A stretch of 64,000 nt of DNA from Geothrix edaphica (GTDB taxonomy: Bacteria > Acidobacteriota > Holophagae > Holophagales > Holophagaceae). Below are positions 1-64,000 of the stretch, in pieces (within the stretch, counting starts at the first letter, position 1; every line of letters starts with the position of its first letter). The notes under the pieces are model-generated. The model was not told the DNA's origin. It saw only the letters and a list, made by a program, of their open reading frames with translations, and did no database searches. A program made the translations under genes and the position numbers. The stretch covers positions 186,001-250,000 of the forward strand of contig NZ_BSDC01000002.1 of NCBI RefSeq assembly GCF_030268045.1. Direction: 5' to 3'.

Positions 1-2
1 GG

Positions 3-818
3 GCCCTGGTGGGCATGGCGGCGGGCGCGGCCCTGGGCGCCAGCGGCGTGGTCATGCAGGCCTTCTTCCGCAACCCGCTCGCCAGCCCCGGCCTGCTGGG
101 CGTGAGCAGCGGCGGCGCCCTGGGGGCCGTGGCCGTGCTGGCCCTGGCCCCCGCCACGGGCTTCGCCGCCGCCACCCTCTGGGCCCTGCCAGCGGCCTCC
201 ATCCTCGGAGCCTTCGGCGCCACCGGGGCGGTGCTGATGCTGGCCCAGCGCGGCGCCGGCACAGAGCGGCTGCTGCTCTCCGGCGTGGCCCTCAACGCGC
301 TCCTTGGCGCGGGCACCAGCTTCCTGCTCACCACCACGGCCGGCCACTTCGAGGTGAATGCCCAGATCCTCTTCTGGCTCATGGGCGGCCTGGAGAGCCG
401 CAGCTGGGAGCACGTGTGGATGGGCGTCCCCGCCATCTTCGTGGCGTGCCTGCTGCTGTTGCCGCTCGGCCGGGCCATGGACCTGCTGAGCCTGGGCGAG
501 CAGAGCGCCCAGAGCCTGGGCGTGGATGTGCGCCGCCTGCGCCGCCACCTCATCATCCTCTCCACCGTCCTCACGGCCCTGGCCACGGCCGTGGGCGGCA
601 TCATCGGTTTCGTGGGGCTGGTGGTGCCCCACATGCTCCGGATCGCCTTCGGCCCCGACCACCGGCGCCTGCTGCCCTATTCCATGCTGGGCGGTGCGGC
701 CTTCCTCCTGGCCTGCGACCTGGTCACCCGCACCTTCCCCCTCGGGTTGCGGCTGGGTGTGGTCACCTCCCTCATCGGCGGCCCCTTCTTCCTATGGCTG
801 CTGCGGAGGCCCCGATGA
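3..818 (+). CDS. FecCD/BtuC-family ABC importer permease, 5' truncated by the window edge
   Basis: Inner-membrane permease of an ABC importer for iron-siderophore, heme or cobalamin. The reading frame is open from base 3, so the true start lies outside the window and about 270 C-terminal residues are visible. The family signatures sQ-x-x-x-RNPLASPGLLG near the visible N-terminus and the conserved GxIGFVGLVVPH segment (about 65% along) are present, with several hydrophobic helices. The stop codon overlaps the start of the ATPase gene (ATGA at 815-818), so the two are translationally coupled. The substrate cannot be told from the permease. The substrate-binding protein is presumably upstream, outside the window. 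Confidence 0.92.
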   Translation, partial: ALVGMAAGAALGASGVVMQAFFRNPLASPGLLGVSSGGALGAVAVLALAPATGFAAATLWALPAASILGAFGATGAVLMLAQRGAGTERLLLSGVALNALLGAGTSFLLTTTAGHFEVNAQILFWLMGGLESRSWEHVWMGVPAIFVACLLLLPLGRAMDLLSLGEQSAQSLGVDVRRLRRHLIILSTVLTALATAVGGIIGFVGLVVPHMLRIAFGPDHRRLLPYSMLGGAAFLLACDLVTRTFPLGLRLGVVTSLIGGPFFLWLLRRPR

Positions 819-1537
819 CCGTCGCCCTCCACGCTTCTGGCTTGTCCGTGCCCGGCCGCCTGGAGGCGGTGTCGCTGGACCTGGGCCCGGGCGAGCTGGT
901 GGCGATGGTGGGGCCCAACGGGGCCGGCAAGTCCACGCTGATCCAGGCGCTGGCAGGACTGCTGCCCGCCCACGGGACGGTCCAGTGGAATGGACAAGCG
1001 CTGTCGAGCATACCCGTGGCTGAGCGCGGGCGCCTCCTGGCCTGGGTGGGTCAGGAGGCCCACTTCGAGTTCGCCTTCCCCGTGCGGGAGGTGGTGGCCC
1101 AGGGCCGGTACGCCTGGGGCGACGATCTCACAGGGGTGGCTGAGGCTCTGGCGGAACTGGACCTCACCTTCCTCGCGGATCGCCCCGCCACGCGGCTTTC
1201 CGGGGGCGAGCGCCACCGCGTAGGGCTCGCCCGGGCCCTGGCCACCCGGGCGCCCATCCAGCTCTGGGACGAGCCCGTGGCCCAGCTCGATGTCCGGCAC
1301 GCGCTCGAGGTGATGCGCCTGGCCCGGCGTCTGGTGGACGGCGGCGGCACCGTGGTGGTGAGCCTCCATGACCTGCGCGCCGCCTACCGCTTCGACCGCG
1401 TGCTGGTGCTGGACCGCGGCCGCCTCGTGGGGAACGGCAGGCCCCACGAGGTCCTCACCGCCGACCTCATCCGCCAGGTCTTCCGCGTGGAGGCCACCTT
1501 CGTGGAGAGCCTGGTGCCGGAGCTGCCGGAGCGCTGA
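815..1537 (+). CDS. ABC importer ATP-binding protein (FecE/BtuD type)
   Basis: Cytoplasmic ATPase that powers the adjacent FecCD-type permease; 240 aa, normal for the family. Walker A is GPNGAGKST (residues 33-41), Q-loop Gln80, signature LSGGE (128-132), Walker B IQLWDEP (148-154) and switch His185 in SLHD. The ATG at 815 was chosen because it overlaps the upstream stop and starts directly before the first strand of the fold. Substrate is unknown: iron chelate, heme or vitamin B12 all fit. The gene ends the operon; an AT-rich gap and a structured element follow. Confidence 0.93.
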   Translation: MTVALHASGLSVPGRLEAVSLDLGPGELVAMVGPNGAGKSTLIQALAGLLPAHGTVQWNGQALSSIPVAERGRLLAWVGQEAHFEFAFPVREVVAQGRYAWGDDLTGVAEALAELDLTFLADRPATRLSGGERHRVGLARALATRAPIQLWDEPVAQLDVRHALEVMRLARRLVDGGGTVVVSLHDLRAAYRFDRVLVLDRGRLVGNGRPHEVLTADLIRQVFRVEATFVESLVPELPER

Positions 1538-1678
1538 CCCGCCTCAGACCTGCATGCCTTCGAATTGACTAGGGCAGGCCTTCATTGTGATGGTCCAACG
1601 TTCCATCACACGATTAGTCGCATCTTATAAATAATTGATTAATTTGAATCTTAATAGTTGGCCCAGAACATGCTCCCT

Positions 1679-1790
1679 GGTTCGTGAGAGGCCTTTGACG
1701 GCGCCCGGCTCAGAGGGTCCTTAACCAAGGAATCCCAGGGATCGTTCTGCGATGCGCTGCGGCCAGGTAAGCGTCGAGGCCTCTCACCAA
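1679..1790. other. Candidate structured RNA or large inverted repeat between convergent genes
   Basis: In the 278-bp gap between the ATPase (ends 1537) and the antiporter (ends 1816) a 10-bp perfect pair, GTGAGAGGCC at 1684-1693 and GGCCTCTCAC at 1778-1787, encloses about 84 nt. Flanking TGGT and ACCA extend the stem with a 2-nt bulge, and GACG/CGTC extend it inward past a mismatch. An AT-rich stretch (1620-1660) lies just before the left arm on the plus strand and could hold a promoter. No match to 6S, SRP, tmRNA or a known riboswitch could be recognised by eye. It could also be a bidirectional termination region, although no T-run follows either arm. Confidence 0.35.
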
Positions 1791-1815
1791 TATCGCGAAG
1801 GCGAACCGGGACGGC

Positions 1816-3090
1816 TCACGCTGGCTGTTTTCGCCCCAGCACCCACCCCAGCCCCACGGGCCCGGCCACGGTGGTGAGCAGGAGGGCGCCGATGATGCCC
1901 GCCTGGATGTCGGGGGCCAGCAGGGGAGCCCCGTTCAGCTGGAGCTGGGCCCCCGTGGCCACGAAGATGAGGCCCACCTCACCGCGGGGCACCATGCCCC
2001 AGCCCACCACAGCGGCGCGGGTGCCCTGGCCGCCGGCGTAGCCCGCCACGAACTTCCCGGCCACACCCAGCGCCGCCAGCAGGACGGCAAAGCCCAGCGT
2101 GGCGGGCTTGAAGAGGGCGCTCGGGTCGACCTTCGCGCCCATCAGCACGAAGAACAGCGGCGAGAGCACCATGACCAGGGGGTGGACCAGCTCCTCCAGG
2201 GTGTGGCGCTCGCGGCGCTCCAGGTCCTCGATGTGGGCCGGCTCCAGGATGAGGCCCGCGGCGTAGGCCCCCACGATGGACGCCAGGCCCGCCAGACTGC
2301 CCAGCCAGGCCAGCAGGAAGGCGAAGCCGAGCCCCAGCGGGAGCAGCACCTGCTCGCCACGGAACCGGCTGGCGAGCCGGAAGAGGCGCGGGGTGGCGAG
2401 GCGGCCCAGGGTGAGCGCCGCGGCGAGAAAGCCCAGGGCCAGGGCCAGGGTCTTCGCCAGCTCGGGGCCCAGCCTTCCGCCAGCCGCCGCGCCGACCAGG
2501 CCCGACACGGCCACCAGCACCAGCAGGCCCAGCACGTCATCCACCACGGCGGCGCCCACGATGACGCGGCCCTCCAGGGAATCGGCGGCGCCCTTCTCCC
2601 GCAGCACCTGGGCGGAGATGCCGATGCTGGTGGCGCACAGGCAGGCGCCGATGAAGAGGTCCAGCACGAAGGGCGCTCTCGCGGGCAGCAGGAGCCAGGC
2701 GCCTGCGAGGCCCACGGCCATGGGCCCCACCACGCCGACGGAGGCCACGCGCAGCGAGGCCGCGCCCACCTTCAACATCTGGGGCACGGTGGATTCCAGG
2801 CCCACGGCGAACATGAGCACCACCACGCCCAGCCCGCCCAGCAGCTCCGCCCCGGGCGAAGCCACCACATCCGGAAACCAGGGCCAGAGCCGGTGGAGGG
2901 CGGTGAGCGCAAGGCCCACCGCCAGCTCCCCCGTGACGGCCGGCAGCTTCAGCCGCACCGCCAGTTCACCGCCGACCTTGGCCGAGAGCCACAGCAGGGC
3001 CAGCAGCATCAACGTGCCGGCCAGGGGATCGGGGGCCAGGGAGGCCAGGAGCATGGGCACCTCGGCAGGCACGGGGCCGGCGTCCCCCAT
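1816..3090 (-). CDS. CPA2-family monovalent cation:proton antiporter (KefB/NapA-like)
   Basis: Inner-membrane exchanger of 424 aa with about 12 hydrophobic segments and no cytoplasmic TrkA-N domain, so it resembles the short NapA/GerN type rather than full KefB/KefC. The segment around VVDDVLGLL matches the conserved ion-binding Asp-Asp motif of the family, and FFVLMGAKVD plus GxVPRGEVGLIF match its later conserved helices. The ion (Na+ or K+) cannot be assigned. The ATG at 3090 has a weak GGGGAA ahead of it; an internal ATG at 3054 with GAGGTG just upstream is an equally good start. Confidence 0.9.
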   Translation of the reverse strand: MGDAGPVPAEVPMLLASLAPDPLAGTLMLLALLWLSAKVGGELAVRLKLPAVTGELAVGLALTALHRLWPWFPDVVASPGAELLGGLGVVVLMFAVGLESTVPQMLKVGAASLRVASVGVVGPMAVGLAGAWLLLPARAPFVLDLFIGACLCATSIGISAQVLREKGAADSLEGRVIVGAAVVDDVLGLLVLVAVSGLVGAAAGGRLGPELAKTLALALGFLAAALTLGRLATPRLFRLASRFRGEQVLLPLGLGFAFLLAWLGSLAGLASIVGAYAAGLILEPAHIEDLERRERHTLEELVHPLVMVLSPLFFVLMGAKVDPSALFKPATLGFAVLLAALGVAGKFVAGYAGGQGTRAAVVGWGMVPRGEVGLIFVATGAQLQLNGAPLLAPDIQAGIIGALLLTTVAGPVGLGWVLGRKQPA

Positions 3091-3122
3091 TCAACCATTC
3101 CCCCGGCTTCTCCGGGGAGCGG

Positions 3123-4088
3123 TCAGCTCACGGAGGGCGAGGGGACCGGCTCCCGGTTCAGCCAGGGCAGGTGATGGACGCAGATGCGGCCGTCGAAGCT
3201 CACGTGCAGCCCGTCCTCGGCGGCGTCCTGGTGGTTCAGCACCGAGCCCCGGGCCCGGGTCTGGTCGAGGATGGCCAGGTCGATGTCCCCCACCAGCACC
3301 ATCTCCGAATTGGGGGCCGCCTCGGTGGCGATGCCGTCCATGGGGAAGGGGAAATCCGACGGCGTGTAGACGCCGCTCTGCGCATATTGCGCTGTGAGGT
3401 CCGTGATGAGGGGCAGGCTGCCCACCATGCCGGCGGTGATCACGTAGATCTGGTTCTCCACGGCCCGGGCCCGCGCGCAGGTGGTCACGCGGGTGTAGCC
3501 CCGCCGGTCGTCCGTGAGGTAGGGCACCACCAGCAACTGGACGCCCTGCTCCGCCTGGATGCGGGCCACCTCCGGGAACTGCACGTCGTAGCAGATGGAC
3601 ACGCCCATCCGCCCGAAATCCGTTTCGAGGATGTGGATCTCCTGGCCGGGCTCGAAGTGCCAGACATGCCGCTCCGTGGGCGTGAGGTGCAGCTTCGGCT
3701 GGTGGACCGGCCCGTGGCCCGGGACGAAGATCGAGGCGACGTTCTGCAGCTTCCCGTCCACGAAGCGGGGGTGGGTGCCCGCCACGATGATGCGGTCGTA
3801 CTTCCGGGAGAGCCCGAGGAACAGCCCCTCGAACTCATCGTTGAACTGCTCGGCCAGGCGCCGCATGGCGTCCGCAGGCGCGAAGCCCCGGGCCAGACAG
3901 CTCAGGAGCTGGACCGCCAGCAGCTCGGGAAACACGATGACATCGGCATCGTAGTCGTCGCCGACATCCACGTAGTTCTCCACCTGCTCCGCGAAGGCGG
4001 TGAAGTCCTTTACGGGGCGGAGGCCGTACTGGATCCCGCAGACGCGGACCGGGCGGGAGAGGAACGGGGTGGGGGCCTTGAACCGCAT
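3123..4088 (-). CDS. Carbon-nitrogen hydrolase (nitrilase superfamily)
   Basis: Predicted cytosolic amidase, 321 aa. The catalytic triad of the superfamily is visible: Glu55 in VFPEL, Lys132 in QPKLHLTP and Cys166 in SICYDVQFPE. The frame stays open upstream of 4088, but that extension overlaps the GNAT gene in another frame and has no family similarity, so the ATG at 4088 is used. A GNAT acetyltransferase gene lies 28 bp upstream on the same strand. In many bacteria these two domains form one bifunctional protein, so the pair probably acts on the same substrate. That substrate is unknown. Confidence 0.92.
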   Translation of the reverse strand: MRFKAPTPFLSRPVRVCGIQYGLRPVKDFTAFAEQVENYVDVGDDYDADVIVFPELLAVQLLSCLARGFAPADAMRRLAEQFNDEFEGLFLGLSRKYDRIIVAGTHPRFVDGKLQNVASIFVPGHGPVHQPKLHLTPTERHVWHFEPGQEIHILETDFGRMGVSICYDVQFPEVARIQAEQGVQLLVVPYLTDDRRGYTRVTTCARARAVENQIYVITAGMVGSLPLITDLTAQYAQSGVYTPSDFPFPMDGIATEAAPNSEMVLVGDIDLAILDQTRARGSVLNHQDAAEDGLHVSFDGRICVHHLPWLNREPVPSPSVS

Positions 4089-4116
4089 GTCAGATCTCCT
4101 GCGCAAATGGAACCCG

Positions 4117-4746
4117 TCAGAGGTCCATGACGATGAGGGCCGCGTGCCCCATGGTTTCGACATCATGGGCGTAATTCCGAAGCACGCCCCGCACCTGGAA
4201 GCCCACCAGGAGCTGCTTGGAGAGGGTGGGATCGAAGATCCGCCCCGCCGCCACGGCGTCCACATAGGCCTCGGGGCTCATCTCCGCAGCGTGGCGGTGG
4301 TACCCGGGGATGCGGGCGCCGGCGACGAAGGCCCGGCAGCCCAGCCGCCGGGCCAGGTCGATGCGGGCCTCGTAGAGCAGCCGCCCGATGCCCCGCCCCT
4401 GCCAGGCCGGATCCACGGCGATGTTCACACCGTAGAGGGCCTCGCCGGCCGGATCGTGGGTGGAGAGGGAACCGTGGCCTGTGATCCCCGACCAGGTGTG
4501 GGGGGCCAGGGCCGCGGCCAGGGAGACCCGCTGGGTGGTGGCGGTGCCCACCAGGTGCTCTCCGGCCTCCACCACCATCTGCCCCTCGGGGAAGGCCGCC
4601 AGATGGCGGCGGAGGTTCTCGGCGGACCAGATGGCCTCGGGCCCGTGGGGCGGGGGATAGACCCGCACCATCAGGTTGCGGATCTCCCCCACATCCTCGG
4701 GGACCCGCAGGCGCAGCATGGGGGGCGGGTGATCCAGCTCGGTCAT
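4117..4746 (-). CDS. GNAT-family N-acetyltransferase
   Basis: Cytosolic acyl-CoA-dependent acetyltransferase of 209 aa. Motif A of the GNAT fold, VDPAWQGRGIGRLL (residues 111-124), forms the acetyl-CoA pyrophosphate loop. It is first in a two-gene operon with the nitrilase-type hydrolase 28 bp downstream. The two match the N- and C-terminal halves of the known GNAT/carbon-nitrogen hydrolase fusion proteins. The ATG at 4746 is used; Met10 is an alternative start. The acceptor substrate is unknown. Confidence 0.88.
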   Translation of the reverse strand: MTELDHPPPMLRLRVPEDVGEIRNLMVRVYPPPHGPEAIWSAENLRRHLAAFPEGQMVVEAGEHLVGTATTQRVSLAAALAPHTWSGITGHGSLSTHDPAGEALYGVNIAVDPAWQGRGIGRLLYEARIDLARRLGCRAFVAGARIPGYHRHAAEMSPEAYVDAVAAGRIFDPTLSKQLLVGFQVRGVLRNYAHDVETMGHAALIVMDL

Positions 4747-4826
4747 GCGACTCCCCTGGAATGTCCGGTCCGAGGATAACCCACCCTGTCTAGACAGGCA
4801 CGCCGGCGCGGGGCCACACTGGGCCC

Positions 4827-6119
4827 ATGGCAGACGGACCCCAGCGCCGCGGGAACCTCCTGGAAGGCCCGCTCGCCCTTCCCACGCGGCTGCGCAGCCT
4901 CCGGGTGCTGGCCCAGACCCGGCGCCTGGCGCTGGCGGTCCTGCCCCTGGGCGCCAGCATCGGTCTCGTCGCGGCCCTGGCGCTGACCGGCATCGAATGG
5001 CTCGAGATCCTGCTCCAGGGGCACGGGGTCCGCACCTGGGCCATGGTGGTCACGCCCCTGATCGGCCTGCTGCTCACGGGCCTCTGGCTCCAGGTCTCGG
5101 GCCTGGGAGAGGTCTCGCTGCCGAAGGATCTGGCCCAGGCCCGCCATCATCCCCTGGCCACCTTCCGGCTCCTGCCCAGCCTGGGCAAGGCCGCGGCCTG
5201 CGCGCTCACCATCGGCTTCGGGGGCAGCGCCGGGGTGGAGGGCCCCGCCCGCTGGCTGGGCGCCGCCGTGGGCGCCCAGTTCCATCAGCTCTTCCGCCGC
5301 CTGGCGCGCCGCTTCCGCTGGGCCCGGCGCCTGCTGGCCCAGCCCGGTGTCATCGTCATGGCCGGCTCCGCGGCGGCCCTGGCCGCCGTCTTCCGCGCCC
5401 CGATCGCCGGCGCCCTGCTGGCCACGGAGCAGGAGGGCGACCTCAGCGCGGATCGCCTCGCCCCGTCGCTGGCGGCCTCGGCCTCGGGCTTCCTGGCCTT
5501 CATCGCCCTCCGCGGGACCACACCGCTCCTGGGCACCCAGCACACCTATCACCTGCTGGCCCGCGAGGTGTTCTGGGCATTGCCCCTGGGCCTGACGTGC
5601 GCCGTGGCCGCCTCCTTCTACCGGCGCCTGCTGCGGTTCGGGCGCCACCACCTCGGGCGCCTGCCCCTGGCGGTCCGCGGCGGCGTGGCGGGCCTGGGCC
5701 TCCTCCTCCTGGCCCTGCCCGGCGCCTGGCTCTGGCCCGGCCTGCCGGTCACGCAAGGCGGCGGCATCGAGCTGGTGTCCCACCTGCTGCACGGCGGCAC
5801 GCCCTCGTCCCAGGCCATGGCCTTCCTGGCCTTGAAGCTGGTGGCCACCTCCCTCACCTTCGCCGGCGGTGGCGTGGGCGGCACCTGGCTGCCCTCCGTC
5901 ACCATGGGCGCCGCCCTCGGGGCGGCCTTCGAAGCCTGGGCGGGCCTGGGCCAGCCGGGCCTCTTCGTCCTGGTGGGCACCAGCGCCTTCACAGGGGCCG
6001 TCCACCGCAGCCTGCTCACCCCCGTGGTCTTCCTGGCAGAAACCACCGGCCAGGCGGCCCTGGTGGTGCCGGCCCTGGTGGCCACCGTGGCCGCCTATCA
6101 GGCCACTCCAGCCGAATAG
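4827..6119 (+). CDS. ClC-family chloride channel or Cl-/H+ exchanger
   Basis: Inner-membrane anion transport protein, 430 aa, the usual length of a bacterial ClC core without CBS domains. The three anion-filter segments are recognisable: SGLGEVSLP (residues 91-99, the GSGIP region), GSAGVEGPA (133-141, the GKEGP region) and GVGGTWLPS in the C-terminal half (the GxFxP region). Glu138 aligns with the gating glutamate. Whether it is a channel or an exchanger cannot be settled here. The glycosyltransferase gene follows after 24 bp and may be co-transcribed. Confidence 0.92.
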   Translation: MADGPQRRGNLLEGPLALPTRLRSLRVLAQTRRLALAVLPLGASIGLVAALALTGIEWLEILLQGHGVRTWAMVVTPLIGLLLTGLWLQVSGLGEVSLPKDLAQARHHPLATFRLLPSLGKAAACALTIGFGGSAGVEGPARWLGAAVGAQFHQLFRRLARRFRWARRLLAQPGVIVMAGSAAALAAVFRAPIAGALLATEQEGDLSADRLAPSLAASASGFLAFIALRGTTPLLGTQHTYHLLAREVFWALPLGLTCAVAASFYRRLLRFGRHHLGRLPLAVRGGVAGLGLLLLALPGAWLWPGLPVTQGGGIELVSHLLHGGTPSSQAMAFLALKLVATSLTFAGGGVGGTWLPSVTMGAALGAAFEAWAGLGQPGLFVLVGTSAFTGAVHRSLLTPVVFLAETTGQAALVVPALVATVAAYQATPAE

Positions 6120-6143
6120 GCATTTCCCCGGCTAGCCTGGGGC

Positions 6144-7271
6144 ATGCCCTGGACCGACGCCGCCGCCTGGACCGCCACTGCCCTCATCCTGGCGGCCCTG
6201 GGAGTCCTCCGCCGCCACTGGGCGCGGCTGCCCTCGCTGGCATCGGATCCCATCCTGCCTGCGGATCCGCCTGCCATCTGCCTCTGCATCCCCGTGCGGA
6301 ACGAGGCTCTGGAGCTGCCCGCCGCCCTGGATTCCTGGCTGGCCCAGGACTACCCCGCCCTGCGCATCCTCGTGGTGGATGACGGCTCCACGGATGGCAG
6401 CACGGAGATCCTGCGGGCGCGGGAAATCGCCCGGCCGGATCGCCTGCGGGTCCTCCGCAACGACGCTCTGCCCCCCGGCTGGCTGGGGAAGAACCACGCC
6501 CTGGACCTGGCCGCCCGCCAGCCCGAAGCGCAGGCGGCGGAATGGCTGCTCTTCGCGGATGCCGATGTGCAGGCCACGCCGGCCCTGCTGCGGCGGGCCG
6601 TGGCCCTCGCCCTGGCCCAGCCCACGGACATCCTGGCCCTGATTCCCGGGGTGGACGCCGTGGGCCCGGCGGAGCGGGTGGTGCTCCCCCTCGCGGCCTC
6701 GGCCTTCCAGCTGCTGGTGCCCCCGCACCAGGTGCCCAATCCCCGCCACCCGGCCTTCTGCGGCGTGGGGGGCTTCACCCTTGTGCGGCGGGAGGCCTAC
6801 GAGGCCGCGGGCGGCCACGCCGCCGCCCCCCTGGAGGCCATCGACGACATGATGCTCGCCCGGCGGATGAAGCAGGCGGGCTTCGTGAACCGGGTGGCCC
6901 GCGGCGGCCCGGACCTGCACCTGCGGATGTACCACGGCCTGGGCGAGCTGGTCCGGGCCATGCGGAAGAACGCCGCCGCCCTGCCCGCCTGGGGGCTCCT
7001 CCCCCTGCTCCTCCCGCCCGTGGTCCTGGTGATGCTCGCCCCCCTCTGGCTGCCCTGCGCCGGCCACCCGGGCCTGGCCCTCCTCCTCTGGCTCCTGGTG
7101 CCGGCCCTGGCGGGGGATGTGCAGCAGCGCATGACCGGCCGGCCCATGGACCTGCTCTGGGCCCTCTGGCCCTTGGACGGGTTGGTCTTCGCGGCGGGCA
7201 CCGCCTGGGCCTTCGCCGACCGCCTGCGGGGGGTGAACCACTGGCGGGGGCGGGACGTCAAGCTGCGCTAG
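6144..7271 (+). CDS. Membrane-associated glycosyltransferase family 2 (CrtQ/HpnB-like)
   Basis: Family 2 glycosyltransferase of 375 aa that uses a nucleotide sugar. An N-terminal anchor helix (about residues 8-21) precedes the GT-A domain, which shows CIPVRNE (48-54), DDGST (79-83) and the metal-binding ADADV (138-142). [10 protein letters not shown] segment (111-119) is typical of the CrtQ/HpnB-like subgroup. Two or three hydrophobic segments follow near the C-terminus (about 285-350). Acceptor could be a carotenoid, hopanoid or other lipid; no pathway neighbour is present to decide. Confidence 0.87.
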
Positions 7272-7365
7272 GCTGTTCCATCAGCCCTGGGCTGGCGGCC
7301 AAATATTTTCTTGTTTTTTTCGCTTTTTGGCTCCATCCTGGAAAGCACCCCTTCCGGAGGACCCC

Positions 7366-8424
<1,059 letters not shown>

Positions 8425-8462
8425 ACAGCATCGACCTGCGCGCCCTTGGAAGGGGTCGGCAG

Positions 8463-8496
8463 ACGGCGGCGGTCCTCAAAGGCCGCCGCCGTTTTT
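8463..8496 (+). terminator. Rho-independent terminator of recA
   Basis: Perfect 10-bp stem, ACGGCGGCGG (8463-8472) pairing with CCGCCGCCGT (8483-8492), with a 10-nt loop and a run of five T residues directly after. Confidence 0.9.
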
Positions 8497-8566
8497 CTGG
8501 CCCGCGGCCTGGGAGGGAGGATTCCTGTCACGTCAGCTATCATGGCCGGTCCAGCCCGGAGGCCCC

Positions 8567-9523
8567 ATGCCCAGCCCCTCGTTCCAGGTCGAGACCGTCC
8601 ACCTGTCCCAGTTCCGCCAGGGCAGCCCGAAGGAGCGCGCCGAGTTCATCCGGGTGCTGGGGGACAGTTTCCGCCACACGGGCTTCGTGAAGGTGGCGGG
8701 GCACGCCGTCCGGCAGGCCGACGTGGACGGCGCCTACGCCTCCGCCCGGGCCTTCTTCGCCCTGCCCGAGGCGGTCAAGCGGCGCTACCTGGTGCCCGGC
8801 AGTGGCGGGGCCCGAGGCTTCACCCCCTTCGGCAGCGAGCACGCCAAGGACAACCCCGTGGGCGACCTCAAGGAGTTCTGGCACGTGGGCCAGGAGCTGC
8901 CCGCAGGCCACCCCCTCAAGCCCGCCTATGGCGACAACCTCTGGCCCGAGGCCGAGGTGCCCGACTTCAAGGCCCATACGCTGGCCCTCTACCGGGCGCT
9001 GGAGGACTGCGCCGGCACCCTGCTGGAGGCCCTGGCCCTCTATCTGGGCCTGCCCGAACGCAGCCTGGCGGACATGATCGTGGACGGCAACTCCATCCTG
9101 CGGATCATCCACTACCCGGCCCTGCGGGACCGCTACCTCGAAGGCGGCGTGCGCAGCTCCGCCCACGAGGACATCAACCTCATCACCCTCCTCCCCGCGG
9201 CCACGGACTCGGGCCTGCAGCTGCGGGACCGCAGCGGCGCGTGGCACGCCGTGGACGGCCTGGCGGGCGAGATCGTGGCCGATGCCGGCGACATGCTGAG
9301 CCGCCACGTGAACCTGAAGATCCCCAGCACCACGCACCGGGTGGTGAACCCCGCCAGCCCCGAGGCCGTGCGCTATTCCATGCCCTTCTTCTGCCACCCC
9401 CGCCCCGAGGTGGTGCTGGACTGCCCCGAGGCGCTGCTGGGAGCCGGCGAGACCCGGCGCTTCGAGCCCATCACCGCCCACGCCTTTCTGATGCAGCGCC
9501 TGCGGGAGATCGGCCTGATCTGA
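8567..9523 (+). CDS. 2-oxoglutarate/Fe(II)-dependent oxygenase, isopenicillin-N-synthase-like
   Basis: Cytosolic non-heme iron dioxygenase of 318 aa. The N-terminal non-haem dioxygenase region ends with an FxLP segment (64-67), and the jelly-roll core carries the iron ligands His200 and Asp202 (HED) and His257 (THRVVNP), with the 2OG-binding R-x-S at 269-271. Members of this group act on many small molecules, so a substrate cannot be given. The ATG at 8567 follows a GGAGG. Nothing nearby suggests a biosynthetic cluster; it appears to be a single-gene unit. Confidence 0.9.
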   Translation: MPSPSFQVETVHLSQFRQGSPKERAEFIRVLGDSFRHTGFVKVAGHAVRQADVDGAYASARAFFALPEAVKRRYLVPGSGGARGFTPFGSEHAKDNPVGDLKEFWHVGQELPAGHPLKPAYGDNLWPEAEVPDFKAHTLALYRALEDCAGTLLEALALYLGLPERSLADMIVDGNSILRIIHYPALRDRYLEGGVRSSAHEDINLITLLPAATDSGLQLRDRSGAWHAVDGLAGEIVADAGDMLSRHVNLKIPSTTHRVVNPASPEAVRYSMPFFCHPRPEVVLDCPEALLGAGETRRFEPITAHAFLMQRLREIGLI

Positions 9524-9530
9524 ACGGACG

Positions 9531-10772
9531 CTAGTCCTTGTCCTGCACGCCCAGCCCCGCGCCCTGGAGGTGCCGCGGCAGGGGCGCCGCGCCCTGGGCG
9601 CTGAACGGCGCGCCGGCGGGAGCCGCGGCCTTGGGCGCCGCGGGCCGCACGCCCGGCTGGGACTGGATGGTCTGCATCTGCTCGGCGGTGGCGAACTGCT
9701 CCAGGCGGGCCAGCTGCTCGGGGGAGGGGAAGCCCTCGTAGCGCACCCGTCGGGGCCCCCAGATGGCCACCCCCTCGCCACGGATCTCGTGCATGCGCGG
9801 CAGCGACTGCCGCCAGAAGATGCCCAGCGGCGCGCCATCCTGGCCGGCAAAGCCGATGAGGTCGGTCTCGGGGAGCAGCACCGGCGCCCCGGCGGCCCAG
9901 GTGGCCATGGTGAGCGGCTTGCCCTGGCCCGTCTTCAGCATGAGCACCGGAGCCGGGCGCCCCAGGGCGGGATCCAGGTCCTTCTCCTGGGTCCGCAGGG
10001 CTTCCAGCAGGTCCAGGTGCTTGAGTTCCTTCTGCGGCGCGGACATGGGATGGGGATCCTGGAGCCGGGCGGTCACCAGCTTGTCGCCGATGCGCTCCAG
10101 CACGGCCAGCTGGAGGACGGTCCCCCCGGCCTGGCCCGTGGCCTGGATGACGCGGCCCACCTCGTCCATGAGCTTGGGCAGCAGGATTTGGGGCGCCGCC
10201 AGGAGGGTGCCAGCGGTGGGGATGGCGATGAAGGGGTGCTGATCCTTGAAGAGCCCGTGCCAGATCTCCGGCAGCAGCAGGCGGGCCGCATCGGCCCCGT
10301 CGCGCCAGGGGCCGCGGTAGATGCCCGAGGGCAGCCGCAGGAAGGCACCTTCGCTGCGCCGGCGGAGGTGGTCCAGGGCCAGGTCCAGCACATCGTCGAC
10401 GGGCTGGTCCCAGAGCCGCAGCCAGGCGGCGGGCATCACCACGTCACCCACGCGGATGCGCTGGCTCAGGCCGTCGATGAAGCCGCGGCTCCAGCGGCCC
10501 TCGCGCTCGGCCTGCCAGGTGGGCACGAGCTCCGGCAGCAGGTGGTCCTGGGCGTCGATCCAGGGTTCCGGCAGGGGCAGGCCCTGGCGGTGGACCTCCT
10601 GCACGGCGTCCGCCCAGGCTTCGCGCTCCTCGGCCTTCCGGTGGGCCTCGAAGGCCGGCACCAGGGCCTCCAGCCCCGGCATCGGCGGCACGCCCCGGGC
10701 CTCCAGCAGGGCCTCGAGCCCCGGGAGGGGCGCCTCGTCGGCGCGGGAACGGAATCGGTCGAAAAAGCCCAT
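9531..10772 (-). CDS. Conserved hypothetical cytosolic protein
   Basis: 413 aa, no signal peptide, no transmembrane segment, no motif I can tie to a function. It starts MGFFDRFRS, a basic amphipathic N-terminus, and has Leu/Glu/Ala-rich helices in the first third. The middle holds FIAIPTAGTLLAAP, and the last 40 residues are Ala/Pro/Gly-rich and probably disordered. The ATG at 10772 is chosen over one nine codons upstream because the family-like start MGFFDRF follows it. It is divergent from moaA across about 60 bp, so both promoters share that gap. Confidence 0.75.
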   Translation of the reverse strand: MGFFDRFRSRADEAPLPGLEALLEARGVPPMPGLEALVPAFEAHRKAEEREAWADAVQEVHRQGLPLPEPWIDAQDHLLPELVPTWQAEREGRWSRGFIDGLSQRIRVGDVVMPAAWLRLWDQPVDDVLDLALDHLRRRSEGAFLRLPSGIYRGPWRDGADAARLLLPEIWHGLFKDQHPFIAIPTAGTLLAAPQILLPKLMDEVGRVIQATGQAGGTVLQLAVLERIGDKLVTARLQDPHPMSAPQKELKHLDLLEALRTQEKDLDPALGRPAPVLMLKTGQGKPLTMATWAAGAPVLLPETDLIGFAGQDGAPLGIFWRQSLPRMHEIRGEGVAIWGPRRVRYEGFPSPEQLARLEQFATAEQMQTIQSQPGVRPAAPKAAAPAGAPFSAQGAAPLPRHLQGAGLGVQDKD

Positions 10773-10831
10773 TTTCTGCGGTCCAATCAAACAGTCCATT
10801 CTGACGCAGGAAACGAATTTATGCTTGGGGA

Positions 10832-11836
10832 ATGGAGCCTCGCGACACTCTGGGCCGCCCCCTCAAGGCGCTGCGCATTTCGGTCACCGACCGATGCAAC
10901 TTCCGCTGCACCTACTGCATGCCCAAGGAGGTCTTCGGGCCGGACTACGCCTTCCTCCCCCGGGAGGCCCTGCTCAGCTTCGAGGAGATCACGCGGCTGG
11001 TGCGGGTCTTCACCGGCCTGGGCGTCACCAAGGTCCGCCTCACCGGCGGTGAGCCCCTCATGCGCCGGGAGCTGCCTGCCCTGGTGCGGATGCTCGCCGG
11101 GGTGCCCGGCCTCGAGGACCTGGCCCTCACCACCAACGGCGCCCTCCTGCCCGAGCTGGCCCCCGCACTGAAGGCCGCGGGCCTCCGGCGGCTCACCATG
11201 AGCCTCGACACCCTCCGCCCCGAGCGCTTCCGCGCCATCAGCGACACGGACCTGCCCCTGGAGCGCGTGCTGGCGGGGCTGGAGGCCGCCCGGGCCGCCG
11301 GCTTCGGCCCCGTCAAGCTCAACTGCGTCCTCAAGCGCGGCGTCAACGACGACGAGATCCTCGAGCTGGCGGCCTTCGCCCGGGAGGGTGGCCACACCCT
11401 GCGCTTCATCGAGTTCATGGACGTGGGCACCACCAACGGCTGGCAGATGGAGGCGGTGGTCCCCGCCGCCCAGGTGCGCCGGATCCTCGAATCCCGCTGG
11501 CCCATCGAGCCCCTGGAGACCGGGGAGGACGCGGTGGCCCGGACCTGGCGCTACCGGGACGGCCAGGGTGAGATCGGCCTCATCGCCTCCGTCACGGCCC
11601 CCTTCTGCCGGGGTTGCGACCGGGCCCGCCTGTCCGCCGAGGGCCGCCTCTACACCTGCCTCTTCGCAGGCCAGAGCCTGGACCTGAAGACCTTCCTCCG
11701 CAGCGGCCACGGCGATGCCGACCTGGCCGCGCTCCTCGCCTTCCACTGGAAGCGCCGGGGCGACCACTATTCCGAGATCCGGCACGGCGCCACGCCCAAC
11801 CTGCCCAAGGTGGAGATGTCCCGCATCGGGGGGTAG
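10832..11836 (+). CDS. moaA: GTP 3',8-cyclase MoaA
   Basis: Radical-SAM enzyme that starts molybdenum cofactor synthesis by converting GTP to the cyclic pterin precursor; 334 aa. The SAM cluster ligands are Cys22, Cys26 and Cys29 (CNFRCTYC), and the second cluster uses the C-terminal CRGCD plus the Cys about 14 residues later. The protein ends in Gly-Gly, as MoaA must. It supplies the cofactor needed by the two nitrate-reductase-type molybdoenzymes later in the window, although no other moa gene is nearby. Confidence 0.97.
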   Translation: MEPRDTLGRPLKALRISVTDRCNFRCTYCMPKEVFGPDYAFLPREALLSFEEITRLVRVFTGLGVTKVRLTGGEPLMRRELPALVRMLAGVPGLEDLALTTNGALLPELAPALKAAGLRRLTMSLDTLRPERFRAISDTDLPLERVLAGLEAARAAGFGPVKLNCVLKRGVNDDEILELAAFAREGGHTLRFIEFMDVGTTNGWQMEAVVPAAQVRRILESRWPIEPLETGEDAVARTWRYRDGQGEIGLIASVTAPFCRGCDRARLSAEGRLYTCLFAGQSLDLKTFLRSGHGDADLAALLAFHWKRRGDHYSEIRHGATPNLPKVEMSRIGG

Positions 11837-11845
11837 GATTCCCTC

Positions 11846-12832
11846 ATGCCCACCCGACAGCTCCTCGCCACCCTGCTCCTGACCGCCCTCCTCGGCGCCG
11901 CCCCGCCCGCGGCCGTCGTCCACGGCGGCGCCGGCAGCCCTAGATCCCGCATGGACGGGACGGACCCGGCGGCGGTGAAGGCCCTGGCCACCCTGAAGGC
12001 CGGCGGTTCTGCCCTGGAGGCCGCCCTGGCCGGCGTGGTGGTGCTGGAGAATGATCCCCGCTTCAACGCGGGCACCGGCGCCAACATCCGCCTGGACGGC
12101 AAGACCATCCAGATGGACGCCGCCTGCATGGACGGCGCCACCGGCGGCTTCGGCGCCGTGGCCGCCATCGAGCGCGTGAAGAACCCGGTGCTCGTGGCCC
12201 GCAAGGTCATGGACACCCCCCACATCCTCATCGTGGGCGAGGGTGCCACCCGCTTCGCCCGGGCCATGGGCTTCCCCGACTACGACCCCACCTGCACCGA
12301 GAACAGGGCCCGCTTCCAGCGCGTGCAGGCCATCCTCAAGGGTTCCGACCCCCGCCAGCTCGAGGCCTGGAAGCGCTACGACTGGAAGAAGGCCTGGAAC
12401 TTCCCCACACCCCTGAAGGAGGCGCTGGGCTCGCCCGACACCGTGGGCTGCGTCACCCGGGACGCGAAGGGGAACTTCGCCGCGGCCATCAGCACCGGCG
12501 GCACCACCATCACCTTCTACGGCCGCGTGGGCGATGTGCCCATGTTCGGTGCGGGCATCTACGCCGGCCCCAAGGGCGCCGTGGCCTGCACGGGCAATGG
12601 CGAGGACATCGTCAAGCACCTGGTGGCCAAGGCCGCCTACGACCTGCTGGCCCAGGGCCTCCCCGCCCAGGAGGCCGTGGACCGCACCCTGGCCGCCTTC
12701 CCCGCCACCATCGACCTGGGCCTGGTGGCCGTGGGCCCCGCCACCACCGGCGGCGGCTGCAACTACTCCCCCGAGAAGAAGGCCTTCGTGACGGACTATC
12801 GGAACCAGATGGCGTGGAGCGTGCGGGAGTAG
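11846..12832 (+). CDS. Isoaspartyl peptidase/L-asparaginase (plant-type, Ntn hydrolase)
   Basis: Autoprocessing threonine hydrolase of 328 aa that cleaves isoaspartyl dipeptides and asparagine. The N-terminal 23 residues form a likely signal peptide, so it acts in the periplasm. The HGGAG motif (26-30) precedes the alpha subunit, and the nucleophile is Thr199 in the DTVGCVTRD motif, where autocleavage makes the beta subunit. The GTG-free ATG at 11846 lies 9 bp after moaA and may be co-transcribed with it. Its stop abuts the end of the convergent DAHP synthase gene with no gap. Confidence 0.92.
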   Translation: MPTRQLLATLLLTALLGAAPPAAVVHGGAGSPRSRMDGTDPAAVKALATLKAGGSALEAALAGVVVLENDPRFNAGTGANIRLDGKTIQMDAACMDGATGGFGAVAAIERVKNPVLVARKVMDTPHILIVGEGATRFARAMGFPDYDPTCTENRARFQRVQAILKGSDPRQLEAWKRYDWKKAWNFPTPLKEALGSPDTVGCVTRDAKGNFAAAISTGGTTITFYGRVGDVPMFGAGIYAGPKGAVACTGNGEDIVKHLVAKAAYDLLAQGLPAQEAVDRTLAAFPATIDLGLVAVGPATTGGGCNYSPEKKAFVTDYRNQMAWSVRE

Positions 12833-14161
12833 TCAGGCCCTCCGCATCATCTGGGCAATGAGGAACGCCATCTCCAAACTCTGGCTGCGGTTGAGGCGGG
12901 GGTCGCAGCCGCTCTTGTAGGCACGCTCCAGGCCGGCCTCGTCGAGGCCCTCGACGCCGCCCGTGCACTCGGTGACGGGCTCGCCGGTGAGCTCGAAGTG
13001 GACGGCCCGCAGCCTTGACCCATGGGTGCGGTGGAGGTCGGCCACCTCGCGCAGCTCCTGGAGGATGTCCCCGAAGGCCCGCGTCTTCAACCCCCCGGCG
13101 GTGGTGCGGCCATTGCCGTGCATGGGGTCGCAGCTCCACAGCACGGGGTGGCCCTCGGCCCGGGCGGCTTCGATGAGGCCTGGCAACACACGCCCGGCCT
13201 TGCCGGCGCCGAAGCGGGTGATGAGGGTGAGGCGGCCCGGCTGGCGCTGGGGATCCAGCTTGGACAGGACCTGTCGCAATTCCTCCGGCGTCATGGCGGC
13301 GCCGACCTTCAGGCCGATGGGGTTCGCCAGGCCGCGGATGTACTCCAGGTGGGCGCCGTCCAGCTGGCGGGTGCGCTCGCCGATCCAGAGGAAGTGCGCG
13401 CCCAGGTTGTAGTGGGCCCCCTTCTCCGGCGCCCAGCGCGTGAGGGCCGTCTCGAAGGGCAGGTGCAGGGCCTCATGGCTGGTGAACAGCTCGCCGGTGC
13501 GGAGGTGCTCGGGCAGGCCGCCCAGGCATTTCACGAAGTCGAGGGAGGCCCGCACCTGGTCCAGCGTCTCCAGGTAGTGGCCCGCGTCCTCCCGGCTCCA
13601 GGGCAGGTCCCAGTGCTCCGGGTTGTGCAGGTCCGCGAAGCCGCCGTCCACCAGGGCCCGCAGGTGGTTGAGGGTGGCGGCGGCGCGGTGGTAGGCCTCC
13701 AGCAGGCGCCGGGGATCGGCCTCGCGCTGGTCCGGGTCCACGCCGTTGATGAGGTCGCCCCGGTAGACCGGCACCTCGCGGCCGTCCACCACCTCCGTGT
13801 CGCCGCTGCGGGGCTTGGCGTACTGGCCGGCGATGCGGCCCAGGTGGATGACGCCCGTGCGGCCGCCGTGGGTGATGAGCACGGACATCTGGAGCAGCAC
13901 CCGGAGCTTGTCCTGGATGATGGCGCCCCGGCAGTCGGCGAAGGCCTCGGCGCAGTCGCCGCCCTGGAGGAGGAAGCGTTTCCCCGCGGCGGCCTCGGCG
14001 ATCAGGGCGCGCAGGTGATCCACCTCCTCGGCCACCACCAGGGGCGGCAGCTCCCGCAGCTCCGCCAGGGCCGCGTCCACGGCTGCGGCATCGCGGTAGC
14101 GCGGCTGCTGGGCCGCGGGCAGGCCGCGCCAGGAATCGGGCGTCCAGGCCAGGCCGGTCAT
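12833..14161 (-). CDS. aroG: Class II 3-deoxy-7-phosphoheptulonate (DAHP) synthase
   Basis: First enzyme of the shikimate pathway, joining phosphoenolpyruvate and erythrose 4-phosphate; 442 aa, the class II (plant/Mycobacterium) length. The metal-binding LLQGGDCAEAF (64-74) and the CDPMHGNG segment near the C-terminus are diagnostic. The start codon overlaps the pheA stop (ATGA at 14158-14161), so the two are translationally coupled. Both genes sit downstream of a phenylalanine leader attenuator, which would link flux entry to phenylalanine supply. The class I aroF/G/H type is excluded by the motifs. Confidence 0.95.
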   Translation of the reverse strand: MTGLAWTPDSWRGLPAAQQPRYRDAAAVDAALAELRELPPLVVAEEVDHLRALIAEAAAGKRFLLQGGDCAEAFADCRGAIIQDKLRVLLQMSVLITHGGRTGVIHLGRIAGQYAKPRSGDTEVVDGREVPVYRGDLINGVDPDQREADPRRLLEAYHRAAATLNHLRALVDGGFADLHNPEHWDLPWSREDAGHYLETLDQVRASLDFVKCLGGLPEHLRTGELFTSHEALHLPFETALTRWAPEKGAHYNLGAHFLWIGERTRQLDGAHLEYIRGLANPIGLKVGAAMTPEELRQVLSKLDPQRQPGRLTLITRFGAGKAGRVLPGLIEAARAEGHPVLWSCDPMHGNGRTTAGGLKTRAFGDILQELREVADLHRTHGSRLRAVHFELTGEPVTECTGGVEGLDEAGLERAYKSGCDPRLNRSQSLEMAFLIAQMMRRA

Positions 14162-15255
14162 CGTGCCACCTCCATGGCCCGCGGATAGCTGCCCAGCACC
14201 TTGAGGGAGGCGCAGGCCCCCCGCAGCTCGACCAGGGCCTCGGCCATGGAGGGCTCTTCCGCATGGCCCTCCACATCCAGGAAGAAGGCGTACTCCCAGA
14301 GCTTGCGCCGGGTGGGCCGGCTCTGGATGCGGCTGAGGTTGAGGCCCCGGCGGGCCAGGGGCTCCAGCAGGCGCAGCAGGGCGCCGGGACCGTCCTGGGC
14401 CATGGCCAGCAGGGTGGTGCGGTCGCGGCCCGTGGGCTCGGCGGACTTGGGGCCCAGCACCAGGAAGCGGGTGGCGTTGGCGGCCAGGTCCTGGATCTTC
14501 GTCTCCGCCACGCGGAGGCCGAAGAGGTCCGCGGCCAGCTCCGAGGCCACGGCGGCGCCCTCGGCATCCTCCCGGGCCAGGCGGGCGGCTTCTGACGTGG
14601 AGGGGGCCTCGATGCGGTCCGCCCCCGAGAGGTGCGTCTCCAGCCAGCGGCGGCACTGGCCCAGGGCCTGGGGGTGGGAATAGACCCGCCGCACGCCGGC
14701 CAGGTCTAGGCCGGGCCGCAGCAGCAGGGCCTGGTCCACGGCCAGGAGGATCTCCGCGCAGATGGCCAGGGGGCTGTCGAGGAAGGCATCGAGCGTGGAG
14801 TCCACCGCGCCCTCGGTGGCGTTCTCCACGGGCACCACGCCATAGTCGGCGCGCTGGCGCTCCACGGCCTGGAACACGGCCTGGATGGTGCCCTGGGGCA
14901 GGGACTGGCTGGAGCCCCCGAACTGGTGCCGGGCCGCCAGGTGGGTGAAGGTGCCCTCGGGACCGAGGAAGGCCACCCGCAGCGGCTTCTCCAGGCTGAG
15001 GCAGGCGCTCATGATCTCCTGGAAGACCGTGCGCACCGCCGGCGCCGGGAAGGGCCCGGGGCTGGCGGCCTCCAGGCGGGCCAGCACCTCCCGCTCCCGG
15101 GCCGGGGCGTGGAAGAGGGCCTCGGGTGCGGCGGCGGCCTTGAGTCGGCCCACTTCGCCAGCCAGGGCGGCCCGGCGGTTCAGCAGGGCCAGCACCTGGT
15201 CGTCCACGGCATCGATGGCCTGCCGGAGGCCGGGGAGGGACGGGAGCTCGGTCAT
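14158..15255 (-). CDS. pheA: Bifunctional chorismate mutase/prephenate dehydratase
   Basis: Converts chorismate to prephenate and then phenylpyruvate in phenylalanine synthesis; 365 aa. An AroQ chorismate mutase helix bundle (about 1-88) precedes the dehydratase domain (about 91-270, with FLGPEGTFTH and the catalytic TRF of NATRFLVLG). A C-terminal ACT domain (about 285-360) carries the QSRPTRRKLWEY allosteric phenylalanine site. It is first in an operon with the class II DAHP synthase. Upstream are a Phe-rich leader peptide and a terminator hairpin, so expression is probably attenuated by charged tRNA-Phe in addition to ACT feedback. Confidence 0.96.
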   Translation of the reverse strand: MTELPSLPGLRQAIDAVDDQVLALLNRRAALAGEVGRLKAAAAPEALFHAPAREREVLARLEAASPGPFPAPAVRTVFQEIMSACLSLEKPLRVAFLGPEGTFTHLAARHQFGGSSQSLPQGTIQAVFQAVERQRADYGVVPVENATEGAVDSTLDAFLDSPLAICAEILLAVDQALLLRPGLDLAGVRRVYSHPQALGQCRRWLETHLSGADRIEAPSTSEAARLAREDAEGAAVASELAADLFGLRVAETKIQDLAANATRFLVLGPKSAEPTGRDRTTLLAMAQDGPGALLRLLEPLARRGLNLSRIQSRPTRRKLWEYAFFLDVEGHAEEPSMAEALVELRGACASLKVLGSYPRAMEVAR

Positions 15256-15274
15256 GGTGGACTCCTGATATGCG

Positions 15275-15303
15275 AAAACCCCCGAGCCTGACGGTCTCGG
15301 GGG
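15275..15303 (-). terminator. Transcription attenuator (terminator hairpin) of the pheA-aroG operon
   Basis: On the minus strand an 8-bp perfect stem, CCCCCGAG (15303-15296) and CTCGGGGG (15286-15279), with a 9-nt loop, is followed by TTTT (15278-15275). It lies 25 nt after the stop of a Phe-rich leader peptide and 20 nt before the pheA start, so it must be read through for pheA expression. Confidence 0.85.
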
Positions 15304-15327
15304 CGATGGTTCGAAGCGGTTCCGGTT

Positions 15328-15393
15328 CTAGACGCCGCCTACCCTCGCACCCGGGGTGCGAAAGCTAAAGAAGAAGGCGCGGGAGAGGGTCAT
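15328..15393 (-). CDS. Phenylalanine leader peptide (pheL-like)
   Basis: A 21-residue reading frame, MTLSRAFFFSFRTPGARVGG plus a final Val, with four Phe codons in a five-codon window (15361-15375), placed directly before the terminator hairpin ahead of pheA. This is the arrangement of the E. coli pheL attenuator: ribosome stalling at the Phe codons when tRNA-Phe is uncharged should block the terminator. The palindrome CGCACCCCGGGTGCG just after the Phe codons could be the pause hairpin. An AAGG lies about 13 nt before the ATG, a weak ribosome-binding site. Inference from sequence only. Confidence 0.8.
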   Translation of the reverse strand: MTLSRAFFFSFRTPGARVGGV

Positions 15394-15439
15394 CACGGTC
15401 TGGATACCTTGACGGAAAAGGCCTGGACCTGCAAGGGAA

Positions 15440-15886
15440 TCAAGCCCCGAGATGGGCCAGCGCCTCCGCCAGGCAGGCGGCCCAGACCTCATCCGGCGTC
15501 TCCTCCAGGAAGAACTCCACGGCGTGGCCCGCGGGCCGGGCCTCGGGATGCTGGGACCAGGCCTCGAAGAGGGCGTCCAGGGGGGCGGCGTCGAGGGGGT
15601 TGTGGCGGAACTTGTGGGACTTCCGGGTGCGGTCCGGCTCGGGCCCGCGCAGGCAGACGCCCTCCCGCCGCGTGGCCACGAAGGTGAAGGCCTGGACCCA
15701 CTTGCCGTCCATGAGCTGGTTGAAGTGGAGGAAGGCGCCATGGTGGCTGCGGGAATAGTCGAACACGCGATGCTTCCCCCGCCACTTGGCCGTCCAGAGG
15801 GTCAGCAGGGCCTCCAGCCGGGCCCGCTCCGAAGGGTGCTTCAGGCAGCCCTGGGCGTAGGGCAGGAACTCGTCGAGCAGGTCCAC
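15440..15886 (-). CDS. Small conserved hypothetical protein
   Basis: 148 aa with a GTG start at 15886, chosen because GGAGG lies 7 nt upstream; an in-frame ATG at 15952 gives an unlikely Gly/Arg-rich extension and crowds the divergent response-regulator gene. No signal peptide or membrane segment. The sequence is rich in Trp, His and Phe (for example WTAKWRGKHRVFDYSRSHHG and FNQLMDGKW) and I recognise no family. It lies 46 bp upstream of the Phe leader peptide on the same strand and could be transcribed into it. Confidence 0.6.
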   Translation of the reverse strand: MDLLDEFLPYAQGCLKHPSERARLEALLTLWTAKWRGKHRVFDYSRSHHGAFLHFNQLMDGKWVQAFTFVATRREGVCLRGPEPDRTRKSHKFRHNPLDAAPLDALFEAWSQHPEARPAGHAVEFFLEETPDEVWAACLAEALAHLGA

Positions 15887-15963
15887 AGGGAGGCCTCCGG
15901 GGCCCTCCACCCTACCGCAGCCGGGCCCCCCGCGGGACCGCCGTCCCCCCAAAGACCGCTACC

Positions 15964-16512
15964 ATGGGACCTGCCCCGGTCCCCATGTTGCCGCCCCCTG
16001 CCCCCACCGCCCCTGAACGACCCCTTCCCGGGGCCTCGCGGCTGCTGGCCCTGGCCAGGGCGGTCTGGTCCCGGCTGGGAGGGCCGGTCCCGGCCCCGGC
16101 GGCCGGACTCACCCCCTCAGCGGGCGGCACCATCCTGGTGGTGGACGACGAGCCCATCGTCCGGGAGTTGAGTCGCATCGGCCTGGAACGAGGTGGGTTC
16201 CGTGTCCTGGAGGCCCGGGATGGCCTGGAGGCGGTGGAGCTCTTCCGCACCCGCCGGGAGAGTGTGGATCTGGTGCTGCTGGACATGACCATGCCCCGCA
16301 TGGGCGGAGCCGAGGCCTTCCGGCGGATCCGGGAGCTGGCCCCCGGAATCCGGGTTCTCCTCACCAGCGGCTACACCCGGGCGGAGTCCATGGAAGACCT
16401 GGCCGACCTGCCCCCGGACGGTTTCCTCCAGAAGCCCTTCCGGGTGCGCCAGCTGGTGATCAAGGTCCAGGAGCTCCTCGGCGGGCAGGAGTCGAATTTT
16501 ACAATCAAATAA
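15964..16512 (+). CDS. Single-domain response regulator (CheY-like receiver) with Pro-rich N-terminus
   Basis: 182 aa. The first 53 residues are Pro/Ala-rich with no fold; the receiver domain follows (about 56-175). The acidic pair is Asp61-Asp62, the phosphoacceptor Asp107 (LLDMTMP), the switch residues Thr134/Ser135 and Lys157 (QKPF). There is no output domain, and no histidine kinase gene is adjacent. It precedes the Nfn-type fusion gene by 142 bp, but the CRP-like box in that gap suggests a separate promoter. It resembles the receiver domains found at the end of hybrid kinases. Confidence 0.88.
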   Translation: MGPAPVPMLPPPAPTAPERPLPGASRLLALARAVWSRLGGPVPAPAAGLTPSAGGTILVVDDEPIVRELSRIGLERGGFRVLEARDGLEAVELFRTRRESVDLVLLDMTMPRMGGAEAFRRIRELAPGIRVLLTSGYTRAESMEDLADLPPDGFLQKPFRVRQLVIKVQELLGGQESNFTIK

Positions 16513-16563
16513 TCCGTACGGAATGATTCTGGACTCGGCTAAGTCCTTGTGATTCAAGCCTCC

Positions 16564-16579
16564 TGTGGCATGAGTCACA
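16564..16579 (+). promoter_or_regulatory. CRP/FNR-family box upstream of the Nfn-type gene
   Basis: TGTGG-CATGAG-TCACA has the 5-6-5 geometry of CRP/FNR sites and shares the GTCACAAG edge seen, in the same orientation relative to transcription, in the conserved blocks upstream of the decaheme genes. It is centred 83 bp before the start codon. Confidence 0.5.
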
Positions 16580-16654
16580 AGTGGCCCCGATTAGGTTTTT
16601 AGACACAGAAATCCCTCCCAGGACGTCGCATGCTGAACGGATCTGGAGGCGCCC

Positions 16655-19432
16655 ATGTCCGACACGGCCAATCAGCTGATCACCGCCGAGAACCTGCCCG
16701 CGCCGCACTGGCATGCCACCCACCAGGAGGCCCAGGAACGGCTCACCCGCATGGCCGAGGCCCTGGGCTCCGGCGACTGGAAGGCCGTGGACCTGGGCGC
16801 CAAGTGGATCTTCGAGGTGCTGAAGCCTCACAACGAGGCCGAGGAGCGCGAGCTGTTCCCGCTGCTGGAGGAGATCGGGGCCGAGGCCCTGCTCCAGCGC
16901 CTCCAGGAGGACCACCGCCAGATGTGGGACCTGGACCTGCAGCTGCTGGCCGAGATCAACGAGGGCCAGGTGCGGGCCCCCCGGTCGCTCACCCTGCTGG
17001 GCCAGCGCCTGGTGGACCTGATCCGCGATCACATCGAGGCCGAGGAGAAGCTCATGCTGCCCCTCCTCAAGGGCAAGTCCCTGTACTGGTCCGAGGACGA
17101 GACCCAGGACGGCTACCTGATCCTGGAGAAGAAGCTCATCGCCCCCGAGACCTGGTCCTTCATCGTCCAGGCACCCCAGGTGGCCCGGGGCCGCAAGCCC
17201 GGCCAGTTCTTCATGGTGGCCCCCTTCCCCGAGAGCGAGCGCATCCCCCTCACCCTGGCGGGCGGCGACGCCAAGAAGGGCTACATCCACTTCATCATGC
17301 AGGAGGTCGGCGCCACCACGAAGGCCATGGGCCGCCTCAGCGCCGGCGACCGGTTCTATGCCGTGGCCGGCCCCATGGGCACCCCCACCGAGCTGGTGGA
17401 GGAAGGCACCATTGTCCTGATGGCGGGCGGCTACGGCTCCGCCGCCATCCTGCCTGCCGCCGAGGCCCTCCACGCCCAGGGCCGCCGGGTCATCACCATC
17501 CTGGGGGGCCGCAGCAAGGAGCGCGTGCTGCTGGCCGACGAGCTCGGCGCGGCCTCCGCCGAGCTGATCGTCACCACCGATGACGGCACCCTGGGTCGCC
17601 AGGGCCTGGTGACGGACGCCCTCAAGGACGTCATCGCCCGCGAGAAGGTCGCCCAGGTGGTGGCCGTGGGTCCCCTACCCATGATGCGGGCCGTGTCCGA
17701 CCTGACGAAGCCCCACGGCATCTTCACCCTGGTGAGCCTCAACGCCCTCATGGTGGACGGCACGGGCATGTGCGGCGGCTGCCGCGTCAGCGTGGGCGGC
17801 CAGACCAAGTTCGCCTGCTTCGACGGCCCCGACTTCGACGGCCACCAGGTGGATTTCAACATGCTCCGCATGCGGTCCGACTGGTACAAGCAGGAGGAGA
17901 AGGACATCTGCGAGCCCGACCAGTGCAAGATCGGCCGCGTGGCCGCCTCCGGCCCCGTGGACTACTCCAAGTACCTGAACGACCCCGTCACCGAACTGGA
18001 CTGGCAGAACCTCGACCTGCGCGCCATCAAGCCCAGCCAGAAGATGAAGATCCCCCGCCAGGAGATGGCCTGCCAGCCGCCCGAGCTGCGCGTGTGCAAC
18101 TTCGACGAGGTGAGCCTGGGCCTCTCGCCCGAGCAGGCCAGGCTCGAAGCCGCCCGCTGCATCATGTGCAAGCACCCCGCCTGCATCGAGGGCTGCCCGG
18201 TGAGCATCAACATCCCGGCCTTCCTCCAGCAGATCGTCAACGAGGATCCCCAGGCCGCCGCGCGGGTCATCAAGGAGAGCTCCTCGCTGGGCTCCGTGTG
18301 CGGCCGCGTCTGCCCCCAGGAGAAGCAGTGTGAGATCAAGTGCGTGGTGGGCATCAAGGGCCTGCCCGTCTCCATCGGCCGCCTGGAGCGCTTCGCCTGT
18401 GATTCCATGCTGGGCTCCACGGAGCTGCCCCCGGTCGAAGCCCCCACGGGCAAGAAGGTGGCCGTCATCGGCGCGGGCCCCGCGGGCCTCACCGTGGCCG
18501 GCGAGCTCATCAAGAAGGGCCACCGGGTCACGGTCTACGACGCCCTCCACAAGCCCGGCGGCGTGATGCTCTACGGCATCCCCGAGTTCCGCCTGCCCAA
18601 CAAGATCGTGGATCAGGAGGTGGAGACCCTCCGCCGCCTGGGCGTGAAGTTCGTCATGAACACCCTGGTGGGCCGCAGCATGACCCTGGACGACCTCCGC
18701 CAGGAGAACGACGCCATCTTCATGGGCACCGGCGCCGGCCTGCCCAAGATGATGGGCATCCCGGGCGAGGAGTACAAGGGCGTCTACACCGCCAACGAGT
18801 TCCTCACCCGCATCAACCTCATGCGCGCCGACCTGTTCCCCGAGTTCTCCACGCCGGTCACCGTCGGGAAGAACGTCATCATCGTGGGCGCGGGCAACAC
18901 GGCCATGGACGCCTCCCGCGCCGCCCGCCGCATGGGCGCCGAGCATGTGACGGTGGTCTACCGCCGCACCGTGAAGGAGTCCACGGCCCGCAAGGAGGAA
19001 CTGGAGCACGCCCAGGAAGAGGGCGTGGAGTTCAAGTTCCTCACCACCCCCGTGCAGCTGCACGGCAACGACAAGGGCTGGATGACCCACGCCGAGTGCG
19101 CCGTCATGGAGCTGGGCGAGCCCGGTCCCGACGGCCGCCGCAGCCCGCGGATGACCGACGAGCGGATCATGATCCCCTGCGACACCCTGGTGGTGGCCCT
19201 GGGCTTCGACGTGAACCCCCTCATCGCCCAGACCGACAAGGGCCTCAAGACCCTCAAGGGTGGGGTTGTTGTGGTCGACAACGAAACCGGCGAGACCTCC
19301 CTCCCCGGCGTCTTCGCCGGCGGCGACGTCATCACGGGCGGCGCCACGGTCATCCTGGCCATGGGCCAGGGCCGCCGGGCCGCGGCGGCCATCCACAGCC
19401 GGCTCGTCGGGGAAGCTCAGCCGGCGGTCTGA
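16655..19432 (+). CDS. Hemerythrin-NfnA-NfnB fusion: NAD(P)H/ferredoxin oxidoreductase
   Basis: 925 aa, three parts in one chain. Residues 1-140 are a hemerythrin-like HHE domain with His59, Glu63, His87, His126 and Glu130 as candidate di-iron ligands. Residues 150-400 match ferredoxin-NADP reductase/NfnA, with a [2Fe-2S] motif at Cys373, Cys376 and Cys388. Residues 470-925 match NfnB/glutamate synthase small subunit: two [4Fe-4S] sets starting at Cys502 and a GxGxxG FAD fold (VIGAGPAGL). The Nfn pair normally bifurcates electrons between NADH, NADPH and ferredoxin. Neighbouring nifJ supplies reduced ferredoxin. The ATG at 16655 follows GGAGG. The role of the hemerythrin part (oxygen or NO sensing, or protection) is unknown. 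Confidence 0.88.
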   Translation: MSDTANQLITAENLPAPHWHATHQEAQERLTRMAEALGSGDWKAVDLGAKWIFEVLKPHNEAEERELFPLLEEIGAEALLQRLQEDHRQMWDLDLQLLAEINEGQVRAPRSLTLLGQRLVDLIRDHIEAEEKLMLPLLKGKSLYWSEDETQDGYLILEKKLIAPETWSFIVQAPQVARGRKPGQFFMVAPFPESERIPLTLAGGDAKKGYIHFIMQEVGATTKAMGRLSAGDRFYAVAGPMGTPTELVEEGTIVLMAGGYGSAAILPAAEALHAQGRRVITILGGRSKERVLLADELGAASAELIVTTDDGTLGRQGLVTDALKDVIAREKVAQVVAVGPLPMMRAVSDLTKPHGIFTLVSLNALMVDGTGMCGGCRVSVGGQTKFACFDGPDFDGHQVDFNMLRMRSDWYKQEEKDICEPDQCKIGRVAASGPVDYSKYLNDPVTELDWQNLDLRAIKPSQKMKIPRQEMACQPPELRVCNFDEVSLGLSPEQARLEAARCIMCKHPACIEGCPVSINIPAFLQQIVNEDPQAAARVIKESSSLGSVCGRVCPQEKQCEIKCVVGIKGLPVSIGRLERFACDSMLGSTELPPVEAPTGKKVAVIGAGPAGLTVAGELIKKGHRVTVYDALHKPGGVMLYGIPEFRLPNKIVDQEVETLRRLGVKFVMNTLVGRSMTLDDLRQENDAIFMGTGAGLPKMMGIPGEEYKGVYTANEFLTRINLMRADLFPEFSTPVTVGKNVIIVGAGNTAMDASRAARRMGAEHVTVVYRRTVKESTARKEELEHAQEEGVEFKFLTTPVQLHGNDKGWMTHAECAVMELGEPGPDGRRSPRMTDERIMIPCDTLVVALGFDVNPLIAQTDKGLKTLKGGVVVVDNETGETSLPGVFAGGDVITGGATVILAMGQGRRAAAAIHSRLVGEAQPAV

Positions 19433-19457
19433 CCACTGGACCAGGTTGTGATGAATA

Positions 19458-19482
19458 TTGACCCGTCCATCAGATATGATGG
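19458..19482 (+). promoter_or_regulatory. Candidate operator upstream of nifJ
   Basis: TTGACC (19458-19463) and TATGAT (19475-19480) flank a sequence matching 16 of 23 positions with a motif at 24217-24239 upstream of the first Rrf2 gene. It also contains the perfect dyad CCATCA-GATA-TGATGG (19467-19482). The TTGACC to TATGAT spacing of 11 bp is too short for a sigma-70 promoter, so a regulator site is more likely. Confidence 0.4.
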
Positions 19483-19574
19483 GCCTGCTGTGTTGCCTGA
19501 CCTGAAATCCCATTACCTGTCCTGAGATCTATCCTCGGATGCGCCCCGCGTACCACCCCCGGAAGGAGCGAGCT

Positions 19575-22500
19575 ATGAGCCAGCGCGTAATGAAGACCCT
19601 GGATGGGAACGAGGCCACCGCCTCGGTTGCCCATCGCCTCAGCGAAGTCATCGCCATCTACCCCATCACGCCCTCCTCGAACATGGGCGAGTGGGCGGAT
19701 GAGTGGAGCTCCCAGGGCAAGACCAACGTCTGGAAGACCATCCCCTCGGTGATCGAAATGCAGTCCGAGGGCGGCGCCGCGGGCGCCGTCCACGGGGCCC
19801 TCCAGGCCGGCAGCCTCACGACGACCTTCACGGCGTCCCAGGGCCTGCTCCTCATGATCCCGAACATGTACAAGATCGCCGGCGAGCTGACGCCCTTCTG
19901 CATGCACGTCACCGCCCGCACCCTGGCCGCCCATGCCCTCAGCATCTTCGGCGACCACTCGGACGTCATGGCCTGCCGCCAGACCGGCTTCGCCATGCTC
20001 AGCTCCGAGAGCGTCCAGCAGGCCCACGACTTCGCGGCCATCAGCCACGCCGCCACGCTGCGCAGCCGGGTGCCCATCCTGCACTTCTTCGACGGCTTCC
20101 GCACCAGCCACGAGATCGCCAAGATCGAGATCCTCAACGACGAGGACCTGCGCCACATGGTCCCCGACGAGCTGGTGGCCAAGTTCCGCAAGATGGCCCT
20201 GACGCCGGACGCCCCCGTCCTGCGCGGCACCGCCCAGAACCCCGACACCTTCTTCCAGGCCCGCGAGGCCTGCACCCCGTTCTACGCCGCCTTCCCCGCC
20301 ATCGTGCAGCAGGAGATGGACCGGTTCGGCGCGCTGACCGGCCGCAACTACCGCCTCTACGACTACTACGGCCACCCCGAGGCCGAGCGGGTCGTGATCA
20401 TCATGGGCTCGGGCTGTGACGTCACCCACGAGTACGTCGAGCAGGCCGTGAAGCAGGGCGAGAAGGTCGGCGTCCTCAAGGTCCGCCTCTTCAGGCCCTT
20501 CGCCATCGAGGAGTTCGTCCGCGCCCTGCCCGCCTCCGTGAAGAAGATCGCCGTCATGGACCGCTGCAAGGAGCCCGGCGCCCCCGCCGATCCCATGCAC
20601 CTGGACGTGATCGCCGCCCTGCGCGAGGGCCGCGAGGAAGGCCACACCAAGCTCGATCCCATGGTGATCGGCGGCCGCTACGGCCTGTCCTCCAAGGAAT
20701 TCACGCCGGCCATGGTCAAGGGCATCTTCGAGAACCTGGCCAAGGACAAGCCGAAGAACCACTTCACGGTCGGCATCGTGGACGACATCAGCCACAGCTC
20801 GCTGACCTACGACGCCAGCTTCGACGTCGAGCCGAGCGACGTGACCCGGGCCCTGTTCTACGGTCTGGGCGCAGACGGCACGGTGGGCGCCAATAAGAAC
20901 TCCATCAAGATCATCGCGGAGGAGACCCCCAACTACGGCCAGGGCTACTTCGTCTACGACTCCAAGAAGTCCGGCGCCATCACCATCAGCCACCTGCGCT
21001 TCGGGCCCCGCCCCATCAAGAGCGCCTACCTGGTGACCAAGGCGAACTTCATCGCCTGCCACCAGACCAGCTTCCTCGAGAAATACGAGATGCTCGAGCC
21101 GGCCGTCCAGGGGGCCACCTTCCTCCTGAACACCCCCCACAGCGCCGAGACGGTCTGGGACACCCTGCCCAGGGAAGTGCAGGAGGCCATCGTCGAGAAG
21201 CAGCTCAAGTTCTATGTGATCGATGCCTACGAAGTGGCCAAGAACACCGGCATGGGCGTGCGCATCAACACCATCATGCAGACCTGCTTCTTCGCCATCT
21301 CCGGCGTGCTGCCCCGCGAGGAGGCCATCGCCCAGATCAAGAAGGCCATCAAGAAGACCTACGGCAAGAAGGGTGATGCGGTCGTCCAGCAGAACTTCGT
21401 GGCGGTGGATGAGACCCTGGCCCACCTCCACCAGGTGCAGGTGCCCGCGACCGTCACCTCCACCCGCGTGCGGCCCCCCGCGGTGCCCGCCGAGGCCCCC
21501 GATTTCGTCCAGCGGGTCACCGCCGTGATGATGGAGGGCAAGGGCGACCTGCTGCCGGTCAGCGCCTTCCCCGTGGACGGCACCTGGCCCATGGCCACCA
21601 CCAAGTGGGAGAAGCGCAACATCGCGCTGGAGATCCCCGAGTGGGATGCCGCCCTCTGCATCCAGTGCAACAAGTGCGCGATGGTCTGCCCCCACGCCGC
21701 CATCCGCGCCAAGGTCTACGATCCCTCCGAGCTGGAAGGCGCTCCCGCCACCTTCAAGGGCGTGGACTACAAGGGCCCCGAGTTCAAGGGCCAGAAGTAC
21801 ACCATCCAGGTCGCTCCCGAGGACTGCACGGGCTGCACGCTCTGCGTGGAGATCTGCCCCGCCAAGGACAAGAGCAACCCCAAGCACAAGGCCATCGACA
21901 TGGTGGCCCAGGCCCCGCTGCGCGAGCCCGAGGCGGCCAACTTCAAGTTCTTCCTCGACCTGCCCGAGGCCGACCGCACCAAGGTCAAGCTGGACGTGAA
22001 GGGCACGCAGTTCCTCGAGCCGCTCTTCGAGTTCTCCGGCGCCTGCTCCGGCTGCGGCGAGACGCCCTACATCAAGCTCCTCACCCAGCTCTTCGGCGAC
22101 CGCACCCTCATCGCCAACGCCACGGGCTGCTCCAGCATCTACGGCGGCAACCTGCCCACCACGCCCTACGCCGTGAACAAGGATGGCCGCGGTCCCGCCT
22201 GGGCCAACAGCCTCTTCGAGGACAACGCGGAGTTCGGCCTGGGCATGCGCCTCTCGGTGGACAAGCACCAGGAGTTCGCCCTGGAGCTGATGCACCGCCT
22301 GGCCGCGAAGCTCGGCGATGAGCTCATCACCGGAATCGCCACCGCCGACCAGACCAGCGAGGCCGGCATCAAGGCCCAGCGCGAGCGGGTGGAGCTCCTC
22401 AAGCAGAAGCTGGCGGGCCTCAAGGAGCCCGAGGCGAAGATGCTCTACGACCTGGCCGACTACCTGGTCAACAAGAGCGTCTGGATCGTGGGTGGCGACG

Positions 22501-23135
22501 GCTGGGCCTATGACATCGGCTACGGCGGTCTCGACCACGTCCTCGCCTCCGGCCGCAACGTGAACGTCCTGGTGCTCGACACCGAGGTCTACTCCAACAC
22601 CGGCGGCCAGGCCTCCAAGTCCACGCCCATGGGCGCCGGCGCCAAGTTCGCCATGGCCGGCAAGGCCATGCCCAAGAAGGACCTGGGCATGATCGCCATG
22701 ACCTACGGCGGCATCTACGTGGCCAAGGTGGCCTTCGGCTCCCGCGACATGCAGACCGTGAAGGCCTTCCAGGAAGCCGAGTCCTACAACGGCCCCAGCC
22801 TCATCCTCGCCTACAGCCACTGCATCGCCCACGGCTACGATCTGGCCCACGGCGCCGACCAGCAGAAGATGGCCGTGGACTCCGGCCACTGGCCGCTGTT
22901 CCGCTTCGATCCCCGCCGCATGGACAAGGGCGAGACCCCGCTCCAGATGGATTCCGGCTCGCCGAAGATCCCCATGCTCCAGTACGTCCGCAACGAGACC
23001 CGCTACCGCATGATCGAGCAGCAGAACCCCGAACACTTCAAGAAGCTCATGGACCAGGCGCAGCACGACACCACGAACCGCTTCTCCGTCTATGAACAGC
23101 TGGCGAAGCTCTCCATCAACGCCAAGGAAAGCTGA
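19575..23135 (+). CDS. nifJ: Pyruvate:ferredoxin (flavodoxin) oxidoreductase
   Basis: Oxygen-sensitive homodimeric enzyme that converts pyruvate and CoA to acetyl-CoA, CO2 and reduced ferredoxin; 1186 aa, full length. The N-terminal pyrimidine-binding domain starts with the conserved DGNEA and YPITPSS motifs. A ferredoxin-like domain near residues 690-770 carries CIQCNKCAMVCP and CTGCTLCVEICP. The third cluster motif CSGCGET and the thiamine-diphosphate site (GGDGWAYDIGYGG) lie in the C-terminal third. The ATG at 19575 has GGAAGGAG seven bases upstream; an ATG 12 codons earlier lacks one. A PreA-like gene follows after 10 bp, so the two form an operon. Confidence 0.98.
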   Translation: MSQRVMKTLDGNEATASVAHRLSEVIAIYPITPSSNMGEWADEWSSQGKTNVWKTIPSVIEMQSEGGAAGAVHGALQAGSLTTTFTASQGLLLMIPNMYKIAGELTPFCMHVTARTLAAHALSIFGDHSDVMACRQTGFAMLSSESVQQAHDFAAISHAATLRSRVPILHFFDGFRTSHEIAKIEILNDEDLRHMVPDELVAKFRKMALTPDAPVLRGTAQNPDTFFQAREACTPFYAAFPAIVQQEMDRFGALTGRNYRLYDYYGHPEAERVVIIMGSGCDVTHEYVEQAVKQGEKVGVLKVRLFRPFAIEEFVRALPASVKKIAVMDRCKEPGAPADPMHLDVIAALREGREEGHTKLDPMVIGGRYGLSSKEFTPAMVKGIFENLAKDKPKNHFTVGIVDDISHSSLTYDASFDVEPSDVTRALFYGLGADGTVGANKNSIKIIAEETPNYGQGYFVYDSKKSGAITISHLRFGPRPIKSAYLVTKANFIACHQTSFLEKYEMLEPAVQGATFLLNTPHSAETVWDTLPREVQEAIVEKQLKFYVIDAYEVAKNTGMGVRINTIMQTCFFAISGVLPREEAIAQIKKAIKKTYGKKGDAVVQQNFVAVDETLAHLHQVQVPATVTSTRVRPPAVPAEAPDFVQRVTAVMMEGKGDLLPVSAFPVDGTWPMATTKWEKRNIALEIPEWDAALCIQCNKCAMVCPHAAIRAKVYDPSELEGAPATFKGVDYKGPEFKGQKYTIQVAPEDCTGCTLCVEICPAKDKSNPKHKAIDMVAQAPLREPEAANFKFFLDLPEADRTKVKLDVKGTQFLEPLFEFSGACSGCGETPYIKLLTQLFGDRTLIANATGCSSIYGGNLPTTPYAVNKDGRGPAWANSLFEDNAEFGLGMRLSVDKHQEFALELMHRLAAKLGDELITGIATADQTSEAGIKAQRERVELLKQKLAGLKEPEAKMLYDLADYLVNKSVWIVGGDGWAYDIGYGGLDHVLASGRNVNVLVLDTEVYSNTGGQASKSTPMGAGAKFAMAGKAMPKKDLGMIAMTYGGIYVAKVAFGSRDMQTVKAFQEAESYNGPSLILAYSHCIAHGYDLAHGADQQKMAVDSGHWPLFRFDPRRMDKGETPLQMDSGSPKIPMLQYVRNETRYRMIEQQNPEHFKKLMDQAQHDTTNRFSVYEQLAKLSINAKES

Positions 23136-23145
23136 AGGGGACGAC

Positions 23146-24138
23146 ATGAACCTCTCGACCACCTACCTCGGTCTCAAGCTGTCCCATCCGCTGATGGCGG
23201 GCGCCTCGCCCATGGTGGACGACATGGGCATGGTCAAGCGCCTCGAGGATGCCGGCGCGTCGGCCATCGTCATGCACTCGCTCTTCGAGGAGCAGATCAC
23301 CCGCGAAGAGCAGGGCATGATCATGGACATGGAACTCAGCGCGAACTCCAGCGCCGAGGCCATCTCGTTCTTCCCCCAGCCCGACGACTTCCGCCTGGGT
23401 CCCGAGAAGTACCTCGAGCAGATCCGCCGCATCAAGGACGCCGTGGCCGTCCCGGTCATCGCCTCCCTGAATGGCACCACGCCCGCGGGCTGGCTGCACT
23501 ACGGCCAGCTCATGGAACAGGCCGGCGCCGACGCCCTCGAGCTGAACGTCTACTACCTGGCCACCGACCCCGCCGAGACCGCTGCCGCGGTCGAGAAGCG
23601 CACGCTCGACATGGTGCGCGCCGTCAAGGCCGAAGTGAAGATCCCCGTCGCCCTGAAGCTCTCCCCCTTCTTCTCCTCCCTGGCGCACTTTGCCGTGGAG
23701 CTGGAAGCGGCAGGCGCCGATGGCCTCGTGCTCTTCAACCGGTTCTTCCAGCCCGACATCAACGTGGAGGAGCTGCTGGCCGAACCCAGCCTGCAGCTGT
23801 CGGGCCCTGAGGACCTGCTGCTCCGCCTGCGCTGGCTGGCCGTGCTCCGCAGCCACATCAAGGGCAGCCTCGCGGTCACCGGTGGTGTCCACGACGGCAT
23901 CGGTGCCCTCAAGGCCGTCATGACGGGTGCAGACGCGGTCCAGATGGTCTCCGCCCTCCTCATCCACGGCCCCGAGCGCCTGGCCCAGACCCGGGCGACC
24001 CTGGCCGAGTGGCTGGAGGAGCACGAGTACGACTCCCTGGCCCAGGCCCGGGGGAGCATGAGCCTCCAGAAGTGCCCGAACGCCCAGGCTTTCACCCGCG
24101 CCAACTACATGCGCATCCTCAACGGCTGGAGAGCTTGA
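23146..24138 (+). CDS. Dihydroorotate dehydrogenase-like FMN protein (PreA type)
   Basis: 330-aa TIM-barrel flavoprotein. It carries DHOD-family features: the N-terminal TTYLGLKLSHPLMAG, an LKLSPFF strand, and VTGGVHDG followed by GADAVQMVSAL as the FMN phosphate site. Such proteins often sit next to pyruvate:ferredoxin oxidoreductase and are annotated as dihydroorotate dehydrogenase-like; true pyrimidine synthesis is unlikely in this context. The start at 23146 follows GAAGGGG and lies 10 bp after nifJ. A strong bidirectional terminator ends the operon. The physiological substrate is unknown. Confidence 0.87.
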   Translation: MNLSTTYLGLKLSHPLMAGASPMVDDMGMVKRLEDAGASAIVMHSLFEEQITREEQGMIMDMELSANSSAEAISFFPQPDDFRLGPEKYLEQIRRIKDAVAVPVIASLNGTTPAGWLHYGQLMEQAGADALELNVYYLATDPAETAAAVEKRTLDMVRAVKAEVKIPVALKLSPFFSSLAHFAVELEAAGADGLVLFNRFFQPDINVEELLAEPSLQLSGPEDLLLRLRWLAVLRSHIKGSLAVTGGVHDGIGALKAVMTGADAVQMVSALLIHGPERLAQTRATLAEWLEEHEYDSLAQARGSMSLQKCPNAQAFTRANYMRILNGWRA

Positions 24139-24152
24139 TCCGTGTTTTTGCC

Positions 24153-24183
24153 AACAAGGCCCCCGGCAGACGGGGGCCTTGTT
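24153..24183. terminator. Strong terminator after the nifJ operon
   Basis: Perfect 13-bp stem, AACAAGGCCCCCG (24153-24165) with CGGGGGCCTTGTT (24171-24183), and a 5-nt loop. The stem ends in TTGTT on the plus strand and AACAA on its left side, so it can stop transcription in either direction. Confidence 0.85.
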
Positions 24184-24187
24184 CATT

Positions 24188-24239
24188 GTGAAAGAAATTT
24201 CACTCTTTGGATGTGATTGACCTGAACATCGTCTATCAT
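24188..24239 (+). promoter_or_regulatory. Regulatory region of the first Rrf2 gene
   Basis: Holds a perfect dyad GTGAAA-GAAA-TTTCAC (24188-24203), then the motif TTGACC...CATC...TATCAT (24217-24239) that resembles the site upstream of nifJ. The second motif ends 38 bp before the start codon, so it could be the autoregulatory operator. Confidence 0.4.
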
Positions 24240-24277
24240 TCCTGATCGAATCATCTTCCATTCGAGAGTAGGTGACC

Positions 24278-24823
24278 ATGCTCCCACTGTCCCAATCCTC
24301 CGGTTACGCAGTCCTGGCCATGAGCTGCCTCGAGGATCCCGGCGGCAAGCCGACGCTGGTGGTCGACGTCGCCGCCCGCACCGGCTTCCCCCGCCCCTAC
24401 CTCTCCAAGATGATCCACAAGCTCGCCAAGGTGGGCCTGGTGATGGCCAAACGCGGCAACAAGGGCGGCGTGGTGCTGGCCCTGGCTGCCAAGGAGATCA
24501 CCCTCGACCTCATCGCCGAGGCCGTGGACGGTGCCGAGTGGCGCAACCAGTGCCTCCTGGGCTTCAAGGAGTGCAGCGACGAGCGCGCCTGCCCCGCCCA
24601 CACCTTCTGGAAGTCCGAGCGCGATCACATCCACCGCTGCCTGAAGGACATCTCGCTGGAGGAGATCCGCACCTTCGAGCAGCAGAGCCGCACCTGGCGC
24701 CTGGCGGATGCGCTTCCCGAGAAGAAGCTCAAGCCCAAGCCCAGGAAGGCCGCCAAGCCCGCCGCCGCGAAGGCCCCGGCCCGCAAGCCCGCTGCCCCGA
24801 AGGCCATCGCCAAGAAGGCCTAG
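24278..24823 (+). CDS. Rrf2-family transcription regulator with Fe-S-type cysteines and a basic tail
   Basis: 181-aa winged-helix regulator. The DNA-binding domain occupies about residues 1-85. Cys92, Cys99 and Cys105 (C-x6-C-x5-C) match the spacing of the cluster ligands in IscR/NsrR-type proteins, so it probably senses redox state, iron-sulfur status or NO. The last 35 residues are a Lys/Pro/Ala repeat tail ([14 protein letters not shown] and similar), absent from the second Rrf2 protein and perhaps aiding non-specific DNA binding. The ATG at 24278 aligns with the second paralogue. It is placed between the nifJ operon and a convergent paralogue; a nifJ link is suggested by the shared upstream motif. 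Confidence 0.9.
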   Translation: MLPLSQSSGYAVLAMSCLEDPGGKPTLVVDVAARTGFPRPYLSKMIHKLAKVGLVMAKRGNKGGVVLALAAKEITLDLIAEAVDGAEWRNQCLLGFKECSDERACPAHTFWKSERDHIHRCLKDISLEEIRTFEQQSRTWRLADALPEKKLKPKPRKAAKPAAAKAPARKPAAPKAIAKKA

Positions 24824-24839
24824 CGCGGTGCGTCGACGC

Positions 24840-24869
24840 CAAAGGGCCCCGCTCCGGCGGGGCCCTTTG
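24840..24869. terminator. Shared terminator between the two convergent Rrf2 genes
   Basis: Perfect 13-bp stem CAAAGGGCCCCGC (24840-24852) and GCGGGGCCCTTTG (24857-24869) with a TCCG tetraloop. It lies 16 bp after one gene and 11 bp after the other and has a T-rich flank in both directions. Confidence 0.85.
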
Positions 24870-24880
24870 CCATCCTGCGC

Positions 24881-25327
24881 TCAGGCGAGGCCGTGGTCGG
24901 CGCGGAAGCGTTCCACCCCGGGGTCATGGTGGCGGGACATGTCCGCCAGGGTGACGGACCGCAGGCGCACCAGAATCTCGGCCAAGGTGTCCTTCCAGTA
25001 GTCATGGAGGACACAGGGCGTGTCCTCCGTGCAGCCTGCCAGGCCCATCAGGCAGCGCTTGCGCCAGGCCACGCCGTCGATGGCTTCCGAGAGGTCCTCC
25101 AGCGTGATCTCCGCGGCCGGCTTGGCCAGGACGACACCTCCGTGATGCCCTCTCCGGGCATTGACCAGGCCCTTCTTGGCCAGCTTGTGGACGAGCTTCG
25201 ACAGGTAGGATCTCGGGATGCCGGTATAGTCCGCCACGGACTCCACCAGGACCGGCTGACCCCCGGGCTCCTGGAGGCAGCGCATGGCGCGCAGGGCGTA
25301 TCCGGTGGTCTGGGAAAGGGGTAACAC
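24881..25327 (-). CDS. Rrf2-family transcription regulator, second paralogue
   Basis: 148 aa with a GTG start at 25327, chosen because GGAGG lies 5 nt upstream and because it then aligns with the first paralogue (MLPLSQ-x-x-GYA). A TTG at 25366 is possible but lacks a ribosome-binding site. Winged helix in residues 1-85; Cys92, Cys99 and Cys105 again give C-x6-C-x5-C. Its upstream region carries the 57-bp block shared with two decaheme cytochrome genes, so it is probably co-regulated with them and may regulate them. It lacks the basic tail of the first paralogue. Confidence 0.88.
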   Translation of the reverse strand: MLPLSQTTGYALRAMRCLQEPGGQPVLVESVADYTGIPRSYLSKLVHKLAKKGLVNARRGHHGGVVLAKPAAEITLEDLSEAIDGVAWRKRCLMGLAGCTEDTPCVLHDYWKDTLAEILVRLRSVTLADMSRHHDPGVERFRADHGLA

Positions 25328-25362
25328 ACGCACCTCCAGGCAAGGGGGCTTTCGGAGTCTCT

Positions 25363-25419
25363 TCAATGAGGATCATCCGGTAATCTAATGAGTCAACCAC
25401 CCTTGTGACTTGCGTCACC
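25363..25419 (-). promoter_or_regulatory. Conserved 57-bp regulatory block, copy A (upstream of Rrf2)
   Basis: Aligns without gaps to 28818-28874 and 31908-31964; by hand count 42 of 57 positions are the same in all three. It contains a CRP/FNR-like box TGTGA-N6-TCACC (25404-25419, plus-strand reading) and, in the direction of transcription, TTGACT followed by TTAGATTACCGG. Which hexamers are the -35 and -10 elements is unclear. Confidence 0.7.
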
Positions 25420-25562
25420 ATCTGAGTGACGGTTGGAAAAGAACTGCATCAGATTGTCGCCGTGGCACAGACGGGCGGACCGCCGGGCCCGGGAGGACGG
25501 AACCGCAAAGCGGGGCCCGCCGGGTCCCGGTTGGGACCGGCAATGTTGCTTTCCGGGGGCTG

Positions 25563-32646: not shown

Positions 32647-35313
32647 TTACCTGAAGTTCATGTGGACGGCCTTGATGTCGGCCGTGCGGCCGGAGCCGTG
32701 GCAGACCATGCACTGTTCGACCTTGAGCAGCGCGTTGGCACGGGTCTCGTAGAACGAGCCACCGTTGCCCCGGAAGTGGGCGACGGCCGTCGAGGAGTCG
32801 TGGCAGGAGGCGCAGGCGGCCGTGATCGGGGAGCTCACGAGGTTGGTCTTGGCGACATCCTGGGTGAGCACGCCGGTGGCGGCATTGTAGCTGGGGCCGG
32901 TGCCGTAGTTCGTGACGTTGTCGGCCACCACGTAGGGCGAGAGGGAGAAGTAGCCCGTGGGGTTCGTGGTGGGGTCGCTGTTGTAGGTGCCCTTGCCCAC
33001 GGTGGAGAAGAGCATGTTCGGGATGGCCGCAGCGTTGGCGCTGTTGCTGAAGTCATAGGACCCGGGAACGTGGCAGGCCTCGCAGTTGTTCAGGATGGCC
33101 GGGTAGGTCACCTTCGCGAACGTGTCCGTGGGGGTGGGGGCGTGCCAGTTGAAGGGCACGGTCCGCTTGCCGGCGCCGTGAATGCCGTGGAGGAAGGTGC
33201 TGGCATTCGCGCTCCAGGCGCTGCTGGTCTGGTTGGGGTTGTGGCAGAAGTGGCAGGACTCGGCGTTGTTGCGCTCGCCCGCGTGGTAGGCGGAGGCGGT
33301 GAAGACGCCCAGGTTCTTGTGGCAGTCGTTGCACTTGGCGGTGTCCACGATGTTGCGGCGGGCAGTGGAGCCAGCCACGGTCATGAACTTGTTGGGCGCG
33401 GGCACGCTGAAGCCGCCCAACATCGTGACGGGATCATAGGCGAAGCTGGTGCTCCCCAGGTTGGGAACGTTGGTCTGGGTCAGCGACTGGCTGTTCTTGT
33501 TGTAGGTGTAGCCGATGCCGCCACGGAGCATGGTCGCATTGGCGGGGATCGCCACGCCGGTCATGGTCAGCGTGTAGTAGCCGCTGGCGTCGGGGCCCGT
33601 GAGGGTGCCGGCGCCGGTGCCGGTGGCGGTGCCATTCCAGACCTTCTTGATGTAGGCCGAGGCGGTGGCGTTGACATCAGCGGGGGCGGCAATGCCATCC
33701 TGCGGCACGGCGAAGGCCATGTAGACGCTGGGGCTGCCCACGAAGTTGTTCATCATCTCCGTGACCGTGCCGGCCGCGAAGGTGTTGAAGACGACGTCAG
33801 AGGTGGTGCCGTTGAGGGTCTGCTTGAACTTGAAGGTGAACACCGGGTGACGGGTCGCGTCGAGGGTGACACTCTTCAGGTCGTAGTCGATCTTGATGGC
33901 GCCCGGAGGCAGGTTGTTGCGGTCGCCGGCCAGGTAGGAGCCATTGGTATAGGCACCCGTGGCGAACGCCGGGTTCATGGGCGACACGGGGATGTGGTTG
34001 AGCTTGATGCCGGCCGCGCCGTGGCAGCCGGTGCAGTTCAGGTCGCTGGTCTGAGCGCCACCGCCGTGGTTGGTGCCGGCGGCCCAGTCGATGTTGTCGT
34101 GGCAGGCGCCGCAGGCCATGCGGCTGGGCTTGGTGTTCCAGTTGTCGCCCTGCGGGGTCGCGGCGATGGAGGCGGTGTGGCACTTGCTGCAGTTCCGCAG
34201 GTCCTGGGGGTAGGTGGTCTCGTTGAAGAGGATGCCGGCGTAGTTGTAGCCGTCCTTCTTCAGTTCCTCACCCGCGTGGAGGCGGTGGATGAAGGCGGGG
34301 AAGTCGCCCACGGCCATGCCGCCGATCTTGCGCTGGCCAGCCGTGGCGTCGTAGCCGGTGGCGGTGGTGGTGGCTTCCGCGAAGCCGAACTTGCGCTGGT
34401 CGGTGTGGCAGACCACGCAGTACTCGGCGTTGATCCGGGTGCTGCCGTGGAAGCCGTTGAACTTGGTGTGGCAGGTGTTGCAGGAGGAGGTGTCGACGAT
34501 GTTGCGCTGCTCGTTGGCGGCGGTCACAGCCAGGCCGGTGGACGGAACGAAGTCGTACCACAGGTTGCCGGGAGTCAGGACGGGCACGCCGGCGACGCCG
34601 CTGTTGGAGCCGTCGGCAGTGTTGGAGCCGGTGCCGCGGGCATTGCCGCTGAGCTGCACAGTCACGCGGTGGGTCAGGGCGGCCTGGTAGGTCACGTCAC
34701 CGAGGTCGGCCTTGGCACTGGGGGCGGTGTAGGTCAGGCCGTCCAGAGTGGTCTGGATGGCGGTGATGTCGCGGTAGAAGGTGTACTTGTAGGAGCCGTT
34801 GCCGTTGTCCACCAGCGTGCCGGTGTTGTCCGTGCTGGGCCGGGTCGCGGCGACGGCGGTGGTGCTGGTCGGCATGGTGGTGACGATGTAGCTCACCCAC
34901 TTGCTGGGGCTGCCGTTCGTGCCGGGCACCAGCTTGGCGATGCTGAAGGACATGTTGGCGTAGCTGGGGACCAGGGCCGAGGCGGTCTTGCTGGTGAAGC
35001 CCAGGCCGACGATGGGGGTGCCCACGCCGTCGGTGACGGTGAAGTTCACCACGGGCTTGCCGTTCACCACGGAGGCGCTGGTGACGCTGCCCTTGAGGGT
35101 GAGCTGGCTCCACTGCTCGGGAGTGAGCTGGGCGGCGTTCACGGTGATGGTGGCGTTGGTGCCGTTGGTGCCATTGGTACCGTTGGTGCCATTGGTACCG
35201 TTGGTGCCGTTCGCACCGGCGGGGCCCGTTTTGCCGTTACAGCCGATCAGCACGAGGGCGACGGCTGCGGTGGCGATGAGGCCGCAGAGCTGTTTCAAAG
35301 GACGGTATTGCAT
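32647..35313 (-). CDS. OmcA/MtrC-type decaheme c-type cytochrome lipoprotein (paralogue 3)
   Basis: 888 aa: signal peptide with LIGC lipobox (Cys25), nine Gly-X-Y triplets (27-53), ten CXXCH motifs (CNTCH, CVVCH, CSKCH, CGACH, CTGCH, then CNDCH, CHFCH, CEACH, CASCH, CMVCH), ending KAVHMNFR. It is a close paralogue of the 902-aa protein. Unlike the other two it has no 57-bp block upstream. It follows the porin and two small cytochrome genes on the same strand with a 154-bp gap, so it is probably the surface terminal reductase of that porin-cytochrome operon. AAGGAG precedes the ATG. Confidence 0.95.
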   Translation of the reverse strand: MQYRPLKQLCGLIATAAVALVLIGCNGKTGPAGANGTNGTNGTNGTNGTNGTNATITVNAAQLTPEQWSQLTLKGSVTSASVVNGKPVVNFTVTDGVGTPIVGLGFTSKTASALVPSYANMSFSIAKLVPGTNGSPSKWVSYIVTTMPTSTTAVAATRPSTDNTGTLVDNGNGSYKYTFYRDITAIQTTLDGLTYTAPSAKADLGDVTYQAALTHRVTVQLSGNARGTGSNTADGSNSGVAGVPVLTPGNLWYDFVPSTGLAVTAANEQRNIVDTSSCNTCHTKFNGFHGSTRINAEYCVVCHTDQRKFGFAEATTTATGYDATAGQRKIGGMAVGDFPAFIHRLHAGEELKKDGYNYAGILFNETTYPQDLRNCSKCHTASIAATPQGDNWNTKPSRMACGACHDNIDWAAGTNHGGGAQTSDLNCTGCHGAAGIKLNHIPVSPMNPAFATGAYTNGSYLAGDRNNLPPGAIKIDYDLKSVTLDATRHPVFTFKFKQTLNGTTSDVVFNTFAAGTVTEMMNNFVGSPSVYMAFAVPQDGIAAPADVNATASAYIKKVWNGTATGTGAGTLTGPDASGYYTLTMTGVAIPANATMLRGGIGYTYNKNSQSLTQTNVPNLGSTSFAYDPVTMLGGFSVPAPNKFMTVAGSTARRNIVDTAKCNDCHKNLGVFTASAYHAGERNNAESCHFCHNPNQTSSAWSANASTFLHGIHGAGKRTVPFNWHAPTPTDTFAKVTYPAILNNCEACHVPGSYDFSNSANAAAIPNMLFSTVGKGTYNSDPTTNPTGYFSLSPYVVADNVTNYGTGPSYNAATGVLTQDVAKTNLVSSPITAACASCHDSSTAVAHFRGNGGSFYETRANALLKVEQCMVCHGSGRTADIKAVHMNFR
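35155..35235 (-). repeat. Collagen-like Gly-X-Y tandem repeat in decaheme paralogue 3
   Basis: Encodes residues 27-53 as nine Gly-X-Y triplets, six of them Gly-Thr-Asn. Confidence 0.9.
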
Positions 35314-35467
35314 GCTTCATTCTCCTTATTGGGAGTAAGACTGCTGTTGAGTGGCGGTGGGGTGAAAACGCTCGGAAGGACTAGCCGAATGGGCACCTCC
35401 CATGGAGGTCGTTACGGAAAGGGGCTGTCTTGGTGGTGGGAGGGACGGGGGTTGGCCCTCCTCTCGA

Positions 35468-36118
35468 CTAGAAGCTCGTGCCGTGGCACAGGGTGTTGTT
35501 GAAGCAGCCGGGCGCCGTGCCGGCGGGTGCCGGAGTCACGGGCTTGAGGGAGGAGTTGGCCCCATTGAGGTGGCACTGGGCGCAGGCGGGGGCGTTCCCG
35601 CTGTTGGTGTTGACGTGGCTGGGCGAGGCGAACGTGGGACCGCGCCAGGGGGCGTCGGGGTGCGGCGCCTTGGTGTGGCAGGCCTTGCAGGAGACGGCGG
35701 CACCATCGGTGTAGTTCGCGCCGTGGCACTTGGTGCAGTAGGCGAAGCCGGAGCCGTCGACCACCGTCCCGCCGATCAGCTGGGTCATGGCCGGAGCAGC
35801 CTGGGCGCCCAGGCGACCGTGCTGGCTGGGATCCGCCCAGCCGGCGGGATGGTTCACGCCGTTCGCATGGCAGCTGAAGCAGCTCACCTTGGAGATGCCG
35901 CCCGCCTGGGCCGGATCCGAGGTGGATCCGTGGCAGGTGCGGCACTGGTCGGGCGCCTTGACGTAATCGATGTAGTGGACCTCGATCCAGTTGGTCGGGT
36001 GCTGTCCGGTGGAGGCGTTAAACGGAGCCCCCTTCCCGGCAGTTCCGGCGCATCCCCAGGCAAGAAGCGCGAGGAGCGTCGCGAAACAGCTTCCTACCAT
36101 CAACTTAGTTCGGCTCAT
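35468..36118 (-). CDS. Multiheme c-type cytochrome lipoprotein (five CXXCH plus one CX5CH)
   Basis: 216 aa starting at ATG 36118; the upstream in-frame extension has no ribosome-binding site. A signal peptide ends in LAWGC (Cys about 23), so it is a predicted lipoprotein. Five canonical heme motifs (CRTCH, CFSCH, CTKCH, CKACH, CAQCH) are followed by a C-terminal CFNNTLCH with five residues between the cysteines, resembling the expanded motifs known in Geobacter multiheme proteins. It sits between the pentaheme lipoprotein and the third decaheme gene in the porin operon, so a role in relaying electrons at the outer membrane is likely. Confidence 0.87.
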   Translation of the reverse strand: MSRTKLMVGSCFATLLALLAWGCAGTAGKGAPFNASTGQHPTNWIEVHYIDYVKAPDQCRTCHGSTSDPAQAGGISKVSCFSCHANGVNHPAGWADPSQHGRLGAQAAPAMTQLIGGTVVDGSGFAYCTKCHGANYTDGAAVSCKACHTKAPHPDAPWRGPTFASPSHVNTNSGNAPACAQCHLNGANSSLKPVTPAPAGTAPGCFNNTLCHGTSF

Positions 36119-36147
36119 GGTGTTCCCCTTGGACACGTTTTCAGTTC

Positions 36148-36621
36148 CTACCGGTGGCAAGCCGCGCACTTCTCGTTGTTGGCCCGGCCATGGCAGGCGT
36201 AGCAGCTGGACGGATCCATCTTTCCTTCGATGCGATGCTGGGTCATGAAGTCACCCCGGTGCGGCGTGGCGCGGTCAGGCCGGTCGCTCAGGCGGGTGGC
36301 GGGCTTCATGGGGACCTTGCCGCCGTGGCAGTCCGCGCAGAAGGACTGGGCGTGGCAGGAGGCGCAGGTGTTGGCGTCCTGGTTGGCCTGGAAGCGGTGG
36401 TCCTTCACGAAGGTGGGTGTGTGGTCGAAGGACGCGTAGGGCTTGAGCGCGCCCTTGGCCACGTCGTTGCTGTGGCATTCGGAGCAGATGGGACGGCCCG
36501 CGCCCAGTTCCTGGGGGTGGGTGGCCGCGAAGCTGGCTTCTGGCGAGATGAGGCTGCACGCCGTCAGGACGCAGAGACCCAGCACGATGCCGACGATCTG
36601 GAGAATGGACTTCCGGGCCAT
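36148..36621 (-). CDS. Pentaheme c-type cytochrome lipoprotein
   Basis: 157 aa with a signal peptide ending in VLTAC (Cys22) and five CXXCH motifs: CSECH, CASCH, CADCH, CYACH and CAACH. Extra histidines (FDHTPTF, KDHRF, TQHR) are likely distal heme ligands, as in NrfH/cytochrome c7-like folds. The start codon overlaps the porin stop by one base (TAATG), so it is made together with the barrel protein. The pairing suggests it is the periplasmic or barrel-embedded partner of the porin-cytochrome conduit, but it is smaller than MtrA-type partners. Confidence 0.88.
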   Translation of the reverse strand: MARKSILQIVGIVLGLCVLTACSLISPEASFAATHPQELGAGRPICSECHSNDVAKGALKPYASFDHTPTFVKDHRFQANQDANTCASCHAQSFCADCHGGKVPMKPATRLSDRPDRATPHRGDFMTQHRIEGKMDPSSCYACHGRANNEKCAACHR

Positions 36622-37976
36622 TAGCGACCTCCCTTCTTAGCAAAGCCGAACCGATACTCGGCCCGCAGGAGCCCCCGGGTCTCGTGCCTGGCGACGGGGG
36701 TGCTTCCGTAGCTGATGTCTCCGGACACCTTCACGTTCGTGGTGGCCTGGTATCCGAGCGAGCCCACCACTTCATAGACGTTCCGGACCCCGACGAGGTA
36801 GGGGTTCTCGCTGTCGTAGCGCTGGAGGATGGCATCCAGGCTCGCGATGAGCTTGCCCTGGGTGGCCATGGCCCAGACGCGGGCTTCCTTGTGGCTCAGG
36901 CTGCGGTACGGGGTCGCAGGATCCACGAACCTGGTGTTCGCGGCGTTCACCCAGTGGCCACTGACGCCGCCGAGGAAGGACTTATCGCTGGCGGTCCAGC
37001 GGACCTCGCCACCGGCGCGGTTCACGTCGCCGAAGGTCTCGCGGTGCATGTGGCGGTAGTCGCCCACCAGCTGGACGACCGTGGAGGCGTTCCAGGTGAT
37101 GCTGCCGCCGAAGCCGCGGAACTTGTCGTTCTCGTCCTGGCGGAAGAGGGAGGGCAGGTTGGTGCCGGCGAAGTAGTAGTTGAAGTTCCGCATGGCGTAG
37201 TTGCCGGTCATGGTGACCTGGTCGCCGAGCTTCACGGTGGCGGTGTAGTCGTGCTCGGCGGTGTTGGTCCGCTCGTTGGCGACGTTGAACACCGTGCGGC
37301 CCCGGAGGTCGAAGGCGGAGGCGGGCGCGAGGTGGAAGTCGGCGCCCAGCATCTTGCGCGTGTAGTCGACCGGAGAGGGAATGTCGAGATCCTTGGCCGC
37401 CTTGGTGCCGTCCTGGACGTAGGAGAGGCCGATCTCACCGACCTTGGGCATGCGCCAGGCCAGCCGGGTGCCCATGATGAAGTCGCGCTGGAACTCGTAG
37501 TCCGCCTGGTTCCGGGGATCCACCGTCTTGTAGTAGACCGGCTTCCCGCCGAAGGCCGAGATCGAGAAGCCGCCGCGCAGATCCGTCCGGACGCTGACGC
37601 CATCGACCTGCTCGAAACCGGTGGCCTGGTTGGCCGTGAAGCGGCCCGCCTTGATCTCGGCATTGGCCTGATCGAAGCGGTACTGCAGGTAGCCGTAGTT
37701 CAGGTAGCCGCCGGACTTGGAGCCGTCGAAATTGCTCACATCGCTCAGATCCGTCCGGCCCCATCCGAAGAGGTGCAGGGACAGGTTGTCGGTGCCGAGC
37801 TTGGTGGCGTCGATGCCCAGGTACTGGGTGGCCGGGGTGAAGGTGTTCTTGTCAAAGCCCGGCGTCTCCTGCTTCCACATCTGGGCCATGGTGGTGCCAT
37901 ACAGGCTCACCTCCTGGCCCCAGGCCGTGGCAGTCATCAGGGTGGCAAGCAGGACCACTTGGGTTCGTGGCTTCAT
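36621..37976 (-). CDS. Outer-membrane beta-barrel protein of the porin-cytochrome module
   Basis: 451 aa with an ATG at 37976 followed by a signal peptide (MKPRTQVVLLATLMTATAWG). The mature chain alternates hydrophobic and polar residues in many short strands rich in Tyr, Gly and Phe, with no cysteine, typical of a 20-plus-stranded barrel. It ends KKGGR rather than in an aromatic residue. First gene of an operon with two small multiheme lipoproteins and a decaheme protein, so it probably forms the pore of an outer-membrane electron conduit (role like MtrB or Geobacter OmbB, sequence not recognisably the same). Confidence 0.85.
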   Translation of the reverse strand: MKPRTQVVLLATLMTATAWGQEVSLYGTTMAQMWKQETPGFDKNTFTPATQYLGIDATKLGTDNLSLHLFGWGRTDLSDVSNFDGSKSGGYLNYGYLQYRFDQANAEIKAGRFTANQATGFEQVDGVSVRTDLRGGFSISAFGGKPVYYKTVDPRNQADYEFQRDFIMGTRLAWRMPKVGEIGLSYVQDGTKAAKDLDIPSPVDYTRKMLGADFHLAPASAFDLRGRTVFNVANERTNTAEHDYTATVKLGDQVTMTGNYAMRNFNYYFAGTNLPSLFRQDENDKFRGFGGSITWNASTVVQLVGDYRHMHRETFGDVNRAGGEVRWTASDKSFLGGVSGHWVNAANTRFVDPATPYRSLSHKEARVWAMATQGKLIASLDAILQRYDSENPYLVGVRNVYEVVGSLGYQATTNVKVSGDISYGSTPVARHETRGLLRAEYRFGFAKKGGR

Positions 37977-38105
37977 GATTCGCCTCATGCGGTGGCGTGG
38001 ATGGACCGGGGTGGAATAGCAGAAGGAGCAGGACCGTGTTCTATGGAAAGCCTTGCCAGTGCAGGCCGGACGCGGGTGAAAGCAGATGTGTGCGTCAGAA
38101 ACCAA

Positions 38106-38133
38106 ACTATAGCCCTCACTCTGGCTACCTCAA
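38106..38133 (-). promoter_or_regulatory. Predicted sigma-70 promoter of the porin-cytochrome operon
   Basis: On the minus strand TTGAGG (38133-38128), a 16-bp spacer and TATAGT (38111-38106) match the -35 and -10 consensus at 4 and 5 of 6 positions. Transcription would start near 38099, leaving a leader of about 120 nt before the porin start codon. Confidence 0.5.
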
Positions 38134-38515
38134 GGGCGGAAATGAATAATTCATGTATGAATGTATGCTTATTTTTTTAGCATCAAAAACATACAAATTG
38201 TGTTTTACACTATTTTTAAATATTATTAATAAACATGTTATAAAAATGGTAATTGTATAATAACAATATTTTAATTGTCATGATCATGACATGGATTCTC
38301 TGTTCAGACAAAGTTGTGACCTTTGCCACTGGGGATTGGTTCCCAACTTCGGGGCCATGATTTGCCCGCCCCTGAAGCTCCTTTCAATGCGGCAGGGTCG
38401 GAGGACCCTCCAGGTGGTGGTCGGACCAGTCGCATGGTCGGACCAGCCCTCCCTGTGACCCCCGGCACTGAGTCGCCTCCGCATACTTCCCACTTGGAAA
38501 AGGTTGGAGGTTTTC
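38134..38515. other. AT-rich divergent intergenic region between the porin operon and iorA
   Basis: About 380 bp, with the stretch 38150-38280 far more AT-rich than the rest of the window. It holds the dyad ATGAAT-A-ATTCAT (38142-38154), the 16-bp perfect palindrome TGTCATGATCATGACA (38276-38291) and a CRP-like TGTGA-CCTTTG-CCACT (38315-38330). No gene of credible composition was found here. Confidence 0.6.
38276..38291. promoter_or_regulatory. Perfect 16-bp palindrome, candidate CRP/FNR-superfamily operator
   Basis: TGTCATGATCATGACA reads as TGTCA-N6-TGACA, the 5-6-5 geometry of CRP/FNR-superfamily sites. It lies 165 bp upstream of the predicted porin promoter and 225 bp before iorA. Confidence 0.45.
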
Positions 38516-40162
38516 ATGGTTCAGAGCACCCTCGCGCTGGGGGTCGAAGCGGTGGGATGTGCCGCCTTCGATGCCGGCATCAAAGGCGCGTTCGGTTATC
38601 CGGGCACGCCATCCACGGAGGGGTTCGAGGCGGTCGAGCTGCTCATCCATGGGGCCCAGGACGGCCGGGTGGCCCAGTGGGCCGCCAATGAGAAGGTGGC
38701 CTACGACCTGGCCATGGGCATGAGCTATTCGGGGTTCCGCGCCCTGGTGACCATGAAGCACGTGGGCCTGAACGTGGCCATGGACGCCTACGCCAACTCC
38801 GCCCTCACCGGCGTCCGCGGCGGCCTCGTGCTGCTGGTGGCGGATGACCCCGGCATGCACAGCAGCCAGAACGAGCAGGACAGCCGCCGCCTGGCGGAGT
38901 TCGCCTGGCTGCCCTGCCTGGAGCCCAGCACGGTCCAGGAATGCTACGACTTCACCCTCCGGGCCTTCGAGCTGTCCGAGGCCCTCCAGGTGCCCGTGAT
39001 GCTGCGCATCGTGACCCGTCTGGCCCACTGCCGCGCGGCCCTGGCGCGACGGGCGGCCCTGGCGCCCGCCGGCCTGGGTCCCGTTCCGGCCTCCGCCATC
39101 CAGGACTGGGTGCTGATCCCCGCCAACGCCCGCCGCCGCTATGTGGACCTGCTGGAGAAGCAGCCCCGCCTGATGGCCGAAGCCACACCCCTGAACCGCC
39201 TCGTCCCCGGCTCCGCCCGCCGTGGCGTGGCCCTGTCGGGCATGGGCCGGGCCTACTTCGGCCAGCTGCTCCACGAGAACCCGGCCCTGGCGGACCTGCC
39301 CCGCCTGGAGATCGCCGCCTACCCCGTGGATCCGGGCCTGGAGCAGGCCTTTCTGGCCCAGGTCGACGAGGTGGTGGTCTTCGAGGAGGACTATCCGGTG
39401 CTGGAGGAGCGCCTGGGCCTGCGCGGCACCGCCAAGGTCCGCGGCCGCCTGGACGGCGCCCTGCCCCGCACGGGCGAACTCACGCCCCGCCTGCTGAAGG
39501 GTGCCCTCGGCCTGGAGGCCCCGGCCGGGAAGGCCGCGGCCGCCCTCGAGCTGCCCATCCGTGGCCCCCGCTTCTGCGACGGCTGCGGCCACGTGGACGC
39601 CTACGAGGCCCTGCAGGAGGCCCTGGCCCAGGTCGGCGCCCCGGAGACCCGCGTCTTCGGCGACATCGGCTGCTACACCCTGGCCGCCCAGGAGCCCATG
39701 GCGGCCATCCACGCGGTGGTGGAGATGGGCGCCAGCATCAGCATGGCCGTGGGTGCGGCCCTGGCGGGCCAGACGCCCTCCGTGGCCGTCATCGGCGATT
39801 CCACCTTCGGGCACAGCGGACTGCCGGCCCTGCTGACAGCCGCCGACGCCGGCGTGAACGTCACCGTGATGATCCTCGACAACCGCGTGGTGGGCATGAC
39901 GGGCCAGCAGCCCAGCCAGGCCCTCGACCAGGTCGAGCGCATGGTGCGGGGCATGGGCCTCCAGGAGGACCAGCTCCAGGTGCTTCTGCCTGTGCCCAGG
40001 CAGCACGACGCCAATGTGGCGGCCGTCGCGGCCGCCCTGCGGCATCCCGGCCTCTCGGTGGTGGTGTTCCGCCGGGAGTGCATCCAGTCCATCCGCCGCG
40101 GCGTCCTGAAGGATCACGACCGCCAGGAGCGCGAGCGCTGCACCACCGAGGTCTGCTCATGA
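38516..40162 (+). CDS. iorA: Indolepyruvate ferredoxin oxidoreductase alpha subunit, lacking the C-terminal ferredoxin domain
   Basis: Thiamine-diphosphate subunit that oxidises aryl-pyruvates to aryl-acetyl-CoA with ferredoxin as acceptor; 548 aa. The N-terminal pyrimidine domain has GYPGTPSTEGFE; the TPP/Mg site is GDIGCYTL (about 382-389) through GDSTFGHSG. Known IorA proteins run to about 600-650 aa with two [4Fe-4S] motifs at the end. Here the chain stops at RERCTTEVCS without any CxxCxxC set, so the cluster domain is absent. The ATG at 38516 follows GGAGG. Its stop overlaps iorB (ATGA). Confidence 0.93.
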   Translation: MVQSTLALGVEAVGCAAFDAGIKGAFGYPGTPSTEGFEAVELLIHGAQDGRVAQWAANEKVAYDLAMGMSYSGFRALVTMKHVGLNVAMDAYANSALTGVRGGLVLLVADDPGMHSSQNEQDSRRLAEFAWLPCLEPSTVQECYDFTLRAFELSEALQVPVMLRIVTRLAHCRAALARRAALAPAGLGPVPASAIQDWVLIPANARRRYVDLLEKQPRLMAEATPLNRLVPGSARRGVALSGMGRAYFGQLLHENPALADLPRLEIAAYPVDPGLEQAFLAQVDEVVVFEEDYPVLEERLGLRGTAKVRGRLDGALPRTGELTPRLLKGALGLEAPAGKAAAALELPIRGPRFCDGCGHVDAYEALQEALAQVGAPETRVFGDIGCYTLAAQEPMAAIHAVVEMGASISMAVGAALAGQTPSVAVIGDSTFGHSGLPALLTAADAGVNVTVMILDNRVVGMTGQQPSQALDQVERMVRGMGLQEDQLQVLLPVPRQHDANVAAVAAALRHPGLSVVVFRRECIQSIRRGVLKDHDRQERERCTTEVCS

Positions 40163-40758
40163 ACGTCCCCCGCATCCACGGCATCGTCCTGTCCGGCGTC
40201 GGCGGCCAGGGGGTGCTCTCCCTCGCCCAGATCCTGCTGGAGGCCCTGCGGCGCAGCGGCCTCCACGCCCTCCAGTCCGAGATCCACGGCATGAGCCAGC
40301 GGGGCGGCAGCGTCCACGCCCAGGTCTGCTACTCGGAGATCCCCCTCACCTCGCCCATCCTCGACGAAGGCGGTGCCGACCTGCTGGTGGCCCTCGAGCC
40401 CCTGGAGGCCCTGCGCTACGTGTCCATGCTCCGCATGAACGGACACCTGGTCGTGGCGGAGGAACCCCAGATGGACATGGCGGGCTACCCGCCCCTGGAT
40501 GACGTCTACGCGGCCCTCAAGACCGTGCGCGGCGCCCACCTCGTCGACACCGAGGACCTGGCCCGCCGGCTCAACCACCGCCAGGCCGGCGGCATGGCCC
40601 TGCTGGGCATGGCCTCGAAATTCCTTCCCGTGGCTGACGCCGTCTGGCACGAGGTGATCGCCCAGCGCTTCGAAGCCAAGGGCGCGCGCGTCACCGAGAA
40701 GAACCTCGAGGCCTTCGAGGCCGGCCGCGGCCTGATCCACGACCCAGTGGGAGCCTGA
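40159..40758 (+). CDS. iorB: Indolepyruvate ferredoxin oxidoreductase beta subunit
   Basis: 199-aa partner of IorA, of the 2-oxoacid oxidoreductase gamma type that binds CoA. It shows the family start GVGGQGVLSLAQIL and the MSQRGGSVHAQVCYS segment. Translationally coupled to iorA by ATGA (40159-40162) and followed after 1 bp by the ADP-forming acyl-CoA synthetase. The tight spacing indicates that arylacetyl-CoA is passed on for ATP formation. Confidence 0.95.
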   Translation: MNVPRIHGIVLSGVGGQGVLSLAQILLEALRRSGLHALQSEIHGMSQRGGSVHAQVCYSEIPLTSPILDEGGADLLVALEPLEALRYVSMLRMNGHLVVAEEPQMDMAGYPPLDDVYAALKTVRGAHLVDTEDLARRLNHRQAGGMALLGMASKFLPVADAVWHEVIAQRFEAKGARVTEKNLEAFEAGRGLIHDPVGA

Positions 40759-40759
40759 C

Positions 40760-42898
40760 ATGCACACGACCACGGGATTCCTCCACGAGGAGCGGGCCTA
40801 CGGCCTGCTCGCCGCCGCGGGCCTGCGGGTGCCCCGCCACGGCTTCCTGGATGCGGGGCCCCTGCCCTTCGCGCCCGGCGAACCCATCGTCCTCAAGGGC
40901 ATCGCGGACCAGCTCTGGCACAAGTCCGACAAGGGGGCCGTCCACTTCGGACCCTTCGATGAGGCCGCCCTGAGGGCCGAGGCGGAGGCCATGCGCCAGC
41001 GGGTGGCGGAGCACCCCTGGATCGGCGGGCTGGTCTGCGAGAAGGTCGCCTTCAAGCGCCTGGGGGGCCTGCCGACCGAGGCCCTGGTCTCCCTCAAGCG
41101 CGATCCGGATGCGGGCTGGCTCGTGATCTGCGGCATCGGCGGCCTCCAGGCCGACGCCTGGGCCGTCCTGGCCCCGCCCCTGATCTGGCCCCTGGCCCTC
41201 TGCACCCCGGACCAGGCCCTCACGGATCTGCGCGACCACTGGCTGGGCCGCACCTGGCTGGGCCGCCAGCGCGGCACCGAGGCGCTCACGGAAGAACCGA
41301 AGCTGCTCGCCTTCCTCCAGGGCCTGTGGCGCGCCGCGGAAGGCCTGGAACGCGAAGGCGTCACCCTGCTCGAGCTCAATCCCGTGGTGCTCGACGGCGA
41401 GGGCCTGCCCACGGCCCTGGATGGCGTGGGCACCCTCGACGCCGCCGTGGCCGCGCCGCCGGCGGTGCCGGACCCGGCCTGGTACCGGGCCCTGGTGGCC
41501 CCGCGCGACCTCGTCATCGCCGGCGTGTCCAGCCGCGCAGGCACCGTGGGCCGCATCATCCTGGAGAACGCGCAGCGATCCACGCTGCCCGCAGGCGCCA
41601 TCCGCCTCATCAAGCCCGGCGCGACCGAGTTCCTGGGGCTTCCCTGCATCGAGTCCGTGGCGGACCTGGCCGCGGCCCCGACCGATCAGCTCATCGTCTC
41701 CCTCCCCGCACCCGTGACGCTCGAGGTGGTCGAACAGCTCTGCCGCCAGGGCGGCGGCGCCACCGTCGTCTATGTGGTGGCGGGGGGCCTGGGTGACGGC
41801 GCCGACACCGAGGGCCTCGGCCAGCGGCTCGTGGCCTGCCTTGAGGAACACCGCCGCGCCGGCAAGTGGACCCCGGCCCTGGTGGGCCCCAACGGCCTGG
41901 GCCTCTACAGCCCCGACCAGAACCTGAACACCCTCTTCATCCCCGACGAGAAGCTGCCCCTGCGCCCCCGCTCTGGCCACGCGGCCCTGGTGAGCCAGAG
42001 CGGCGCCTTCCTCATCACGCGCCTGAGCCGCCGCCCCGAGCTGGGCCTCCGCGCCGCCGTGGCCATCGGCAACCAGATGGACCTGCGCTGCTCGGACTTC
42101 CTGGCGGGCTTCGGCTCGGATCCCGCCGTGCAGGTGGTGGGCGCCTACCTGGAGGGCTTCGCCCCCGGGGACCTCAAGGCCACCGCCGAGGTGGCGGCGA
42201 AACTCCGCGCCACCGGCCGCCGCGTGCTGCTCTACAAGGGCGGGCGCAGCCAGGAGGGCATGGCCGCCGCCAGCAGCCACACGGGCGCCCTGGCCGGCGA
42301 TCACGCCCTGCAGGCCAGCGTGCTGCGCCGGGCGGGGGTGATGCTCGCCGAGCGCATCGAGGCCTTCGACGCCGCCCTCTCCTGGCTGGGCGCCTACGCC
42401 AAGGGCACGCCCCGCCGCGTGGCCATCCTGACCAATGCGGGCTTCGAGTCCGTGGCCTCGGCCGATCTGCTGGAGGGCCCCTTCCGGGGTTCGAGGCTCA
42501 CGGAGGCCGAAACCGCCGACCTGACGGCCACCATCGAAGCCCACGGCCTCACGGGCCTCGTGAGTCCCCGCCTGCCCCTGGACCTCACCCCCATGGCCGA
42601 CGAGGCCGCCTACCTGGCCGGCGCCCGCCTGCTGCTGGCCTCCGAGGCCGACGTGGTGGTGGTGGGCCTGGTACCCCTCACCCGCCGCCTGGGCACCGCG
42701 GATCCGGCGGCCTTCGGGCCCTTCGCGCGGGCCCTGGCCGCCCTCGCCTCGGGGAGCGGCAAGTGGCTGGGCGTGGCCGTGGAGGGCGGCGTCCTCTACG
42801 ACGCCTACCGCCAGGGTCTCCGGGAGGCCGGCCTGCCCGTCTTCCTCACCATGGAGGAGGCCCTGGAGGGGCTGCGGCTCATCGCCTCCGAAGTGTGA
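40760..42898 (+). CDS. ADP-forming acyl-CoA synthetase (single chain, beta-alpha order)
   Basis: 712 aa. Converts acyl-CoA, ADP and Pi to acid, CoA and ATP; next to iorAB the substrate is probably arylacetyl-CoA. The ATP-grasp domain comes first (about 1-225), then the CoA-binding Rossmann domain (about 235-375, IAGVSSRAGTVG) and the succinyl-CoA-ligase-like domains. The SSHTGALAGDHAL segment (about 508-520) is where the phosphohistidine of the alpha part is expected. The usual single-chain order is alpha then beta; here it is reversed. The start is 1 bp after iorB. Confidence 0.9.
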   Translation: MHTTTGFLHEERAYGLLAAAGLRVPRHGFLDAGPLPFAPGEPIVLKGIADQLWHKSDKGAVHFGPFDEAALRAEAEAMRQRVAEHPWIGGLVCEKVAFKRLGGLPTEALVSLKRDPDAGWLVICGIGGLQADAWAVLAPPLIWPLALCTPDQALTDLRDHWLGRTWLGRQRGTEALTEEPKLLAFLQGLWRAAEGLEREGVTLLELNPVVLDGEGLPTALDGVGTLDAAVAAPPAVPDPAWYRALVAPRDLVIAGVSSRAGTVGRIILENAQRSTLPAGAIRLIKPGATEFLGLPCIESVADLAAAPTDQLIVSLPAPVTLEVVEQLCRQGGGATVVYVVAGGLGDGADTEGLGQRLVACLEEHRRAGKWTPALVGPNGLGLYSPDQNLNTLFIPDEKLPLRPRSGHAALVSQSGAFLITRLSRRPELGLRAAVAIGNQMDLRCSDFLAGFGSDPAVQVVGAYLEGFAPGDLKATAEVAAKLRATGRRVLLYKGGRSQEGMAAASSHTGALAGDHALQASVLRRAGVMLAERIEAFDAALSWLGAYAKGTPRRVAILTNAGFESVASADLLEGPFRGSRLTEAETADLTATIEAHGLTGLVSPRLPLDLTPMADEAAYLAGARLLLASEADVVVVGLVPLTRRLGTADPAAFGPFARALAALASGSGKWLGVAVEGGVLYDAYRQGLREAGLPVFLTMEEALEGLRLIASEV

Positions 42899-42961
42899 TC
42901 CCCCGCATGGCAAGACCCGGGACTTGCGGTCAGACTCTATTTCGGACCTGAAAGGGCTGAA

Positions 42962-43729
42962 ATGTCCCGAATCCTCCCCCCCTGGCGCACCCTCCTGCCC
43001 GCCGAACACGGCAGCTGGTTCATGCTCGGGTTCCCGCTGGTGCTGGGTCTGCTGCTCCGCCCCAGCTTGGCGGGCCTCTGCCTGGGCCTGGCCGCACTGG
43101 CCTTCTTCCTCAGCCGTCCCTCGCTCCGGCGGGTGCTCACCGGCCAGCGGGATCCTCTCCAGATCCGCGCCCTGCTTCTCTTTGGGGTCCTCGCGGGCGA
43201 CTTCGGAGTACTCGCCCTCCTGATTTCAGGTCCCTGGTTCCTGATCCCCCTGGCCTGCGTGGCTCCCCTGGTGCTCCTCGCCCTGCGGGCCGACCTCCAG
43301 CGGGCCGTGCGCTCCCTGGCCGTGGAGCTGGCCGCCCAGGGCGCCTTCGCGGGCCTGGCCGCCGCCATCCTCGCGGCCGGTGGGGGCTCGCTACCGGAGG
43401 CCGGCCGGGCCTGGCTGCTGGTCACCCTGGTGGGCGGCGCCAACCTGGCCCACGTGCGGCGCCTCCTGGGCCATGCCCACAAGCTGGCCGAGGAGGAACT
43501 GCAGCGTCGGCGGATCCCCGTCCATGTCCTCCACCTGCTGCTGATCGGCGTCTCCGCCCTGCTGCTCGCCCCGCGGGGCCTCGCGGGGCTCCTCTGGACC
43601 GGCTGGACGGGTCTGCTCTACCTGCGGGCCCTGGTCCCCTACCGACCCCTGCCGGCCCGCACCCTGGGCTGGCGGGAGGGGGGCCTCAGCGTGCTAGGGC
43701 TCCTGCTCCTCTGGCGGGCCCTGCTCTGA
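42962..43729 (+). CDS. YwiC-like family membrane protein
   Basis: 255 aa, about seven hydrophobic segments. The N-terminal PAEHGSW motif (13-19) followed by a membrane helix is the hallmark of the YwiC-like family. In Bacillus ywiC lies beside narGHJI, and here it lies beside a nitrate-reductase-type molybdoenzyme operon, so a nitrogen-oxide role fits although none is proven. The ATG at 42962 follows AAAGGG. The next gene is an Rrf2 regulator on the same strand. Confidence 0.8.
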   Translation: MSRILPPWRTLLPAEHGSWFMLGFPLVLGLLLRPSLAGLCLGLAALAFFLSRPSLRRVLTGQRDPLQIRALLLFGVLAGDFGVLALLISGPWFLIPLACVAPLVLLALRADLQRAVRSLAVELAAQGAFAGLAAAILAAGGGSLPEAGRAWLLVTLVGGANLAHVRRLLGHAHKLAEEELQRRRIPVHVLHLLLIGVSALLLAPRGLAGLLWTGWTGLLYLRALVPYRPLPARTLGWREGGLSVLGLLLLWRALL

Positions 43730-43803
43730 CCGGAATCACATTTGGGGCAGGACTCCGGAATCTCTGAACATGCTCTGCAAATCGGAAGTAATATTCCGGA
43801 ATG
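43730..43803 (+). promoter_or_regulatory. Three CCGGAAT repeats upstream of the third Rrf2 gene
   Basis: CCGGAATC at 43730-43737 and 43755-43762 and CCGGAATG at 43796-43803. The last forms the palindrome ATTCCGGAAT (43793-43802) that covers the start codon. Probably an autoregulatory operator. Confidence 0.4.
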
Positions 43804-44247
43804 ATCTTCTCGACCGCCACCGGCTATGCCCTCCGAGCCCTCGCCGCCCTGCCCGAGGATGGGAGCTTCTGCCTGGCCAAGGACCTGTCGGCCCGCCTGG
43901 AGCTGCCCGGCCCCTACCTCGCCAAGATCCTCCAGGGCCTGGTGCAGGCCGAGATCCTCGAATCCGTGCGGGGCCCCAAGGGCGGGTTCCGCCTGCTGCG
44001 GCCCTCCCACCGGATCACCGTGGGCGAGGTCGTCATCGCCCTAGAGGGCCCGAACTCCATGGACGGCTGCATCATGGGCTTCCCCACCTGCGGCGGCGAC
44101 CACCCCTGCCCCCTGCACGAGGCCTGGGGCGCCGTGAAGGCCCAGGTGGCCACCTCCATGACCGAGGCCACCATCCGGGACCTGCAGCTCATGGACCTGC
44201 GGCACCAGAAGGAAGCTAAGGACCGCCCGCCCTGCGAAAGGCCCTGA
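43801..44247 (+). CDS. Rrf2-family transcription regulator (third copy)
   Basis: 148 aa winged-helix regulator that starts MIFSTATGYALRAL. Cys90, Cys97 and Cys103 give the same C-x6-C-x5-C spacing as the other two, so a bound iron-sulfur cluster and redox or NO sensing are likely. It is more distant in sequence from the two paralogues at 24-25 kb than they are from each other. It lies directly upstream of the molybdoenzyme operon and downstream of the YwiC-like gene, and is the natural candidate to regulate them. The ribosome-binding site is weak (GGAAG about 14 nt before the ATG). Confidence 0.87.
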   Translation: MIFSTATGYALRALAALPEDGSFCLAKDLSARLELPGPYLAKILQGLVQAEILESVRGPKGGFRLLRPSHRITVGEVVIALEGPNSMDGCIMGFPTCGGDHPCPLHEAWGAVKAQVATSMTEATIRDLQLMDLRHQKEAKDRPPCERP

Positions 44248-44348
44248 TCCGGCACACAGATCTCAAGCCTTGATGCGCCGTCCTTTTGTCTTAAATTAGG
44301 ACTCTCTGGTCCGTTTCGCCGTCCTCGTCTGTTCCTTGGAGCCCAGCC

Positions 44349-45461
44349 ATGAGCCCCTTCGCCGATCTCGACCTCGAAGCCCGGCCCCTGGTGGGGGCCA
44401 CCCTAGCCACCCTGGGGCTCTGCGGCCTGGTGGCCCTGGGCAGCCGGGGCGGTCGCTGGCTGGACCCGGCCCTCCTGGGCTACCTGCTGGCCACCCTCTT
44501 CGCCTGCTTCGGCGTGGCCTACCGCTACTTCTCCTGGATCGAGCGGCCCGCCACGCGGATGTATTTCAAGCACACGCTCCGCACGCTGCTGTCCCCCAGG
44601 GCCATCAAGGCGGTGCCCCGGATGGCCGTACTGGCGCTGGACCAGATCGTGCTCCAGCGCTTCATCGAGAAGCGCTCCCTCAAGCGCTGGGGCGCCCATG
44701 CGCTCCTGGCCTGGGGCTGCCTCCTGGGCTTCGCCGTGACCATCCCCCTGGTCTTCGGCTGGGTGCGCTTCACCAGCGAGGGCCTGGACGCCACCCGCTA
44801 CCAGGCCTGGGTGCTCGGCTTCCCGGCGGGCTCCTTCCCCCTCGACAGCTTCATCGCCTTCTGCAGCTTCCATGTCCTGGACCTGGCGGCGGTCATGGTC
44901 ATCGCCGGCTGCGTGCTGAGCCTCATCCGCCGCAAGCAGGACGAGGGCGACACCGCGACCCAGCGCTTCGACTTGGACCTGCTGCCCCTGGTGCTCCTCA
45001 TCGCCGTGAGCATGACCGGCCTGCTGCTCACCGCCTCGGAGAAGTGGCTCCAGGGTCGCAACTTCGCCACCCTGGCCTTCCTCCACGAGCTGACGGTCAT
45101 CCTCCTGCTGCTGGGCCTGCCCTTCGGCAAGCTCTTCCACGTGGTGCAGCGGCCCGCCCAGGTGGGCGTGACGATCTACAAGGCCGAGGGCGAAGCCGAG
45201 GGGCGCCAGGCCTGCAAGAGCTGCGGCACACCCTTCATCCGGGCCAACCAGCGCCGCGATCTGGAGGCCCTCTGGAAGGAGCTCGAGCTGGACGGGGCCC
45301 GGCACAGCGCGTCCGTCCACCACCTGGACCTCTGCCCCAGATGCAAGCGGCGGCTCGTGGCCAAGGCCCAGAGCACGCGGCTCCATGGCGCTTTCGATCC
45401 CTTCGCCACGATCCCCGTACTGGCGGAACCCATTTCCGATCCCATCAGCATGAAGTCCTGA
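44349..45461 (+). CDS. Membrane subunit of the molybdoenzyme complex (NarI/DsrM-like, with zinc-ribbon-like tail)
   Basis: 370 aa. About six hydrophobic segments (near 15-31, 42-58, 117-138, 165-190, 215-232 and 245-265) with histidines in HALLAWG, SFHVLD and FLHEL, and a final KLFHVV; these could bind b-type hemes as in NarI or DsrM. After residue 280 a soluble tail has CKSCG and CPRCK, a possible zinc ribbon or cluster. It is first in a five-gene operon and probably passes quinol electrons to the ferredoxin and catalytic subunits. Ribosome-binding site GGAG. Family name not certain. Confidence 0.75.
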   Translation: MSPFADLDLEARPLVGATLATLGLCGLVALGSRGGRWLDPALLGYLLATLFACFGVAYRYFSWIERPATRMYFKHTLRTLLSPRAIKAVPRMAVLALDQIVLQRFIEKRSLKRWGAHALLAWGCLLGFAVTIPLVFGWVRFTSEGLDATRYQAWVLGFPAGSFPLDSFIAFCSFHVLDLAAVMVIAGCVLSLIRRKQDEGDTATQRFDLDLLPLVLLIAVSMTGLLLTASEKWLQGRNFATLAFLHELTVILLLLGLPFGKLFHVVQRPAQVGVTIYKAEGEAEGRQACKSCGTPFIRANQRRDLEALWKELELDGARHSASVHHLDLCPRCKRRLVAKAQSTRLHGAFDPFATIPVLAEPISDPISMKS

Positions 45462-45470
45462 GAGGTCCCC

Positions 45471-47731
<2,261 letters not shown>

Positions 47732-47732
<1 letters not shown>

Positions 47733-48313
47733 TGGTGCCCCAGGACTACGGCTTTTTTATCGACCCCCAGCGCTGCATCGGCTGCCGCTCCTGCGTGGGC
47801 GCCTGTGCCGAGTGCGGCACCCACCGCGGCCGGTCCATGATCCACCTGGACGAGATGGACCGCTTCGACAGCCCCCAGACGGTACCCACCGTCTGCATGC
47901 ACTGCGAGGATCCCATCTGCGCCCAGGTGTGCCCCTCGGACGCCATCAAGCGCAGCGAGGACGGCGTGGTGCACGCCGCCCAGAAGCCGCGCTGCATCGG
48001 CTGCCAGAACTGCGAGCTGAGCTGCCCCTTCGGCGTGCCCATCGTGTTCTCGGGCCTGGAGCAGATGCTGAAGTGCGACCTCTGCTACGACCGCACCTCC
48101 GTGGGCCACAAGCCCATGTGCGCCACGGTCTGTCCCAGCCAGGCCCTGCTTTTCGTCCGCAAGGACGAGGTGGCCAACTTGCGCCACAACAAGCCCCTGC
48201 GCGACTTCCTCATCGGCAGCGTGCGGGTGAAGACCAAGAACGCCATCATGGTGCCCGATCCGGACACGCCCCTGCACCTGGACGCGGCCCTTCTCATCGA
48301 CGGAGGCCTCTGA
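47732..48313 (+). CDS. Four-cluster [4Fe-4S] ferredoxin subunit
   Basis: 193 aa with sixteen cluster cysteines in four sets, beginning CIGCRSCVGAC, then CMHCEDPICAQVC, CIGCQNCELSC and CDLCYD...CATVC. This is the layout of NrfC/DmsB/PsrB-type electron-transfer subunits. The start overlaps the catalytic subunit's stop by one base and its own stop overlaps the Rieske gene (TGATG), so the three are coupled. It should carry electrons between the membrane subunit and the molybdenum site. No Tat signal, matching a cytoplasmic location. Confidence 0.93.
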
Positions 48314-48873
48314 TGACCTGGTGGCGCCGCGCCTTCCCCCTGGAACTGGCCGAGGAGGGCCACTTCTCCCGCCGCGAGTTCGCCCGCTTCCTGGCGGTGG
48401 TAAGCGCCGGGTTCACCACCGGCATCGGCTTCCTCTGGCTGCGGAAGAAGCCCCTGGAGGGCGCCTCCGACCCCGAGGCCAGGCACGCGGAACTGCCCGT
48501 GGCCCTGGGCCTGGCCACGGAGCTGCAACCCGGCCAGAGCCGCCTCTTCAAGTTCCGCGACGCGCATGACGCCTGCATCCTCCTGCGCACCCCCAAGGGT
48601 GAGCTGCGGGCCTACCGCCAGACCTGCACCCACCTGGGCTGCGCCGTGCGCTATGCCGGCGAGCGCCTGGAGTGCCCCTGCCACCGGGGCTTCTTTGAAC
48701 CGGATCGCGGCTTCCCCGTGCAGGGCCCGCCCAGCCGGCCGCTCGCCGCCATCGCCCTGGAGGTCCGCCCCGACGGCAGCCTCTGGGCTGTGGGCGAGCT
48801 GCCCAAGCCCACCCTGGAAAACCTGGATCACCGCGCGGCCTGCCCCCGCGACAAGAGCGAGGTGACCGCATGA
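48313..48873 (+). CDS. Rieske [2Fe-2S] protein with Tat-like membrane anchor
   Basis: 186 aa. An N-terminal SRREFARFLAVVSAGFTTG (19-37) looks like a Tat signal or anchor; with it the Rieske domain would face the periplasm. The cluster ligands are CTHLGC (about 102-107) and CPCHRG (about 119-124). A Rieske protein is not usual in NarGHI or Nas complexes, and here it points to a quinol-oxidising side branch. The start overlaps the ferredoxin subunit's stop (TGATG); the stop overlaps the next start (ATGA). Confidence 0.9.
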   Translation: MTWWRRAFPLELAEEGHFSRREFARFLAVVSAGFTTGIGFLWLRKKPLEGASDPEARHAELPVALGLATELQPGQSRLFKFRDAHDACILLRTPKGELRAYRQTCTHLGCAVRYAGERLECPCHRGFFEPDRGFPVQGPPSRPLAAIALEVRPDGSLWAVGELPKPTLENLDHRAACPRDKSEVTA

Positions 48874-49085
48874 ACACGCCCCGCGTCCGCATCTCCCCCG
48901 CCGCCCTGGGCGTCATCCTGGTGCTGCTGGTGATCCAGCTCTACCTCTTCGAGACCGTGCTGGGCGCCGTCCTCGACGGCCAGCGCAGCGTCCTCCCCGG
49001 CGCCTTCTTCGTCTCCCTGGCCCTCAGCGCCATCGCGCTCTTCCTCGCCTTCAGGAGCACCGTGGAGTACGGGCCGAAGGAGTAG
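48870..49085 (+). CDS. Small membrane protein, last gene of the molybdoenzyme operon
   Basis: 71 aa with two hydrophobic segments (about 11-29 and 41-60) and a short charged tail. It overlaps the Rieske gene's stop by ATGA (48870-48873), so it is translated with the complex and is probably an accessory or assembly subunit. No family recognised. Confidence 0.78.
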   Translation: MNTPRVRISPAALGVILVLLVIQLYLFETVLGAVLDGQRSVLPGAFFVSLALSAIALFLAFRSTVEYGPKE

Positions 49086-49124
49086 ATATCGGCCAAGGAT
49101 CAATGGCGGGAAGGCCGACAAAAT

Positions 49125-49229
49125 ACTCACGCAGAGGGGCGCAGAGGGAACGGAGAACACAGAGAGGACGGGCCATCCGGGGCGCCTTCCTCTGCATCCT
49201 CCGCCTTCTCTGCGACCCTCCGCGTGAGT
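49125..49229. repeat. Long imperfect inverted repeat (REP/MITE-like)
   Basis: Begins ACTCACGCAGAGG at 49125 and ends CCTCCGCGTGAGT at 49229; the two arms of roughly 45 nt are imperfectly complementary and rich in CGCAGAG. It fills the gap between two convergent operons (ends 49085 and 49270). Similar CGCAGAG/CTCTGCG palindromes are dispersed in many bacterial genomes. It may also act as a transcription stop for both operons. Confidence 0.65.
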
Positions 49230-49269
49230 GGTTTCTTCAATCCTGCTCTGCCGGATGAAAGATGCAGCC

Positions 49270-50412
49270 TCACTCCGCCGGGGGCAGCTCCTGGGCCGGG
49301 TTGGCGTCCTTCATGAAGACGGGCCAGCAGGCCAGATGGCCAAGGCCCAGCTGGAGGAGGATGCCGCCCAGCTCGGCGGGGCCGAAGACGGGGCCCAGGC
49401 CGTGGAGCACAGGCGGCATGATCTGGAGGTAGAGATCCAGCCAGCGGCCCGCCAGCAGGATGGCGCAGGTGGCCAGCAACACGATCTCGCTGGTCTTGGC
49501 CCGGCGCTGGAGCAGCAGCACGAAGGGCAGGCCGAAGTTCAGGATCAGGTTCAGGTAGAAGAGGGGCATCCAGCGGCCCTGCAACAGCAGGCGCATGGGG
49601 CCGGTCTCCTCGGGCAGGTTGGCGTACCAGATGAGCAGGAACTGGCTGAGGAAGATATAGGCCCAGAAGCAGCTGAAGGCGAAGAGCAGCTTGCCCAGAT
49701 CGTGGTTCTGGGCCTTCGACACCGCCGGGAGCAGGCCCACGCGGCGCAGCACGATGGCGCTGATGGTGACGATGGCGATGCCCTGGAGGAACATGCCCGA
49801 GAACCCGTAGATGGCCAGGATGGTGCTGGACCACACCGGCTCCAGCGACATCAGCCAGTCGAAGTTGGCCAGGGAGAAGGTGAGGCCGAAGACCAGGATG
49901 AAGGGGGCCGCGCCTTTCCCCTGCTGCGTGAGTCGCCGCCCCACCCAGATCCAGGCCGCGAAGATGAGCGCCACCCGGCCGAAGAAGAAGGGCAGGTTCA
50001 GCCAGCCCAGGCGGCCATGCAGCGCCTCGTGGGAGGCGGCATCCGGCCGGGCCCAGGGGTAGAGCACCGAGGCCCCGAAGGCCAGCAGGAGCATGAGGGC
50101 CCCTGCCACGGGCAGGAGCGCCGGCATGGCCCGGTGGGCCTTGAGGATGGGATCGCTCCAGCGGGCCCCGGTGATGGACTGGATGGCCAGGAGGAAGAGG
50201 CCCCCCAGGCCTACGCAGGCCAGGTTGAAGGCCGTGAGCAGCAGGTTGCCCCAGCCCCGCTCCGCCTGGAGCACGAGACCCAGGCCCAGCAATCCGATGC
50301 CGAGCAGCACGAAGGCCCAGGCGCCGCCCCGGAGGCGCTCGCCGATGTCGGCCAGGGTGGGGATGCCGGATTTCGTGAGATCCCGGGCGGGAACGGTGAA
50401 GGTCTCGCTCAT
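49270..50412 (-). CDS. actF: Alternative complex III subunit ActF (quinol-binding membrane subunit)
   Basis: 380 aa, about ten transmembrane segments, no cofactor motif. It resembles the ActF/NrfD-like membrane subunit that holds a quinol site in alternative complex III, a functional replacement for cytochrome bc1. It is last in the operon and starts by ATGA overlap with the ActD-ActE fusion gene. The conserved MSLEPVW-SST and an SQFLLIWYANLPEE segment fit this family. Confidence 0.9.
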   Translation of the reverse strand: MSETFTVPARDLTKSGIPTLADIGERLRGGAWAFVLLGIGLLGLGLVLQAERGWGNLLLTAFNLACVGLGGLFLLAIQSITGARWSDPILKAHRAMPALLPVAGALMLLLAFGASVLYPWARPDAASHEALHGRLGWLNLPFFFGRVALIFAAWIWVGRRLTQQGKGAAPFILVFGLTFSLANFDWLMSLEPVWSSTILAIYGFSGMFLQGIAIVTISAIVLRRVGLLPAVSKAQNHDLGKLLFAFSCFWAYIFLSQFLLIWYANLPEETGPMRLLLQGRWMPLFYLNLILNFGLPFVLLLQRRAKTSEIVLLATCAILLAGRWLDLYLQIMPPVLHGLGPVFGPAELGGILLQLGLGHLACWPVFMKDANPAQELPPAE

Positions 50413-51593
50413 GGCTGGGCTCCCGTGGCTTGGGCGGGCGCAGCGGCCGGCTTCGCGGCCTTCTGCAGCTCCCGGATGTAGAGCACCACCTGCCAGCGGT
50501 CCTCGCGGCTGAGGAGGTCGCCGTAGCCCTTCATCTTCGTGGGACCGCCGAAGGTGGCGATGTGGAAGAGGCGACCGTCTGGCATGTCCCGCACCACGGG
50601 GGAGACGAGCACCGTGGGCGCGAAGGCCCCCCGCGCGACGATCACGCTGCCGTTGTTGTCGCCCTCCCGCCCATGGCAGGTGGCGCAGACCCGCTCGAAA
50701 ACGAGCTTGCCGCGGTTGAAGCGGGCCTGGGTCGGCTGGTAGGGGTTCTGCAGCTCGCGGCCCGCCCGCTCCGCCTCGGCCTTGCCGGGCCCGAAGGCCA
50801 GGGGCGGCTCGCCGCGGCGCGACAGGGTGTCCGGAGGCGGCGCCTGCAGCACCTTCCCGCCGGGAAGCACGCCGCTGGCGTCAAAAGCCTGGGCCGAGAG
50901 CGGCACACCCATGCCGCCGTCCCAGGTCAGGTTCCGGCGCTGGAAGTCGCGGTTGAGGATTGGCACCAGGGCGAGAAGCAGGAAGGCGGGCAGGCAGGCC
51001 AACAGAAGAGCCCCCACGCCCGCGGGGCGGTCCCAGAAGGAGCCGCCGCGCTGGAAGCGGTCCTCCACCAGCAAGCTGGATTCCAGGGCGCCCAGGTCCG
51101 CCAGCTCGCGGGCCACGGCAGGGAACTGGATATCGGCGGCCAGCTCCGCCGCCAGGACGAAGCGGTCGTCGTTGGCGCCCGGATGAAGGTCGGGGACGCG
51201 GAGGCGGGGGCGCATGCGGGCGGCCACGAAGAAGCTCGCCACCACGCCCAGGCCCGCCAGCAGCACCGTCAGTTCGAAGGCCACGGGGATGAAGGCGGGG
51301 ATGGCCAGGAGGGGCTTCCCGCCCGTGATCAGGGGGTAGTCGACGGCAGAGGTCCAGATCTGGAGGCCTGCGGCGATGGCAAGGCCCAGGGCCGCGAAGG
51401 CCAGGCAGGCGCGGGACAGCCGCGAGGGGCGCAGGCCCATGGCCTCGTCCATGCCGTGCACCGGGAAGGGCGTGTAGGTATCCAGCACGCGATGCCCGGC
51501 GGTTCGCAGATGGTTCACCGCGTGCAGGAGCTGCTCCGGGTCCGCGAAGGAGGCCCGGAAGCGGCTGCGATGGAGGTGCTCAGTGCTCGACAT
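50409..51593 (-). CDS. Alternative complex III ActD-ActE fusion (DUF3341 plus monoheme cytochrome c)
   Basis: 394 aa. Residues 1-190 match ActD (DUF3341): a small soluble domain with [14 protein letters not shown] followed by two transmembrane helices (about 63-82 and 95-120). Another helix (about 196-213) leads to a monoheme cytochrome c domain (about 280-385) with the single CATCH, the part that is ActE in other bacteria. The two are separate genes in Rhodothermus and Flavobacterium. It overlaps actF (ATGA) and starts 14 bp inside the 3' end of actC. Confidence 0.9.
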
Positions 51594-52980
51594 GCTTCAG
51601 CACTCCTTTCACTTCGCTCGCCGCGATCATGGGCAGCACCCGGGTGAAGACCAGGAACAGCGTGAAGAAGAGGCCGAAGCTGCCGATGAGGATGGCCACC
51701 TCGATGAAGGTGGGCCGGTACATGGCCCAGCTGGAGGGCAGGTAGTCGCGGTGGAGGCTCGTCACGATGATGACGAAGCGCTCGAACCACATGCCGATGT
51801 TCACGAAGATGGTGAGGATGAAGATCATCCAGGGGGTTGTTCGTACCTTCCTGAACCAGAAGAACTGGGGGCTGAGCACATTGCAGCCCACCATGGTCCA
51901 GTAGGCCCACTGGTAGGGCCCCAGGGCGCGGTTGAGGAAGACGTAGCGCTCGTAGGGGTTCCCGCTGTACCAGGCCGTGAAGAACTCCGTGGCGTAGGCC
52001 ATGCCCACGATCATCCCCGTGGCCAGCACCACCTTGGTCATGGCCTCCAGGTGACGGGTGGTGATGTACTCCTCCAGGCCCATCACCGACCGGGCGATGA
52101 TCATGAGGGTGAGCACCATGGCGAAGCCGCTGAACACGGCGCCCACCACGAAGTAAGGCGGGAAGATCGTCGCGTGCCAGCCGGGGATCACGGAGGTGGC
52201 GAAGTCCATGGACACGATGGTGTGCACGGAGACCACGAGGGGCGTGCTGAGGCCCGCCAGCAGCATGTACACGGTCTCGTAGCGGCTCCAGGTGCGGTTC
52301 GAGCCGTTCCACCCCAGCGAGAAGATGCTGAGGATCGTGCGCTTCAGCTTCGTCTTCGCCCGGTCCCGCTGGGTGGCCAGGTCGGGAATGAGGCCGATGT
52401 ACCAGAAGGTGAGCGAGATGATGAAGTAGGTGGAGATGGCGACGACATCCCAGAGCAGCGGGCTCTTGAAGTTCACCCAGAGGGAGCCGCGGGAATTGGG
52501 ATAGGGGGTGGCCCAGAAGGCCAGCCAGGGCCGGCCCATGTGGATGATGGGGAAGGTGCCCGCGCACATGACGGCGAAGAGCGTCATGGCCTCGGCGGCG
52601 CGGTTGATGGAGGTGCGCCAGCGCTGGCGGAAGAGGAAGAGGATGGCCGAGATCAGCGTCCCGGCGTGGCCGATGCCCACCCAGAACACGAAGTTCGTGA
52701 TGTCGAAGGCCCAGCCCACCGTGCGGTTGAGGCCCCAGGTGCCGATGCCCCGGGTGAGGGTCTGCACCACGGCCCAGGCGCCCAGGGAGAGCATGGAGAG
52801 GGTGACGGCCAGGGCCAGCCACCAGCGCAGGGGCGGGCGGCGCTCCGTAGGTGCGAAGACCTCCTCCGTGACCTGGCGGTAGGTCTTGTTCCCGTCGATG
52901 AGGGGCAGGTTGTGGCCGTAGCGCTCGGCCTCGGCGGCCGGGATCCCGCTGGCGGTCAGCGCGTCCGCATCATGCGCCAT
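51580..52980 (-). CDS. actC: Alternative complex III subunit ActC (NrfD/PsrC-like)
   Basis: 466 aa with about ten transmembrane helices, an NrfD/PsrC-family quinol-binding subunit. ATG at 52980 is chosen; the in-frame residues before it lie inside actB and lack a ribosome-binding site. Conserved features include [17 protein letters not shown] and MGRPWLAFW. It receives electrons from quinol and passes them to the ActB iron-sulfur domain. Overlaps actB by 11 bp and the ActD-ActE gene by 14 bp. Confidence 0.94.
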
Positions 52981-55882
52981 GGTGGCCTCCCTGGTTCGTG
53001 TCCGTGGCCACATTCCGGATTTTCGTCAGGTAGCTCACGGCGGGGCCGATGCCCAGCTCGCCCAGCACCAGGAAGCGCTTGGGATCGCGCAGCACCTGGC
53101 TGATGCGGCTGTCGGGATCCTGCGTGTCGCCGAAGACGATGGCCTGGGCGGGGCAGCTCTGCATGCAGGCGGGCATGGCTTCGCCGTCCTTCAGCTCGCG
53201 GCCTTCGTTCTTCGCCGTGAGCTTGGCTTCCAGGAGGCGCTGCACGCAGAAGGAACACTTCTCCATGACGCCTCGGCTGCGCACGGTGACATCCGGATTG
53301 AAGCCCAGGCGCTCCAGCTCGCTGGCGTGGGGGTACTCCCACCAGTTGAAGCGGCGGACCTTGTAGGGGCAGTTGTTGGCGCAGTAGCGGGTGCCCACGC
53401 AGCGGTTGTAGACCTGCTGGTTGAGGCCCTCCTCGCTGTGCACCGTGGCCAGCACGGGGCACACGTTCTCGCACGGGGCCTGGTCGCACTGCTGGCACAT
53501 CATCGGCTGGTGCACGACGCCGGGCTCGGCCTCAGAGCCGGTGTAGTAGCGGTCGATGCGCAGCCAGTGCATCTCGCGCTTGCGCCGCACCTCGTCCCGG
53601 CCCACCACGGGGATGTTGTTCTCCACCTGGCAGCCGATCACGCAGCCGGAGCAGCCCGTGCAGGCGCTGAGGTCGATGACCATGGCCCAGCGATGGGCGC
53701 CATGGAGGTGCTCACCGTAGACCGAGGGGCCCGGCTGCTCGTGGGGGCGGGCGGACGCGGGATCGCGCAGGTAGGGCGCCAGGGCCATCTCCCGCACCAG
53801 CTCGCGACCCTCCAGGCTGTGGTGGTCCTGGGTGCAGGCCAGGTCCACGCGGCCTGATCCGCGCCGAACCTGAAGAGGTGAGGCTTCGGCGGCGAGGAAG
53901 CCCGACGTGAACGTCCGCCAGGGATACGCATTCTTCCCCACGCTGAGCCCCGCCTTCCCACCCGCCGTGCGGCCGTAGCCCAGGGCCACGGCCACGGTGC
54001 GGTCATCCTGGCCCGGCTGCACGACGACGGGCAGCTCCAGCTCCAGCACGTGGCCCTCGGGCCGCAGGTGCAGCAGGTCCCCCTGCTCCAGGCCCAGTCG
54101 GGCGGCCGCCGCCGGGGACACCTGGGCGTAGTTGTCCCAGGTGGCTTTGGTGATGGGATCCGGCAACTCCTGGAGGAAGGGGATGTGCGCGTGGCGCCCG
54201 TCCCCCAGGCCCACCTTGGCGTAGAGCAGCAGCTCGTAGCCGTCCTTGCGCGCAGCCTTGGGTGCGCCTTCCACACGACCCTCGCGGTACCGGGGTGCGG
54301 GCCCGACTTCCACCTGCGCGGCGCCCTTCTGGAGCGCGGCGTTCCAGAACGTGTCGAAGTCCCCCAGCGCCTTCTGGCGGGGGAACAGGGCCGCCTTCCA
54401 GTGCTCGCGCAGGGCCTGGAGCGCCGGCACCGGCCGCCCGGCCCAGGCGCCGAAACTCTCCACGGCATCCCGCGTGGCGAAGAGGGGCTGGAGGAGGGGC
54501 TGGATCAGGGAGACGGTGCCCGCCACGGGCTCCGCGTCCCGCCAGGTCTCCAGCCAGTGCTGGTCCGGGGCCAGGTGGGTGCAGGCGGCGGCGCTCTCGT
54601 CCTCGGTCAGGGCCAGGGACACCCGCAGGGGCACCTTGGCGAAGGCCTCACCGAAGACCATCGGCTGCTCGTAGACGGGATTGCAGCCCAGCAGCAGCAG
54701 GGCGGCGACCTTGCCTTCGGCCATCTCGCGGACCAGGCCCTCCAGGGCCCGGTCGTCCCCCCGCTTCTGCAGGCTGGGGCGGGCCAGGTCCACGGTGGTG
54801 CCTTCGTGGCCGAGGGCGTGGTTGATCCGGGCGACGACCTCCTGGGCCCTCGGGTCATTGAGGCCGCAGAGCAGGAGGCCGTGGCCCCGGTGCGCCTCCA
54901 GCTCGTGGGCGATGGCCTGCGCCTTCGCCGTCAGGGCCGTCGGGAGGGTTCCCCCCTCCACCTGGAGGCCCAGCTGGCGAGCCAGGACCTCCAGGAAGGG
55001 CACGGCCTCGGACGGCGCGAGGCGCACGCGCTCGTCGGCGTTGCTGCCGGTCAGCGAGAGGCCGCTCTCCACCTGGATGTGCTTCGACATGGGCCGGGGC
55101 TTGTCGGGCCCGCGGCGCTCGGCATAGGCGCGGGTGAAACCCACGGGATCAATCCAGGTGCCGAGGAAGTCCGCCTCCACGCCCACGGTGAGATCCGCCT
55201 CCTCCAGGCGGTAGTGCGGCATCACCCGCTGACCGTGGGTGTGCTCGTAGGCGGCGGCCAGGGCCGCGGCGCTGAGGGCATCGGCCTCCACCAGGCGGCC
55301 GTCCTTGAAGGTGCCGAGGAAGCCCTGCACAGCGGCGCGCAGGGTCGGACTGAGGATCGTGCCGGCCAGGACGCGGATGGCACCGCCGGAGGTCCTCAGT
55401 TCGGTGAAGCGACGCTGGAGATCCGCGTCCAGGGCGGCCCAGTCCACGGCCTTCCCGGCCTGCTTCGGCCCGCGCAGGCGGTCCTCGTCGTAGAGACCCC
55501 GGGTCTGGGCCTGGCCCATGGCGCAGAGGCCGCCGCGGCTCACGGGATGCTCGGGGTTCCCCTCCAGCTTGACGGGGCGCCCGTCCCGGCTGCGGGCCAG
55601 CACGCCGCAGCCCGCGGCGCAGCCGCCGCAGGTGGTGGCGTACCACTGGGCCACGCCGGGCGTGAGGCCCTCCCGGGCGTTCAGGTAGGGCATGGCCTTC
55701 TCGACCACCTTGCTCTTGCAGCCCAGGGCCAGGCCCGCCGCGAAGCCGACCCCCGAGAAGCGGAAGAAGTCGCGCCGGCTGATCTGTCGGACGCTTTCGC
55801 CCACGGGCAGCTCGTCCTCGAACTCCGCCTTCCGCGCCCGCACCATCCCGCGCCGTTCCCCGAGGCTCTTCCAGGTCTTCAT
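52970..55882 (-). CDS. actB: Alternative complex III subunit ActB (molybdoprotein-like plus iron-sulfur fusion)
   Basis: 970 aa. A twin-arginine motif [10 protein letters not shown] (near residues 34-43) and a hydrophobic stretch direct it across the membrane. A large region related to molybdopterin oxidoreductases (about 60-720) is expected to lack the cofactor, as in known ActB. The C-terminal ferredoxin part carries four cysteine groups ([35 protein letters not shown], and CSFC with CMQSC). It passes electrons from ActC to the cytochrome subunits. Located between actA and actC. Confidence 0.95.
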
Positions 55883-55891
55883 GGTTCCCCC

Positions 55892-56476
55892 TCAGTGATG
55901 GCAGGCCGAGCAGTCGGTCGGAGCCTGGGCGGGCTTTCCGGCGAGCTGCTGCTTCTGGTTCTCGGTGCGGTGGCAGGCGAGGCACTCGCCCATGGTCAGG
56001 GCCATGGCCTGCTCCACGCGCTCCATGCCCTGCACCTCGCCGTGGCAGGACTGGCAGGCCACGCCGGCGCGGACATGGCGGCTGTGGGGGAAGGTGACGT
56101 GGGCGGGCAGGCGGTGGATGCGGACCCATTCGAAGCCCCGGCCGCTCGCGTAGGCCTCCCGCAGCTTCTGGATGTCGGGGCTGGGGTCCGACTTGCCCAT
56201 GGACGTACCGGCCCGGTTCAGCACGGTCTCGTGGCACTTCATGCAGGTGCTGAGGGGCGGGATGCCCGCGTGGCGGCTGTTCTCCGCGGAGGTATGGCAG
56301 AAGAGGCAGTCCAGCTTCAGCTCCCCGGCGTGGAGGGCGTGCGAATAGGGAATGGGCTGGGCGGGCTTGTAGCCGCTCTGGTCCCCGAGCAGGCGCGTAT
56401 CCAGGCTCAGCGCGAAGATCATGAGCGAGGCGCCGAAGGCCACCGCGCCCGTGATGGCGACGGTCCGCATCCTCAC
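55892..56476 (-). CDS. actA: Alternative complex III pentaheme cytochrome subunit ActA
   Basis: 194 aa. An N-terminal membrane anchor or signal (about 6-27) precedes five CXXCH motifs: CLFCH, CMKCH, CQSCH, CLACH and CSACH. GTG at 56476 is used because it overlaps the narI stop as GTGA; an ATG two codons later is possible but sits too close to GAGG. This overlap makes the alternative complex III genes a direct continuation of the nar operon. The hemes carry electrons from ActB to a soluble or membrane cytochrome c. Confidence 0.92.
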   Translation of the reverse strand: MRMRTVAITGAVAFGASLMIFALSLDTRLLGDQSGYKPAQPIPYSHALHAGELKLDCLFCHTSAENSRHAGIPPLSTCMKCHETVLNRAGTSMGKSDPSPDIQKLREAYASGRGFEWVRIHRLPAHVTFPHSRHVRAGVACQSCHGEVQGMERVEQAMALTMGECLACHRTENQKQQLAGKPAQAPTDCSACHH

Positions 56477-57147
56477 CGGAGCCCCTTCCGATTCCAGATC
56501 ACCACCTGGGGCCTGCGCCAGTAGTACCAGATGGGCACCACGAGGAAGTGGACGAGCCGCGTGAAGGGCAGCAGGAGGATCACCAGGAAGCCGCTCAGGA
56601 AGTGGAGCTTCACCATCCAGGGCAGGGGCGCGATGAACTCGGGCCGAGGCGCGAGCTTGAGGAGGCTCCAGAGGTAGGGCGCGGCGTTGGTGGAGAACCA
56701 GGCACTACCCCAGCGATAGCGGATGGCCACGTCGATGCCGCTGGCCACCTGGTAGAGCAGCACGGCCAGCAGCACGACATCCAGGGGGCTGGTCACCACC
56801 TTCACCCGCCGATCCGTGAACCGCCGCACGATGAGGGCCACCACGCCCACCAGGGCCAGCAGCGCCATGGAGAGCCCGGTGATCTCCAGCAGGTAGAGCC
56901 GCAGGGGGCGGGCGTTCCAGGCCAGGATGGCCTCGGGCAGGAAGAAGGCGAAGAGGTGCCCCGAGAGCACCCAGAGGATGCCCCAGTGCCAGAGGCTGGA
57001 GCCCCAGAAGAGGGACTCGGTCTCCAGGAACTGGCTGGAGAGGCTGGAATAGCTGAACGGTCGCCAGGTGAAGCGCAGGATGCTCACCACGATGGCCAGC
57101 ACCAGCGCCACGTAGGGGAAGCCGACAAAGAGGAAGTTAGTCAGCAC
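56473..57147 (-). CDS. narI: Respiratory nitrate reductase gamma subunit (cytochrome b)
   Basis: 224 aa, five transmembrane helices. Histidines in SLWHWGI, LSGHLFAFF, KLHFLSG and RLVHFLVVP are the likely ligands of two b hemes. It oxidises quinol at the periplasmic side and passes electrons to NarH. It overlaps narJ by 11 bp and actA by GTGA. A typical NarI length and layout. Confidence 0.97.
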   Translation of the reverse strand: MLTNFLFVGFPYVALVLAIVVSILRFTWRPFSYSSLSSQFLETESLFWGSSLWHWGILWVLSGHLFAFFLPEAILAWNARPLRLYLLEITGLSMALLALVGVVALIVRRFTDRRVKVVTSPLDVVLLAVLLYQVASGIDVAIRYRWGSAWFSTNAAPYLWSLLKLAPRPEFIAPLPWMVKLHFLSGFLVILLLPFTRLVHFLVVPIWYYWRRPQVVIWNRKGLR

Positions 57148-57670
57148 AGGCCGCCTCCGCCGGTTTGCGATTGACCGTGAAGATGAGGAAGAGGGCCTGG
57201 AGCACGTGGTGGTAGGGACTCTCCTTGAGGGCCGGGATCACCTTCTCCAGGGCCGGCAGGAGGCAGTCGTCCACCAGGTCCATGGCATCCTGGCGCTCCA
57301 GCCGCATGCCCAGGTCCAGCAGGTTGGGCAGGTGGTCCGGCAGGTTCCCCCCCTCCTCGAGGCCGTGGGCCTGCAGGTGGTGGCGCATCATGGCCATGAA
57401 CTGGCCGCGCTGGTAGGTCTCGCCGAAGAGGTGCCAGCCGATGTCCAGCGTGCACTCCGGGGTGAGGTCGAAAGCCCGGGTGTAGAGCTCCTGGAGCTCG
57501 CGCAGATCCAGGCCCCGCGCCACCAGGGCGAAGGCCTCCAAGTGCTCCTGGCAGGGATGGCCCGTGGCCATGGCCGCGTCCGCCAGGGAGGTCGCGAGGG
57601 CCTGGGTGCGCTCGTCGGGATAGCGCAGCAGCGCGGCGATGCCGGGAATGATGTGGGTGGGTACGCGCAT
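57137..57670 (-). CDS. narJ: Nitrate reductase assembly chaperone
   Basis: 177 aa, the TorD/NarJ-type chaperone that holds NarGH during cofactor insertion and is not part of the mature enzyme. LDIGWHLFGETYQRGQFM is the conserved core of the family. ATG at 57670 overlaps the narH stop by one base (TGATG). Residues before this start do not align with the family. Confidence 0.94.
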   Translation of the reverse strand: MRVPTHIIPGIAALLRYPDERTQALATSLADAAMATGHPCQEHLEAFALVARGLDLRELQELYTRAFDLTPECTLDIGWHLFGETYQRGQFMAMMRHHLQAHGLEEGGNLPDHLPNLLDLGMRLERQDAMDLVDDCLLPALEKVIPALKESPYHHVLQALFLIFTVNRKPAEAACAD

Positions 57671-59166
57671 CAGAACCCCCTCTGGGGCGCTTCGCGGAAG
57701 CCGAAGCCTGCGGCCCCCTTCCGTTCCAGCGGGTTGGTGAGCACCTCCACCGCCTGCTCGCGGTGGGAGGCCGGGATGACGAAGCGGTCCTCGAAGCTGC
57801 ACAGGCTGGTGAGGCGGTAGATGGCCTCGGCCTGCTCGGGATCGCAGTCCGCCTCGCGGAGGCCCGCCAGGGCCACCTTCAGGTCCACGTCACCCACCTC
57901 CGTGGCGCGCTTCCAGGTACGGATGGCCATCATCTTCTTCATGGCGTAGCGCACGGGGGCCTCCTGCCCCGCCCCGAAAAGGTTCGCCAGGTATGCCATG
58001 GGCAGGCGGGCCTGTTCCAGGGGCGCAAAGATCTCATCCACCGAGGTGGGATTGAGGGCCACGCCGTTCTCCATGGAGTAGGTGACGGGGCCCAGGGCCG
58101 GCACGTAGAAAAGACTGGGGAAGGTGCGGTACTCGGGATGGGGCGCCAGGGCCAGGCCCCAGTCCTTCACGAATTGGTAGACGGGGCTCTTCCGCGCGGA
58201 CTGGAGCACCTGCTCGGTGACGCCGTTCTTCCGGGCGGACTCGATGACGGCGGGATCGTTGGGATCCGCCAGCAGGTCCCGGTGGGCCGTCACCAGCTCG
58301 GAATCCGGCTTCAGGCCGGCGGCCTCGATCTTGTCGGCGTCATAGAGCAGCACGCCCATGTAGCGGATGCGGCCCACGCAGGAGTGGAAACAGGCGGGCG
58401 CCTGACCCGTCTCCACGCGGGGGTAGCAGAGCAGGCACTTCTCGGACTTGCCCGTGCTCCAGTTGTAGAAGACCTTCTTGTAGGGGCAGGCCGATACGCA
58501 GTAGCGCCAGCCGCGGCAGACATTCTGATTGATGAGGACGATGCCGTCCTCACCCCGCTTGTAGATGGCGCCGCTGGGGCAGGCCGCCACGCAGGCGGGA
58601 TTCGCGCAGTGGTTGCAGATGCGCGGCAGGTAGAACATCACCAGCGTCTCGATGGAGAGCAGCTGGAGGCGCTGCTCCTCGGTGAGAGCCGAGAGGTTCA
58701 CGTCGTTGCGGGCGTAGAGGGGCGAGCCGCCGAGGTCGTCATCCCAGTTGGGACCGGCCTCGATGTCGATGTACTGGCCCGTGACCTTGCTGACGGGAAT
58801 AGCCGTGGGCTGGTCGTCCTGCTCGGGACCGTTGAAGAGGTCCTCGTAGCGGTAGGTCCAGGGCTCGTAGTACTCGTCCATGGTGGGCAGGGACGGCTGG
58901 TGGAAGATCTTCTGGAGGAACTTGCCCTTGGAGGTGAGGCGCAGCTGGAGCTTGCCGTCCTTCACCACCCAGCCTCCCTTGTACTCCTCCTGGTTCTCCC
59001 ACTGGGTGGGATAGCCGGTGCCGGGCTTGGTCTCCACGTTGTTCCACCACATGTAGTCGGCGCCCTTGCGGTCGGTCCACACGTTCTTGCAGGCGATGGA
59101 GCAGGTGTGGCACCCGATGCACTTGTCCAGGTGGAACACCATCGCCACTTGAGAGCGGATATCCAT
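57670..59166 (-). CDS. narH: Respiratory nitrate reductase beta subunit
   Basis: 498 aa iron-sulfur subunit. The N-terminus is typical (MDIRSQVAMVFHLDKCIGCHTCSIAC). Four cysteine groups carry three [4Fe-4S] and one [3Fe-4S] cluster; the third group has Trp in place of one Cys (CRGWRYCVSAC), the known NarH [3Fe-4S] signature. It lies 10 bp after narG and is coupled to narJ. It relays electrons from NarI to NarG at the cytoplasmic face. Confidence 0.98.
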   Translation of the reverse strand: MDIRSQVAMVFHLDKCIGCHTCSIACKNVWTDRKGADYMWWNNVETKPGTGYPTQWENQEEYKGGWVVKDGKLQLRLTSKGKFLQKIFHQPSLPTMDEYYEPWTYRYEDLFNGPEQDDQPTAIPVSKVTGQYIDIEAGPNWDDDLGGSPLYARNDVNLSALTEEQRLQLLSIETLVMFYLPRICNHCANPACVAACPSGAIYKRGEDGIVLINQNVCRGWRYCVSACPYKKVFYNWSTGKSEKCLLCYPRVETGQAPACFHSCVGRIRYMGVLLYDADKIEAAGLKPDSELVTAHRDLLADPNDPAVIESARKNGVTEQVLQSARKSPVYQFVKDWGLALAPHPEYRTFPSLFYVPALGPVTYSMENGVALNPTSVDEIFAPLEQARLPMAYLANLFGAGQEAPVRYAMKKMMAIRTWKRATEVGDVDLKVALAGLREADCDPEQAEAIYRLTSLCSFEDRFVIPASHREQAVEVLTNPLERKGAAGFGFREAPQRGF

Positions 59167-59176
59167 GTCGGTCCTC

Positions 59177-62100
59177 CTACCAGACCAGCTGGCCGAGCTT
59201 GCGGACGTAAACCACCGTTTCGCGGTTCCCGCCGGTGGGGCCCCAGTAGTTGAAGTGGTAGGTGAACTGCCCGTAGCCGCCCACCATGAGGTTCGGCTTG
59301 AGCCGCGCCCGGGTGAGGCTGTTGTTCATGCCGGCCCGCTTCATGCCCCGCAGGGGGGACTTGGGCACGCTGTAGGTGCGTTCCGTGGCGTGGTACTGGA
59401 TGCAGGCGCCCTTCGGAATGCGGGCGCTGACACAGCAGCGGACCACCACCACGCCGTTGTCGTTGTGGATCTCCACCCAGTCGTTGTCCTTGAGGCCGAT
59501 GGAGGCCGCATCCTCCTCGCTGAGCCAGAGTGGGTCCTGGCCCCGCGACAGGGTGGTCATGCGCTCGGTGTCGCCGTAGGTGGAGTGGATGTGCCACTTC
59601 CCGTGGGGCGTGAGGAAGTTCAGGGCCAGGGTGTTGCCCTCACGCTTGGAGCAGCGCAGGTCGCCGAGCACCTGGGCCGGCGGCGTGGGCTTGTAGGTGG
59701 GCAGGTGCTCGCCAAAGGCCAGGTAGCCCTCGTGGTCCAGGTAGCAGTGCTGGCGGCCCGTGAGCGTGCGCCAGGGCACCCTGCGCTCCACGTTGTAGGT
59801 GAAGGCGGAGTAGGGGCGCTTGTCGTCCACCAGCCCGGACCAGCAGGGGCTGTTGATGACGCGACGGGGCTGGGCCAGCAGATCCTTGAACGTGCGCCGT
59901 ACACCCCGGTAGGGCTCGGCCAGGTCCTTCAGGGGCAGGCCCGTGCGGCCCTCCATGAACTGATAGGCCCGGTAGGCCAGCTCGCCGTTGGTCTCCGGCG
60001 CCAGGTGCAGCAGCGCATTGGCGGCGTGAATGTCCTCCTCCAGGCTGGGCCGCTTCTGGCCATCCACCATCACCGTGGGATGCGTGTTCAGCATGTCGTC
60101 GTAGACATCCGAGATCGGGTACTTGACGCCGTGGGCGCCGAGGCCCTGCTCCCGCACCATGGGCCCGAGGGAAATGAACTTCTCGTAGACCGTCTTGTAG
60201 TCCCGCGTGACCACCTTCAGCCCGGGCATGGTCTTGCCTGGGATGGCCTCGCACTCGCCGGCCATCCAGTCGCGGATGTGGGGCTGGGCGATCTCCGCGG
60301 GGCTGTCGTGGGTGAGGGGCGAGGAGACGATGTCCTCGATGGGCTCCGGAAGGTGCTTGGCGGCCAGCTCGCTCACCCGCTTGGCCATATCCTTGAAGAT
60401 GTCCCAGTCGCTCTTCGATTCCCAGCAGGGCGGCACGGCCGCGGACAGCGGGTTGATGAAGCTGTGCATGTCCGTGGAGTTGAGGTCGGTCTTCTCGTAC
60501 CAGGTGGCCGTGGGCAGCACGATGTCGCTGTAGAGGGCCGAGGTGTCCATGCGGAAGTTGATGTCCACCACCAGGTCCATCTTCCCGGTGACCGTGGGCC
60601 GCCAGGTCACGTCCTTGAGGGTGCCTTCCGCCACTTCCTCGGCGATGGCGTTGCTGTGGGTGCCGAGGTAGTGCTTGAGGAAGAACTCGTGCCCCTTGGC
60701 CGAGGTGCCGATGGCGTTGCCGCGCCAGATGAACCACACGCGGGGCCAGTTCTCCTGGGCATCGGGGTCCTCCACGGAGAAGCGAAGGTCCTTCTTCTTG
60801 AGCCGCTCCACGGTGCTGGCGATGATGGCGGCTTCATCCTTGGCGCCGGCCTTCCGGGCGTCGGCCACCACGGCCATGGGGTTCTCGTTGTACTGCGGAT
60901 AGAAGGGCAGCCAGCCGCTGCGCACGGCGCGGGTCTGCATGTTCATGCAGTGGCCCTCCACCAGCGCGCTGCCGTCGGGCACGGTGTTGTAGGCCTTGAA
61001 CTCCCGCTCGTAGCGCCACTGGTCGGAGTTGACGTAGTGCCAGCTGGGGCCGTTCTGCAGGCGGTTCACGGGCACCCAGTCCCGGGCCATGGCGATGGCG
61101 GACCAGGAGGCCACGGGCGCCAGCTTCTCCTGGCCCACGTAATGGGCGAGGCCGCCGCCGTTGGTGCCGATGCAGCCGCAGAAGACCAGCGCGTGCTGCG
61201 CGGCGCGGTAGATGAGGTTGTTGTGGTACCAGTGGTTGATGCCCGCGCCGATGATGACCGTGCACTTGCCCCGCGTGAGCTCCGCCGTGCGGGCCCACTC
61301 CCGGGCGAAGCGCAGCACGTTCTCCCGCGACAGGCCCGTGATGCGCTCCTGCCAGGCGGGCGTGTAGACACCGGCCTCGTCGTCGTAGCCCTTGGGATAG
61401 GCGCCGCCCAGGCCGCGCTCCACGCCGAACTGGGCCATGAGCAGGTCGTAGACCGTGGTGACAATGGCCTCGGTACCGTCCGCCAGCTTCAGGCGCCGCA
61501 CGGGCACGCCGCGCAGACAGGTGGCGCCACCCGCGAAGTCATCGAATGACACCTGCTCCACGCCTTCGCCCAGGAAGGTCAGCGCCGGAGCGATGGGGCT
61601 GTCGTCCTTGCCATCCTGGAGCAGCAGGTTCCACTGGCCCTGCTTGGTTCCCCAGCGGTGGCCCACGGAACCCTTGGGCATCTTGGGGGCGGCGCTGCCC
61701 TCGTCCCACATGAGGAACTTCCACTCCCCATGTTCCTCCTCGGCGTACTTGGCCAGGCGCCCGGCTCGCAGGAGCTGCCCCGGGCGGTAGCCGCCGTCGA
61801 TCTGCGTCAGCTCCACCAGGAAGGGCCCATCCGTGTACGTTTTTTGATACTCCAGAAAAAAAGGAACCTGCTTCTGGTGGTGGAACTCCGTGAGGATCAC
61901 GTGGTTCACCGCCATCCAGAACGCGCCGTCCTGGCCCTGGTGGACGGGCATCCACTCGTCCGCGTACTTGGCCACCTGGTTGAAGTCGGGGCTGAAGACC
62001 ACCATCTTCGTGCCGTTGTGGCGGCTCTCGGCGGCGAAGTGGCAGTCGGGGGTGCGGGTCATGTTCAGGTTCGAGCCCATGACCGCCAGGAACTTGGCGT

Positions 62101-62803
62101 TGTACCAGTCGGCGCTCTCCTGCACGTCCGTCTGCTCGCCCCACATCTCGGGGCTGCTGGGGGGCAGGTCGCAATACCAGTCGTAGAAGCTGAGGTTGGT
62201 GCCGCCCATGAGCTGGATGAACCGCGAGCCCGCGGCGTAGCTCAGCATGGACATGGCCGGGATGGGGCTGAAGCCCGCGATGCGGTCGGGCCCGTGGGTT
62301 TTGATGGTGTGGATGTTGGCGGCGGCGATGAGCTCGCCCACCTGGTCCCAGGAAGCGCGGCGGAACCCGCCCTTGCCCCGGGCGCGCTGGTAGCGCGAGC
62401 GCTTGTCGGGGTCATTCTGGATGCTGGCCCAGGCGGCCACGGGATCCTGGTGCCTGCCCTTGGCCTCCTCCCACAGGTCCATGAGGGCGCCCCTCATGTA
62501 GGGGAACTTCACCCGCAGGGGGCTGTAGAGGTACCAGCTGAAGCTGATGCCCCGCTGGCAGCCGCGGGGTTCATAGGGCGGCACCTTCTCGTCCAGCAGG
62601 GGGTAGTCGACGACCTGCATCTCCCAGGTGACGATCCCCTCCTTCACGTAGATGTTCCACCCGCAGCTGCCGGTGCAGTTCACGCCGTGGGTGCTGCGCA
62701 CCACCTTGTCGTGGGCCCACCGGTTCCGGTAGAACTCCTCCCAGGAGCGGGTTTCGGGATCGACGATGTCGGTGATCCAGTGGCTCTGCTTGCGCTCGGT
62801 CAT
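59177..62803 (-). CDS. narG: Respiratory nitrate reductase alpha subunit
   Basis: 1208 aa, full length, reduces nitrate to nitrite with bis-MGD molybdenum. The N-terminal FS0 cluster has His39, Cys43 and Cys47 ([11 protein letters not shown]), the histidine being diagnostic of Nar[17 protein letters not shown] holds the Asp that ligates molybdenum in E. coli NarG. No Tat-type signal of the archaeal periplasmic NarG kind is seen, so it faces the cytoplasm. It follows a diheme cytochrome gene by 18 bp and starts the NarGHJI order. Confidence 0.98.
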
Positions 62804-62821
62804 GGCTCGGTTCCTTCTGGA

Positions 62822-63643
62822 TCAGGCGCGTGGCTTGAGGTTGCGGCGCAGGCCCCGGAAGCGCCGACGGCCCAGACGGCCGGCCAGCAGCATGCCGGAG
62901 ACGAGGCCCACGATGCCCAGGACGGGGAAGGCCATGTCCGTGCGGGCCGGGGGCTGGGCGGCGAGGCTCTTGATGAAGCTGCCCACCTGGAAGGCCTCCT
63001 CCGCCGTGAGGGGCGTCTTCTGGAACACGCCCTGCATGGTGGGGAAGGCGGGGTTCTCGATGGCCGGCACCAGGCCCACGCCCAGCTTCCCGGAAGCCCC
63101 CGTGAGGTCCGGGCCCAGGCGCCCGCCCCCGAAGCCGCCCAGGCCCTGCGCGCTGTGGCAGGACATGCAGGCGGGCGCGCCGGAGGCGAAGCGGGTGAGG
63201 CCCATGAAGAGCTGCTGGCCGTTCCGGATGTCGGCGGGCGTGGCCGCCCGGGCGATGGCCGCGGTGCCGAGGGTCCTCCCCCCGGCCGAGTAGTCATCGA
63301 TGAGCTTGAGGAGGGCCTGGGCCTCGGCGGCGGTCACGCCCAGGTCCGGCATGCGTGTGCCGTTGAACTCCCGGAGGAGGGCGGCGGCCGTGGCATCGCC
63401 CCCGTCCAGCTGGGCCGAGGGCATCTGGATGAACTTGGACGACCACTCATGGGGCCGGCGCTGACCCAGGCCCTTGAGATCGGGACCCACCTTCCGGCCC
63501 GCCCCGATGGTGTGGCAGCTCATGCAGCTCTTGCGGAACTGGGCCTCGGCCTCCTGGGCGGCCAGGGTTGGGGCCGACATCGGCATCAGGGTCGCAAGGA
63601 CGGCCCAGGCGAGCACCTGTCGTGGCGTGATCCTGGGGAACAC
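62822..63643 (-). CDS. Diheme c-type cytochrome, first gene of the nar-act operon
   Basis: 273 aa. Signal peptide (1-29), then two cytochrome c domains with CMSCH (about 40-44) and CMSCH (about 160-164). A C-terminal transmembrane segment (about 240-258) with a basic tail anchors it to the membrane. It resembles NarC, the cytochrome encoded ahead of narGHJI in Thermus. Placed upstream of narG and on one transcript with alternative complex III, it may take electrons from ActA/ActE or connect NarI to them. Role inferred. Confidence 0.88.
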   Translation of the reverse strand: MFPRITPRQVLAWAVLATLMPMSAPTLAAQEAEAQFRKSCMSCHTIGAGRKVGPDLKGLGQRRPHEWSSKFIQMPSAQLDGGDATAAALLREFNGTRMPDLGVTAAEAQALLKLIDDYSAGGRTLGTAAIARAATPADIRNGQQLFMGLTRFASGAPACMSCHSAQGLGGFGGGRLGPDLTGASGKLGVGLVPAIENPAFPTMQGVFQKTPLTAEEAFQVGSFIKSLAAQPPARTDMAFPVLGIVGLVSGMLLAGRLGRRRFRGLRRNLKPRA

Positions 63644-63983
63644 AACACCTCCTCGGGGGGAGCAGCCGGCATGGGCACGGCGATTTTAGGAATGATTATT
63701 CTGAAATTCGGCCAAGTATGGCTCCGCTCCCCCTGCTTGCGCAAGGGGGTTCAAGTCAGAAATGATTGATTTTTTTATTTTGAATATCTTAATTAATATC
63801 AATAATTAATAATACATATCGGCACTTGTCGTCATCTTGAGACTCCATCTTCTCTCGGAACCTGATCCGCAGATACCTGAGGCCAGGGCAATCTCAAAAT
63901 CGCAAAATTCAGGGATGGCGCCTTTTCGTGGCTGATTTATATTCAGACCACAAATTCTTTTTATATTTCTCCCTGGAAGGTCC
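63644..63983. other. Divergent, partly AT-rich upstream region of the nar-act operon
   Basis: Holds a TAAAAT (minus strand, about 63683-63688) that may be the -10 element of the nar operon, a CTTGCGCAAG palindrome inside a C5/G5 hairpin near 63729-63750, and a run of A/T-rich sequence at 63765-63825 with TTGAATATC and GATATTAA-like half sites. No TGTGA-N6-TCACA or FNR-consensus site was found. The last 35 bp lead into a plus-strand start codon. Confidence 0.5.
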
Positions 63984-64000
63984 ATGAACCATCCCCAGCC
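63984..64000 (+). CDS. Start of a plus-strand gene cut by the window edge
   Basis: ATG at 63984 has GGAAGG eight bases upstream and an AT-rich region before it; only five codons (MNHPQ) are visible, so the product is unknown. Divergent from the nar operon, it could belong to nitrate metabolism, but nothing here shows that. Confidence 0.45.

Follow-up and report, generated by a model that had tools for sequence, protein, structure and literature searches.

The question raised by this locus is whether a short reading frame rich in phenylalanine codons, followed by a GC hairpin in front of pheA, works as a leader-peptide attenuator in Geothrix, and whether it stands alone in its genome. The stretch analysed is a 64-kb window on contig 2 (186001–250000) of the 3.16-Mb genome of Geothrix (Holophagaceae, Acidobacteriota); positions given without a contig refer to this window, and all features described in it are on the minus strand. 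We conclude, with a probability of roughly 0.9, that pheA and the class II DAHP synthase gene that overlaps it are under the control of a ribosome-mediated transcription attenuator which responds to phenylalanine. The evidence is comparative and computational: the sequence itself, its conservation, structures that exclude each other in the folding models, and the match between leader codons and operon. From these we infer the start site, translation of the leader, termination and the response to phenylalanine.

The pheA leader and its operon

The gene pheA (14158..15255) encodes a protein with chorismate mutase II, prephenate dehydratase and ACT domains (Pfam CM_2, PDT, ACT). The start of the following class II DAHP synthase gene (12833..14161; PF01474, E 8e-176) overlaps the pheA stop by 4 nt (ATGA), and its product reaches 571.8 bits against NCBIfam TIGR01358, under the cut-off of 614.7. 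The initial annotation had read the two genes as one operon, an arrangement which recurs at 31 of 47 loci, duplicate genomes included. Among the remaining 16 loci, 11 have less than 700 bases downstream of pheA, and 5 (two of them from the same genome) have at least 1500 bases without a class II DAHP synthase gene. In one genome of genus g6 (G059, contig 51, ~44431–44535; L384) a phenylalanine-type leader with TSFYYFGFRTS immediately precedes a class II DAHP synthase gene whose product is 61.5% identical to that of the window; the locus has no pheA match, as if the element had stayed with the class II DAHP synthase gene.

The leader peptide reading frame (15328..15393; MTLSRAFFFSFRTPGARVGGV*) comprises 21 codons and a TAG stop and is kept in relatives. 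Its control codons TTC TTC TTT AGC TTT (15361..15375) place phenylalanine at residues 7, 8, 9 and 11, as had been noted in the initial annotation. The perfect palindrome proposed there as a possible pause hairpin (CGCACCCCGGGTGCG, 15359–15345) is present and extends to a hairpin of 11 pairs. The 5′ arm of this hairpin, strand 1 (15355..15365), is within the coding frame and overlaps the last phenylalanine codon; the 3′ arm is at 15341..15351. Strand 2 (15345..15355), which runs from the last base of strand 1 through the loop into the 3′ arm, can pair with 15306–15296 to give an antiterminator. An intermediate stem (AGGCGG/CCGCTT; 15314..15340, arms 15340–15335 and 15319–15314) has the stop codon inside and is compatible with either the antiterminator or the terminator. 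Strand 3 (15296..15306) is both the partner of strand 2 and the 5′ arm of the terminator. The terminator hairpin (CCCCCGAGACC-GTCA-GGCTCGGGGG followed by TTTT; 15275..15303) has its stem at 15303–15279 and the T tract at 15278–15275, and folds as a GC hairpin of 10 pairs with about −22 kcal/mol. The stem begins 24 nt after the leader stop, and 19 nt separate TTTT from the pheA ATG (15255). The coordinates and counts of the initial annotation are right; the T tract has just four T. A simple terminator scan, in which at least 5 T in 8 were required, did not list the hairpin because of this short tract. When the leader region alone is folded, z is −1.92 and 7 of 200 shuffles are equally good; therefore, the folding energy by itself is weak evidence.

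Upstream, a gene on the same strand (15952–15440) ends 46 nt before the leader. A −35-like TTGCAG (15429..15434), just past the stop of this gene, and a −10-like CAAGGT (15406..15411) at a distance of 17 nt are predicted from the consensus. TTG at the −35 position is found at 38 of 39 aligned loci, the exception being L117, which is probably misaligned. The pattern xAxxxT occurs in all 39 rows with a spacing of 16–19 nt (17 nt in 34 rows), compared with 2 of 1950 in a shuffled control. In 31 of 39 rows the −10 element ends 12 nt before the leader ATG; from this distance a 5′ untranslated region of about 6 nt (15394..15399) with a start near A15399 is predicted. The leader would accordingly be read from a nearly leaderless RNA. 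No Shine-Dalgarno sequence precedes the leader frame, for which the predicted 5′ untranslated region of ~6 nt offers no room, and the reading frame is nevertheless conserved in relatives. A sequence scan found no promoter-like site between the hairpin and pheA.

Conservation of the phenylalanine leader

Conservation of the phenylalanine codons in relatives had been set beforehand as a test of the attenuator reading. A strict rule was used for counting: an ATG frame of 12–40 codons with at least three of one residue within 7 codons, whose stop is located 5–80 nt before a hairpin with T tract. One-genome duplicates (L088, L090, L091, L100, L123) and a Myxococcaceae MAG (L006) were left out before the pheA loci were counted. 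A phenylalanine leader and terminator satisfying this rule are present at 38 of 43 Holophagaceae pheA loci; under the same rule phenylalanine clusters occur at none of 133 other loci (proB 29, proC 30, aro 30, asnB 44). Two rule misses are close to the common form: L114 has three more widely spaced phenylalanine codons and a terminator, and L122 (also L165) has MTSRALYFAFSYAPSGAWTGGASN and a terminator. In other genera pheA occurs without such a leader (L118, L119, L120). The alignment of 39 leaders was built from the pheA genes of relatives with their upstream DNA, and most rows share the peptide pattern FxFSFR(T/A)xGA, then GG or SG near the end. The rows are not independent, since the relatives are mostly of one genus.

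Among 396 genomes of the phylum, those in which the covariance model R1 detects the element are 22 of Geothrix and G053, which marks it as a feature of the family rather than of the whole phylum. Five weak R1 matches outside the family (L166–L170, E 2.5e-4 to 0.004) lack the layout of leader plus operon and were judged to be chance. Weak matches of R2 outside the family numbered four (E 0.002–0.009), with L383 and L385 lacking a terminator by the pattern used. Of 80 pheA loci, most belong to other phyla, and outside Holophagaceae no comparable phenylalanine leader stood out. Scattered phenylalanine-rich reading frames were seen there, e.g. at L009, L019 and L048.

Alternative RNA structures

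An antiterminator alternative to the terminator was another test set in advance, and such a structure exists. In the absence of a ribosome three helices fold together: the pause hairpin of strands 1 and 2 (1:2), the middle stem and the terminator of strands 3 and 4 (3:4). The 1:2 hairpin is paired in 95.7% of the alignment cells, two of its pairs showing changes in both partners, and the terminator in 99.4%, with 8 of its 10 pairs invariant in 35 distinct rows. The competing 2:3 helix is formed by strand 2 (CCCGGGUGCGA in the window, CUCGGGUGCGA in most relatives) against the terminator sequence UCGCCCCCGAG. It comprises 9 of 11 pairs in the window, with two mismatches (U-C, C-A). Most relatives form 10 of 11, and 37 of 39 rows keep 8 or more, the exceptions being L121 and the probably misaligned L117. 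Compared with random 11-mers for the same partner, strand 2 of the window ranks within the best 1.9% and the common form within the best 0.35%. Covariation of 2:3 within the pheA loci does not exceed that of shuffles because strand 3 hardly varies.

To model a stalled ribosome, the RNA was masked between the leader AUG and a point 12 nt beyond the first base of the phenylalanine codon that precedes AGC; to model the nascent RNA, it was ended before strand 4. For the stalled, nascent RNA the mean probability of 2:3 is 0.82, and 37 of 39 rows reach 0.7 or more (lowest 0.35), compared with a mean of 0.48 and 24 of 390 at or above 0.7 when strand 2 is shuffled. Without a ribosome 3:4 has a probability of ~0.8, and 2:3 does not exceed 0.02 in 37 of 39 rows. 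At equilibrium the full-length RNA often prefers the terminator despite the stall mask; therefore, antitermination has to be kinetic, in line with the textbook model. In some relatives the nascent RNA favours 2:3 even when no stall is imposed. The T tract also differs among relatives, several of which have CTTC or CTTT instead of TTTT.

According to the mechanism proposed here, transcription would start a few nucleotides before the leader frame. With plentiful Phe-tRNA the ribosome would run through the four phenylalanine codons and strand 2 would be covered or held in 1:2, leaving strands 3 and 4 to form the terminator. With scarce Phe-tRNA the ribosome would stall at codons 7–9 and cover strand 1; the free strand 2 could then capture strand 3 while strand 4 is still to be transcribed, and with 2:3 formed the polymerase would read into pheA-aroF(II).

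Probable sister attenuators in the same genome and family

The initial annotation had missed that the pheA locus is one of an attenuator set. At least seven such predicted elements, the one for phenylalanine before pheA included, are present in the Geothrix genome; the other six are coded for Tyr/Trp/Phe (class I DAHP synthase), Trp (trpE), Pro (proBA and proC), Asn (asnB) and Ile (ilvA). The proline-coded leader before proC is the second match of R1 in its own genome, and the other sisters were found by own-genome terminator patterns and protein searches. The proline-coded leaders before proBA and proC are at L127 (contig 1, ~584532) and L159 (contig 2, ~52929); the proC leader is MILIPAIHPRPSTLRAGGVA and the proB leader MIPVATLNPIPSQPIPGIPVGGV. 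The leader of class I DAHP synthase (MTPRFHTYYWFPRADRAWHGEGPA; L241, contig 1, ~234953–235057) has Tyr-Tyr-Trp-Phe codons and might, judged by this codon series, sense the three aromatic amino acids together. Three consecutive tryptophan codons characterize the trpE leader (L250, contig 1, ~1185483), and MTNPSLRSNRNINRLPRANRAWAGEGLT is the asnB leader (L251:1400–1560; contig 1, ~1220835–1220956). The candidate isoleucine-coded leader containing SISAAIAIIW (L172, contig 1, ~1272989) and its terminator are located ~270–290 nt before ilvA. With NCBIfam models aroFGH, asnB, proC and proB are above cut-off, ilvA is above the cut-off of ilvA_2Cterm and trpE is below cut-off; the gene of G053 at L163 is weakly assigned to asparagine synthetase A. 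A match before carA (L244) was rejected for want of a clear arginine-rich leader. The own-genome terminator patterns (8 and 39 rows) also gave many matches without leader, and since the looser pattern read backwards gives 23, many of its matches are noise.

Under the strict rule asparagine leaders are found at 36 of 44 asnB loci, and asparagine clusters at 0 of 132 loci of other operons. The rule holds at 21 of 29 proB loci, L235 (contig edge, spurious) being left out of this count (22 of 30 with it), and at 15 of 30 aro loci. At proC 8 of 30 loci follow the rule; by eye ~19 have a PRPST motif, and others are without any leader. Proline clusters are less specific, as they also pass at 1 pheA, 5 aro and 9 asnB loci; alanine and arginine clusters each pass at 32 asnB loci. 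One 'YWF' match under the cluster rule was observed at an asnB locus.

The asnB leaders following the rule come from genera g1, g6, g9 and g10. Those of g9 have a different hairpin and terminator (VNFANNNPPPGWSW), g3 has asnB without leader, and in g4 an asparagine-rich leader without ATG start precedes asnB in G052, outside the 44 loci. Asparagine-coded leaders before asnB are thus seen in several Holophagaceae genera with two unrelated hairpin/terminator types (L336, L337, L341–L345, L378). A divergent Geothrix clade has MFALLLQTPRPSQPPPGAPAGEGLS before proC, and proline-coded leaders were also seen at L381 and L382. The aro and asnB leaders (L276–L294, L306–L349) share a peptide ending RA(D/N)RAWxGxG because of a common RNA hairpin, and may descend from one attenuator by duplication.

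In the combined asnB and aro leaders (n = 43; the alignment leaves out four rule-passing leaders that the search expression did not capture, as well as four from g9) 2:3 keeps 10 pairs at 99.8% of cells. One of the 2:3 pairs, in the 1:2 loop, is G-U in 19 rows, A-U in 12 and G-C in another 12, with A-C in none, going from A-U to G-C through G-U. Relative to the commonest type no pair counts as a change in both partners, and 14 of 500 shuffles score at least as high as the alignment. Furthermore, a 7 × 7 table of strand 2 against strand 3 of the seven leaders gives −16.9 kcal/mol on the diagonal versus −12.1 kcal/mol, and 3 of 5040 assignments, identity included, are as low as the true one. Strand 2 of pheA binds strand 3 of proB and trpE more tightly than its own; the strongest 2:3 duplex of the seven is that of trpE (−22.7 kcal/mol).

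Choice of control codons

The synonymous codons in the leaders were compared with 11 genes of the same Geothrix genome. TTT accounts for 1 of 134 phenylalanine codons in these genes versus 92 of 159 in 38 pheA leaders, and each of the 38 leaders uses it. AAT rises from 9 of 89 to 90 of 139 in the asnB leaders, TAT from 12 of 82 to 25 of 28 in the aro leaders and CCT from 11 of 278 to 33 of 108 in the proB leaders. The control codons of these four groups of leaders lean to the NNT forms, which ordinary genes of this GC-rich genome seldom use. In the phenylalanine leaders the preference for TTT is in part due to pairing needs. According to Elf and Ehrenberg the sensitivity of attenuation depends on the choice among synonymous control codons (PMC1183508).

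Other explanations of the locus

The hairpin might be a mere terminator of the upstream gene 15952–15440 and the phenylalanine-rich frame a product of chance, given that this gene is on the same strand, ends just 46 nt before the leader, and that the T tract suits a weak terminator. However, reading frame, phenylalanine codons, internal hairpin and spacing are kept together at 38 of 43 loci, in 38 of 39 a promoter-like element follows the end of that gene and precedes the leader, and the same layout with matching codons recurs before asnB, proB, proC, trpE, aro and ilvA. This explanation was rejected on conservation and is extremely improbable. The high nucleotide-level conservation of TTTAGCTTTCGCACC and the lack of a Shine-Dalgarno sequence would also suit an RNA element that senses phenylalanine or a protein without translation of the leader, such as a riboswitch, a T-box-like element or a protein-binding terminator. 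Against it, the codon identity follows the amino acid of the operon, and little outside the reading frame and the hairpins is conserved enough for an aptamer; a riboswitch or T-box was rejected for want of a match to any Rfam family, T-boxes included, and sensing without translation is very unlikely.

Alternatively, translation of the leader could control Rho-dependent termination or translation of pheA instead of an intrinsic terminator. The window has just TTTT, U tracts are poorer still in some relatives, and a Rho route has been suggested for Actinobacteria leader peptides without terminators (Seliverstov et al. 2005; PMC1262725). Neither the near-invariant terminator stem nor the complementary strand 2 is needed by such a route, which is unlikely for this locus. 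Ribosome-mediated control of an intrinsic terminator remains the preferred reading; the pheA leader is very likely real and of a kind already known.

Comparison with known leader-peptide systems

The Phe leader family and T-box models are among the Rfam families. No Rfam covariance model matched the window at gathering level, and with E up to 10 only Antizyme_FSE, NsiR1 and SPRY4-IT1_1, which are unrelated families, appeared; the T-box model did not match the leader. The comparison with the E. coli pheL design made in the initial annotation stands for the mechanism and fails for the sequence family. As in E. coli pheL-pheA, a phenylalanine-rich leader peptide and three alternating hairpins precede pheA as first gene. 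Unlike that system, the Geothrix leader has no sequence or Rfam match and almost no predicted 5′ untranslated region, the class II DAHP synthase gene overlaps pheA, and the control codons lean to the genome-rare TTT.

In the trpL attenuator of Sinorhizobium meliloti transcription starts at the leader AUG. The Geothrix leader peptide would likewise be read from a nearly leaderless RNA, its start being a predicted one; in contrast to trpL it is coded for phenylalanine instead of tryptophan, and the sequences are unrelated. In the Salmonella mgtA and mgtCBR leaders proline codons in the leader frame control read-through. Those leaders belong to Mg2+ transport and related genes, whereas the proline leaders of Geothrix precede proBA and proC.

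For Actinobacteria trp, ilv and leuS attenuators were predicted (Seliverstov et al. 2005; PMC1262725), and the approach, a comparative search for leader peptide and terminator/antiterminator in GC-rich bacteria, resembles the present one. The elements predicted in that paper are for Trp, Cys and branched-chain amino acids, with none upstream of Phe operons, and by term counts its text does not mention proline or asparagine. Leader genes are counted by phylum in PMC4833913, which in the part used here assigns none of the present leaders. pheA is listed among attenuated operons (PMC1183508). In the open-access literature no leader-peptide attenuator was found for asparagine or proline biosynthesis, and nothing on leader-peptide attenuation in that on Acidobacteria or Geothrix. 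The set hence includes some specificities (asparagine, proline and mixed aromatic) not found in the open-access literature.

Meaning for Holophagaceae

Geothrix and neighbouring Holophagaceae probably govern a large part of their amino-acid synthesis with a single set of attenuators of their own, which would have a shared plan, nearly leaderless RNAs and rare control codons. Beyond the classical specificities it would cover asparagine, at asnB in several genera with two unrelated hairpin types and at an asnA-like gene of one genome; proline, at proBA as well as proC; and, by a mixed Tyr-Tyr-Trp-Phe sensor at class I DAHP synthase, the joint supply of the three aromatic amino acids. Such a set would extend ribosome-mediated attenuation to asparagine and proline synthesis, place a common sensor of the aromatic amino acids where the shikimate pathway begins, and provide natural paralogues whose terminators and antiterminators have changed in concert. 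The functions proposed for the pheA locus and its six sisters are specific and open to experiment, in a genus of which some members are in culture. If shown to work, the asparagine, proline and mixed-aromatic versions would be a larger result than the pheA locus itself.
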